From: Arenicola marina | Taxonomy: Eukaryota > Annelida > Polychaeta > Arenicolidae | Direction of reading: 5' to 3' | NCBI GenBank assembly: GCA_964019135.1 | Contig: OZ025248.1 | Span: 36,263,670 to 36,327,669, forward strand | Length of the DNA stretch: 64,000 bases | Shown: piece by piece, positions 1-64,000 of the stretch | How the letters are laid out: each line of letters begins with the position of its first letter | Numbering within the stretch: the first letter of the stretch is position 1 | The notes under the pieces: model-generated | Seen by the model: only the letters and a program-made list of their open reading frames with translations | Told to the model about the DNA's origin: nothing | Databases searched by the model: none | Position numbers and translations under genes: made by a program

Positions 1-3000
1 AAGTACCCAACATCCGGTAAAGACATTTGTTCCAATAGATGTCGCTCCCCAGTGGCGACTCCTGCATTGAGAGTGTTCCCCAGTCGTACGTCACGTGAGA
101 GGCCACGGTAAAACTCGAGATCAAAGAAAGCAACAGGGTGGGTGACACAATCGATCAACGCAGCACCCTTTTATCTTCGCCGGCTTCGCTTCCGCCATGA
201 CACACACCTACTTTTTACAGGCAAGGTGCAAAGCAAAACACGTATACACTCGGCATAGCATGTAGGATAGTAAAACGAGTTCGCCAGTTAATTGCAATTT
301 GCATTTCACATGAGAGCGAAGGAAGGTTTGTCTACTTCAACACGGCGGCAGCATGTTATTCAGGCGACTTGAAGACATAAACAGGATTCAATATGTGCCA
401 TTTAAAAAAAAACAAGTTGCCTTATTGTAGATATGGAATTTATTTTAAAGCTACATGTGGAGCTGACCGTTGCAACGGCTGTACCAAAATAAACATAAAC
501 AGGAAATGTTACCTTTGACCACAAGCAGTGTCAACGGCCACCGCTAAAGAAAAAGTGGCGCTCCGGATGCTTCTATTGTCTCATATAATTTAGCGCTTGG
601 ACCCCCTGTCGGTGGCACCGATAAACGACTTGTGTACACACGTTTATGACGTTTCAAATCAGCACAAGTTTTCATTTTTGTGGCGGACAATTCATGAATT
701 TGAAATGTTTTGCTCATTGGCAGATAATTGGTGAGCGATATGGTAGGTGTTTATTGTCTGTTATGAACCTTAAGGCCTTAGGTTTGTGTTCTTATGCGCA
801 AATTTGGCATTCAAAAACAGCGGAACAACTCCACATGCAACTTTAATATTTATAAGGGGTTTACAGTTAATAAATAGTGAAGTCTTTACATTTAATCTCA
901 GGTGTATGGAGAAATGGGGAACCCCGTGGAACAGTGGCGCTATCTAGCGAATGAACTTTGCATGGGTTTAGCCTGGGCTCGGCCAGTAGATGAATCTAGA
1001 GTACGACATTTGGTAAAGAAGAGAAATGAAGCGATTACCCTCCATTAGAAGCATGGTGAAAACAACATGAGAGGACGTGGATAGAGAGGGGACGGCTCTT
1101 CAAACGATTTAGGACGGCTGATGTATATGTAAAAGCTGTGGCGCAGTCTGATCTGTTAAGACAGCTTTAATATAGATTTTCGGTACCTCAAATAGAACAC
1201 AGTTAACTAGTTTAGGGACTTAACGGGTTGAATTAAGCGTTGTACTGATTGATGGCTTTCATTAAGGAATAAAACGATCGAACAACTTCTTTAATGGCTG
1301 ACCTAATTGCGTTCGTTAAGTTTTCCTCTGCCGTTGAGCGACGAATGGGCGTTTAAGGTCAGCGAAAGGTCATATATAGCAACAGTTCGATTCAACTCCT
1401 CACGTTTCAGTTCTTGAAAGTGATATAAATGCCGTATGCCTGGATATAAGTTGTGTATAACTGTGGTACATACATGTAGAATATTGTGCATGCTTTATTG
1501 AACATCAACATTAATTCTTTCAGCTACAATTTGACACAGATCGATCCGCTTGACATTCATATGATTTTTGTTTATTTTGGTTGTAAGCTTTTCAAGCTTT
1601 TCCACAAGCATTATACAGCTATGAACAACGAAACCATCGTCATGTCCAGCTGCAGCAACATAGACGCCTTCCCCATGGGATGGTTCCCTTTGTTAAATAT
1701 TGCATCGGGCTATTTATCACCCGAGAATATGAAATTCAACGTGGTAATGTAACAGCAATTGCTGCACGGGAAACTAAATGACATTTCCGGCCTCAAATAT
1801 CCAGCCAGCGATGTATATCTTGGCTATTGAATCAGCGCCATTCGTCGTTTCATTTAAGGTGTGAACGAGTCTCCGTGTTCCCTGAGGGGTCTTCAGGAGA
1901 AGACCTGGTAACCCGGACCAGGCAACGCACCCTGCGGGTCTGAGGGGTGTCAACGGCCCTCCCATGGCACCATCCATTATTGATAGCAACCGGAAGCATC
2001 GGACAGAACATGGCTGCTCGCGGCAGCCGAATATGGAGTGCGTGGCCTGACTTAGCCCCCCCCCCCATCACCCCCCCCCCCCTCCCCTAACACCACCACC
2101 ACCCCACTCACCGCCCCGCCCCTCCCCGCCCCTCCTAGCCCCTCCCAGCACCCGACCGAAGTGTTGTCGTCTGTAAGACGATGAAAAGGTTTATGGTTCA
2201 ACGTTTGCGGTAACTTTAAAAAGCTCTTTCATTTTGATCTGATGGTTGCTCCTCTGGGGACTGGTGCGATAAGATATTACGGCGCATGAATTATAAATAT
2301 GGGTCTTCTCCGTCATTTAAAAAGCGGACGAGATGAACGCTAAATTGTGGATTCGTCAAATCCTCCCCCCTCCACCCCTCCCTAGAAGAGTAGATTATGT
2401 GATTATATGGCTTTCGGCCAGTTATAGCGTGGAGTCCTCGGCTGCCATGTTGCCCCCTCCCCGCCACCCCCCCTTTCCTCTTGTTTCTTCTGGGTAAACG
2501 AAGCGTGTTGTGAGCGACGCAGACAGACAGACGGCGGAAGTTCTGATGAACACGTGACCCCTCTTCCACCCCCTCCCCGTTCCCCACCCCGGCGAGAATC
2601 CCGGTATGATTTCATTTCCGGTGTCGGCGGAGAAAGGCAAACCTAACGCACCTACATCCGCCAGGGAGCGCCACGGGAGCCGGGATGGCGGGGCTCGGGA
2701 ACGACAGATGGATGGGGATGGGGTGTGGGATGGGGTGGAGCGTGTCAGGGGAAGGGGAGGGGGAGGGGGCTAAGGGAGGTAATTTGGCTGGGTGTGTTGA
2801 TGCAGGGAACAGCTGCGTATATGGGTCCACATTCCTGGATCTGAGAGGGCGAAAATGGATGGTTTTGTCTGGTACAGAGTTTGGTACGGGGGTGGGGGGT
2901 TGAATGGACAAGGTAAACGAGAGTATCATGGGAAGACAGGAGTATTTCCTTCTTGCCATCAGACGCTACCATCGCACTCTACATTGTAAGTCATGCTGCG

Positions 3001-3360
3001 TAAACTGGCTGTCCTCGTGATTCCCATCTAAGCCACCAGGGGACGCTCCACGTGTTGACCAATGTTGTTTTAATTTTACCGATCTTGACAGGAACGCAAG
3101 CCTTACTTCGGAATAAATCATTTCAAGACACAACTGTCCATAGAGCATTTGAAATTAAACACTCATCTCCGGATTTTATATTTCAATAACAAGGATTACC
3201 ATACTTACGCATTATTAATAATTGGCATCGATATTATTTACCAACAAGATTCCAGATAAATCGCATATTTCCAATTCGCAAATCTCGTTTACATACAAAA
3301 AAACACACAATTTGTACATGTATCATGCCCTTTCCAGTCTTTATGGGCAGCCTCTGTCTC
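1..3360. other. Gene-free stretch, no coding exon recognised
   Basis: No reading frame here resembles a known protein and none has convincing splice sites around it. The stretch has C-rich runs at about 2057-2150 and 2440-2480 and a G-rich run at about 2680-2780. The short frames crossing these runs are low-complexity and are not supported as genes. Confidence 0.6.
3032..3049. promoter_or_regulatory. CTCF-like motif
   Basis: The sequence gccaccaggggacgctcc is one base away from the bilaterian CTCF core (CCACCAGGGGGCGC). The call is by motif only; an 18-base match can occur by chance in 64 kb of fairly GC-rich DNA. Confidence 0.3.
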
Positions 3361-3364
3361 TCAT

Positions 3365-3515
3365 TTGGCAAGAAGGCTGCGCTGCATATCAACAGGTCGT
3401 GGGTTCAAACCACCTGCATACTGGGGCAGGTTTCATCCAACCCCATTTGATTGTTCCTGGAGGTTTCTTGGCCCAAGTCAGCCTGGCATTACCACAAACG
3501 TGGCCTAAACAATCA
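3365..3515 (+). repeat. SINE, family 2 (tRNA-derived head)
   Basis: A B-box-like segment (ggtcgtgggttcaaacc) is followed by a body with the words ccaacccca, ttcctggaggtttcttggcc and a final cgtggcct. The same words recur near 32.9, 38.4, 47.3 and 50.5 kb, which makes this a dispersed family. The ends are approximate and no target-site duplication was resolved. Confidence 0.55.
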
Positions 3516-3681
3516 ACATTTCCAGTCTATATCGCAGGGGAGCCGTGACCTTGACCCTTGGAGCGTAGCTTTGGCGCCACGAGGAGGGTTCACGGGAAGG
3601 AGGAGCTACTGGCGGAAGTGACGCCGGAAGTTGCACGGTAGATCGAGACTTCCGGGAAGTGTGGCATTGACCAATGCGGCA

Positions 3682-3697
3682 TCAACAGAGGGCGCCA
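3682..3697. promoter_or_regulatory. CTCF-like motif
   Basis: The word caacagagggcgccac fits the right half of the CTCF core. A close relative, gttagagggcgccacc, occurs at 17851-17866, and agagggcg words occur near 13003 and 19530. Evidence is motif similarity only. Confidence 0.25.
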
Positions 3698-3765
3698 CTG
3701 CGGAGACAGGCGGTGTGTTTTGACAACCTTCGACTGTACGTTGATGATTTATTACCTCACGGAGG

Positions 3766-4567
3766 TGTCAATAGTTCTCGCTGTCAATAGTTCACGCTGT
3801 CAATAGTTCACGCTGTTAATAGTTCGCGCTGTCAATAGTTCACGCTGTCAATAGTTCACGCTGTCAATAGTTCACGCCGTCAATAGTTCACGCTGTCAAT
3901 AGCTCGCGCTGTCAATTATTTTACGATGTCAATATTTCGCGCTGTCAATAGCTCACGCTGTCAATAGTTTATGCTGTCAATAGTTCGCGCTGTCAATAGT
4001 TCACGCTGTCAATAGTTCACGCTGTCAATAGTTCTCGCTGTCAATAGTTCTCACTGTCAATAGTTCACGCTGTCAATAGTTCACGCTGTCAATAGTTCTC
4101 GCTGTCAATAGTGCTCGCTGTCAATAGTGCTCGCTGTCAATAGTTCACGCTGTCAATAGTTCTCGCTGTCAATAGTTCTCACTGTCAATAGTTCACGCTG
4201 TCAATAGTTCACGCTGTCAATAGTTCGCGCTGTCAATAGTTCACACTGTCAATAGTTCGCGATGTCAATAGTTCACGCTGTCAATAGTTCACGCTGTCAA
4301 TAGTTCACGCTGTCAATAGTTCTCGCTGTCAATAGTGCTCGCTGTCAATAGTTTACACTGTCAATAGTTCACGCTGTCAATAGTTCACGCTGTCAATAGT
4401 TCGTGCTGTCAATAGTTCACGCTGTCAATAGTTCACGCTGTCAATAGTTCTCGCTGTCAATAGTTCACAATGTCAATAGTTCACGCTGTCAATAGTTCAC
4501 GCTGTCAATAGTTCACAGTCAATAGTTCACACTGTCAATAGTTCGCGCTGTCAATAGTTCGCGCTGT
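3766..4567. repeat. 16-bp minisatellite, about 50 copies
   Basis: The unit is tgtcaatagttcacgc, repeated about 50 times with substitutions mostly in the ttcacgc part (ttctcgc, ttcgcgc, gctcgc). It starts after the word ggaggtgtca and stops at gcgctgtacaaa. There is no unique spacer between units, so it is a plain tandem array. Confidence 0.97.
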
Positions 4568-4656
4568 ACAAATCATGATGTCCCATGATAGTTTGACTAT
4601 TTGAACAGGGAATGTCATAATGCTGTTTCTTGATTGGTTGACCAACCAATGTAACT

Positions 4657-4676
4657 TTAGGTTAGGGTTAGGGTTG
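4657..4676 (+). repeat. Short interstitial TTAGGG-like run
   Basis: The stretch holds about three TTAGGG-type telomeric units in a row (ttaggttagggttaggg). It is too short to say more than that it matches the animal telomere repeat, and it may be chance. Confidence 0.4.
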
Positions 4677-4679
4677 TGT

Positions 4680-6015
4680 GTGAAGGGAATATATGCTCCA
4701 CATCAGTCAGGCATTCTGTTATACATCCCATCCTTGTTATACTGTATGCGCTATTACACCCGATCAGTTTAAACACATTATAAACAATTCCCAAATGCAA
4801 ATCACATGATCACAACAACAAAGGTGCAGTAATAACGTTAAATTTTACGAAGCATAAAGGCAAAGTTCTCCACTAAGTTGCGTATTATAAGCTATCTAAA
4901 ATGTATGTATTTGACAGGCCATTGTTTATACATTTGGCGAGTAGGATGGGAGCCCACTTTTCGTGGTTAATCTGTCTGTTCTGCCTCAGACTAAATGTGT
5001 TCGTAGAGAGCGAATTCTCACTTGGTTTCCCTTGTCTTGAACAAAATAGGAAACGGTCAATATGTAGCCCATCCACGTGTTATCTTGGAAAGAAGCACCA
5101 TTTTGATACAAAATCAAGCGAAAACGGGAATACCACGCAAACTGGGTCCTCGACTATACCAAAGTAACATACATTTATGCCCAACTAAAGCGTTCCCTGT
5201 GACGCACGCCGATAGCTTGGCGGGGGCTTTGTCGCTAAAGCCCGCACGTTGGTTACCTTCCCATCATCACCAGCCATCTCAGCACAATTAGTTCTGCATG
5301 ACGTAGTCTCAGGTGTGGGCCATAGACACACCCATGTCTCTATATGTCCCCGGCCACTGCCGCAGATCACACCTCGGTCAGAATAAAAGGCTGAATCGGG
5401 ACAAAGGCAGAGATGTGGCTCACACAGGGACCTCAATACATAGAGATCAATACGCCAGGAGCCCCCCCCCCAACCCAGTACATAGAGGGGTCCGACTAGG
5501 GTGGAGGTGGCGTGTGGGGGGGGGGGGTGCTTTACAGAAACCAGTTAAACAGGAAAAAAACAACAAGAAACACACATACCCCCCCCCCCCCACAACACAC
5601 ACACACGAAAAGACGAAGAAACGGATTAACATTAAGGGCCACAGTGGGTAGGATTTAATCCGGGGAGGGGGCACTACATTAATACAGTGATGAGGGGTGG
5701 GGGGGGGGGGGACGCCCGTGCCAAAGAGGGCATATATGGAGAGCGAGAGAAAAGTGCGAGATTTTGTGGCCATTGAGAGGTTTTGTGGAGGTTCAAAAAG
5801 GCCTACAAGATAGACCCTGACAGTCATTGCAAGGTTTACGGAGGTAATTTATTTGCACACTTACGATATCAGCTGGAATATACATGAATAGTAAGAAGTT
5901 TCAAGAGCTGAAGCTTTAGTCTCATATGGGCACATGCATCGAGAGGAATTGCAGATTTCTGCTCCGGGGATTGAGAAAAAAAAAGCGAAAAAAGGGGTCA
6001 TCTGGACGGCACATA
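4680..6015. other. Gene-free stretch with C and G homopolymers
   Basis: Homopolymer runs sit at about 5460 (C), 5517-5527 (G), 5580 (C) and 5698-5711 (G). The open frames crossing them are proline/glycine-rich artefacts. No splice-bounded exon was found. Confidence 0.55.
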
Positions 6016-6019
6016 TGAA

Positions 6020-8826
6020 TATATCACACTATATGTAGTGCCCCCGGGGGTTTATACCACACTATATGTAGTGCCCCCGGGGGTTTATACCACACTATAT
6101 GTAGTGCCCCCGGGGGTTTATACCACACTATATGTAGGATCTCCGGGGGTTTATACCACACTATATGTAGTGCCCCCGGGGGTTTATACCACACTATATG
6201 TAGTGCCTCCGGGGGTTTATACCACACTATATGTGGTGCCCCCGGGGGTTTATACCACACTATATGTAGTGCCCCCGGAGGTTTATACCACACTATATGT
6301 AGTGTCTCTGGGGGTTTATACCACACTATATGTAGTGCCCCCGGGGGTTTATACCACACTATATGTAGTGTCTCCGGGGGTTTATACCACACTATATGTA
6401 GTGCCCCCGGGGGTTTATACCACACTATATGTAGTGTCTCCGGGGGTTTATACCACACTATATGTAGTGCCGCCGGGGGTTTATCCCACACTATATGTAG
6501 TGCTGCCGGGGGTTTATCCCACACTATATGTAGTGCCCCAGGGGTTTCTACCACACTATATCTAGTGCCCCCCGGGAGTTTATACCACACTATATGTAGT
6601 GTCTCCGGGGGTTTATACCACACTATATGTAGTGCCCCCGGGGGTTTATACCACACTATATGTAGTGCCCCCGGGGGTTTATACCACACTATATGTAGTG
6701 TCTCCGGGGGTTTATACCACACTATATGTAGTGCCCCCGGGGGTTTATACCACACTATATGTAGTGCCCCCGGGGGTTTATACCACACTATATGTAGTGT
6801 CTCTGGGGGTTTATACCACACTATATGTAGTGTCTCCGGGGGTTTATACCACACTATATGTAGTGCCCCCGGGGGTTTATACCACACTAGATGTAGTGCC
6901 CCCGGGGGTTTATACCACACTATATGTAGTGTCTCCGGGGGTTTATACCACACTATATGTAGTGCCCCCGGGGGTTTATACCACACTATATGTAGTGTCT
7001 CCGGGGGTTTATACCACCCTATATGTAGTGCCCCCGGGGGTTTATACCACACTAGATGTAGTGCCTCCGGGGGTTTATACCACACTATATGTAGTGCCCC
7101 CGGGGGTTTATACCACACTATATGTAGTGCCCCCGGGGGTTTATACCACACTATATGTAGTGCCCCCGTGGGTTTATACCACACTATATGTAGTGCCGCC
7201 GGGGGTTTATACCACACTATATGTAGTGCCCCCGGGGGTTTATACCACACTATATCTAGTGTCTCCGGGGGTTTATACCACACTATATGTAGTGCCCCCG
7301 GGGGTTTATACCACACTATATGTAGTGTCTCCGGGGGTTTATACCACACTATATGTAGTGCCCCCGGGGGTATATACCACACTAGATGTAGTGCCTCCGG
7401 GGGTTTATACCACACTATATGTAGTACCCCCGGGGGTTTATACCACACTATATGTAGTGCCCCCGGGGGTTTATACCACACTATATGTAGTGCCCCCGGG
7501 GGTTTATACCACACTATATGTAGTGCCCCCGGGGGTTTATACCACACTATATGTAGTGCCCCCGGGGGTTTATACCACACTATATGTAGTGCCCCCGGGG
7601 GTTTATACCACACTATATGTAGTGCCCCCGGGGGTTTATACCACACTATATGTAGTGTCTCCGGGGGTTTATACCACACTATATGTAGTGCCCCCGGGGG
7701 TTTATACCACACTAGATGTAGTGCCTCCGGGGGTTTATACCACACTATATGTAGTGCCCCCGGGGGTTTATACCACACTATATGTAGTGCCCCGGGGGTT
7801 TATACCACACTATATGTAGTGCCCCCGGGGGTTTATACCACACTATATGTAGTGCCCCCGGGGGTTTATACCACACTATATGTAGTGCCCCCGGGGGTTT
7901 ATACCACACTATATGTAGTGCCGCCGGGGGTTTATCCCACACTATATGTAGTGCCCCGGGGGTTTATACCACACTATATCTAGTGCCCCCCGGGAGTTTA
8001 TACCACACTATATGTAGTGCCCCCGGGGGTTTATACCACATTATATGTAGTGCCCCCGGGGGTTTATACCACACTATATGTAGTGCCCCCGGGGGTTTAT
8101 ACCACACTAGATGTAGTACCCCCGGGGGTTTATACCACACTATATGTAGTGCCCCCGGGGGTTTATACCACACTATATGTAGTGCCCCCGGGGGTTTATA
8201 CCACATTATATGTAGTGCCCCCGGGGGTTTATACCACACTATATGTAGTGCCCCCGGGGGTTTATACCACACTATATGTAGTGCCCCCGGGGGTTTGTAC
8301 CACACTACATGTAGTGCCCCCGGGGGTTTATACCACACTATATGTAGTGTCTCCGGGGGTTTATACCACACTATATGTAGTGCCTCCGGGGGTTTATACC
8401 ACACTATATGTAGTGCCTCGGGGGTTTATACCACACTATATGTAGTGTCCCCGGGGGTTTATACCACACTATATGTAGTGCCTCCGGGGGTTTATACCAC
8501 ACTATATGTAGTGCCCCCGGGGGTTTATACCACACTATATGTAGTGCCCCCGGGGGTTTATACCACAATATATGTAGTGCCCCCCGGGGGTTTATACCAC
8601 ACTAGATGTAGTGCCCCCCGGGGGTTTATACCACACTAGATGTAGTGCCTCCGGGGGTTTATACCACATTATATGTAGTGCCCCCGGGGGTTTATACCAC
8701 AATATATGTAGTGCCCCCCGGGGGTTTATACCACACTATATGTAGTGCCCCCGGGGGTTTATACCACACTATATGTAGTGCCCCCGGGGGTTTATACTAC
8801 ACTGTATGTAGTGCCCCCGGGGGTTT
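6020..8826. repeat. 33-bp satellite-like array, about 85 copies
   Basis: The unit is gtttataccacactatatg followed by tagtgcccccgggg, 33 bp. Because 33 is a multiple of three, every frame on both strands stays open, which gives long meaningless reading frames. Each unit carries a perfect 10-bp palindrome (cccccggggg) and a near-palindrome (actatatgtagt). Two main unit types differ at gtgcccccgg versus gtgtctccgg, with a rarer ctagatg variant. A rare variant (tctagtgccccccgggag) occurs at 6561 and again at 7979 with similar neighbours, so about 43 units were duplicated as a block. Confidence 0.98.
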
Positions 8827-9856
8827 TCTTCAAATAATTGATGCAAGGAAGGTTTGCAAGGTTTGTCCCCCGTAATGACCCTGCAGAATATTCTAAATCT
8901 GGCGATATCCCAAAAGCAGGCGAATTGCCTCGCAAAGTGTAATTCCGAATCTGACAAAATGTCTGACCGAAGGACTGATGGGTGGGTTGGTACTTAATGC
9001 CACCCTTGTGCGTTGTACATGAGCTGAGGCGGACCATTTTTGGTTCTAGTATGTCTGTTCACGTCAGCATCGCGCAGGTGCAAGCGTCGCGAACAGGTCG
9101 AGAGAGACGGGCGGGGTCTTGGGCGGAGAGCGCTCAGGGCCCCGCTCTAGCCCCCTCCCCCCACCCCTCCCCTGCCACCCCCCTTTCTGTACCCCTTCCC
9201 TCACCTACTATAATATGGCGGCAATATATCGCGATCTATATAACGTAACAACAGACTAACGCTCCTCGTATCGGTTAACCCATCAATTTGCCGCCAGAGC
9301 GGCTGTGCGTTTCCTTCGACTTCCCGTTCAGTATCCGGGGAGTGTGTGGAGCGCCACCAAGCGGTGGGCGGTGCCTGGTCGTCTCGCGTCCGGTCGGCCT
9401 CTGGCTGCCTCACTCCTCCCATCCATAATGAATGTCCCGCTGGCCCCCGAGATGGCGTGACGGCAGTACCCGCCGATCCTTGGAATCGACGGTCCGGAGG
9501 GATGGGGCCGGGGGGGGGGGGGGCGCAGGAGGCCGGGGGGAGATTCTCGATGGTAGCTGTTAGGGTGCGGAAGGGTGGAGGAAAGATGTACTACATGATG
9601 GTGTCCAAAAATGGAGGTGGTGCTCTAAGAGAGAATGAGGAAAGTTTCGGCGATCAGCAGAGATTAAGGTAGAGCTGACGGTGGATAGATGGAGCAGAGA
9701 ATGAGACAAGGTTAGAGATTGTGCCCGAATTGGAGGTAGGTGGTCATCTCCGTATCGGGATAGGCGGTTGGATCGGAAGTGGTCCGGGAGAATGGATTAG
9801 TTAAATGTATATTCAGAACCAATGGTGATATCGCCTTATTGGGAGTGTGAAGGGAA

Positions 9857-9978
9857 GAGCGGAGCCATGGCCCCGGGGTAACTCCCTACTCTCTGCGAAG
9901 AAGGACATGCGACCACACAGGCATGACCACAGCGGGGCTCGAAGCAGCGATTCACGTGCCGTTAAGCTCCCTGGGAAA
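9857..9978 (-). repeat. SINE family 1 fragment
   Basis: On the minus strand this reads as the central part of SINE family 1: the cacgtgaat.cgctgcttcgagcc head end, then the body ending in the ccccggggccatggctcc block. It lacks the A-box end and the 3' tail. Confidence 0.75.
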
Positions 9979-10208
9979 GTAGAAGGTTGGTTAGGAGTTA
10001 GACAGAGATGGTATCACAAATGAAAGTGGTCAGGTGGACAATGGGTACAGCTTAGAGATAGGCAGGGATGGTTTCAGAAGTGGAAATGGTTTAATAGGAT
10101 CCATCATGTGTTCTCCAAGAGATAACCCGGTGGTGTGTGTGGTGGGGTGTTTTACCGACTGGAGGGCGGGTGTAGCATTTTACGACCTGAATGGGGTAAA
10201 TCCAGTAC

Positions 10209-10290
10209 AAAAGGGGGGCGGCTGATCCAGACCCCCTGTACCACCCCCCCCCCCCCGCCCCCTCCCCACCTGGATCCGCGCCTGCCCCCG
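10209..10290. mobile_element. Possible small foldback around a poly-C tract
   Basis: A left edge ggggcggctgatccag and a right edge ctggatccgcgcctg are imperfect inverted copies flanking C-rich DNA. This is the same design as the clearer element at 12429-12679. The match is weak and no target-site duplication was found. Confidence 0.3.
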
Positions 10291-11026
10291 ACCCACCCCG
10301 CTGCCACAGTTATCGATTTTACGCGGAAGCGCCTGTTCCAGCTTAACAATGACTTCATTACTTATGAATAGGTTCTAAGTTCAGGCTGATTATGGTCCGG
10401 TACGTAATATTCGTCAGGACGAATGCACACTTCATAATTGTTTGCATCATAACATATTCAGCTTATTTGTATTAGGCTAATGGTCTGTCAGCTGGCCGTG
10501 GATGAACGTTACCCGGCGTATTAAATATTTATATATTACCTATCTTCGCTGTGGAGTTATTGGGTATACAAGGGTAGGTTGGATGTGCATAAATATTCTT
10601 CCCAGTATGTATCCAAGGAAACCTTAGGGCGTGATCGATTCGCCGCTTCCGAAGTCTACCTCTTCCGGAAGAGTGCAGCAGTGCGATCGTTTTGCCTCTT
10701 CTCTTCCTGGAAGCCCTCTCTGCTCCTCCGCCCAGGCAGGTGGAAGGGAGAAGAGGTAGAGGCGATTCCAAGATGGCGGAAGCTAACTATGCAATATTCG
10801 CTCAGTGTGATCAAATAGGTTTAAGGGGGAAATACATGAATAAAACAACGAATAAAATGATGTGAAACATATGTAAGACCTTATTTTCTTCTTTGAAACG
10901 CATGTGCGTGGTACATGAGGCCTCACATATGTAGTTAACTATTTATCTCACTGATAATGTTGGGCGATAATATATGGAAGTGGGCGATAAACTGTGAGAA
11001 ATAGGTAAGTTTCCTTTCGCCATATT

Positions 11027-11375
11027 GGGCGCATTTCTTTGGGCCAGGTTCGGTATCCCGCCCCGGGCCCGCAACACGTGACAGGGAACTTCCGAGTATG
11101 CCGATAGGGATATGCCTATTCCAATGAAATGCACACACCGTTCACATCCGGTGCACATTAAGGCACTGGAACCAACCTACTCTTTATCACCTTTCAATCA
11201 GCCGCCATCTTCTCCCGAATGCCCCATGCTGTTTAGAACGGGGCACATCGGCATACCGAATGCATGCGCGCGCATCCATACTCGGGTGAAAGAAGTGTCG
11301 GGCGGTGAACCGATGCGTAATGTGCGTATTCGGTCCACCGTAGGGATACACCCGAGGTACCAAAGAAATGCGCCC
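11027..11375. mobile_element. Inverted-repeat element, about 350 bp
   Basis: The left arm gggcgcatttctttggg with a following ggtatccc (11027-11060) is mirrored by gggata and ccaaagaaatgcgccc (11343-11375). The interior of about 280 bp has no coding capacity. It looks like a non-autonomous DNA transposon or a foldback; the superfamily cannot be named because the target-site duplication is unclear. Confidence 0.5.
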
Positions 11376-12039
11376 ATTGAAACCACTCTTCCAACTCGTC
11401 AGACGCGATCGATTCATCGCTCATATTTTCTATTCTTGGATGAGCTCTTCTCTGCCTAGAAGAGTTGAATCTATTAGACTCTTAAAGCAATATATTCCGT
11501 AATTTTTTGTATTACCAACCTCTTTTCCATGTCAAATAAGCACATTCTGTCTTGAATTTAAATCCTGAAAGCTTGTGGGCTATCCGGAGAGAAGCAATTT
11601 GGTCACCGGAGCAGAAGTTGGTGGCCGGCTTTATATCCCTGCGCGCCTGTTCTCCGTTCGGTATTTTGTGTGTGATGTCGACCGCGGCTCGCTATCACGT
11701 CCGCGCGCGATAAAAATAGACCGCGCAGTTTTATGTTGAAATGTTTGTTTTACAGACTCAAAGAGATATAAAACATTTGCATCATAATTTTTGAGATACT
11801 TTTAGTCTTGTTTCTAAAATGTAAAAAATCTAAGATGGCGCATGTAAGTATATTGCTTTAATGAAAGCATTTGGGGATTTAAACAGATGGGAGTTAATTT
11901 GGAGCCTCACTCACGGATTTAGTCTTGAACGTACGCTTACTACTATTATACAATTGTTTCAATAAGGCTTTAGTTCTGCTCATGATTCTTGAAGTCCAAG
12001 TTGTTTGTAGGAACCCAGGAAATCGACCAGTGTGTCAAT

Positions 12040-12375
12040 TGCACGGTGTGACACTGTGTGACACTGTGTGACACTGTGTGACACTGTGTGACACTGTGTG
12101 ACACTGTGTGACACTGTGACACTGTGACAATGTGTGACACTGTGTGAGACTGTGTGACACTGTGTGACACTGTGCGACACTGTGTGACACTGTGTGACAC
12201 TGTGTGACACTGTGTGACACTGTGTGACACTGTGTGACACTGTGTGACTGTGTGACACTGTGTGAGACTGTGTGACACTGTGTGACACAGTGTGACACAG
12301 TGTGACACAGTGTGACACAGTGTGACACAGTGTCACACAGTGTCACACAGTGTCACAGTGTCACACAGTGTGACA
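12040..12375. repeat. 10-bp array that reverses orientation
   Basis: The unit tgtgacactg repeats about 25 times, then from about 12285 the pattern passes through cagtgtgaca to tgtcacacag, the reverse complement of the first half. The array is therefore a large imperfect palindrome. The serine/histidine/threonine-rich frames on the minus strand are repeat artefacts. Confidence 0.95.
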
Positions 12376-12428
12376 CTTTGCCGGGTCGTGCCAGTCAATC
12401 TATTAGCAGTGAGCAATTAACCAGTATT

Positions 12429-12679
12429 CAGTGGCGGATCTAGGGGGGGAGGGGGGGGGTTAGGGTTGTAACCCCCCCCCCCTTGGGAAGCAGAACATAC
12501 AACATACATGTTAACCTACATGTTAAAGTCCCAAGTCTTGGTTGTCCAAGCCCAAGCCCCCCCCCCCCCCCCACCGGTCGCAAGTTTTTCAGAGAGCACA
12601 CCCCTCAGTCGGACGTTTTCAGAGAGCAACCCCCCCCCCCCCCCCCCCCCCCCTTGGCAAATTCCTAGATCCGCCCCTG
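12429..12679. mobile_element. MITE, hAT-like, about 250 bp
   Basis: The termini are inverted copies (CAGTGGCGGATCTAGG on the left, CAGGGGCGGATCTAGG read inward from the right; 15 of 16 match). The flanks repeat cagtatt / cagtatc, consistent with a target-site duplication of about 7-8 bp. The interior is dominated by G and C homopolymers. There is no transposase, so it is non-autonomous. Confidence 0.65.
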
Positions 12680-12689
12680 CAGTATCAAT

Positions 12690-13590
12690 CTATCTGTTTA
12701 TGACCGAGATATTTTGCCGGAAGTAACATTGAAGATGGAATGATGAAGGTCCTTTTACTGCAGTGTATGCTCACATGGGTTATTACATTTCCTTTGAGCA
12801 ATGTTACACCATTCCAAGGGGGCTCACTTTGTACCTGAACTGGATCGCGTTGGGGACAGCCAATGTCGCTCACGTATTACTCATGCCCAGTGTGCACCGG
12901 AATGATCGAGTGGCTGACACCACCATGAATATTGAAGATCGCAAGGTGTTCGAAACGTCAGTGATCGAATCTAGGTCCCTAAACTGTGGCCAGCTTGCCT
13001 TCATCCACAGAGGGCGACCATATGAACCGTTGCCTCAGGCGAGACCCCAGGCGACACCGCCGTATAAGACGGATTAACAATGCTTCAATGAACACAACAT
13101 GGTCCACTACCCATACAGGACACAACACAGTTCATGGCTCTATCGTCAGTGTTTACATGGCGGCTACCGAGGTACATAAGTTCATATATATTAGAGCCTT
13201 CCAGTGGATACGCGAGCAGCTCATATTATCGTTGGTAGCGTGTTTATTTCACCTCGACTTTTTTCCCGTTTGGACGAGCGCGGGCAATGGGCCCCATGTA
13301 GAAACGGAAAGGGGCGGGGTCGTTTCGCACTAATACTACATTCATGAGGTCGACGTGGTTTATGCAGGCAATTTGCGCTCTGTTACATTAACACATATAT
13401 GGACTCGTGGGCACAAAGCATACAGTGCCCTCCCTATGGGAATCGCCTGACCATTAGCCATGCCGGCAACCTGCAATGTTTGCGTTGAAACATTTGCCAA
13501 CGATTATATGGGACGAATGTATGCCGACAACGCCGATTATTTCATTTTTGTGGATGTGAGACCTTCATAAGAGGACTAAAACTGTGTCAA
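12690..13590. other. Gene-free stretch
   Basis: No exon or repeat family could be supported here. The short open frames lack recognisable similarity. Confidence 0.5.
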
Positions 13591-13597
13591 GTTCACA

Positions 13598-16500
13598 ATG
13601 GCGACCATGGCGGTAACCTTGGTTACGATGTTCCGTAAGTAGTCCTCCAATGACATAATGATGCCTAAAATGTATCAAAGAAATTATCATGCGGCGACAT
13701 TTATTGTTATCAACAAATGGTACTTTAGGCAAAAGTTCCCTGGTTCCTTCAAGTAAATGACATACAAATAAAAAATATGCATAGGAGAACTTTGTTTTTG
13801 ATATATTGCTTTAAATATATTTAGGTGTGTAGAATTGAATGTTAGTGACCTTGACCGTTTGTCATATATTTGTATAGTGAATCGACAAGGTGAGTAGTGG
13901 TGGAGTTGACTGAACGTGACCCACTGATCCACTGGTACAGTGGGCTGATGGACGGTGGGGGCACTGATCTTCAACTGTCAAGATGGGTGGCGATATGAGG
14001 GTGAAGGCGTTGACCTTAAAAAGAGTTGGTGGGGATGGGAGCGGAGGGCATTGTGGGCAGAGTGGGCGGTGGCAAAATTTTGAAGAGAGACGAGCCGACA
14101 GAATATGAAAGGTGGTAGATACAACCTTGAATAGATTGGATGGTGATGGAGAGTTTAATATAATGGAACGTAAGCGGATTATTTGGGTAATAAAGTGATG
14201 ACCATTACTGAACTAACCGTTAAAGGTGTGTATTGTGTAAGGTGACCGACGCTGAATCTATTTTTAAAATATCGATTGCTTTATCGCGAAATCATTCTCT
14301 GTGTTCAAAATATCATGAACTGCTTTGGTTTCCTATTGAAGTAACGACGGCAGGTCCGCAGCTAGCAGGAGCGACCTCTGACGAGTGCGGAGGACTCATC
14401 TTTGCGGCCATCGATAGGACTGGAACCATCACGTCACCCAACCATCCGGGTCGCTATGGTAACCTAGCCCACTGTATATGGCTGCTAGAAGCTGACCCAG
14501 GACAAGTCATTCAGCTGACCCTGGAGGGAGTTGCAGCGGAAGGCACACACAGTGATGGCTGCATAGACTATCTTGAGGTCAGTGTTGTTGAAATTGATAT
14601 CGCGTATAAACATAATAGCGCTCCTGTGGCATTAGTACGCTCTCGATCTCACTCAGTGGGGGTCAATCAAGCCAAGAAATGCAGGCACACTAACGCTTAT
14701 TGAGTGATCACTCACTCTCACTGAGCAGTTACTCCCCTCAAAACTGGGGCCGGCTCGACAGCTCAGTGGGCTAGAGCGCTCGCATTGAGTGCTCTGGTCA
14801 CCTGAGAGCCTAACGGCACGTGGGTCGGTGGTTCGAGCCCTCATGTGGCCATGTCTGTGTGGTCGCAGAATAAAGATCCCATGTCTTTCTTCGTAAAGAG
14901 TAGGGGGTTACCCCCGGAGACATGGCTCCACTCACCCTTCCTTCTCCCGTTGACGCGATATGACCAAAAGCGGTTAAAGCGTCCTGAATAACCAACCAAC
15001 CAACCCCTCAAAACTTGGGCATTCATAGGTAATGAGTGGTCATTCACTTAATGAGTGGTCACGCACTTAATGATTGGTCACGCACTACATGGGAGATCAT
15101 TCACTTAATGGGAGGTCCTTCACTTAATGAATGGTCCCGTACTTAATGAGTGGTGAGTCACTCATATGTAGTTTCTAAAACCATCATACTTATTATTCGT
15201 CACTCAGACTTAATAAGTGATAACTCACACGTACATTACAATTGATCACTTACACTTACTAAGTGGTCACTCACGATTAATAAGTAGGCACTCACACTTA
15301 TAATTGTTCACTCACATTTAATAAGTAGGCACTCACACTTATAATTGTTCACTTACGATTAATAAGTGGGCACTCACACTTATAATTGTTCACTCACACT
15401 TAATAAGAGGTCATTCATGCTCAATAAGTTATCACCCACAGTATAAACAGAGATCGAGTGGTCTTCCACACTCAGCGAAGGAAGATAAGATGAGTGATTT
15501 ATAGAACAATCCTCACATTGAGATGTCGATCATGACCGACGATCGACCCGGCCCCAGTGGTCTGATTCTCATTGTACTATCAACTGATTTATTTACGGAA
15601 GGGCGGTTGACGTTTTAGACCCAGTCAGAATTAATTGGTTCGGGGAAGCCCTGGTGCAAAATGAAAGGAAGTTGAACAACGGAGACTCCCCTCGATTTCA
15701 GGCAAATCGCGAAATCAAATTAATTCACAGCATTCACTCACTCCCATATTGGGATTGACAGCTGCGTGCTGGAGGAAAGAGGCCTCCCCCAAACCGCCAA
15801 AGTCATTTCATTTTCAGTCCAGATTTTCCTTTGTGTGTTTACTGCGAGCTCAAACGAAAGTGACCTTCGCTACAGCACTGCGAATGATATCCTAGCTGCC
15901 ATAATAAGCCGTTAAAGGGACTGAGTGTGAGTGTGTGGTCACACGAAGCCGAATGATTGCAATATCATAAATACAATGAAGAATAATGGTGAAATATAAG
16001 ATAGATTCATAGATATGAAAGGTGCATTATCAGCGTCTTTGAGTGTGCGATCGATAAGTAAGACGCACTCGGCCATATACATCCAATTAACGACAACTAT
16101 GGAAGTTACTCTGACTAAGTAATCACTTCTAGATGCTTTAGTTCTATTGAAACCGCGATCCGAAATCGCCAAACGTGGAAATTGAAACAGTCAATGCGAG
16201 TTGTGTTTTTCGTGACAAGCGAGCGATTTCAAATAATTTTAGTGGAGGGACGGACCACTTTTTGTGCATGGTCTATAGCCCATGGGGCTCAGATCTGCGG
16301 ACAGAACCCCCGAAATATATAAACAACGCCCCCCTCTCAGGCACCGTATATAATCTTTTTATTATATGCGGTGCCTGGGACGGGGGGGTGGGGGGCGGGC
16401 GTTGTATACATACTTCGGGGGTTCTGTCAGCAGATCTGAGCGCCTGTGGTCTATAGTGGTGTAAGACAGGACCAATCTTGGGGCAATGGATGGAATTAAT

Positions 16501-19500
16501 GGTGTTACCGGCCCCCCGCGCGCTCCCCATAAATTATGTCAGTGTATGCTTGAATACGGGCCAAACCATGTAAGCCGGCAATGCAGATTCTTTCTCATCT
16601 CTACCCTTAAACCATGGTAGTGACCTGAAAAGACGTGGGACGGTGAGAAACGCCGAGATGTGGTTGTGTTTTTGAAAGCGGTCGTTTCATCCAAGACAAG
16701 CGAACATTACGTCCTGACGTATCACGTTCTGTGAGTTTACAAAGTTAGTTTGGGTTTTATATCTAAACCCCTGGTTTAAAAAAAGAAACCTGTTTTTGAC
16801 AGCATCAACTTAAAGCGGGTATCCAACCTAATTTAATCGCGATCTGCACCGAAAGTTTACGTCTTAAAATTAAATTGGCGAGTGTTAACGCTTCGTTTCG
16901 GCCGACTGGTAAGGAGAAAAAAATTAAGGCAACCCGCCCCCATCAATGTCGAGCAGCGCGCCATTTTGCCGGGAGCAGTGACGCATATTGTGACTATTCA
17001 TATGGCGCCGCCTTACGTTACAGCTCGCGGAGAGAGAGATCAGGCACGCGATTTACAGATGAACAGCGGCAGTTCCAAGCCGTGCAGTAGCGCAAGATCT
17101 TAGTGTTTCATGAAAAAGTACCGTTCAAAGAAATTGATATACGTCTTGCGACGATTGAATCCGCAACAATGCCATGATTGGCTAGTTATACTTGCGACTA
17201 TCATGCGCTCTTGTTTTGCTCACACAATAGACGCAATTTCCGGTTTGAATAAATTAGAGTATCGCCTCCTGATTGGTCAATCGCGGACACGCCTCCAAAA
17301 AGGGCTGCCGCCTGGGTAGGCGGCCAAATCGTGCCTGGCGGTCCCTTCTAAATGTTATGGTAAGCTACAGATAGAACGAACAATTCTGTAATTTGGAGGA
17401 TGGACAATTGGGTATTATATGAATCGGTAAAGCAACGTTAGATGCCAGGCTGGCGGTTCCCTTTAAGGAAATCTACCTTCACCCAGCCGATGAATCATAA
17501 TCCCGTTATCCCCCCCCCCCCACCCTCCCCAGCAGTAGTAGCGAACCACTGAATTCTTATTAGTTATTATGCGTTGTTCTATTCCCTATACAACTATGAC
17601 CCGACCCGACCCTGTTGGCTATCACTCCGCAAAAGGCAGGTGGCCGCTATAGCACCAACCACTCAGCAGACAAACTAAATACACCGAAGTAAACCAATTA
17701 AATGTGATTGAGAGATGCAGAGAGAGAACCATAGTGAGCAGGTCCGTGTGTCATTGTCATGGGGTTTGCGGGAGTCTTTGTGCGCAAAATCAACCGGATA
17801 TGAACTTCCCGCCATCACATGGCATGACTGGACGGCTTGCAGCAACTTCCGTTAGAGGGCGCCACCGTGCGAACATCAGGCGCACCAGGATGTATCATAA
17901 TGTTCCCCAGTAGGAACCGGCCTGGATGACTAGTACGACTTCGTGTAACCGGCTGCTCAAAATTAAGGCATCTGAACTATTAGCAAACCCAAACAAAAAT
18001 CGGTGCTAACATTGGTTCCAAAACGAACAGAATGTGCACACTCGGCTTTCACAGATAATTAAAATTAACTTATATATTTTAATCAATTCCGGCACTTGAA
18101 AAAAAATATAGCCTTTATGTTTAATCATTCTTATCGTTTGTCATCTGATTTATTAGGTACGTTTTACTTATTTACCCAAAACGACCACATCATTATTAAT
18201 GACAGATCAATTTTCTAAGCTTTTATTCTTTCCAGGATCTTTGTGCGATAATAATGCTAATGATAACAGAATAATAATATTATTATGTTATTTACATATT
18301 GATATATATGCCCAGATTCGAGCCGGAAGCGACACTGAGCCGCTAATGTATCAGGCATGTGAAGCCTCCGATGTGGTGACCTTGACCTCACCGTCCCGGT
18401 GGCTGTGGCTCCGGTTTTACAGCGATGACGCCACACAAAATACCGGCTTCAACGCTTCTTGGGAGGTTATCGGTAAGCCCAGTAATGACAGGGTGAGGGC
18501 CTCGGCCACATTAAAAAAAACATTGTGAGTCATAAATAACTGAGTGTATACAATGTACTTGAGCCTTCACTGATATGTAAGCCTATAGCACTTTACAGAC
18601 AGCTTACATTTATATCTCCAGGTCGATAGCGCGTTCGGCTACCGACAGAACTAAAGCTCCACTGGTCTATTCGTCCTGTCCACTCTTGTAATTCTCTCTC
18701 CAGACAATGTAACCGCGTCGAACCAGACAAACCCTTCAGCAGGTAAGGTGCTCTATCTTGTATCCATTAAATGGAATCCATTAACTTGCAAAGTCGGCTC
18801 ACTTGTCCTTCAATTGTATGTTTTTATTTAACTTTAAGGCGTAAGTCAATTTATTTCAATGTGAGGTACTGTGCATATATTATCTTGACCTCTACGAATG
18901 GTGAAGATAGTGTCATCACATGGAAATATGGCCACCCTAATGCATTTGTACGTTCCATACAGTTCCCGTGGAAAACTGTATGTATCCCTGTCGGAAAAAA
19001 TCCCTAGAAGACTTAATGCTAGCTAAAAATCTTTCCCAGCATAACTTGGCGCCATTCACGCTTATTTGAAGAATAGCGTATATTTCCTAAATCCCTTAAA
19101 TGTTTAACATTAGAAAGCTACATTTGACCTTGGACCTTGCATACGTCCGACATTAATTAATAATGTTAATGTTGACGTCATCGCACGTGTGATGTCACCA
19201 TGGCGACAGCGTGTGACGGGACTCGCTTCACGTGCACCAACAGAGAGTGTATCAGCTGGTCGTACATGTGCGATGGCTGGTCAGACTGTGGCTGTTTGGG
19301 TACCGGATGTGACGAGGACCAATGCCAAGGCTTCGGACTTGGTAGGTGAAATTATGATAATATTCAGTTCTTAATTTCAATTTGGAATTCTATTATTTAA
19401 AGTGACTATGCAAACAAATGTACAGGCAGAAAAAAAACAGCGTGATTCATCCGGAACTAGCCAGTCCACAGAATAAACTTGCTGGCTGGACGCTGGAAGC

Positions 19501-20160
19501 AACCCATCCGTGCATGATATTAACATCCGGCGAGAGGGCGCAAGTCGTTTGTCATTTTCGTAGGAACCAGCTTCGTCTATGTGCTCTGCCGTGTAGGCAG
19601 TACCATTAGCTTAACATAGCTATATAACCGGGTCCGCTCAAAAGACGTCGTTATGGATAATGTCTGCAGAGTATATCCATAAATAAGAAATAAGGATTAT
19701 ATATAATGAGTTAGCCACATATAATGGGAAAAAGATGAGTGATGAAGTGAATTCTTTTGTCATAATCAAGTCTTCTGTTACAGACACGACCTTCATCATT
19801 GGAGTTGGAGTCGGCGTCGGAACCTTGACCTTGATTCTGGTCGTCCTCGTAATTGTCGTCTGGAACGTTCTGCAGAAAAGGCACGCGAAACGTAAAGAGG
19901 CGGCGCGCACGCGCAAAGCTGCGCAGATGACGCGCCGCAGGGACTTGAGCGCCAGGTCGGCCACCACATCGGCGCCCTCCTCTCCAAGGTTTTCTCTCTC
20001 TAGGCCGGGCAGCGCTCTCTCCCGATATGCGGTACACGATGAAGGCGCCAAGGGTGCCTACGTGACAAAAGACGGTAAACTGGCTGTTCCTCCCAGTTCC
20101 AAGGGCTCAAGTGCCAAGTCATCTGCGCAGCGAAATCGTGTCCGGCACTTCGTACGTTAG
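13598..20160 (+). CDS. CUB-LDLa single-pass membrane protein, gene copy 1
   Basis: Probable cell-surface receptor or co-receptor of unknown ligand. Exons: 13598-13634 (candidate first exon), 14369-14577, 18316-18472, 18704-18742, 19210-19341, 19784-20160; about 316 residues. The CUB domain spans two exons (DECGG to NASWEV) and keeps all four cysteines and the CxDYLEV motif. A short N/T/S-rich linker follows, then an LDL-receptor class A module with CDG and CDE calcium-box residues but eight cysteines rather than six. A transmembrane helix of about 23 residues begins at TTFIIGVG. The cytoplasmic tail is basic then serine-rich (SPRFSLS). The start at 13598 (MATMAVTLVTMF, donor gtaagt, phase 1) fits the phase of the CUB exon but gives a weak signal peptide, so another exon may be missing. 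The CUB-LDLa-membrane-tail core is secure; the ligand is unknown. Confidence 0.85.
14648..15470. repeat. Degenerate 20-21 bp array in intron, split by a SINE
   Basis: Variants of cacttaataagtggtcactc repeat from about 15020 to 15440, and similar words (gagtgatcactcactctcac) lie left of the SINE at 14746. The array is in the first CUB intron of copy 1 and was interrupted by the SINE. Confidence 0.8.
14746..15003 (+). repeat. SINE family 1, full length with perfect TSD
   Basis: The tRNA-like head has an A box (cagctcagtgggctagagc) and a B box (ggtggttcgagccc). The body includes ggtcgcagaataaagatccc, a ttacccccggagacatggct block and gacgcgatatgaccaaaag, and the 3' end is an (aacc)n tail. A perfect 12-bp target-site duplication, cccctcaaaact, flanks it at 14734-14745 and 15004-15015. 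This is the reference copy for the family here and implies insertion by LINE machinery fairly recently. Confidence 0.93.
16279..16446. mobile_element. Palindromic MITE, about 165 bp, with direct-repeat flanks
   Basis: The two halves are nearly complete inverted copies: ctcagatctgc and acagaacccccgaa on the left reappear reversed on the right, and the inner caggcaccgtatataat mirrors attatatgcggtgcctg. The 10-bp direct repeat tggtctatag lies on both sides (16269-16278 and 16447-16456). Length and flanks fit a hAT-like foldback MITE. It sits in an intron of CUB copy 1. Confidence 0.85.
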
Positions 20161-20292
20161 CTTGTACGTTTTGCCTGACTACGGATATAACGCAATACAG
20201 AAGTCACAATATGGACATATTACGATAAAAGATGGGATTGAAAGAAGTTTCTTCTCTTTATTTTGTTTCAAATGAACGAAAAATATTTTGGA

Positions 20293-20298
20293 AATAAA
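20293..20298 (+). promoter_or_regulatory. Polyadenylation signal for CUB copy 1
   Basis: AATAAA about 133 nt after the stop codon of copy 1, followed within 40 nt by a T-rich and GT-containing stretch. Confidence 0.6.
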
Positions 20299-20465
20299 GT
20301 GATTTTCGAGTGTTTTTTATATTTCTGTTTCATCAGCGTTACTTCAGCATCTGTAATTATATCATACCTTAGTCACAGTGAATTCTCCATTGTGTTTACT
20401 TGCTTGGCTCCCATATCAGAAAACCCCCTTTTTTGTTATTAAATCACATGCGAACAATGAATTGA

Positions 20466-20745
20466 AACGAGGCTCATTCTGAAAGGAGGCTTTTATCTAC
20501 AACGAGGCTCCTTCTGAAACGAGGCTCCTTCTGAAACGAGGTTTTGTCTACAACGAGGCTCCCTTCCACAACGAGGCTTCTGTCCACAACGAGGTTTCTG
20601 TCCACAACGAGGTGTCTGTCCACAACAAATATCCCGTCTGCAACGAGGCTCCATTGCAAAACGAGGTTCCTGTCCTCAACGAGGCATTCGTCCACAGCGA
20701 GGCTCCTGGCCACAACGAGGCTCCTGACGACATTAGTACATCGAG
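20466..20745. repeat. 17-18 bp minisatellite between the two CUB genes
   Basis: Variants of acaacgaggctcctgtcc occur about 16 times with point changes and small gaps. It lies about 170 bp past the polyadenylation signal of copy 1. Confidence 0.9.
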
Positions 20746-20749
20746 ATTC

Positions 20750-21914
20750 TGGTCCACGACTAGGCTCTAGGCCTGTTAATTGTGAAGTTTTAGGCGCGTG
20801 ATCTGAAATAAATAACTCAACTAAGATTAACGAATACTACATGCCGTTCTGCCACACGCTAGAGAGCAAACTGCTTCGTTGTTTGACGTAGCGTAAACAA
20901 ATCTCCAAAGATATCGATCACTAGAGAGGCCCCATCAACACTTGTGCGATCAATGCAACGAGTATTGGTTACACAAACGCAGTACTTCTGGTGGAACGGC
21001 GGAGGATACGAACTGTCCAACCAGAACCGAACAAACAAACACCCTGCACATCGAAGAAACGGCCATTTACATGACTCTGCTATTTGTACGTACCACTACA
21101 CTGACTTGGCCGATGGTTTATGTTAACATTATTTGGACAGCAGCTTTTCTGTTCATTCACGGGGCAAGTTTTCTCAAGCGTGTCACAGTGATATAACGCA
21201 GTTAGTTTATAGGCGAGAGCGAGGAGAAGACACGAGAAGAAGAAAGTCTAAAGAGAAATAAATAGGAGAAATAAATATCATTGCGATTACAAGGATGGAA
21301 CGACGATAACTGAAATATTACATATATAATATATTGTAAGAGAGGATACAACAAACCAGCCTAGCGACATGTTAGCCAGCCCGGAGCACATTTGTGATGG
21401 CACGCGGTGGACTCACCATGCTTTTTAAACATGTTTAACAAATTCTGAAAAGGAGTTATGCTTTCAGTATCAGTTCACATAGACATGACATTTATTCCTC
21501 CTTGCATTGGACGGAATACGGCAGACGAATAGTGATTGTGATGGTGAGGCCATTGGTTAGTTCACCACACTCACAGGGTCTAACAGACCACTATAATGTG
21601 CTTCACATCTGCGTCTTGTTTGATTCCGACGTGATTCCTGCCAGGCACGGGTAGTGTTAATAAACAACAAGCGACTTTGGATGCATCACGTGTGTGATTC
21701 AGCCATACGCATACCATGTTATAGAAATAGCTTCACACTTTCTTGGTGACCATGCAAGGACATACACACACGTATAGCAAGTGAACTGTTCTAGACATGC
21801 GGCTGATCTGACGAAACAAAGCAAAGGTGGACTATAAACTGTAAAACTGGTTCCTTGAAACCATGTAATGAATTACTTTGTGAAATAAGACGGTGACCAG
21901 GGAATATTTCTAGG
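20750..21914. other. Intergenic region upstream of CUB copy 2
   Basis: No coding exon is seen. It must contain the promoter and 5' untranslated sequence of copy 2 unless there is a distal first exon; no clear TATA box or initiator can be assigned. Confidence 0.5.
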
Positions 21915-24797
21915 ATGATGAAGGCTGCACCGATGGCTAACCGCTTGTTGCTGGGTAAGTTTGTATTACGACAGAAGAGTTGAAATTTTATATAAAGCTG
22001 CCCTGAACGGGTCGTCGTTATAGGCGGGTTGTCGTCATAGACGTGTTGTCGCCATGGCCAGGTTATCTCGACAGACAGGTTTTCGTTGTAGACCGCTTGT
22101 CGCTATAGACGGGTTGTCACAATAGATGGGTTGTCGTCATAAATGGGTTGTAGTTATGGACCGGTTAGCGCTATAGACGGTTATTGTCACGGTAACGGCT
22201 GGCTCTCGCTATAGACTGGTTGTCATAGACACGTTGTCGTAATAGAGGGTTGTCGTCATAAATGGGTTGCCGTCATGGATGTTACTATAGACGGGGTGTC
22301 ACTATAGACGGGTTGTCACTTTAGACGGGTTATCGCCATAAACGGATTGTCACATATTGTGCCAATGTTTAATTATATACAGGATCTGAATATACTTTTA
22401 TACAACTTAAATTATTAAGTTGCCTTATTTCTTCTTTTTTCAGTGACCTTCTGTATATGTATACCGGCTTTCCTTGTCAAGAAGGCACAGGCGCTAGGTA
22501 AGATAAGTGTAAACTTTATGATCTTATCTGATATGCAAATAGTTTTCATTGGCTATAAAGTTGCTGGAAATATGAATGCAATAAGAGTACTGATGTATCG
22601 TTAATTCATTACCACGTATGCCCAGTACTTGCTTACATTGCCGATTAAGCATAGCGACGTTTTCCACAGAGTGCTTTCGACAGAGACGGGTTGCCATGGT
22701 CATAGACACGTATCTCCATGGACACTCTGAGGAAATATATCATTCTTAGTCGAGAGTAGAGATTAACCTCGTAGACACGTGGCTCAACTCTGATGCCCTC
22801 GACTCTTGCCCTTGTCGGCATGATTCTATAAGGATATCGGATCTTTCCTTCTCAACCTGACCTTTCACACTCCAGTTACCATGGACGAGTCTTGCGGGGG
22901 GTTCAAAGAAGTCGCCAATCCCACGGAGACAGGAGTCCTCGCATCACCCGGACATCCCGGGAGCTATAACATCCTTGACCTTTGCATCTGGCTCATACAG
23001 GCCCCGGAAGATTACGCCGTGAGACTGTCAGTCGACGGCGTTGCCGGGGAAACCAACGACACCCATTGCGTAGATTATCTCGAGGTTTGTATAACCATGA
23101 CGATGGGTGATATATTAGAAGTTTGTGAAACATTTCGGTTGTCTGGAACTCGGTAGTGGATGGTAAACTATATACGTACTCGATGACAGAACGACAATAG
23201 GTTGCGAGTTCATACCCCACCAGTTTCGTTCTTCCATGGGTTCACGCTTGCAGTCTACTGTGCACATCGTTTAAGTTTACAAATTACCACGCAGGTCCGC
23301 AGTGGTTCGCCGAAGGAGGCACTGTTGTATATAGGATGTGACACCTCCAGTTCAGCTATCGTCACCTCCCAGGGTCGCTGGCTGTGGGCGCGTTTCCATA
23401 GCAATTATGAAAATACCAACAAAGGCTTTACAGCTAAATGGGATATCGTGAGTTCACCAGGTGTGTAGACGTCGGTAACATCTCTTAGAAAAGTATTACC
23501 CGTGATCAATCAGTAACTGTAAATAATATTGTAATCTCTGAACAAACACTTCACATTGTTTTACACATTTTAGACGGCTATAGTATCAGTAGATACTATC
23601 AGGCTTGAATCATACTCCAATGTAGATTGATGTTAAGTTATTCACCATTAGTTAACATCAGATAAAGGCACACAAAAATGTAATATCCATTTATTTACGA
23701 TACTTTTGTCATTCGTAGCATATATCTTGCAATATTCACCTGAGCGTTTTCTTTCCAGAAAATGCAAACTCTTCTACTGACGTATTTCAAGGTAAGTAAT
23801 AACGAAAAAGAAGGAACAAATAACTGTAAGTAAGACCAGTTAAACTAATATAAATAAGCCTAATCTCACACTCTCACAGAACAGTTAAAACATCACTTCC
23901 GTGTGGGCGACTAACATCATCGTGGTAAAAAACGCATATGTAGCTTCGCACAGATATATATGCTTGTCAATTGTCATGAATACACATCTAACCATTATCC
24001 CTGGCCTTGACTGACTATGCACCACCTCATGGGTTTGTTACAGAGTGTCAGAACCAGCGCTACACCTGTCCGAACAAGGAGTGCACGACTTGGGCCTATC
24101 GCTGTGACGGCCAGAACGACTGCGGGTGTCTCCAAACCGGATGTGATGAAATCAATTGTGCCGGCTTCGACATCGGTGTGTTGATGCTGCTTCCTGCTTC
24201 CGGCATGCATTTCCTCGGGACAAAATCGATTTATAATGTATAAGAAACTCGTCATTTTAAGTTGTCATGGGTATATATTATACATTGCCGTAGGCTACCC
24301 GTAAATGATTGAGCTTCAGACCAATTGTCCCCGTTCGATCCTCATTCCCGCAGCATCTGAAGCCGGGGAATGTTGCACATATCATATCCATATGGATATT
24401 ACATATACTAGATTTAAGCATATTGTTAAATAAATAAGAATTGTTATCCACGATATTGCACCCTTACCCAGGTACGCCGATGAAGCTGGGCATGGGTGTG
24501 GGTCTGGGGTCAGCCATTTTGATCCTGGTTTTCCTCGGCGTGGGGCTCCTGGATATCCTGCAGAAGCGTCTGGTTGAGCGACGATACCGCCAGCGTCTGG
24601 AGCGACAGCGGCGGCTGAAGAAGCAACGGAAGGCCAAGGCAATGGCGCAGTTGTTTGTACAGCGGCCCAGCTTCAGTCTGAGCAACGGCAGCGGCGGGGA
24701 CGATGGTGGCCGTCTGTCCATGGCGTCGGGGGCGCCGAGTGCGAGGACCAGCATCAGCATGAGTGTCAGGGGCAGCGTCAGCAACGAAGGTCGTTAA
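21915..24797 (+). CDS. CUB-LDLa single-pass membrane protein, gene copy 2
   Basis: Complete tandem paralog of the preceding gene, 319 residues. Exons: 21915-21954, 22444-22497, 22876-23084, 23295-23460, 23759-23791, 24044-24175, 24472-24797; all phases agree. Residues 1-31 form a signal peptide (MMKAAPMANRLLL then VTFCICIPAFL, ending AQA). The CUB domain, about 36-156, has four cysteines and CVDYLEV. A short linker (ENANSSTDVFQ) precedes the LDL-receptor class A module at 168-211, which has eight cysteines including the unusual DCGCLQTGCDE. The transmembrane helix is at about 220-240. The tail starts LQKRLVERR, is strongly basic and ends serine-rich with RPSFSLS. The start is the first ATG of a tandem ATGATG. 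Likely a surface receptor or adaptor; the ligand cannot be inferred. Confidence 0.9.
22004..22352. repeat. 17-bp degenerate array in intron 1 of CUB copy 2
   Basis: Variants of atagacgggttgtcgtc repeat about 20 times between the two signal-peptide exons. Divergence between units is high, so this is an older array than those at 6-9 kb or 52-55 kb. Confidence 0.85.
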
Positions 24798-24799
24798 TT

Positions 24800-25545
24800 G
24801 GGTGATGGGCGTGAGGAGTTAACGATGCAAGGAGGTGATGCCGTAATTAAGGAACTAATGATGTAAGGAGGTAATCATGTATGGATATAGTCACGTCAGG
24901 AGGCAATGATGCATGGAGGTAATAACCTAAGGAGGTACTCCTGAAGAGGAAATGACTGAAAAATAATGGTATTAAGATGTAGTGGCTTAATGATGTAAGA
25001 AGGTCATAACATGAATGGGCCCGATGTTAGGAAGCGATGGTGTATCGATGTAATGAGGTAAAGAGGTAATGGATAAGGGAGGCGTTAATGACGTGAGGAG
25101 GTAAAGTTGGTGGAGGTTATTGCGTAAGGCGTTAGTGATGTAAGGTCGTAATTAAGGCGTTAATGATGTGAGGTCGTAATTAAGGCGTTAATGATGTAAG
25201 GTCGTAATTAAGGCGTTAGTGATGTAAGGTCGTAATTAAGGCGTTAGTGATGTAAGGTCGTAATTAAGGCGTTAATGATGTAAGGTCGTAATTAAGGCGT
25301 TAGTGATGTAAGGTCGTAATTAAGGCGTTAGTGATGTAAGGTCGTAATTAAGGCGTTAGTGATGTAAGGTCGTAATTAAGGCGTTAATGATGTAAGGTCG
25401 TAGTTAAGGCGTTATTGATGTAAGGTCGTAATTAAGGCGTTAGTGATGTAAGGTCGTAATTAAGGCGTTAATGATGTAAGGTCGTAATTTAGGCGTTAAC
25501 GATGTAAGGTCGTAATTTAGGCGTTAACGATGTAAGGTCGTAAAG
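24800..25545. repeat. 28-bp array just 3' of CUB copy 2
   Basis: From 25124 the unit aaggcgttagtgatgtaagg plus tcgtaatt (28 bp) repeats about 15 times with few changes. From 24800 to 25120 there is a decayed leader of ggaggtaatgatgta-like words. It begins a few bases after the stop codon, so much of it is probably within the 3' untranslated region. Confidence 0.92.
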
Positions 25546-25894
25546 AGATAATTCCGGTATGTCGTCTTTTGTTACAATGTCCGTGATTTATCATGAAATA
25601 TATACAGTCATATACGTATATGTTATGACACTTTTAGGATATTGTTATTTTGAACACCCAAATGCATGTACATTTGAAGTCTCGCATCAAGTTGGATGTG
25701 TAATGTTCGACAATCATACCATTAGCGATGATAGTGCATTTCATATTAATTATACGGTCTCATGTAAAAATAAAATGCCGGAAGGATTCTGTAAACGAAA
25801 GCACGATATTTACACAGAAATTTGAAACGTTTGTGAATGTTAATCCAGAACGGATTTTGTTTTTGTATCTCCCCGTAACGCTTCGAATACAGTT

Positions 25895-25900
25895 AATAAA
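25895..25900 (+). promoter_or_regulatory. Candidate polyadenylation signal for CUB copy 2
   Basis: This is the first good AATAAA after the stop of copy 2, about 1.1 kb downstream. If used, the 28-bp array lies inside the 3' untranslated region. No transcript evidence is available. Confidence 0.35.
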
Positions 25901-25980
25901 ACCAATTCATGCTTAAACCATCCTATCATTTAACTTGTTATTATTGTTTTCTGTAACGTGTTACTACTGTATAAAAAAAT

Positions 25981-26098
25981 ACAGGCCTACCATCGCCTCG
26001 TTCTGCCGCCAGTAACCCACCGGTAATCCCTGTGCGTCCAGGGCTTTAATCAGATAACCCCAGCGCGAGCGGCAATCGGCGCCCCAGAAACTGATCCT
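25981..26098 (-). other. Short stretch resembling bacterial coding sequence
   Basis: On the minus strand one frame reads ISFWGADCRSRWGYLIK and then ALDAQGLPVGYWRQNEAM. The codon choice is rich in CTG, GCG, CGC and ATT and looks enterobacterial, unlike the flanks, which are AT-rich on one side and C-rich on the other. I do not recognise the protein. It may be contamination joined in assembly, an old transfer or chance. Confidence 0.3.
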
Positions 26099-26764
26099 TT
26101 GGTCGCGAGTACCGGGGTGGGATTATGGCAGCATTATCCACCCGCTCCGTCTCCGCCATTGGCCCTGCTCTTGGTTGGTGATGAATCCAGTATCATTTTG
26201 CAACAGAGTCCGGGTGTTGGACCGACGGTTACTTGTTATGTTTGCTTCTCAACCTTCAAAGAAACCCCCCCCCCCCCCCCACACACACACTCGACTCCGC
26301 TCCACTCCACCAATCCGATAAAAAGACATCCTGCATTTACCCCTATTAGAGTTCAGTCTTCAATCCCACGCAGACAATCCCCATTCCAGAAAACCCTTAA
26401 CCCGAAGGCAATTCCCCACGGATAATGCATTCCTATATTTAAATCCCCCGTGAACGCGGCTACCTTCTGCCCCGCGCCCCCGGGTCTATGTGCATTATGA
26501 GAACTATTATGGCCTGCCGCCTTATGAATTGAGCAATGACCAGTTTGTTTAGCTAATGGTTTACTTATTGGTGGTAGAGCGAGTGTAATTTGGTCTAAAA
26601 TAGTTCATGGGTGTGATGGGGAAGATTTGGCGTGGTATATGTTATGTATGTTAAATTGACCATTGATTAATTTAAGTTGGACGCTAAATAACTGTGCGTG
26701 TGTTGTATCTCGGTACCGACGCGAAATAAATGGACCAAAAACTACCTGCGCCGATGGGATTATT

Positions 26765-26880
26765 AATTCCTTTGGCGCATCGCGTTTGCCGTTTCGCTCC
26801 GAAAGGTCAGTGGTTCGAGTCCAAGCCAGGGCGGGTTCCGAACTTTCCGGGTGAGTTAGTGACCCTTGGTCCCCGTATGT
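26765..26880 (+). repeat. tRNA-like SINE head, third type
   Basis: The order ttggcgcatcgcgtttgcc, cgaaaggtcagtggttcgag, tccaagccagggcgggttcc looks like a tRNA with an intact B box (ggttcgagtcc), but it cannot fold into a clean acceptor stem. It is best read as a SINE head, not a working tRNA gene. Confidence 0.45.
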
Positions 26881-26926
26881 ATACAGGGTTAGGTCCTAGG
26901 TGGGGTCCGCGGTGGGCAGGTGTAGC

Positions 26927-26997
26927 ATGATAATCTGTCCGGCGTGTTAACGTGTCCTGGAGTCTAATGCTCGTTAACACGCCGGACAGATTATCAT
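26927..26997. repeat. Perfect 26-bp inverted repeat with 19-bp loop
   Basis: The left arm at 26927-26952 (atgataatctgtccggcgtg, then ttaacg) is exactly complementary to the right arm at 26972-26997. There are no mismatches, which suggests recent origin. The flanks are not duplicated in an obvious way. Confidence 0.95.
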
Positions 26998-27139
26998 CCG
27001 ATCATCCATTACCATCCGATGCAAATATCGTATGCTGGTATCTTTCATCATTAGGTGCTCCAATATATTACTTCTACAGCCGGAGCCATGCAGTGCATTT
27101 TCGTCTCAGCCTCACCAGCTCATTGTGGTGGTGTTCATG

Positions 27140-27300
27140 ATTAAGAAATTCTCTTCAATATAATTTTAGAACTTTCTAAATTAGGAAAATCCGTTTCTTG
27201 GGTGACTATTTATGTATTTTGATCCCGATAATCGCTAGACAAATCTTCCACTTAGCGCTAAGTCTATTGGCGTAGACCATGCGTGGCGTGTGACCAATAG
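27140..27300 (-). repeat. Dispersed repeat, second copy at 57.8 kb
   Basis: The segment including gactatttatgtattttgat and cgataatcgctagacaaatc matches the reverse complement of 57785-57920 at roughly 85-90 percent over more than 100 bp. The 57.8-kb copy lies within a foldback ending in ggggccgtattc, so this is probably a piece of the same family. Confidence 0.8.
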
Positions 27301-27754
27301 AATTTACTCGTATACTCGTGCCCATCACACCAGTAAAAGTCGCATTTAAATTACGGGACATGTGTTCCCACCCTTTACCCCCATCCTTCCCCTATTCCTT
27401 CGCCGTTTCTCTCCATTTCGCGACCCACAAAGAACATATAACCAGTGTAGGGGGGGGGGGGGAGCTTTACTTCGGACCCCCCCAAACCCAGCAATGTAAC
27501 TACCCCCGGGGAGCGATGTCACGCTTGGTCAGGCCTAATGCCAGTGCCATTAAGAATATCTTATACTTACTAGATAACTCAGAAGAGTCTCTTATGGGCT
27601 AGATTTACCTTAGCGTTGACCTCAGCTCTTGTGATGAGGTTTTGATCATCCACATGCATGCCAAAGAGTGTAGAACAATGGAGTGGGCCTCAAGTGAGAT
27701 TGGGGTGGGTATAGTCGGACTGAGGATGGTCGGACTGCCCGGCCTCACGCCCCT

Positions 27755-27860
27755 GTGTGTGTGGGATCTTTATTCTGCGTGGACATTTGCACATGTGAGA
27801 TACGAACCACGCCCCGGTCGCTTAGGCTGACCTAGCAGAGCACGCTCGGCTACGGCAGAA
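27755..27860 (-). repeat. SINE family 1 relative, diverged
   Basis: Read on the minus strand, a tRNA-like head (gtagccgagcgtgctctgct, gtggttcgtatctc) is followed by gcagaataaagatccca, the same joint as in family 1. The rest of the body is missing. Confidence 0.5.
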
Positions 27861-27869
27861 CGCGCGGAA

Positions 27870-29221
27870 TGCCCTGCCGACGAAAAGGCCACGGGGTGAC
27901 GGATAGGCGGGGCCGTTTTGAGGGTCGGATCCATATATGTTGGATAGGGGGGGCCGGTTTCGGTTTTCATTCGGTTTCCAAGCTTCACGGGGCACCCAGG
28001 GTACCCAGGGACCACCCCCCCCCCCCCCACCAGATTTGTATAATAGTCTCTCCCCCCCCCCCCCCGCCCACATCTGGTCCGCAACTGGGTCCATGTGAAT
28101 CAACCATGGTACCAGCCAAACACCTTCATTCGCCAGACGGCGCTTCGTGGCGTTTTGCGACATCATACGAACCCATTTATGATACGGATGGTGGATACGT
28201 CAAAGTAAAAACAGGTGTTTTCTTAGCAAAATATATCAAAAATTCGGCCACTAACGTGGTCACATGTAGGTACGAGTGCTTAGACTTCGATCTCTTATCA
28301 TTACCTCTGAGTTATGGCGTGAATAGAGTAAATTGGCCCAAAAAACAGTACATTTACAGGCCCTTCCAAAGGCCAAATCCAGGCAAAACAGGCTGGGGCT
28401 GGTGCTCTCGCCGCGGGCAGTTGGCAGGTTGGCCTACCTCTGTGATCAGTGGTGATCCGCCCACTCAATGATTGAGGCTGCGCAGGCCTACATTGGTGAT
28501 GGTGCCTTGTTTTGAGCTGTGATCTCTGCCTTGTTGACCAATATGATCAGGCTTTACTTGTATTCCGGATATAAATGGAGTGACCAAGGGATAGTTTGAT
28601 TATTCATGATAATGTCATAGCGCGACAGCTCAGCCTCCAGCCTAATTCTAGGCTCTACTACTACTATAGCTTCAGAAGTTCTACCCTAGACTAGGCGTAG
28701 TTCAACTAAGTAAACATGGTCTACTCCCAACTTTGATATATACAGTGTTTGTGTGGCTGGACTAGCTATACTATAGCCTATACTGAGTATAGCTCCATCA
28801 GATGGCTTGTTATAGATTTTATATTGTTTTATATCCATAACAGCCACACCGTAGGTCCCCATGCTTGGTCCCAAACACCATGAGAAGTCCACTTTGTACA
28901 CATTTTTCTGATCCTTAAAATAATGTCATATTTATATTACTTATCAATATGAGCTATTAATCATTTATGTTACAAAGTTATCATACTGGTATACATATAT
29001 ATATAATTTAATAATTATAAAGCTAGATGAAGATGTCTAGCATCAATTAGCAATACAGCTGTCTATTCAACTTAATGGTATAAAAGAAGGTATTTCAGTG
29101 TTTGTACAAGAAAGATTTCTTTTATAGCAGATCTTTTCTTTATATTGTGACCTTGATATATCTTCTCATTTATACAGGTTCTAATGCATTTTTTGTCATA
29201 TAATTCTGTCTTCGCTTTTAG
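27870..29221. other. Gene-free stretch upstream of the RhoGAP gene
   Basis: Two C-runs lie at 28014-28030 and 28052-28066, then the DNA turns AT-rich from about 28600. The 200-codon open frame at 27869-28471 passes through both C-runs and has no recognisable domain, so it is not called as a gene. The promoter of the RhoGAP gene may lie here. Confidence 0.5.
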
Positions 29222-29275
29222 AAAAAGTCATCTGAACCATGTTGACAACGTAGTTACTGCATATCAAATATTGAA

Positions 29276-32200
29276 ATGGAATCAAATAGTATACAAACTT
29301 CCATGCCAGATACAAAGAAAGGGGACACACCACTTGGTAAGCACTTTAGATGTAAAACCTTAGATGTGCAGAACTTTCCAAGCACTTTAGTACCCAGAGT
29401 TTTATTATATGGGTAAAAAAAAATTATATCAGCTGTGAAACTGATTATGATATATAGGAAGTTATCATTATTGGCAACTATGGTGTAATTTTTCAGGTAT
29501 AAGAAAATTATTCAAAATATTTCCTTATGACTAGGCACATTATAAATTCTGTTATATCACTTTATGGTACAAACACCATTCTTGATAACAAGAAACAGTG
29601 TTAACATTGTCATTACAGCTAAAACAAATTCACTGTATTTGTTTTAATCAGTTGGGGATTATCATAAAATTGATAGTCAAATATATGTCTAAAATTATAG
29701 CTATCAAAAAATATCAAATAATTGTTTTATTCCAAATTATGTTCTTTTAAACAGCATCATTAACAACTCAGAATTTATATCTGCTGGTCTATAAATAGTT
29801 TGATAGCTATATTTAACCTTGAAAAGAACCTGAATTCATCACCATTGATGACAATATCATGGTTGTGATGGGCCCAGACTTTGTTTCACTTTCTACCTTG
29901 GGTGCCGGAATTGACGCTAATATATCTGTCTGTTTGTCAGAACGTCGCACGTCACGTGATGTAGACTCAAGTGGAAGTGGTGAAAATTGGGAGGAAACTG
30001 TTCAAGAACCTGAACTAGAGTTTGATGATATGGGCGTGGAACTGGCAGCGCAGGAAGGTATGCATACTGCTATTGTACACTGGTCAATCGTTCACTTGTG
30101 TCTTAATTCAATAATGCATTGACTGGATTAATTGTGATGATGATGTCAAAGAACCTAACATGCCATGAATAGCTTACCTCATAATGATGATGTTGCCTTG
30201 ATTTTCGCTATTTCTTGCCTGCGATGCGTTTGAGTTTTAGTTTTATTGATAGTGTCCTCTTTACATGTTTATTTGTGTCCCCCAATGAAACATAGTGGAT
30301 ATAGTTTCCATTGGCTGCATGTTTGTTGTGATGAATTAGCACGTAATGCATGGTCATAGTGAACGCTTGTTTCTCCATCTTCCACATGGATCTGCTAGCT
30401 GATGAAGTGGAAGCTGACGAAGGTATACAAGACGAATATTTGCATAATTTGCATTCCCACATGAATCCTTATTTGCGGAAAGGTAGTACTTGTTTTTCAT
30501 GGACCCTTTGTATTATGGTTTGTTTCTCTCCCTAATCTATGCTAACCACTAACATTCAAGCTCCGTTCAGTCTCTGTGAGTTTTGGTCGTTAAAGTCTCT
30601 ATTTGGAAAACACTGTAAGTATTTTGCGTCACATTGGAATCTTTACCATTAATTTTAAGGTCTTTATGTGGTGTACATGACTTCAAATCTTTGTTGATCA
30701 TGGAAGCTGAAGGAGTTTACATCTTTTTAATATTTTACGTACAATATGCCACATCCAATAATAAACATTTATTTTACTTACCCTGTATATTTTATCTACC
30801 TGGTGGTATTAAACTAACTGCGCTATGGGATATGTTCTTGTACCAGTAGTCTCATTGTTGAGACTTTTAGGGTCTGGTGATGGCAGGGATAATAATTTTG
30901 ATGGCCTTGTTCCACTACATATGTCTGTAAGCTTGGTCTGCTGATGTTTGGGTCTGATGTGATTGGATTATTATGCAGTGTGATGTTGTCCACATTATCT
31001 GCAGGATGCTGATATTGACTTGTGGTGTTTGTGGAGGAACCTACTTACTATACATACTCCGTCTGTTTAATGATCTTACTACCTGCATTGTACAATAATG
31101 GTAAAGGGGTCAAGTTGGTTTCTCTTTTGGTATGAGATTGAAATCTAAGCATGCTCATAAAACATTTTGCATCAAAAAAAAAATGATTGAAGATTTCTTG
31201 GAATGTTTTGTTCTCGTGGAAGGTATTGCTGCATGAGTAACGGTATATAATAAAAACACCAGCAATCTCTCTATATTGATACACAAGAATGCCTCCAGAC
31301 ATTAAAGCTGCCTCTATGCTCTATGAATCGCTTGAACTGTATCCGTCTAGTAGTTATTGTTCTTATAGCGTGTCCAGTTTAATGGAAGCCTCTAGTTTTA
31401 TTCTGTCTCACTTTGGAGTTCTTTTCTGAGTGTCAGTAGTTTGAATTGTTGAGGTAATTTCTCAATTTTCTCTTGACGCACATTATGGTATAGCACTTGT
31501 GGATCAGTGTGTCAACCACTGTTTAACTTAATCCAGCAAGGTTTACCAGTCCTCAAATATCATCGTGTATGTTTTTATTAATTATCCTCTAATGCGACTG
31601 CCCTTGTGGCCACCCGCCTCATCATCTCACGGCCAGCCGTCAGCCATTCCTAATGGATGAATTATGTGTACTGGTACTTTTAAAAAACATGCACGATGTC
31701 CCCACTTGCCCTCTTAGACCCAGGGGCGGTCACACAGGAGGGATAGCACTGGCATGCTTTCAGGGAAGACTCGTTAACGTCTTGATCATCAATGTTCTGC
31801 CACTGTTGTCATCTATTTTAAAAACGAATTCCCAATTGACACAATTCAGGTCGTGTACTGTGGCTCGGAAACTGCTTCAATGGCAAACCAAAGAACAACT
31901 TATAAGTTATAATTCATATTTTATTGTATATATCTGTTCGTATTTTATTACGAAGATCGTAATTATATTGTATACTTTTTGTTTTGCGTTTTCCAGAATT
32001 GGCGAGAGAGGAGCGGGACTTACCCTTTCGCTCCGGCGCCATCACCCCCGATGGTTACATAGATGAGGACTTTGAGGACGAACTGGGGTCGCCTACTCAG
32101 GTAACACGTCACCTCCTATGTTACCATTGGGCCTGCCTGATGTAGGGGTTAGGACACTAGACCGCAGACGCCTTGGTTCCAAATCCGGACCCGGGCACCT

Positions 32201-35200
32201 AATGTCATAAGTCATCGTCCGGGAGGTTCCTTAACCCATTTCATTTCTGTGACGCCCTGCTGCACCTTTTGTTACAGGAAGAGGAGGACAGTACGGACCC
32301 CAATGTGGAGTTTAGAGATATTGCCAAATATGGCATTATTCAAGTCGCAGGTGGGTATCAATTGCAATAACAAACCATCCTTTCTCAACAAGGTTGGCTT
32401 TTCGCTTCATAATTTCGCCATAATAGTAACCGTGCAATTGGTTGTTACTATAGTGTGCATTATAGTCCATTTTGCTACCGTGATGCTTTTATTGACGGAT
32501 CTACTTTTCATTGCCGGTTTGCTAGATCTTGCTTTAAGTGTCTTGCATTTCTGTTTATTTCTGGTTCCAGGGGATGACACATATGGACGCAAGGTTATCG
32601 TCTTTTCCGCGTGCCGGTTACCGCCTCACGAGGAACTGGATCATCAGCGACTGCTACAGTACGTCTAGTTCTCTAGATTGGTTTGTTGTCATAGTTACCA
32701 TCCCACCCCATTGTTTATCAGTGAGCAGTCACTACTGCTCCAATACCTCTAGTTCTCTAGATTGTTTTGTTGTCATAGGTACCTTCCCTCCTCATTGTTC
32801 ATCAGTGAGCAGTCATTACTTTTCCTAGTTCTTGACATTGTCTTGTTGTCATACGGAATCCCCTCTCTTTTGTCGCAAGACCCGCCCTAGCTCTGTTGGT
32901 AGGCAGGCTGGGCTACAGATCGACAGGTCGTGGTTTTAAACCATGGTGCCTGCAACTGGGGCAAGTTTTCTCCAACCTTATTTCATCGTTTCGTGTGCAT
33001 AAAAGTGGCCTGAAACACCAATAGTTCTTTTTTTTGCAAGCGCGATCGCGACTTCTCATCTACGCTGTCCTTTAGATTACCTTGATTATTGTTGTGATGC
33101 ATTATCTGCATTTCCTTGTGTCAATCGCCGAGCAATCGCGAGTTCTGAAGTACGCAGTTCTTTAGATTACCTTGTTGTCATACAGGCTTCACTCTCTTGT
33201 GTCCATCCGCGAGCAATCGCGACTTCTCTGTTACGCAGTCCATTAGATTACCCTGATTATTGTTTGTCATACATTGACTTCATTCTCCTGTGTCCATAGG
33301 TGAGCAATCGCGAAGTTCCAGTATGCCTAGTTCTTGCACTTGTACTTTAGTGTATACATGCCTGCTAACGCTTCTAAATATCACTGTACCATTTCCATGA
33401 TCACGAAATCACGGCTGGACCGCTAAAGTGGCATTCTTAATCAATCTATTCATTATATATACTCAGTGTTTAACACCATGGTTGTGCCTTCAGGTTCCTC
33501 ATTGAGACCCTGGATCAGTATGTGGAGAATGACTACAGCCTGGTCTACTTTCATCACGGCTTAACCAGCCGCAACAAACCCTCATTCAAATGGCTGCGAG
33601 AGGCTTACCGAATGTTTGACCGCAAGTGAGTGCCGCACAGATAAATCTAGTTTCCTTGTTATGAAGGATTAATTAACCAATTGGTAGGCGCTCTTTTAAG
33701 TATATTTTCGTAAACCGATTTGTGATAGAAAGTTACGAAATCGACTGCAGCAGTAAATGCAACGTCAAACCGAGAGACGAGTATCAGGCTGAAGACTGTT
33801 AGACCAACGTGTAATTTTGGACAGAACGTTTTCGTGTGATCGTGTTATGAAAGCGTGGCAGATGTTTCACATGGTCTTGTGTTTTCTTCCAGATACAAGA
33901 AGAATTTGAAAGCTTTGTATCTAGTCCATCCCACAAACTTCCTCAAGATTTTGTGGCGAATATTCAGACCCTTTATCAGGTGTGTGTTCGACCAAATCGG
34001 TGACAGATACGGTTTCTACTTATCCCCTATAGGACATTGCCACCTCTAGTTAGCCTGAAGCTAAATTTCGATTGTAACTTTCATTTCTCCCAAGCTGTGG
34101 TGATATGTTGTTGTCGGTCTTGTCTGTGCCAAACAACCTTTCCTTTTTGCCTAACGATTGCTATACTGTGACGTCATACTAAGTAGGCATTTATTTAAAA
34201 AAAACAATAGTGTGACGTCATATTAGATAGGCGCGTGCTACATGGACAATGCTCTGACGTCACAGTAGGTAGACTGGTTTGCTAACAGTGACGCCTCCCG
34301 TTTGCAGTGCCAAGTTTGGGAGGAAGGTGATGTACGTCAACTACCTGCATGAGTTGGCCCGACAACTGCAGTTGGACCAGCTTAGTATACCTCAGCGAGT
34401 CAAAGAGTAAGTTATTTGATTTGTCGTTGTCAAGCACGATGACGAGAAGTGATCACACAATATTTCGCGTACTGCTTTTTTTCCCGTTGAGTTATTGTTA
34501 TGTTTAATTGCAGGTACGTATTCCCGGTTGTGTATTGGAACGTGTTGAAATGAGCCCTGATGATGAAGTATAATATTTGACTGCAGCGCTGTTTCATCAT
34601 CGTGTTTCCGAATGTCCTAGGTCGCTTCCAAAATCGTTTCGGAACTTTGTAAATTGTGAATATTACTCGAGCGGCGTAGACTAGACATTGAGACTTTTGT
34701 AGGTCGCCTCTGCCACCCGGATTGGCCTCGTAAGCCGCGAAGGAAGACATCTCAATCTAATCCCACCCGGCGCAAACAAAACTGTTTGAAACACGGAATA
34801 AAGCTAGAAATTCATGTTATGGGACGTGAATCACTTCATGCAGTATATGGCGGGTGTATTTCTCAGTTGCGTATAGACGGGTTCAACATCCAAGACGACC
34901 TTTTTCCAACTTTTCTGTTCGATATCGATTACGCTGTTGTAGATCGGCGCTGTGTGATTTTCAAAGCGACCAGATTTGCTAATCGCGCCCAACGTGATAT
35001 TAACCTAATTAGTTGTATATTGATGACGTTTTAACCACTTATGGTCATATCACGTGTAGACCGGAGCCATGTCCCCGGGGTAAGCCCCTACTCGTTGCGA
35101 AGAAGGACACGGGATCTTTATCGTGCGACCACACATACATGAACACAGCGGGGGTGAAACCTTCGATCCACGTGCCGTTAGGCTCTCAGGTGGCCAGAGC

Positions 35201-38200
35201 GAGCGCTCTAACCCACTAAGCTATCGAGGCGGCCTTGTTATATGCCTGAATGTTATGGCATTGGAGCTGTGTCTACAGACGTGTATGACAGTATCGCTTG
35301 CCAGCTCTGTCGTATATCTTGTGTCACTTGAACCATTCCTTCACAAGTGGTGTTATCAGGTGTGCTGGGTCTCCCCGCACCCAATGTTGGAAAGTATGGC
35401 GAACTCTGCGTGATCAGCTGTAAGCGGTGTGCGAAATGTAAACATGTTGTCTGGCGCGTGAACTTTGTCCTTAGATTGCCTATCAGGAGTTAACCCAGTG
35501 ATTGTGGAATGCTTGCTTGTCGTGGTAATTGTGAACTCGCTACTTAAAGGACCAGTTACAGCTCATTTTATTGGTATCGCCTGATTCCTGAGCAATCAGC
35601 ACAGCACGTAGTCCGTGTTGGTTCCAGCGAGTCACCATCTGGTGCCGCCTCTGCCGGGAGATTGTGTTCATACCGGTATGCTGGGCCCGGTGTGGTATGC
35701 GGGATTGGGGGCCTGTATCTATCATAATGGCACCGTACGAAGGCAAGAGGGTCTCAATGTCGTGTATTTTATACAGGGGGGACAGCTGCGCATGGGGGGA
35801 CACTTCCGCATGCCACACCGGTCGTCAGCTCGCCCGGGTCATTCTGTCGGATGTTGGCTCCCCAGCGAATCAGGCGAACTGCGTAAAATTGCTGACATCA
35901 GAACAAATACAATGTCTTGACCATTTTAGACCTGCCAACGTAGACAATTTACGAACACAATTTATGTTAGTGAAATGACACCCTGATCGATCCAAATACT
36001 TCCCGACATGTTACTGTATAAATACCCATCGCTACATTTCATTATTTTATGTGTTTTTCTTGGCCCGTTTATCTCTGTTGTCGTCAAGTGAAACAGAGTA
36101 TGCTCATTGTTTCAAGTCAGTGCCGTGAACTGTTCCAACAGAAGTTATGCTGACGTATTCAACGTCTTAATAACGGCAAAAACTGGATATTACAGGATAG
36201 TTCAGCCCCCCCCCCCTCCCCCTTATCGTGCGGCCCTGTACTACTTCCGCGTTCAACTGAATTGTAGGGCAGCGTTGAATCATTGTTTTATCTTTCCTGT
36301 TCAGCTGAAACGCCAATTAGTTACATATTATAATTATTATGATATTATGATAATAATTATAATGCTATAAACTGGTTCTAGTTTCCCGGCTAGCCCTATA
36401 GGTAATAGGTTGAAAGTATGTCTACATGTACGTCGCGCCGCTATGTGTGTATGCCGGGTGTTTGGAGGCCACTAGACACACTGCGAAGCCTACATTGGCA
36501 CGCCCCGTGGTGGGCCACACGATCCCGGGCACATGATTGTTATACAAAGCAGGTTTGTTGTTGGATAAATATGAAGTTTAAGATGAGTCATATTGACGGC
36601 CTTACCCCCCAACTGCAAGAAAAGCAGAGTAATATAAGTGGACTCTGGTACAAAATTGCTCTGACGCTCAACGCCCTGAATACGGACAATGTTACCGTGT
36701 GCCGAAGAAGTACCCGCCCAGCCAACCAATCGCACCCTCGTACCCCCCTACCCCTCCCATCCCAACCTTCGCCACGTGCGCATAACGATTTGTAGGATTA
36801 ACTATGCTATAGATAGTACCGCAAACAGTACTCTACCACATTCAAGCCGCGCCCACGCCCCGATCACTCCGTCCCCGCCCTGATCACTCCGCCCACGCCC
36901 CGATCACTCCGTCCCCGCCTGAGTTGCCCCGCCCCCAACCTTAACCGCGTGCGCTATGGTCTCAGTTTGACACCAAACGGGCCCCACACCCTGCCCCTGT
37001 TCTATAACAACAAATCTAGATGAACGCCTATAGCCTGGTTTACAACCGTGGTTGTTTCGTTAGGAACATGCCTTAACATGTAATTGCATGCACCGTCCAT
37101 ATGGCGTTTAAATAACATTCAGTTATAACATACACAACTATACATCTTAAGGCCAACAATTGGAGCAGGAAAACGGAACCAAAGATCCTCCATACGTAAA
37201 TATAACATCCAGCGAAAGCACAGTCCGCGACTGACGAGACAGCTAAGGCGCGATCTCTATGAGCAAAGTCCTTCCAAGCTGTTGCTAAGGTTGCCTTGGT
37301 AGTGAATAAACAACGACGTCACAATGGCGGCGTAGTTGGTGACTTCTGAGAAATGAAGAACTGAAATAATGCCCGTGCGGCGGGCAGCCTTATGGGTGTA
37401 GTCTGTAGCAGTGTCATCAGTGTGGCTGGGTAAGAATCTGCTCTTCTTTTATATTGCCTGTGGTATATTGGCTTTATTGCTTCTTGGTCAGAACATTTGA
37501 ATCCTTCCGTGTGAGCCCCTGCGTGTGGTGTGCTGTTGTCTCAAGGCAAATTTAAGTAACTGAGTGACGCGCGTACTGCTTGGTTAGAGGAGAGGAAGGA
37601 TTAGAGCCGGCATGTGCAAGAATAATTCCTCCTGATGATAAGGAACATGGCAAATCTTAATATTTTCTTATAGATTGTTTACAATAGCCGGAGACATTAC
37701 TGGTGGTTTAGGCTTTCAATTATATGTATGCGCTGGACATGAGTAATATCCTCGATCAATATTGCTCACATATCCGGAATTGACTTAAAATAAGCGGGGC
37801 CGATTCGATAGCTCAGTGGGTTAGAGCGCTCGTCTTGAGTGCTCTGGCAACCTAAGACTCCTAACGGCACGTGGATCGGTGGTTCGCGCCCCGCTGTGGA
37901 CATGTCTGTGTGGTCGCAGGATAAATATCCCATGTCGTTCTTCGCAAAGTGTAGGGAGTTACCCCCGGGGACATGGCTCCACTCTGTTTTCCTTCTCCCA
38001 TTGACGCGATATGGCCAAAAGTGAATATAAAACACAACCAAATGGATAATGATTGACTGATTTGACTCCAAGTATTAATTATGACATCGTACTTATGATA
38101 TCATATCTTGCGCGACCAGTTCTATCAGCTTTCGTTTTGATAACATTTCATTGCCCGAGGTATTTTTGGCCCAATATTTTGGCCTTCATGTGCCGCCCCA

Positions 38201-41200
38201 CAGAGATCCCTGGTAGCCGTAAGGACGCCTTCCGTCGCGTGCAAACCCCGCCAATTATCTTCTTATAGTCGCTATACATATATCGGAATCGACTTTTAAG
38301 GCCTTATATAATGTATACACGCATCCTTAAGCACCAGCTTGAGGCCGACAAGTCTTTTATCGACAGAGTATCCTTTGTAATTCACGGGGGCGAGTCAGCG
38401 CACTAGACCGCAGATCAATAGTTCCTGGTTTCGAATCCGGACCTGGGCACTTAACCTATGGCATGTTTCATCCACTCATCATTTATCATCCCGGGGGGTT
38501 CATTGGCCCAGTTTATCACCTGTGTGCATAAAATCACTTAAGCATCAATTTAATTGCGGGTTCCGATACTCGAGTTTATATTTCACTTTCAATTTGTTTT
38601 CATCACCCAGAATCAGCTTATACGTGTCGTCATATATTTGCGCTTTCGATCAGCTCTTATCGTTCTCATGATTTCTACTTCCTCTCGGAGTCAGCGACGA
38701 GTTATTAAGTCAAAGGGTGCACTTGACCTCGCATTCCGAGAGCGCGCTGTCTACATCGCTAACTGGGATTATATATAAATTACAGGTTGATCCATGGATC
38801 TAACACATACGTTTACCTTGCAGGAGTGGTCCGCAGTCGCAGGGTCTCGTTACTAAAACTCGCCGCCATCGTTACTAAAACACGCCGCCATCGTTACTAA
38901 AACACGCCGCCAAAACTACTTGCGTGCTAAAACTATAGTTTGTTTATAACTGCAGTGACTAGTTTACCACTTCGTTGCTGAATGTTAGTCCTTGCACTTT
39001 CAGCCAAGATGCATTCCTTTTGGCCAAGAACAAGCCTATCCCCGTACCTACGAGTATCATCCACGCGCCCTTACCAACGCAGCAGTTTGGTGTTGGAATA
39101 GACTTGTAAGTTATTGTAGTATAATGAATATAAGTAATCACAGACATGCTGCAGGGCAGTTTAAACGCGGATTCCTGTTATTTTAAGCAAAGCTTCGGAA
39201 AACGATTAATGGAGTCTACCTCCATATTAATCAAGGTTAGATGCGAGTTATCTATCATTCGCTTCTAAATAATACTTATAGCAATTCTGCTTGATTGAAT
39301 AATTTCTCGTGGCAGATGAACAATGCCATACAAAGCGCTACTACAATTTGTTTCTTTCTGCTTTACAGTATAAAAACCTACAACAATGGAGAACTAATTC
39401 CACCAGTTCTAAGAGAATGCGTATCATATCTTCGAGAAAAAGGTAAGTAATTCAAGCGATGCCTCCTATCAGAGTTATACTTTGTACTTAAGACTACTTA
39501 CACTTCGCAGTGTGTCAGCTTGAAGGCTAACTGTTAGCTCGTCGTACAGACCAAAGAAAATTTCTCAGGGTTAGGCGCTGATTTACTATGGTCGTACTAT
39601 TGTGGTAGCTGAGCGCTGTCTGTTTCACTATCTGTTCCACTCGGCTAGCCCTATATTGAATCTCTGTTTTTCCCCAGGGTTGGAAACTGAGGGGCTTTTC
39701 CGACGCTCGGCTAACGCTGCTGTGCTGAAAAATGTACAGAAGCAATTCAACGAAGGCAAGTTTGGAAATGAAACAAGGCCGATTTTTCTAGTCTAATTTA
39801 CTTGTGGATTTATGTTGATATCTTATATATTACTTTGCGGTGAAGTTGACGATTTGTATGATTCGTATGATGTGAACCATGGCCTAGCTCAACGCACACA
39901 TACAAACTTTTGGGCCACGAACAAATAAGTCTGTTGAAAACTCAAGTTATTTGCAACTTTCAGATAGCCTACTTGAGCCAAATCAAAATCGTTTATTCTG
40001 AGCTGTAATGGACTGCACCAATGTCTTTGTCAAAGATATATGTAAAGAACATAACATAAGACTGAGTATACCCCTACTTGACACAACAGTTGATTTATGT
40101 CAAGAACTTTTTGATGATGGTAATATATGTAAATCATGTTCTTATCTCTTGCAGGAAAGAGAGTAGATTTTGCACAATTTGGAGACATTCACATTCCAGC
40201 AGCGCTGTTGAAGAGCTTCCTACGGCAGCTGCCCGAACCGATCCTAACGTTGGATCTCTACGACTACATCGTCCGAATCCAAAGTAAGTTGTCCGAGAAT
40301 GGTGAGGCACTTCGGGGCTTCATTGATGTATAGAGGAAGTAGACACCTAGCGCACCAAGCTGAGTATCTCTTGAACCAAGTGAGCGCCGCGCTCCAGCGT
40401 CTTTCGGCTATTTTCTTTTATAATGATACGTCCGTGTTTTAATTAGTACCCCTTATCGCGACAAAATTTTGTAGTCCAGAGTAAAAAGTAGATAGGTCTC
40501 CTGTCTGTCCTATCGCGATGGGTAAATAGATGGATCTTGGATGAATGGATGGATATTTTAAGCGAACTGTTTACATACATGGGCTCTGTTGCAATACCGT
40601 TCATATCTGGACAGCAGGACCCTATTTACCAGCGTGCAATAGTTGGTGCGAAACGTATTGACCTGTGTCGCCATCTACCGACAGCTTTCGACAAGGATGA
40701 GCGGCTGAGCGAAATGAGGAGAGTGCTCAAGGATGAACTTCCAGAAGACAACTACTTCATCCTTAAATATGTTATACAGTTCTTAACCGAGGTAAGTCGC
40801 TTGTGGATCGTCTCCCAAGGATATCAATTGGAGATGGCTGGTATTGTAAATAGGCATTTTAAACAAGTAATTTGATCCAATTTTGAGGTGACCCTGTTCA
40901 ATTCCTTTCAGGTAGAGGAACCTCGTTAAATAAATGATGTTTCAATAATAACAAAAAACATAATAATTAAAAATACAGGGTGAGGTTTGAATAGTGTGTG
41001 CGATATCTTAGTAATAATGTCTATAAAGGCCCCATGATGAACCGCGCATTCGTATATATAACTTAACTGTTTACCCCCTCCTCCTTCCAACGGTTCGCGC
41101 CCCGCTGTGGCCATGTCCGTGTGGCCGCAGGATAAAGATCCCATGCCCTGCGCAAAGAGTAGGGGGTTACCCCCGGGACATGGCTCCACTCTCCCAACCT

Positions 41201-41584
41201 TCTCCCATTGCCGCGATATGACTAAAATTGGTTAATATACAACCAACCAACCTCCTCCCACCCTACCCCGCCCCACCCCACCCCTGCCCACCCCACCCCC
41301 ACATGGCTATGGGAGTGAGGGTCAAACCGCGATGCTCTCCTCGCCGTCCTCGTGATTTATAATTGGTCTGTCATTTATCATTATTATGACACGTGCTTTC
41401 TTTGCGTGCGTACCAGGTGGCCGCCAAGAGCGATGCGAACAGGATGGACTCCAAGAACTTGGCGGTGGTATTCGGCCCCAACCTGCTGTGGTCCAAGAGC
41501 CAGGCGTCGCTCACCTCCATGGGCTACGTCAACACCTGTGCCTTCATCCTCATTGACAGCTACGACATGCTCTTCGAGAAGTGA
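29276..41584 (+). CDS. ARHGAP1: ARHGAP1-type Rho GTPase-activating protein
   Basis: Stimulates GTP hydrolysis by Rho-family GTPases (Cdc42/Rho in the human p50RhoGAP family). Exons: 29276-29336, 29941-30057, optional microexon 30399-30422, 31997-32100, 32278-32350, 32571-32658, 33494-33625, 33893-33979, 34308-34406, 39004-39105, 39369-39442, 39678-39755, 40155-40283, 40685-40791, 41417-41584; 472 or 480 residues against about 439 in human. An acidic N-terminal region precedes a Sec14/CRAL-TRIO-like domain ([32 protein letters not shown]). A short linker (PLPTQQFG) lacks most of the proline-rich SH3 site of human ARHGAP1. The RhoGAP domain has the arginine finger in [10 protein letters not shown] and the [12 protein letters not shown] signature. 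The ATG is first after an in-frame stop at 29243. ARHGAP8 is the alternative vertebrate match; this gene probably predates that split. Confidence 0.95.
32128..32245 (+). repeat. SINE family 2 filling a 177-bp intron of the RhoGAP gene
   Basis: It shares cactagaccgcag, ccaaatccggacc and cgggaggttcctta words with the copy at 38385-38550. The intron (32101-32277) is only 177 bp, so the SINE makes up most of it and ends about 30 bp before the 3' splice site. Confidence 0.65.
32641..33345. repeat. 82-90 bp array that includes an exon-intron junction
   Basis: Seven diverged units share the order gagcaatcgcgacttct, gtacgcagttc, tttagatta, ccttgttgtcatac. The first unit covers the last 18 coding bases of the exon ending at 32658 and its donor (ctgctaca|gtacgtctag). 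A SINE is inserted between the third and fourth units. Confidence 0.8.
32877..33028 (+). repeat. SINE family 2 inside the intronic array
   Basis: A tRNA-like head (tagctctgttggtaggcagg, gatcgacaggtcgtgg) is followed by ctgcaactggggcaag, tctccaaccttatttcat and a cgtgtgcataaaagtggcct end. It interrupts the 82-90 bp array, so it is younger than the array. Confidence 0.75.
35033..35234 (-). repeat. SINE family 1, nearly full length
   Basis: On the minus strand it runs from the A-box head (gatagcttagtgggttagag) through ctaacggcacgtggatcg to the ccccggggacatggctcc block and cgtgatatgaccat. It lies in the 4.6-kb intron of the RhoGAP gene. Confidence 0.85.
36848..36922. repeat. 20-bp tandem repeat, 3.5 copies
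   Basis: Units of ccacgccccgatcactccgt and ccccgccctgatcactccgc alternate. It is a short GC-rich repeat in the RhoGAP intron. Confidence 0.85.
37796..38040 (+). repeat. SINE family 1, full length
   Basis: A box gatagctcagtgggttagag, B box ggtggttcgcgccc, body and tail as in the 14746 copy, ending in a degenerate acacaacc tail. No clean target-site duplication was found, so it is probably older than the 14746 copy. Confidence 0.9.
38385..38550 (+). repeat. SINE family 2
   Basis: A cactagaccgcagatcaat head segment and a ggtttcgaatccgg B box are followed by ggggggttcattggcccag and cctgtgtgcataaaatca. The ends are approximate. Confidence 0.65.
38845..38912. repeat. 22-bp tandem repeat, three copies
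   Basis: Three near-identical units of cgttactaaaacacgccgcc plus at, about 90 bp upstream of the RhoGAP exon at 39004. Confidence 0.9.
39756..40154 (+). other. GC-AG intron in the RhoGAP gene
   Basis: The intron starts gcaagt after cgaag and ends ctcttgcag. The exons on both sides are fixed by protein similarity (KQFNEG then KRVDFAQF), and joining at GC keeps phase 1 without gain or loss of residues. AG|GCAAGT is the usual consensus for rare GC donors, so this is a real non-canonical intron rather than a sequencing error. Confidence 0.85.
41091..41251 (+). repeat. SINE family 1, 5'-truncated
   Basis: It begins at the B box (cggttcgcgccccgctgtgg) and runs to an aaccaacc tail, with short deletions in the middle. 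It is in the last intron of the RhoGAP gene. Confidence 0.85.
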
Positions 41585-44020
41585 AGCACCCGTGTGACAC
41601 GTGAACACGCGGCCCACGTGGTCTTCCCTCTGCAGAAATATCTCTGGTCTTAAATCTTTTGACTTATTGAGGCTCCTTGAAGGGGCCTGCGGTTTGGGTA
41701 CTGGTGGGATATGTCATCTTACCAGATGGTTTTCGTAATGCGGCATATTTATGGTATGGTATAGGTAGTGTTAGGTACAGGTTAGTTTATGTGAGTTAGG
41801 AGGAAACAGAGGATGATATTAATGGAGAGAGGCGCAGGTTAGACGTTACATTTCAAGGGCTTTTTGCATCCGACTGTTGTTAAACATATTAATATAGCTG
41901 TCATAGCTACAAAATTGTGTACAGACAAACTATTGAGTCAGCCGTTCAATAACTTTTTTTAGCGAATCGTTACAAGCAATCGAACCAAACGTAGCATTTA
42001 GGATACTGATGTGTCTCGTTCGATAAAAATGCGATGCTCTATGACGACTTTATTTTTCAAATTTGGGCCCAAAGGAATCAAGCATCATTTATAAACTTAT
42101 GTGTATGGCCTAATAATATATAAACAATTGTAATAACACGTGTGGTCTAATAATATACAAAGGGTTATACATCTACTTTTGTTTTCTGGTTAGCTGTCCG
42201 TAACAGTTGCAGCAAAACATAATCTCATGTTAACAAAGATAACAGCTGATTCACCAATATATGTGCTTACCTATATATTGACCTTCTTTTCGCTGACTTT
42301 GCTCGTTTGTATGTTTCTTGTCTGATAAGTATATAAATACGTTTTTTTGTGGTCTGTCAAGTGATCGCTTTGACATGTAATATCCAGTCCAGTCAGGCGT
42401 CTCTGGTACACATGTCGATCTGCGGTAAGAGGCCCTAGGACTTTATTGTGTAACAAGCGGGACCTCACGTGTCACGCATGTCTTCTAAGGGTCTGTGGAT
42501 ATATACTCTTTTCACGATGACTGATAGACATAGCGTCCACATTAATAATATATATATTTTGGCATGACAGAATTAATACATGTTGGCCCACTGGCCTTGG
42601 CCATGTCGAAGCCTCACTCGTTTTAGTAGCGACGTAAGGATGTGAGACTGGGAGGTCCAGACCCTGTCCCTGCCGGTAAATTGTAGTAACGGGCGGCTGG
42701 TGAGTCTAGACCTAACACGGTAACGCTTGGGGTGTCCAGCATGTATTTAGCATGTGACAGAGAAATGTGAAAACGATATTAATGTGACTTCGTTTGGTGT
42801 GAGAAGGTTATTTAGAAAATAATACTATGTAAACGGCGGCATTTTTTTTTTTTTTTTTTTTTTTAAATAAGCCACGAATATGGGTTTTCTTCAATCTTCA
42901 ATATGTTTAATCGCCATATAAATGAAACCCCGCCCAACCCATGTACAGCCACTTATGGAACAACCGTTAGTGGATATGCTTCAATTTACATATATGTAAT
43001 AATATAACTTTGGTGCAATTGTGGGCAACCTTGTACATTTATATACATGGAGCAATCAGATGAAATAACCCAAATCACTGGTTTGATATTCTGAAAGAAG
43101 TTGCTGACAATTTTGAAACTATGCCACCAATCTACAGCTTCAATCTTTTGTAAGTCAATTACAATCTGATTTTGAATGTTGTAGTGCTCTTGTTTCAGTC
43201 ATTTAGTAATTGTCACGATGGATCGTTTCGTATTTAATAGTGTTTGTGCAAGTTAGTATTTTGTGGGTAGATGTATAAATGTACATAGCGGGATTAACAT
43301 GTGGAACCGTTGAACGGCCTCATGTCCTACGTGAAAGTGCAACTGGAGAAGTACGGCGTGGCAGGGATCGCTGACACTGCTGCCACGTTACGGCATTGGT
43401 GGCAATCAATTCATGGGACCAGAACTTTGGCGTCGCTCTGTTTACAACCTTCAATTTCTGATGTAACGTCCTGTCCTTAGATAATTTCCATTTTGTGGAA
43501 CGCTTTCTTCTATACTGGTACCGTACTTCATATCTTTTTCGAGTGTCTTTTTCTCCGCGGTATGTGCTTTTACCTCAGTTTTGTTTATGGTTTTCGTCTC
43601 ATTGATTTTTCCTTTGTCAGTCAACCACCCGCTATATCTGTACTATATATGCCGAATGTTATGCGTTATTCTAAAACTCGATCAATATTATGACACCTGT
43701 TGAAACAAAGCGAATCTGTGTTGCTGTAGTGCTTTACCAGTGTGGAATTTGTTTCATAAGTTGGAGAAAGGTGTCACTACATATTAAGCGAAAATGTATT
43801 CTCTGCTGATCTTAATTACCCAACTTTTGTTTTGTACCTTTGGTTACCCCGATACAGTTAGTAGTGTGTTTATGTTTCACCCCGTTCAGGTTCTTCGTAA
43901 ATGGAAATAAGCAGTATAATGGTCTAGATAAGGAGGGCTTAACGAATGCCGCGGTACTGGCCGCTCTCTCATCTCTTTATTGACCACATGTAACCCGCAA
44001 ATCGGAAAATACAACGTCAA

Positions 44021-44064
44021 ATGATCTGCATGACAAGAGTTCTCTTTCTTCAATATATGTTACT
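44021..44064 (+). repeat. 43-bp repeat, second copy at 45692-45735
   Basis: The words tgacaagagttctctttctt and caatatatgttact occur in the same order at both places, 1.67 kb apart. No wider similarity is visible, so the family is unknown. Confidence 0.7.
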
Positions 44065-47000
44065 GTACCCCGGCCCGTATGGCGCCACCGATCACTGCAC
44101 CTGTTACTGCGCACCCCAACGGTACTACCCCGTACGAAACTATCTTGTTAGACGTATATACGTGCTTTAAGCGTGTCTAATGTCATCATACATAGCCCCA
44201 CTCCCCCCCCCCCACCCCCCAAAAAAGGAGATGTGGTGCAGGGTGCAGCATATTGGTCCAAATACATGCCTACATGACGATGTGGGACATTAAAAAAAAC
44301 CCGGAACAATGAAATAGGCTTGGATGAAACCAGCGACAGATGTAGGTGTCGGGGTTAGCCCACGTGACCGTCAACGCTCATTCCTTTCTTAGTAGACTTT
44401 GAATCCAGTTGCTACGACCACGCAAGATTTTCGGGCAGATTAAAAGTTGGGTGTTCATTGCTTTCTTTTAAGTAGGACGTTTTTCCTCTCCATTCGCGGC
44501 CGGGTTGACCCCTCAAATTTAATTTTGTTGCACAAGAAATAGCCACACAAGATAAACTATTCTCGCACTTACTTGGCTGCGGCCCATGGGGACACTATAA
44601 TCCACCCGCACTCTGCAACTAGGTATTTTCCAAAAACATGTTGGTACTTATTCACGTCCCAGGGTGAAATTTTACTAAGGTGTGTGTGAGAAAATGCACA
44701 TGACCGGACTTCTTCGTGCGACTATTTATATCGGTACGACTATCCTGTCATATTTGTAGCCTAAGAGCTCGGACAGGATATGGGAGACTTGTGCTGAGAT
44801 CAATCCATCTCGCACTCGGACCATTGCCTTAGGTAAATATGCATTTTGTCTGGCAGAAAAGTTTCTTTAGCAAGTGGAGAAAACTGTCCATATATCTATA
44901 TATCCCGCGAACCAGCGTGGCAGGAAAGAGCGCCACCTGTCAAGTTCATCTACAAGTCGCCACCTAGCGGTGACAATGTTTGATGAGCGGGGAACCAGCT
45001 TAACAAGAAAAAGCATGCGAAACACTTTAAAAATGATAAATTCTCGCTTTATGTTATCAAATGTGTTAAATAAAATGAAACAAAGAATAAAAGATCGCAT
45101 GCTATCCACATCGATGATTTGTTGACGGGCACATGTTTCATTCGTACGAAAATAACATGTTTTGATTAATCAAGATGGCGTAGCTTTGCATCACGTGACA
45201 GAAGAGTAGGTGGATGTGAACCTCGGCGAAGTAATTAAAGTGGTCTGAGGAGGTGAGCACAATAATCTGCATCTACTATTTCGGTATAAGTTTTAGCAAC
45301 GCTCTCGTGCTGCACTAGTAATCAGGGATGATACATTTTTATCGTAATGTAGGCCACCTGATTGTGTTCGCTGTCTTTCGATCATAACCAATCAGACTCC
45401 CTCCTCCCGACTGTGCAAAATTCCTTCCACTCATCACTCACTGACTGAACTCAGTCACTGAGACACTGACTCACTCTGTCTCTGGCACTCCATTGAGCCT
45501 CACCTCTTTCCACGTTCCTTGTTCCCCAGTTACCGCACTAACCTAGTGTTTCTCAAACAAAAAAACCCATTCATTGAACTAATGGCTGGAATAGATGAAA
45601 CCGAATAGACACCTGCAATAAAGCATCATGTCCAGGCATCAATTACATTACAGTACACTGATTGACATAGGATTGCGATTTAATATGCCTTTAATGATCT
45701 TCATGACAAGAGTTCTCTTTCTTCAATATATGTTACTTGCAAAAAGACATGTTAAATGCCTATGAAAACCTCAGTTGAAGTTGCTGAACAGGCCGATTGG
45801 AAGTATAATCTAATGGTAATGTCAATGGTTTACTTGAGAGATCTTAGCCTTAAAATAAGTTCAACTTATAAGAAGTTACTGTCGTACAACAGTTGGGGAT
45901 CAGATGACAAGTAAAGTCTAAACTCATCACACTTTGTTACTGTTTAAAAAATTAATTTTTCATCTTGATTGAAATATTAACTTGTCAACTTTATTTTGAA
46001 ATAACAGATTACTTCTTTGACATCAAATAAAGCGTGGGGAGATAACATTCATACAGTCATACTCGTTCAGGCAAGATGACTGCAATAATCAATATTTTCA
46101 ACAATGACTGAATAATATCACTTTAACCTCGATTGACTATGGTGTGTCATCATAACTTATACCTTCAAGATGGCACCACTACGTTTGAACCGGCCTAGAG
46201 TTATTTTGACAGGTAGGCTGGTTTCTAAGCCTGTATGTTTGTAGTAGCGCTGCCCTTTTTTTTTAGGAGCTAAAATTTTGGTTTGTCTAAAAAGAAAAAT
46301 CAGATTAATACCCTCCTGACAGGCTATATAAAACCAAGATCAAATTTAGTTAGTCATACTTTCCCTTCTTTGTCAATTATTCTTTCTGTATTTATCAAAA
46401 AAACTGAAAGAGTTTGTATGAAGTGATGCCAATCAATTAGTGTCATTAGATGTAATTGAGATGATAGAGATATAAACATCATAAAAGATATGTATTCCTT
46501 CTTTTAGCATATTTTGAGGCAGATATTTGTGGTCAGTGGAGCTCTATGACATGCAATATTACTTTAGATATTACAGGATGAATAGATTGCCATAGACAGA
46601 AAAGTATGATTAAATTAATGTTATCTCTGTACCCTGCAGCCTGTCTGTAAATCTCTTAATACTCATTAACATTTGAACTAAGATACCAGCCAAAGAATCT
46701 GTGAATGGTACTTGGAATGGACTTTAGGCACCCTCTTACATATTAATTCTGGAATGTTTAAATATTTTGATTAGAGGGATTAAATATTACATAGGAACCA
46801 CCAGGGTATTAGCCAGAATTATTTTTCAATAAACCACAGTACTGTAAACTGCCTATTTGAAGCTGCAGCATATATTAGGAAGTCAGGGTGCGGCTTTAAA
46901 TAAGGCCTTTTGCCGATTTCAAGTGAGCGTGGCGAGATAAGTGGGGGTGGGGGAAGAATACAAAAAATACTGGTCTTGCCAAAATAATGTATTGCATCAT

Positions 47001-47224
47001 AATGTCATACAAGTCAACTAGTCATAGATATTTAACTCATTATTGTTCTTTTTGTTTTGTACCTTGGGCCTGAGGCCATTTGGTTATAAATAAACTAAAC
47101 CTAAACCTAGTCGGGAGATAATTCAACTTGAAAGCTGCATCGTAAATGCTAATAGCTTAAGGCCCACTGTAATTGTTTTCATCAAAAAAGAAAGTTCATA
47201 TTAAAATACTTATTTTCATAATTT

Positions 47225-47340
47225 GCCCTTCCATGTTACTGACCAGAAGATGGTTGTCTTACTGTTTCTTCCAACCTCATTTCATTGTCCTCTGGGGTTT
47301 CTTGGCTTACTGGAGCTTTCATGCTGACAATAGTGACCCA
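47225..47340 (+). repeat. SINE family 2, 3' half
   Basis: The words cttccaacctcatttcattg and tggggtttcttggctta match the bodies of the copies at 3.4 and 32.9 kb. The head is missing. Confidence 0.5.
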
Positions 47341-47384
47341 ACAACACAAATTTGATTGTGTACTATATAAATTGTGTATTTCAG

Positions 47385-47441
47385 AGATAATGGAATGTAC
47401 TTGATGGATGCACATACTACTGCCAAGCTGATTAATAATGA
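47385..47441 (+). other. Candidate 5' untranslated exon of the TBC gene
   Basis: A 57-base segment bounded by ttcag and a strong gtaagt donor lies 254 bp before the first coding exon. Every frame into the next exon meets a stop before the main ATG, so if used it is untranslated. Support is splice-site strength only. Confidence 0.3.
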
Positions 47442-47703
47442 GTAAGTAATTACTGGTAAATCATCAGTTCATTGTAAGATTATTTATGTCAATTCTGTAT
47501 AGAGGGTTTATATCCTTCGTTAATTAACAAGGGTGGTAGGTTTTCTGGCAATGACCTTGATATGCTCAAGTGTGCTTACATCAACGAATCAGTGATCTAA
47601 TATACATATAAAATTTGTTGGAAAAGGTTTTGGATTGTCTGGCAGTTTATCTTGTTTGTAAATAAAGTAAAAGTTATTACCTAATGTTCTTGCAGATGAG
47701 ACT

Positions 47704-50700
47704 ATGAGTGAGGAGGAGCGGGAGCTCCTTGCTCGCTCTGCCAAAGAACGAGCTGATATTGTATGCAAATATGATAAGGTAGGGGACTGTCAAGCAGTTT
47801 AAACTTTGTGCTATATTGTACATAATTTTTTTAAAATCACAGCTTGTTTTAGGATTTGGTTAAGGCTTATGTTTTTTTTATAACTTTGCTAAAGGGCTTG
47901 CACATAAGTGCAGTCAAATTTTAACAATTATGGATGTCAGGGATGCAATCTTTGGGCAATGGGATAAGTAGGTCTTATTTATGGTGAGTAGGTATTATAT
48001 TTTACTGTAGCTTGCATGATTGGGAATAGTTGGGAGGCACTCTCCAGATATGTAAGTTGATCACTCTGATAAGAGGTAAAATTAAGCAATCAGAGGTAAA
48101 ATTAAGCAAAGCCCAAGCTGTTGGGAAGTGGGGGCCAAATTTCGTTGAAACTATTGTTGTAATCCTGTGATCTGACACCTGATAAGATGGAGTATTTGCT
48201 GCCAGTGGTTAGCTGTATGGTGCAACCGTTAACGTGGAAGAATCTGTACCAATACTCACAGTTTCCCAAGAACAGGGTGGCTGTGTCAGTGGGGAGCCGC
48301 AGTATTTATATTTGCTGGCCCAATGTCAGTTAACATGAAAGAAGATGAGATGAGATTATTCTGAGATGAGTTTGATGGCTGGGCATTTCTTTCTTGATTC
48401 ATTTGGTCCTTTCGTTCTGCAGCCTACACCTTCCCTTCTCTTATTAATGTAATAAGGTTAAGGGAAAACACTTATTAATATTCCTTTTGGATGCCAATTC
48501 AATTTCTCCTGGCCTTTTGAAAATAATTATTTTCTGGTGTATCAGAGATATATATCCTATATATGACATGACATTATGAAGAGACTTAACTGAAGGATAA
48601 ATACTGCTTACTTACAAACACCACAGGACCATTGTACGGTAAGTGATTGACTGTTGTTTTAAGATTACTGTTCATGCATGAGTTCAATGTTTGTGTTGGA
48701 GACCTGGAATTTCTTATTTTTTCTTTGCATCACATTGTGGTCACTGTATAATGAGGGGATTTTTTTGTAGACATTTTATAATGGGTAGCATGAACGGTAA
48801 GGAAAAGGAATCTGTCTGGATACACATTAGTACTCTATCTTAACAAACAGAAGGAATCTTGAAGTAGGTAGCCATTGCTTCAGAAATTGATTTGGTTCAA
48901 AGGTTTTTATGCTTGCTCTGAGGCTTTGGTGGAAGGACATTTATGCATATGTATATACCGGTAACAGTACTTTGATTTGGATTACCAGTATGCCCAGCAA
49001 AGTTTTTTTTTTTTTTTTTTTCAAGTCAGTGCATCCAATATATCAGATATAAACAGTACACATGTCTCTCAAGTACATAACTGTATATTTTAACAAAACC
49101 TTTATCTATGCGTTCTGTGGGTCTTCTGGTATTTATTTGTATGCATGCACATTGTTGTAATGGTGGGAATTACCTATGCAGTTGACCATATAGGTCACAA
49201 TCTGCAATGTACTTGGGATTGACTGATACAGTGATGATAGATCACAGTTTAGGGATTAACTTATTTGTTTTACTAAATAAATAGCAATGTAAGTGGACAA
49301 TTAAATTAAAAATGACATTACCCAATTGAATCAGTATTACAGTATGGGTAATAGATATATTGTGATCTTTGACATGTGTAGGTATGGTACTTCCTTGATG
49401 ACAACATTAATAATGTGTCTTGTGTTTACATTTCGAACATTTTTTAGGTCACTGCTTGTTCTGTGTCCTTATCTGTCTGGAATTGCTTTATCAAATGCTT
49501 GCATGCAATGCAATATTTTTAATGGTCTTATATGCTTAACATTTCCATCTGATTCACTTGCTTTTATCAACTGATTACAAAGTACTGTTTGAATTTTGCT
49601 TAATGCACTTGCATGTGTTGATGCTTGAAGATTATGGGGATGGTCTTTCATTTCATGTATTCATTGATTTAGGGTCGTGAGGAAGGTGCAGACATCGACC
49701 CCTGGGAAGACCCAGCCTTCGAGGTCTACCATGTGACGGACAGATATGGCTTCATTCAGTGAGTCGTCTGTTTTTCCAAGTTAGCCATTTTGATAACGTA
49801 TATAAAACAATATGTAAAGTCTGAAGGCAATTCATACCGGGTCCTCAAGAAAGTACAGACAACTGGCACTATGACTTTACTAGGACTTTCTTCTGCTTTG
49901 ACTTAATTCATGTATTGACACATTTATTTGTGTCTAACCATTCTATCGCCTTCCCTTGTTGCAGTGAACATGAGCTGCCCAGCGTCCCTGATGCTGTGGA
50001 GGCCAAAGTAAGTTTATGTCGTGCAGCAGATCTTCATGGTACATACACATATACCTGTAAAGCTGTATGAAATTAGTCGATGGTTGAATGTATAATCACA
50101 ATTATGAGAGGATATATATATATATATATGATACCGGATTAAAGTTGCCTGATATCTTACCCGTGGCTACGGTTTGTAAGGAAACGACGGATAGTGTATA
50201 ATGCATGTATCATAGTTGGACCATATGGGATGATAATCATTTATCTTTTCTCCTGGATAGGCTCGACATACCGAATTGGAAAGACGCCAAAAATGGTTGA
50301 AAATGATTAAGAAATGGGATACATACAACCCCAGCGAAAAGGTAGGCCAATACTTTGTATATATTGCTTAGGGGCTCAATCTTCTTTGCCCTTAGCACAA
50401 CCTTCATAGATCATTTGGCAAACGGGCTCAGCTGCTGCCGAGCACATCATGGGTTTGAGCCCTGACACCTGCCTCGGCGTGTTTCCTTTTTCACTTTATG
50501 TCATTGTCCTTGGAGGTCACATGACCCGATATAGTCGTCACGTGTGCATAAGTACCGAGAAACACCACTGTTTTATTTCATAATACCGGCAAGCCTGAAT
50601 TCTCTCGTTTAGCTCAGATTTATTCTCAATATATTTGTATAATATAAGTTCGTTGGGGTTAGAACAGCCTAATTAATGCTCGGACACCGTTTTACACACA

Positions 50701-53700
50701 CCATGTACCCATATAGCATTGGGTCGGGACCCGCCCTGTACTAGCTCAGTGGATACACAGGCTGAGATGCAGATCCAACAGGTCGTGGTTACGACACCTG
50801 GGATCTGCATATTTTTTTTATTTAAAAAAACCTTTTCCATATAGCGGCCGTGTTCTGTCGGGTCTGGGGCTGGCCTTTCACCCCTCGTGTCTTGCTGTGT
50901 TGTAGTTGACCAGAAGGGTATTCAAGGGCATCCCGGAGGCGCTGCGGGGAGATGTGTGGTGTCGACTCCTGGACGTCCACAGACTGCGACAGGAACAGCG
51001 AGGGGTGTACGAGGTAAGTGGTGACTTCACGGAGTGCTTAGTGATCTCCCGCTCCGTAGATGCCGGGGCCGAATATTTCACATAACTCCATGCCAAAATC
51101 CTGCTCGAGGGCGAAATATTCAGCCCCGGCCGTTTCTTACGGCGCCAGGTCTCTAATGAAGCCATGACGAAGCCATTACAATACATAAGGGAACCTTTCC
51201 CGTGGACACCATCCTGATGAAACTGTGCGCGCCTGGCCGATCCCTTTTCTGTGCCCTGTGTGAGGAGGGAAACCGTCGGCTCCCGTGGCTTTGTCTTAAC
51301 CACCGGTAGTTCCGAAACCAAGCCAATCTGTTTTGTTGTGTCTATATGACACTGATGTACTGCTGATTATTATCTACCGACTTGCTTTAAATGTTTAATT
51401 CAATGACTATTGACTTTGCTTGTCTTTCCGTTCAGAAGGACATTATGATAAATACCTCAGCTGACGACTGATCACTTATCGGAAGATATTTTAACTTGAA
51501 CTGTGGTGGCAGGGAGCGAGATTCTCTGAGATGCGCGGGTATAACACGTGTCGACTTTGTTCTGTTTGCGCTCTGCAGGAAATGAAGGAGAGAGCTCGGC
51601 GCTTCTCGCCGGATGTACGTCAGATCGACTTGGACGTCAACAGGACGTACCGGGACCACATCATGTTCCGTAAACGTTACGACGTCAAGTGAGTATTACT
51701 GCTCCAGCCATAGCGACGCAGCAGCGTTGTCTGAATTCTAATGGTGTAATAGATGTATATATACCCACTTGCCCACTTGGATATGCACGTGGCGTAAAAG
51801 TGCCCTTTCCAATTTTTAAAATGTTTCAAACTGTATTAGCGGCAATAAATTTGCGTGTGTTGCTAGTTGGCTACCACACGCCCCCTTTCTTCTGCTATAC
51901 GGGTCCAGCTTAGTCTTCATGTGCACGAAACACTGGCTTAACATACCCACCTTTTCATTTTCCTTATGCTATTCATTTTGGTATAATGGTGGCATTTGCG
52001 TGGGCTTGCAGACAGCAGCACCTGTTCCACGTGCTGGCGGCCTACTCGATGTACAACACTGAGGTGGGGTACTGCCAGGGCATGAGTCAGATCGCGGCCC
52101 TCCTACTCATGTACATGGATGAGGAGGTAAGCCCTGTCTCAGAGCGGCTTAACCGCTTTCACCGGTAACACCGGCCCGTAAGGTCCTGTCTGAGAGCGGC
52201 CCAACCGCTATCACCGGTAACACCGGCCCGTAAAGCCCTGTCTGAGAGCGGCCCAACCGCTATGACCGGTAACACCGGCCCGTAAAGCCCTGTCTGAGAG
52301 CGGCCCAACCGCTATCACCGGTAACACCGGCCCGTAAAGCCCTGTCTGAGAGCGGCCCACCCGCTATGACCGGTAACACCGGCCCGTAAAGCCCTGTCTG
52401 AGAGCGGCCCAACCGCTATCACCTGTAACACCGGCCCGTAAAGCCCTGTCTGAGAGCGGCCCAACCGCTATCTCCGGTAGCACCGGCCCGTAAAGCCCTG
52501 TCTGAGAGCGGCTGAACCGCTATCACCGGTAACACTGGCCCGTAAAGCCCTGTCTCAGAGCGGCTTAACCGCTTTCACCGGTAACACCGGCCCGTAAAGC
52601 TCTGTCTGAGAGCGGCCCAACCGCTATCACCGGTAACACCGGCCCGTAAAGCCCTGTTTCAGAGCAGCCCAACCGCTATCATCGGTAACACCGGCCCGTA
52701 AAGTCCTGTCTCAGAGCGGCTGAACCGCTATCACCGGTAACACCGGCCCGTAAAGCCCTGTCTGAGAGCGGACAACCGCTTTCATCGGTAACACCGGCCC
52801 GTAAGGCCCTGTCTGAGAGCGGCTCAACCGCTATCACCGGTAACACCGGCCCGTAAAGCCCTGTCTGAGAGCGGCCCAACCGGTAACACCGGCCCGTAAA
52901 GCCCTGTCTGAGAGCGGCCCAACCGCTATCACCGGTAACACCGGCCCGTAAAGCCCTGTCTGAGAGCGGCCCAACCGCTATCACCTGTAACACCGGCCCG
53001 TAAAGCCCTGTCTGAGAGCGGCCCAACCGGTAACACCGGCCCGTAAAGCCCTGTCTGAGAGCGGCCCAACCGCTATCACCTGTAACACCGGCCCGTAAAG
53101 CCCTGTCTGAGAGCGGCCCAACCCGCTATCACCGATAACACCGGCCCAACCGCTATCACCGGTAGCACCGGCCCGTAAAGCCCTGTCTGAGAGCGGCTGA
53201 ACCGCTATCACCGGTAACACTGGCCCGTAAAGCCCTGTCTCAGAGCGGCTTAACCGCTTTCACCGGTAACACCGGCCCGTAAAGCCCTGTCTCAGAGCGG
53301 CCCAACCGCTATCACCGGTAACACCGGCCCGTAAAGCCCTGTCTCAGAGCAGCCCAACCGCTATCACCGGTAACACCGGCCCGTAAAGCCCTGTCTCAGA
53401 GCGGCTGAACCGCTATCACCGGTAACACCGGCCCGTAAAGCCCTGTCTGAGAGCGGACAACCGCTTTCACCGGTAACACCGGCCCGTAAGGCCCTGTCTG
53501 AGAGCGGCTCAACCGCTATCACCGGTAACACCGGCCCGTAAAGCCCTGTCTGAGAGCGGCCCAACCGGTAACACCGGCCCGTAAAGCCCTGTCTGAGAGC
53601 GGCCCAACCGCTATCACCGGTAACACCGGCCCGTAAAGCCCTGTCTGAGAGCGGCCCAACCGCTATCACCGGTAACACCGGCCCGTAAAGCCCTGTCTGA

Positions 53701-56700
53701 GAGCGGCCCAACCCGCTATCACCGATAACACCGGCCTGTAAAGCGCTGTCTGAGAGCGGCCCAACCGCTATCACCGGTAGCACCGGCCCGTAAAGCCCTG
53801 TCTGAGAGCGGCTGAACCGCTATCACCGGTAACACTGGCCCGTAAAGCCCTGTCTCAGAGCGGCTTAACCGCTTTCACCGGTAACACCGGCCCGTAAAGC
53901 CCTGTCTGAGAGCGGCCCAACCGCTATCACCGGTAACACCGGCACATAAAGCCCTGTCTCAGAGCAGCCCAACCGCTATCACCGGTAACACCGGCCCGTA
54001 AAGCCCTGTCTGAGAGCGGCCCAACCGCTATCACCGGTAACACCGGCCCGTAAAGCCCTGTCTCAGAGCGGTCCAACCGCTATCTCCGGTAACACCGGCC
54101 CGTAAAGCCCGGTCTCAGAGCGGCTTAACCGCTTTCACCGGTAACACCGGCCCGTAAAGCCCTGTCTGAGAGCGGCCCAACCGCTATCACCGGTAACACC
54201 GGCCCGTAAAGCCCTGTCTGAGAGCGGCTCAACCGCTATCACCGGTAACACCGGCCCGTAAAGCCCTGTCTGAGAGCGGCCCAACCGGTAACACCGGCCC
54301 GTAAAGCCCTGTCTGAGAGCGGCCCAACCGCTATCACCGGTAACACCGGCCCGTAAAGCCCTGTCTGAGAGCGGCCCAACCGCTATCACCTGTAACACCG
54401 GCCCGTAAAGCCCTGTCTGAGAGCGGCCCAACCCGCTATCACCGATAACACCGGCCTGTAAAGCGCTGTCTGAGAGCGGCCCAACCACTATCACCGGTAG
54501 CACCGGCCCGTAAAGCCCTGTCTCAGAGCGGCTGAACCGCTATCACCGGTAACACCGGCCCGTAAAGCCCTGTCTGAGAGCGGCCCAACCGGTAACACCG
54601 GCCCGTAAAGCCCTGTCTGAGAGCGGCCCAACCGCTATCACCGGTAACACCGGCCCGTAAAGCCCTGTCTGAGAGCGGCCCAACCGCTATCACCTGTAAC
54701 ACCGGCCCGTAAAGCCCTGTCTGAGAGCGGCCCAACCCGCTATCACCGATAACACCGGCCTGTAAAGCGCTGTCTGAGAGCGGCCCAACCACTATCACCG
54801 GTAGCACCGGCCCGTAAAGCCCTGTCTGAGAGCGGCTGAACCGCTATCACCGGTAACACTGGCCCGTAAAGCCCTGTCTCAGAGCGGCTTAACCGCTTTC
54901 ACCGGTAACACCGGCCCGTAAAGCCCTGTCTGAGAGCGGCCCAACCGCTATCACCGGTAACACCGGCCCGTAAAGCCCTGTCTCAGAGCAGCCCAACCGC
55001 TATGACCGGTAACACCGGCCCGTAAAGCCCGGTCTGAGAGCGGCCAACCGCTATCACCGGTAACACCGGCCCGTAAAGCTCTGTCTGAGAGCGGCCCAAC
55101 CGCTATCACCGGTAACACCGGCCCGTAAAGCCCTGTCTCAGAGCGGCCAACCGCTATCACCGGTAACACCGGCCCGTAAAGCCCTGCCTCAGAGCGGCCC
55201 AACCGCTATGACCGGTAACACCGGCCCGTAAAGCCCTGTCTGAGAGCGGCCCAACCGCTATCACCGGTAACACCGGCCCGTAAAGCCCTGTCTGAGAGCG
55301 GCCCAACCGCTATCACCGGTAACACCGGCCCGTAAAGCCCTGTCTGAGAGCGGCCCAACCGCTATCACCTGTAACACCCGCCCGTAAAGCCCTGTCTGAG
55401 AGCGGCCCAACCGCTATCACCGGTAACACCGGCCCGTAAAGCCCTGTCTGAGAGCGGCCCAACCGCTATCACCGGTAACACCGGCCCGTAAAGCCCTGTC
55501 TGAGAGCTGTCCAACCGCTATCTCCGGTAACACCCGTCCGTAACTTCCAAACGACTGCGTAGGCATATTTCGCTAAAGTCCCATTAAAGGGCGCAATATT
55601 CGGGCCCGGCCTTTGGGAACTTCCGGACCCATGGTCTGTCTGTTCGTCTCCAGTTACGACGTGAGGCGCGTCACGTCAATGGCACAGCATATCTACATTG
55701 AATCGTCGCATATAATTCAGTATCAATTTTACATATATCAAATTCATATATTTATATTCAAGTATCTTCAAGTATCAACTTCATATATTTATGGTATTTC
55801 AAGTCCACATATTAATAGCTATTTATTTTGCGTCTAACTGAGTATCACCTGGCAATGCTGAGTCAATGGCTTCCGAACACGTCCTGTGTCGAAACGTTTT
55901 CGTTTTCTCGAGATTTAGAAGAGATATTTGTCGCTATGACTGCGGAAAGCTCGTTCAATGCCCATGTTTTGAGTGAGGGTTTGCCTTGCGCCTGTTTCAG
56001 CATGCCTTCTGGGCCCTGTCTGCGTTGTTGTCCAACGAAACGCACGGCATGCACGGTAGGTCGCATATTAACAGAGGAGTTGTCAAATATGGGTCATGTT
56101 TAGAAACAAAAAAACAGGATTGCCTCCTGGATACTTTTACCTTGTATTCAAACTTTCTACGAAGACATTGTCAAGTAAACTACTCCAAACCGTTGTAAAC
56201 GGTTGGTCCCGTTGTAAATCGTTGTGAACCGTGGGTCCCGTTGTAACTAGGAATCGTGGAGTGTCCCTCATGCTGAACAATGTCCTGAGCCTTCTGTTAC
56301 TTCCTTCCCAAAGGTTTATTCATTCCCGGCTTCCCTAAACTATTGCGGTATCAGGAACACCATGACAGAATACTGAAGAAACTAATTCCCAAGATGAGGA
56401 AGCATTTGGTGAGTGCGCTCTTGACACTCTGGCCGAGCATGGGAAGTCTTTAATGGAGACATATAGGTGCATGCTTTTTATGATTTAACAATACTCACCT
56501 CCTCGCTGTGTTTGCTTAGATTTCTTAGCAATAATTCCAATATCCGTATATAAATTTATGGGTATGATCTCGTTGACAAATTGTTTATCTATGCACATAT
56601 ATAAGAAAATCCCTATACTGAGTTTTTAATTGCTTCACTCTCAATTTATTTCTGTAATCCGCTGATATTTTGCAGGACAAGATGGAAATTTATTCCAGTC

Positions 56701-59700
56701 TGTACACCATAAAGTGGTTCATGCAGTGCTTCCTGGATAGAGTAAGTTGAGACATAGGTGTTATGCCAAGACCGAGTATCATATGTTGCCATGATCTAAC
56801 GTTATTTCACAATCGTTGGTAAGCAAGGAATCTCTCAATGTGTGCAATTGTATCAATTTAAGGTTAAAAAAGTATGTTGCAGAAGAAAGTGGCATATAAT
56901 GCATTTTTTTTCTCCCAGGCTTCCCTGGAATATTTTTTCCACAAGCATGTCTTGTAGGCCATACACAACGTCCTGATCTATCCTTCCCTGTCCTCCCGTC
57001 CTGACTGCCTGTCTTGCCCTCGCGTGCTGACCTCCCATCCTGACCTCCTGTCTTGCCCTCGCGTCCTGACCTCCCATCCTGACCTCGCGTCCTGACCTTC
57101 CATCCTGACCTCCTGTCCTGACCTCGCGTCCTGACCTCGCGTCCTGACCTCCCATCCTGACCTTCCATCTTGACCTCCCATCCTGACCTCCTGTCTTGCC
57201 CTCGCGTCCGGACCTCCCATCCTGACCTCGTGTCTTGCCCTCCCGTCCTTACCTCCCATCCTGACCTCCTGTCCTGACCTCCCGTCCTGACCTCCCGTCC
57301 TGACCTCCCGTCCTGACCTCATGTCCTGACCGCCTGTCCTGCCCTCGCCTCCTGACCTCCCGTCCTGACCTCCCATCCTGACCTCCTGTCTTGCCCTCGC
57401 GTCTTGACGTCCCATCCTGACCTCGCGTCCTGACCTTCCATCCTGACCTCCTGTCCTGACCTCCCGTCCTGACCTCCCGTCCTGACCTCCCGTCCTGACC
57501 TCCTGTCCGCGTTGTCCTTTGCAGGTTCCTTTCCGGCTGACGTTGCGCCTATGGGACATCTACATCTTAAGGGGAGAGCGAATCCTGCTTGGCATGGCGT
57601 ACAACATCATGCGCATCCACAAGCGTGAGTACTACAACCCGGGGCCGTATTCATAATCAACACTCCATGTCTGCGTGGTCACAGGGTAAAGATCCCATGT
57701 CCTTCTTCGCAAAGAGTAGGGGGGTACCCCCGGGGACATGGCTCTACTCTCCCATTGACGCGATATGACCAAAAGTGGTCTATAATCGCCACTTAGGCTA
57801 TTCCAATGGACTAAGTGCAAGATTTGTCGAACGATTATCGGGTTCAAAATACATAAGTAGTCATCCAAGAAGTGGATTTTTTAAATTAGGAAAGTGCTAG
57901 AATTTCATCGAAGATGTTTTTACTTGATAATGAGAACCTCCAAAATGAGCCAGTGAGGCTAAGACTAAAATGCACTTTTCGTGCGTAAGGTACGTGGGGA
58001 CTAAGAATACGGCCCCAGGTCGATTGTCATCTCGCCACTGCCTCCCAGCTTCCTTGTCCTATGTCTCGGACGAAGTTAATACGTAGGATTTTGGATTACG
58101 CTATGACCCTGCCATCGAACTTCACAGATCCCGAGTGACACAAGACCCCTCATAAACAAACTGAGTTATTTTGTATCCCTTTATAATTCTTACAGGGCAA
58201 ATACTTAAGAAGGAATTATTAAACAAATAGCGATGTGAGAAAGTAAGGAACTGCTTTAAATACGGATGTTGTATAATATAACAACCGAAATGATCAGTGC
58301 ATCAATGGCTTTGACTGCGGACTGTGGGGTGAGCCTGTGATTTGTATATGTTTTGACTGCGGACTGTGGGGTAAGCTTGTGATTGGCCTGTGTTTTGATT
58401 GCGGACTGTGGGGTCAGCTTGTGATTGACCTGTGTTTGAATGCAGACTGTGGGGTCAGCCTGTGAGTTGCCTGTGTTTTGACTGCGAACTCAGTCTGTGA
58501 TTTGCTGTGTTTTGACTGCGAACTCAGCCTGTGATTTGCCTGTGTTTTGACTGCGAACTCAGCCTGTGACTGGCCTGTGTTTTGACTGCGGACTCAACCT
58601 GTGATTGGCCTGTGTTTTAAATTTACAGGGAAGATGCTGAAGATGCAGATGGAGGAACTGGTGACCTTCCTCCAGAGCGACCTTCAGAAGGACTTTGGCT
58701 ACAGCGACGACCAGGTGATCGACGCGCTTCAGAACTCGATGGAGGAGCTGCGCAAGGCCAAGCTGGACCTGCCGCCCAAGGGTACGGTGGAGGAGCGGCC
58801 CACCAAGCCCTTCGGCCTCTTCGTGCCGCCCAGCGTCGAGCAGATGCTCGGCCGCCGCACGATCGACACGACCGACCTGCTGCAGGGGGGCAAGCGGGCC
58901 AGCGGCCGCGAGGTGCGGCCCTTCATCCCGGCCGACGGCGGCCCGGCCAACGTGCCGCTGCACATCCAGCAGCAGCAGCAGCAGCAGCGCCTCTCGCGGC
59001 TATCGCGCTCGAGCCGCGGCGGCAGCCCGGACCAGTACGAGACGGGCACGAACGACGGGTACGGCTCGCGGGCCGCCTCCGTGGCCGACTACCGCAGCTC
59101 GCGCACCTCCTTCGTCATGGACACGTCGGACATCGGCAGCACGGGGACGACCATCAGCCGCCCCACGCACATGTACTCCAGCTACAACACGCTCAACGAC
59201 GCCGACTTCATGCCGCGCGACGACGACGGCAGCGGCCTGGGCTACGGCAGCTTGGGAGGGGACGGCATGGCCACCGGGATGGGGTTCGGGAGCGCTCTAG
59301 GGATCGGGATGGGGGTCGGGGGCGCGCTGGGGGGCGCGGAGGAGGAGGAGAGCCGGCGGGAGTCGCAGACGTCCGAGTACGACAACCTGAACGGCGGCGA
59401 CTCCCCTTACGAGTCGACCTTGGAGCGGACGCTGGAGGCCATGGACTTGGACCGCAACGCCACGTTCACGCGCGGGATGAGCCTGAAGGATTACTACAAC
59501 AACGGCTTCGGCGACGGGGAGCCGGCCACGCCGCGACCCGGGGAGGCCGGCTTCAGCGTGGGCGGGGGCTTTGGCGTGGGCGCGGGGGGTGGGGGCGAAG
59601 GCGGCCGGCAGCCCGTGGTCGTGCGCGCCGCGCAGGACTCTTCCCGGAACCACGGTCACTGGCACCGCCATTACGAGTACCAGGAGACGCGGGAATTCAC

Positions 59701-60164
59701 TCGGCCGGTAGGGGGCGCCACCAGCGCCGCCATGGGGGCCGGCGTCCCCCAGCGGCTTCAGACAATACTTCACGTCGGAGCCACGTGTGAGCGAAATCCG
59801 GCCGAGACCCAGGCCAGGCCAGGCGGCCGGCGTGGGGATCGGCGGCGCCAGCGCCAACGGTGGCGCCCATGGTGGCGCCAACGCCAACGTTGGCGGCAAT
59901 AACGGCATGAACGGCACGACTCCCGTGCAGTCGCCCACCTCCCCGCGCTACAACACCCCTGTCGTCGTCAATGGCTACCCAGAACCCCTCAAAGCCAAGG
60001 CCCCCAAGGCCCCTAAGGCCCCAAAGGCCCCCAAGGCCCCCAAGCCCCCCTCCCCCGCCAAACCGAGGTCAAGGTCAAGGTCAAGGACACGGGCCAACAA
60101 TGAGCCATCTCCCACGTCACCTAAAAATGGGCCGAGCATCCGTGGTCCGACCATATACTTGTAA
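47704..60164 (+). CDS. USP6NL: USP6NL (RN-tre)-type TBC domain Rab GTPase-activating protein
   Basis: Inactivates Rab GTPases (Rab5/Rab43 in the human protein) in endocytic and Golgi traffic. Exons: 47704-47778, 49673-49758, 49965-50007, 50261-50341, 50906-51013, 51579-51688, 52012-52126, 56001-56055, 56314-56408, 56676-56741, 57525-57624, 58629-60164. The N terminus ([23 protein letters not shown]) is shown by [10 protein letters not shown] and IDPWED, both near the human form. The TBC domain (about 100-310) has RGDVW, the arginine finger in IDLDVNRTY (R153) and the glutamine finger in GYCQGMSQ (Q190). The tail is long, GC-rich and low-complexity, with a polyQ run near 58965-58990 and KAPK repeats. 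Its frame is broken once between about 59712 and 59900; one frame stops at 59902 (735 residues), while the shifted one continues to IYL at 60164 (about 822, near the human 828). The main ATG overlaps the stop of a three-codon upstream frame. Confidence 0.95.
50405..50575 (+). repeat. SINE family 2
   Basis: A B-box-like catcatgggtttgagccct is followed by tgtccttggaggtcac and gtcacgtgtgcataagtacc, matching the family 2 body. It lies in the intron before the TBC exon at 50906. Confidence 0.6.
50738..50815 (+). repeat. SINE family 2 head only
   Basis: The words tactagctcagtggatacac and ccaacaggtcgtggttacga give an A box and B box spaced as in a tRNA. The body that should follow is missing; an A/T-rich stretch replaces it. 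Confidence 0.5.
51062..51130. repeat. Hairpin-forming repeat in TBC intron
   Basis: The left arm gccggggccgaatatttc (51062-51079) and right arm gaaatattcagccccggc (51113-51130) pair with one mismatch. A related but more decayed hairpin follows the 52-bp array at 55545-55620, so it is a small dispersed family. Confidence 0.7.
52127..55543. repeat. 52-bp array, about 66 copies, starting at a 5' splice site
   Basis: The unit gtaaagccctgtctgagagc + ggcccaaccgctatcaccgg + taacaccggccc is 52 bp; a shorter 41-bp type lacks gctatcaccgg. The first unit begins with the authentic donor of the TBC exon ending at 52126 (gaggag|gtaagccctgtc). Blocks of units recur; for example the rare cccgctatcaccgataac unit appears near 53117, 53709, 54429 and 54732. 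The array fills most of a 3.9-kb intron that falls inside the TBC domain coding region. Minus-strand open frames in it are artefacts. Confidence 0.97.
55545..55620. repeat. Decayed hairpin repeat after the 52-bp array
   Basis: The words ggcatatttcgctaaagtcc and gggcgcaatattcgggcccg match the layout of the hairpin at 51062-51130 with more changes. Confidence 0.45.
56970..57507. repeat. 13-bp CT-rich array ending at a 3' splice site
   Basis: The unit cctgacctcccgt (variants ccca, cctg, cgcg) repeats about 40 times and ends 17 bp before the TBC exon at 57525 (gcgttgtcctttgcag). Every unit has the mammalian-type branch-site word ctgac next to a pyrimidine tract. Minus-strand [10 protein letters not shown]-like frames are artefacts. 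Confidence 0.95.
57641..58016. mobile_element. Foldback element with ggggccgtattc ends, holding a SINE
   Basis: The left end ggggccgtattcataa is mirrored by ctaagaatacggcccc at the right end. The middle contains a SINE family 1 piece (57664-57783) and the segment 57785-57920 that has an inverted relative at 27140-27300. The order of events is element first, SINE second. It starts 16 bp after the donor of the TBC exon ending at 57624. Confidence 0.65.
57664..57783 (+). repeat. SINE family 1, body only
   Basis: It runs from catgtctgcgtggtcacagg through gatcccatgtccttcttcgc to cgcgatatgaccaaaagtgg and is inserted in the foldback element. Confidence 0.85.
58306..58618. repeat. 42-bp array ending at the last 3' splice site of the TBC gene
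   Basis: The unit tgtgattggcctgtgttttg + actgcggactgtggggtcag + cc is 42 bp; later units are 35 bp, lacking the gactgtggggt part. About eight copies run up to tgtttaaatttacag| at exon 58629. The last unit supplies the sequence just upstream of the splice acceptor. Confidence 0.92.
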
Positions 60165-60735
60165 AGTGTAGTGCACTGGCGAGGCATCCGTATGCTGGTA
60201 CAACTATACTTGTAAAGGATACCTTTACTTGTAAAGTATAATGTACTCGTTAAGTATACTCTAATTGTAGAGCATACTGTAGTTGTACAGCATCCCGTAG
60301 TTGTAAATTATACTTGTACTTGTAAAGTATACTCCCGAATGAATATAATAACACCGAATGATCTAGCTTTTAGGTGATTAATACCATTATATGGACTTAT
60401 TTGTTACCTGATACAGCTGAGCTCACGGAGAAGCAGAGCAGCATGTTCGATAAAGGGTGAAAAAATCGTCGTGAGTGGTCTGTGTGTACCGCCAACCTGA
60501 ACTAGCAACTAGTTCTTTTTGGCGTTAGAAGAATTGAGGTCAAACGCAACCAAGCGTAATCAACTAAACAGACATTAGAATCTCGTGCCAACTTCACTAA
60601 TTCCCTGCGATATATATAGATGAAAATCTGGATTCTTGAAAATCTGATATGGCGTTTTGCAATATCAGGACCAACTGGGCAGATTTATTTCATATCTGTA
60701 TCTAAATCCTGGCTAAGATAAAGTCGATGATATAC

Positions 60736-60935
60736 NNNNNNNNNNNNNNNNNNNNNNNNNNNNNNNNNNNNNNNNNNNNNNNNNNNNNNNNNNNNNNNNN
60801 NNNNNNNNNNNNNNNNNNNNNNNNNNNNNNNNNNNNNNNNNNNNNNNNNNNNNNNNNNNNNNNNNNNNNNNNNNNNNNNNNNNNNNNNNNNNNNNNNNNN
60901 NNNNNNNNNNNNNNNNNNNNNNNNNNNNNNNNNNN
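60736..60935. other. Assembly gap of 200 N
   Basis: A run of exactly 200 N suggests a placeholder rather than a measured length. The sequence to its right is a 43-bp array, so the gap is probably an unresolved part of that array. Confidence 0.99.
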
Positions 60936-60939
60936 GGTT

Positions 60940-61255
60940 GACGTCAGTGTCACCCGGTATAGTGTCACCAAGACTAGTGAGTTCCATTGTCGCTGAGTCT
61001 AGGTCTACTAAGGCTGTAGTGGTTGCTTCCAGTGTCACTCGGTATAATGTAATGAAGACTGGCGGTGGATTACATTGTCACCCAGCCTAGTTTCACTATG
61101 GATGGCGGTGGATTACATTGTCACCCAGCCTAGTTTCACTATGGATGGCGGTGGATCACATTGTCACCCAGCCTAGTTTCACTATGGATGGCGGTGGATC
61201 ACATTGTCACCCAGCCTAGTTTCACTAAGGCTGGCGGTGGATTACATCACCCGGT
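60940..61255. repeat. 43-bp array next to the assembly gap
   Basis: The unit atggcggtggattacattgt + cacccagcctagtttcacta + tgg repeats about five times from 61063, with decayed units (gtgtcacccggtatagtgtc) starting at the edge of the gap. Confidence 0.9.
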
Positions 61256-62168
61256 CTATTGTTCGGAAGTTGATGGCCACTCAATTGGGTGGAACAATTA
61301 CTGAACTAATCACGTAGGTAGACTAGTTGATATAACAGAGAACACTGCAGCCACATAATGATATCCTGCATTTACTTACAACAAGTGTCGACTTTTATCG
61401 CTGTAAATATAAAATGTGTCCTTGCCATCCGTTCGCGCTCTGCCGTAACCATGGATACGTCGGGTTAACTTACTTCTTTTGCTTTGCGAATTATCGAATG
61501 TTGTCGTTTTAGGGTTATGCCTACTTAGTATATTTTATTTTTGTAACTGTGTGTATAAAGCAATTTAGTTTTTTCATTCTTTAAAATAACAGTATTGCTA
61601 ATAATCATCACGGAAACTGTTCGTATCCATGACAACGGTTGTTGCTAAGCTAATCCGTAGCTCTATGTTGATGTTGGTGGTTGTAGCATTCTATTCACTT
61701 CCATGAAGCGGAGTTTGCTATGGGGTGACCACGGTAGGGTAGTGGTGGCGGTAGTGAGGGTAGGGGGTGGGCCTGCTTCTCCTACCACTCTGCTTGCTCA
61801 TCCCTGTAAGAAACGCTTTGACTCCACTCGTCTGACCTGTTAGCATTGATGTTATTAGGTGTGTGTGGTCGTGGTAGGGGTGAAGTCGTGAAGTTACTCA
61901 TGAGTTTTGGCTATTTTATTTTGTATGTAACTGTGTATATGCGGGTGGCCATGTTTAGCCAGTAGTCTGTGTGCTGTATGCTCTGTGTGTGATGTATGCC
62001 GTGGCAATATGAAGTGCAGGATACTATGTGAAGTATGCGTTAGGCTGTACACTGTATAGTGCTGTCTGCAATATACTGAATACTGTATCCGATATGACGT
62101 ACTATGTGTGAAAGTACGCTACGCAAATATGAAAAAAACGATTTCCATGCTATATGCGGTATGTTATA

Positions 62169-62266
62169 CGCTGTACGCTGAATGTATGAAGTGTGCTGTA
62201 GGCTGTACGCTGAATGTATGAAGTGTGCTGTAGGCTGTACGCTGAATGTATGAAGTGTGCTGTAGG
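62169..62266. repeat. 32-bp tandem repeat, three copies
   Basis: Three nearly identical units of gctgtacgctgaatgtatga + agtgtgctgtag. Confidence 0.92.
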
Positions 62267-62663
62267 CACAAGTGTGTGTATGCTGTATGTTGCCGACCCC
62301 AACCACCAGAGCCACAGCCGCGTTAATCAGGTTGTTTTGCCTGAGCTGAGGTAGCGAATGCTTCTATGCGTGGATGTTATGGTTACGTAGCATGTAGTCT
62401 TGTATGCTGTGGTAACACCAATCATTGTTCGTAGTACCCAGCCCGTAGTACCCAGCCCGTAGTACCCATCAAGACCCCCCATCGGCGAGGGCTGGGTTGG
62501 CCAGCTGCTCTCAGTCTGCTTACTGACCGTTGGTGTTTCAAATTGGCATAATGCGATAATGCTGTGAATTCGTGCGCGCTGCTGTACGTAGCTGTACCTC
62601 TAGATCTACATGTCTTCCCTTCCCGCCGTCCTAAGTATTGTGTGTGCACTTCTGTAATGCGAG

Positions 62664-63140
62664 CAGGCTTCTTGGCCCGGCTTGGGAAGCCAGCAGGCTT
62701 CTTGGCCCGGCTTGGGAAGCCAGCAGGCTTCTTGGCCCGGCTTGGGAAGCCAATAGATTTCTTGGCCCGGCTTGGGAAGCCAGCAGGCTTCTTGGCCCGG
62801 CTTGGGAAGCAAGCAGGCTTCTTGGCGCGGCTTGGGAAGCCAGCAGGCTTCTTGGCCCGGCTTGGGAAGCCAGCAGGCTTCTTGGCGTGGCTTGGGAAGC
62901 CAATAGACTTCTTGGCCCGTCTTGGGAAGCCAATAGGCTTCTTGGCCCGGCTTGGGAAGCCAGCAGGCTTCTTGGCGTGGCTTGGGAAGCCAGCAGGCTT
63001 CTTGGCGTGGCTTGGGAAGCCAGCAGGCCTCTTGGTCCGGCTTGGGAAGCCAGTAGGCTTCTTGGTCCGGCTTGGGAAGCCAGCAGGCTTCTTGGCGTGG
63101 CTTGGGAAGCCAATAGGCTTCCTGGCCCGGCTTGGGAAAG
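62664..63140. repeat. 30-bp array, about 16 copies
   Basis: The unit gcaggcttcttggcccggct + tgggaagcca is 30 bp, so frames stay open on both strands and give false proteins of up to 216 codons. Units differ mainly at ggcccgg / ggcgtgg and agcagg / aatagg. Confidence 0.96.
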
Positions 63141-63197
63141 CGCCGGAGTTCGGAGCTTAGCGCTTCCCTGTGCGAATGTTGTATGTACATGTACTTG

Positions 63198-63312
63198 AAG
63201 GATAAAGATATATTTGTCCTCTTTCGAAAAAAGAAGACTGTGACCCCCGGGTACATGGCTCGGCTCTCATCTGTCCCTGATCATCCCCATTAACGCGATA
63301 GGGCCTTCAAAC
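63198..63312 (+). repeat. SINE family 1, 3' half, diverged
   Basis: The words ggataaagatatatttgtcc, acccccgggtacatggctcg and ccattaacgcgatag follow the order of the family 1 body with many changes. Confidence 0.7.
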
Positions 63313-63319
63313 TGTTCTT

Positions 63320-64000
63320 CTCAAGGCAACCAAGCAATCCTGTGTGAGGGCCCAGTATGGAATTCAGTAGCCTGACTCACTGGCGTGGTAGTGCAGTGAC
63401 CACGTGGTAGCAATGCCTTATCTTTCGTCACGAGGTTTCTATGACTCTGATACCACATACGCCAATGTTTTAGTTTGTAGTCATATGATCATAACCACTT
63501 TAATTTTGTAGTGATTAACGATAATACTACTAATCATATTTTTCAATCTGGCAGTACGACCTTTCGTTTTTTATATGAGAGAAGTATTTTCGACGGTGTG
63601 ACCCCGAGGCGGATGATGGGGGGTGGGAGGAGGGGGTGGGGGGTGGCGTGTAGATCAAAATCTACCCGTCTGATACAATTTCCTTGCACCAAGGATGCTG
63701 ACTGGCGAGTAGAATCTACCTGTCCCTAGCGAGTTCTATGATGAACAAAATGGTTCTGGCTGGCGGGGGCGTAAAGGGAGGGGGGGGGGGGCGGTGTTAA
63801 TAAACCGATTGAAATCGGCGTTGATTGCCTGGACAACATTGCCAAGCGTATGACATGGATCATGTAACAACAGTTCTACCCACAGCGTTCAACGGTCTCT
63901 TTGAGTGACCGGGGGTGTGTGGGGGGGGGGGGGGGGGGTGCTAATAAGCAACTGCCGGCCACCAGAGCTATATTTCTGACGGACCCGTGTCAAAAAGTGG
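63320..64000. other. Gene-free end of window with long G runs
   Basis: G-rich tracts lie at about 63615-63645, 63779-63791 and 63919-63940. No coding exon is recognised. Confidence 0.55.

Follow-up and report, generated by a model that had tools for sequence, protein, structure and literature searches.

An intronic minisatellite that begins at a splice donor in Arenicola marina, and tandem arrays spanning splice donors among exons sampled from the same genome

How does a tandem array come to begin at the very base where an intron begins, and what do its many copies of a donor-like motif do to splicing? Both questions are raised by a 64,000-nucleotide stretch of Arenicola marina contig OZ025248.1 (hereafter the window), in which 66 tandem units, mostly of 52 bp, and a closing GTAA fill most of one intron (52127-55543; this and every other feature of the window given here lies on the + strand). 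The interrupted gene encodes a USP6NL/RN-tre-like protein with a TBC (GTPase-activating) domain. A coding exon at 51579..51688 is recognized from the spliced frame and from Pfam and PDB matches. The TBC exon that abuts the array (52012..52126) ends in GATGAGGAG at 52126 and is supported by the spliced frame, by Pfam and by a genome search with PF00566, in which it is locus L018. After the array intron, a 55-nt coding exon (56001..56055) and two further coding exons (56314..56408 and 56676..56741) continue the same spliced frame. Joining 52126 to 56001 keeps the TBC frame open and, with the neighboring exons, gives 147 residues, which match Pfam RabGAP-TBC at 6.8e-43 and have as their best PDB match a USP6 N-terminal-like protein (1.1e-72). 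An earlier sequence-only reading of the window had placed the array at 52127-55543, counted about 66 copies and located exons at 56001 and 56314; unit cutting and the spliced frame agree with it on each point.

As a repeat, this 3.4-kb run is far beyond chance. Cut at the GTAA phase, the 66 units represent 34 types, and 52 of them are 52 bp long; the others are five of 51 bp, five of 43 bp, three of 53 bp and one of 80 bp. TRF scored the array at 3953 with a period of 52 and at 5217 with a period of 156, pointing to higher-order structure. GT is preserved in almost all units. The units fall within the range of ~10-100 bp that is usual for minisatellites and are present in many copies, and we class the array as one. 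GTAA flanks the array on both sides, and unit homology stops at the closing copy (55540..55543).

The left edge of the array deserves particular care. Its first unit, of 51 bp (52127..52177), begins with the first base of the intron (GATGAGGAG/GTAAGCCC; here and below, the slash marks the splice junction or its counterpart within the repeat). This unit belongs to the type found at 52542, 53227, 53842 and 54866, minus one A that turns GTAAAG into GTAAG, and is otherwise a perfect copy of these four internal places. TRF starts the array at 52129, rather than at 52127, because later units carry the extra A (GTAAAG, as opposed to GTAAG at the donor). Thus, 'exactly at the donor', as the first description had it, holds to within 2 bases, and homology starts at the donor's G once a one-base gap is allowed. 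Exon sequence is absent from the repeat: units end in CCC, whereas the exon ends in GAG, and homology begins at the donor GTAA.

We searched the genome (867 Mb in 762 contigs) with 601 bases of the window (52100-52700), and obtained at least 10 matches, every one listed lying inside the 52127-55543 array; this kind of search passes over very common words. A dispersed unit, or introner, is rejected on this search, which recovered a single locus among the matches listed. We consider it likely that the array is a locus-specific minisatellite that was born from the opening ~52 bp of the intron, grew by local duplication and unequal exchange, is tolerated where it stands, and forms one end of a pattern among sampled exons of this genome described below. 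This opening stretch would have been duplicated between two short direct matches of GTAA, of which the donor itself is one, and growth would have followed through repeated local duplication together with unequal exchange. The edge of the array would sit at the donor because the founding unit began there. Note that a match of just 4 bases is weak evidence for birth by microhomology. Growth by repeated duplication of sequence at the donor had been suggested before, and it is plausible given a first unit one A short of an internal type, listed matches that all fall in the array and GTAA at both ends; the particular event of birth is one that we infer.

The regular recurrence of GTAA had also led to the proposal that the intron presents dozens of competing decoy donors. 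Such copies would bind U1, slow or vary the splicing of the 55-nt exon and in this way regulate the GAP domain. We scored the sites against a matrix derived from 108 of this genome's own donors. A generic matrix had first served to choose these donors, at scores of 5 or more, which raises the floor of the real set. The median of these donors is 9.4. The authentic site GAG/GTAAGC, whose intron part is 52127..52132, scores 10.8, above 80 of the 108. Although the array offers 66 GTAA-phased units, the 58 copies that read CCC/GTAAAG score −1.0, lower than every one of the 108 real donors. A further 50 sites read CCG/GTAACA and score 2.0, with 1/108 real donors lower. The best internal sites, three copies of CCC/GTAAGG, reach 4.0 and count in favor of decoys in this intron; 3/108 real donors score lower and 105/108 score above them. 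Pairing with the U1 end is predicted at −9.6 kcal/mol for GAG/GTAAGC, as against −1.9 for CCC/GTAAAG, −5.2 for CCG/GTAACA and −5.1 for CCC/GTAAGG, and AG stands before GTAA in no internal copy.

Matrix scores and U1 pairing, both of them predictions, do not support decoy donors in 52127-55543, which we set aside for this array, and the regulatory role built on them is very unlikely, even though array copies at other loci of the same genome do retain full-strength donors. The internal sites are predicted to be poor competitors, and the array probably does little to splicing, the first copy alone being a good donor. On the reading of a tolerated minisatellite, the array would be tolerated because its only good donor is this first copy, next to the exon.

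The repeat unit could instead be kept for its structure, whether in RNA (as an intronic scaffold, for instance) or in DNA. For the consensus unit, folding does give two perfect hairpins of 5 bp each (z = −1.83; 8 of 200 shuffles did as well), and in an alignment of 21 of the 34 unit types pairing holds in 95.7% of pair cells. Across the same 21 types, none of the 10 hairpin pairs has changed on both sides, and the stems show no apparent sign of maintenance; nor did any part of 51500-57600 match an Rfam family up to an E value of 1. On these two results an RNA element is rejected, and we regard a maintained structure of either kind as highly improbable.

Is a repeat edge at a donor unusual in this genome? 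We sampled 140 exon loci (L010-L149) from TBC, myosin, dynein, HECT and ABC genes, selected on match score without regard to repeats, with exon ends set from HMM matches and splice scores rather than from transcripts. Three loci (L010, L011 and L019) seemed to lack introns and, as a matter of judgement, were left out. Among the remaining 137 loci, 28 had no donor scoring at least 5 and 20 had no acceptor scoring at least 0, which left 109 donors and 117 acceptors. A donor was called spanned when an array started no more than 100 bases inside the exon and ran into the intron, and acceptors were treated as the mirror image. The window exon is included among the 109 donors and was counted as not spanned. 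Note that the sample comprises five families, often with several exons per gene, so loci are not fully independent. Of the 109 sampled donors, among them that of the window, 4 lie no more than 6 bases from the 5′ edge of an array. Thus, the coincidence of edge and donor in the USP6NL intron is genuine but not exceptional in this genome.

Arrays that span the junction are more frequent. They were found at 25 of the 109 donors, as against 6 of the 117 acceptors (Fisher's test, P = 1.5e-4). This contrast comes mainly from loci with short flanks (19/60 donors and 3/69 acceptors, P = 4e-5), and it is absent when long-flank loci are taken alone (6/49 and 3/48, P = 0.49). At the long-flank loci, arrays make up 32% of the sequence downstream of 49 donors and 38% of that upstream of 48 acceptors. 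One array at an acceptor (L015) has 42 TRF copies.

Many of the repeated donors in the 25 spanning arrays look intact. GT is kept in 194 of 209 aligned copies, with 12 of the 15 losses in a single array (L125), and 164 of the 209 equal or exceed the authentic donor in score; both counts are biased toward intact donors by the requirement that a copy be 60% like the donor-containing anchor. In four arrays (L036, L114, L122 and L136), exon tail and donor are repeated almost verbatim. In 15 of the 25 arrays, the shortest TRF period cannot be divided by three, and use of a later copy would therefore often shift the reading frame. The general idea of repeated donors appears to suit this genome better than it suits the USP6NL intron, because strong repeated donors exist in other arrays there.

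Spanning arrays on this scale could reflect a process directed at splice sites, in which an event at the 5′ splice site seeds arrays (R-loops close to the end of the exon, for instance, or breaks linked to transcription) and the window array is one product. In keeping with such a process are the donor-acceptor contrast given above and the distribution of array 5′ edges, which are densest 30-60 bases before the donor (4.6 per kb) and fall to 0.3-0.8 per kb at 60-300 bases into the intron, where flanks of 350 bases depress the detection of arrays. The difference shrinks under matched controls. An array straddles the donor in 23 of 106 cases and a matched point lying 150 bp inside the intron in 10 of 106 (P = 0.02), a roughly twofold excess. 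Among long-flank loci, the excess falls short of significance (6/49 donors versus 30/441 tests at interior points, P = 0.16). The position of the junction within the repeat unit, which ranges from 0.06 to 0.97, is not distinguishable from uniform (KS test, P = 0.11; 24 of the 25 arrays, L128 omitted), as random placement predicts. Strong targeting of donors was rejected once the approximately ninefold difference in edge density had fallen to about twofold at the matched point, or to nonsignificance at long-flank loci.

The remaining twofold excess means that the placement of arrays may not be fully random. We do not claim a directed process, and consider seeding by the splice site itself unlikely. 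For acceptors, the pooled contrast suggests that arrays are disfavored there. Selection against acceptor duplication is not established, because the deficit of acceptors relative to a matched intron point (4/112 versus 10/112) is not significant (P = 0.17).

On our reading, arrays in this genome would be born densely and roughly at random, and those at donors would persist as their first copy makes the shortest exon. Arrays that repeat the donor would be acceptable if the splicing machinery picks the copy that gives the shortest exon, which is the first donor. First-come choice alone cannot be the rule, because at acceptor arrays, L015 for example, splicing would have to use a late copy; this would fit exon definition, by which the shortest exon is taken, and not a simple first-come rule. 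We give roughly even odds to the broader proposition that about one in five donors of conserved exons is followed by near-identical donors, mostly of full strength, made of exon tail and first intron bases, that acceptors are rarely duplicated, that splicing must almost always take the first donor, and that the USP6NL array, with a unit beginning exactly at the donor, is the limiting case.

Repeats at exon-intron boundaries have precedents in other animals. In human IFI6 (6-16), the repeats of a minisatellite are said, in a 1995 account, to act as real multiple splice donors. The USP6NL-intron array resembles that case in that a tandem unit at an exon-intron boundary repeats a donor-like motif; it differs in that its copies are predicted to fall below nearly all sampled donors. 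The closest likeness to the boundary arrays of this genome is found in amphioxus, where tandem duplications of exon-intron boundaries, called 'mirages', are described in Adh3, the globins BflGb6 and BflGb9, PGBD5 and troponin C (PMC3087553, PMC3902484). In the parts of these accounts drawn on here, Adh data and globin RT-PCR are said to suggest normal splicing, and single genes are covered, with a possible wider generality in amphioxus suggested (PMC3087553, PMC3902484). Like the mirages, the arrays at the 25 sampled donors have units that span the junction, with GT in most copies. They differ from the amphioxus cases as there described in being frequent among exons sampled without regard to repeats, and in belonging to a genome whose mitochondrial gene order is annelid-like. 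The USP6NL-intron array itself is not a mirage: its unit does not span the boundary, which is the defining feature, and the window donor is not among the 25. It keeps GT in nearly all units, but its copies are predicted to be poor donors, 58 of them below all of the 108 real ones.

A 4.3-kb part of the mitochondrial contig, read with the invertebrate code, gives the order ND3-tRNA Ser-ND2-COX1-tRNA Asn-COX2-tRNA Asp-ATP8-tRNA Tyr-tRNA Gly-COX3 (the ATP8 match being below the cut-off). Annelids are described as having nad3 between nad1 and nad2, and a table for Sipunculus gives the same run from cox1 to cox3 except for one extra tRNA (PMC2639372); the order found here fits annelids. Among annelids, the metallothionein introns of earthworms contain minisatellites with monomers of 25-216 bp in reflective blocks (PMC12783039). 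They share with our locus an annelid intron filled by a minisatellite, and differ in that no unit at a splice site, or spanning one, is described in the cited portion of that account (PMC12783039). Junction-spanning arrays in annelids were not found in the open-access literature among the matches listed, which is weak evidence of absence. In Caenorhabditis elegans, the named minisatellite CeRep25B is over-represented near regions of alternative splicing, according to the portion of the account cited (PMC4039745). The likeness is a minisatellite with a proposed link to splicing; the difference is that CeRep25B is a named repeat enriched near such regions, whereas the window unit lies at one locus among the matches listed.

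Taken alone, the minisatellite of the USP6NL intron is an ordinary one whose edge is tidy. The more valuable lead is the frequency of junction-spanning arrays among the sampled exons, which suggests a genome where arrays that duplicate donors are routine. If this is true, what has been a curiosity of a few amphioxus genes would become a testable system, in which one could ask whether the first donor is always taken and whether acceptors are duplicated less often. In such a genome, exon definition and first-come donor choice would be put to a natural test on the scale of the whole genome. Its arrays would also be standing raw material for new introns and for exon extensions.

The nearest analogue of the window array, the 66-unit minisatellite that begins at the donor (5' splice site) of an intron in the USP6NL/RN-tre-type TBC gene, is the array at L125, one of the exon loci sampled from the same genome. 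This 30-bp array starts 1 base 5' of the donor (last exon base, 554), and GGTGAGGC recurs within it. Its internal donors are better than those of the window array.

Arrays immediately past the authentic donor were also seen elsewhere among the sampled loci. At L036 (1667-2815), the exon tail and donor are repeated in 28 copies (TRF), and the same arrangement, exon tail plus donor in tandem directly behind the authentic donor, is found at L114, L122, L136 and L144, with L122, L136 and L144 read in gene orientation.

The window itself holds other tandem arrays. A 33-bp array of 85 copies (window 6020-8826) carries several open frames on both strands, of up to 654 aa (the longest among those listed); these may follow from a unit length divisible by 3 and not represent a gene. 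Another, of 15 copies of a 28-bp unit (window 25125-25543), has GTAAGG within the unit. Reading frames that match CUB domains lie 5' of the TBC gene, at window 14224-14703 and 22824-23156.

Acceptors can be duplicated too. At L015 (1-1568) and L022 (266-1546), the acceptor and first exon bases are repeated as an array 5' of a conserved exon, and the protein is presumably kept intact only through use of a late acceptor copy.
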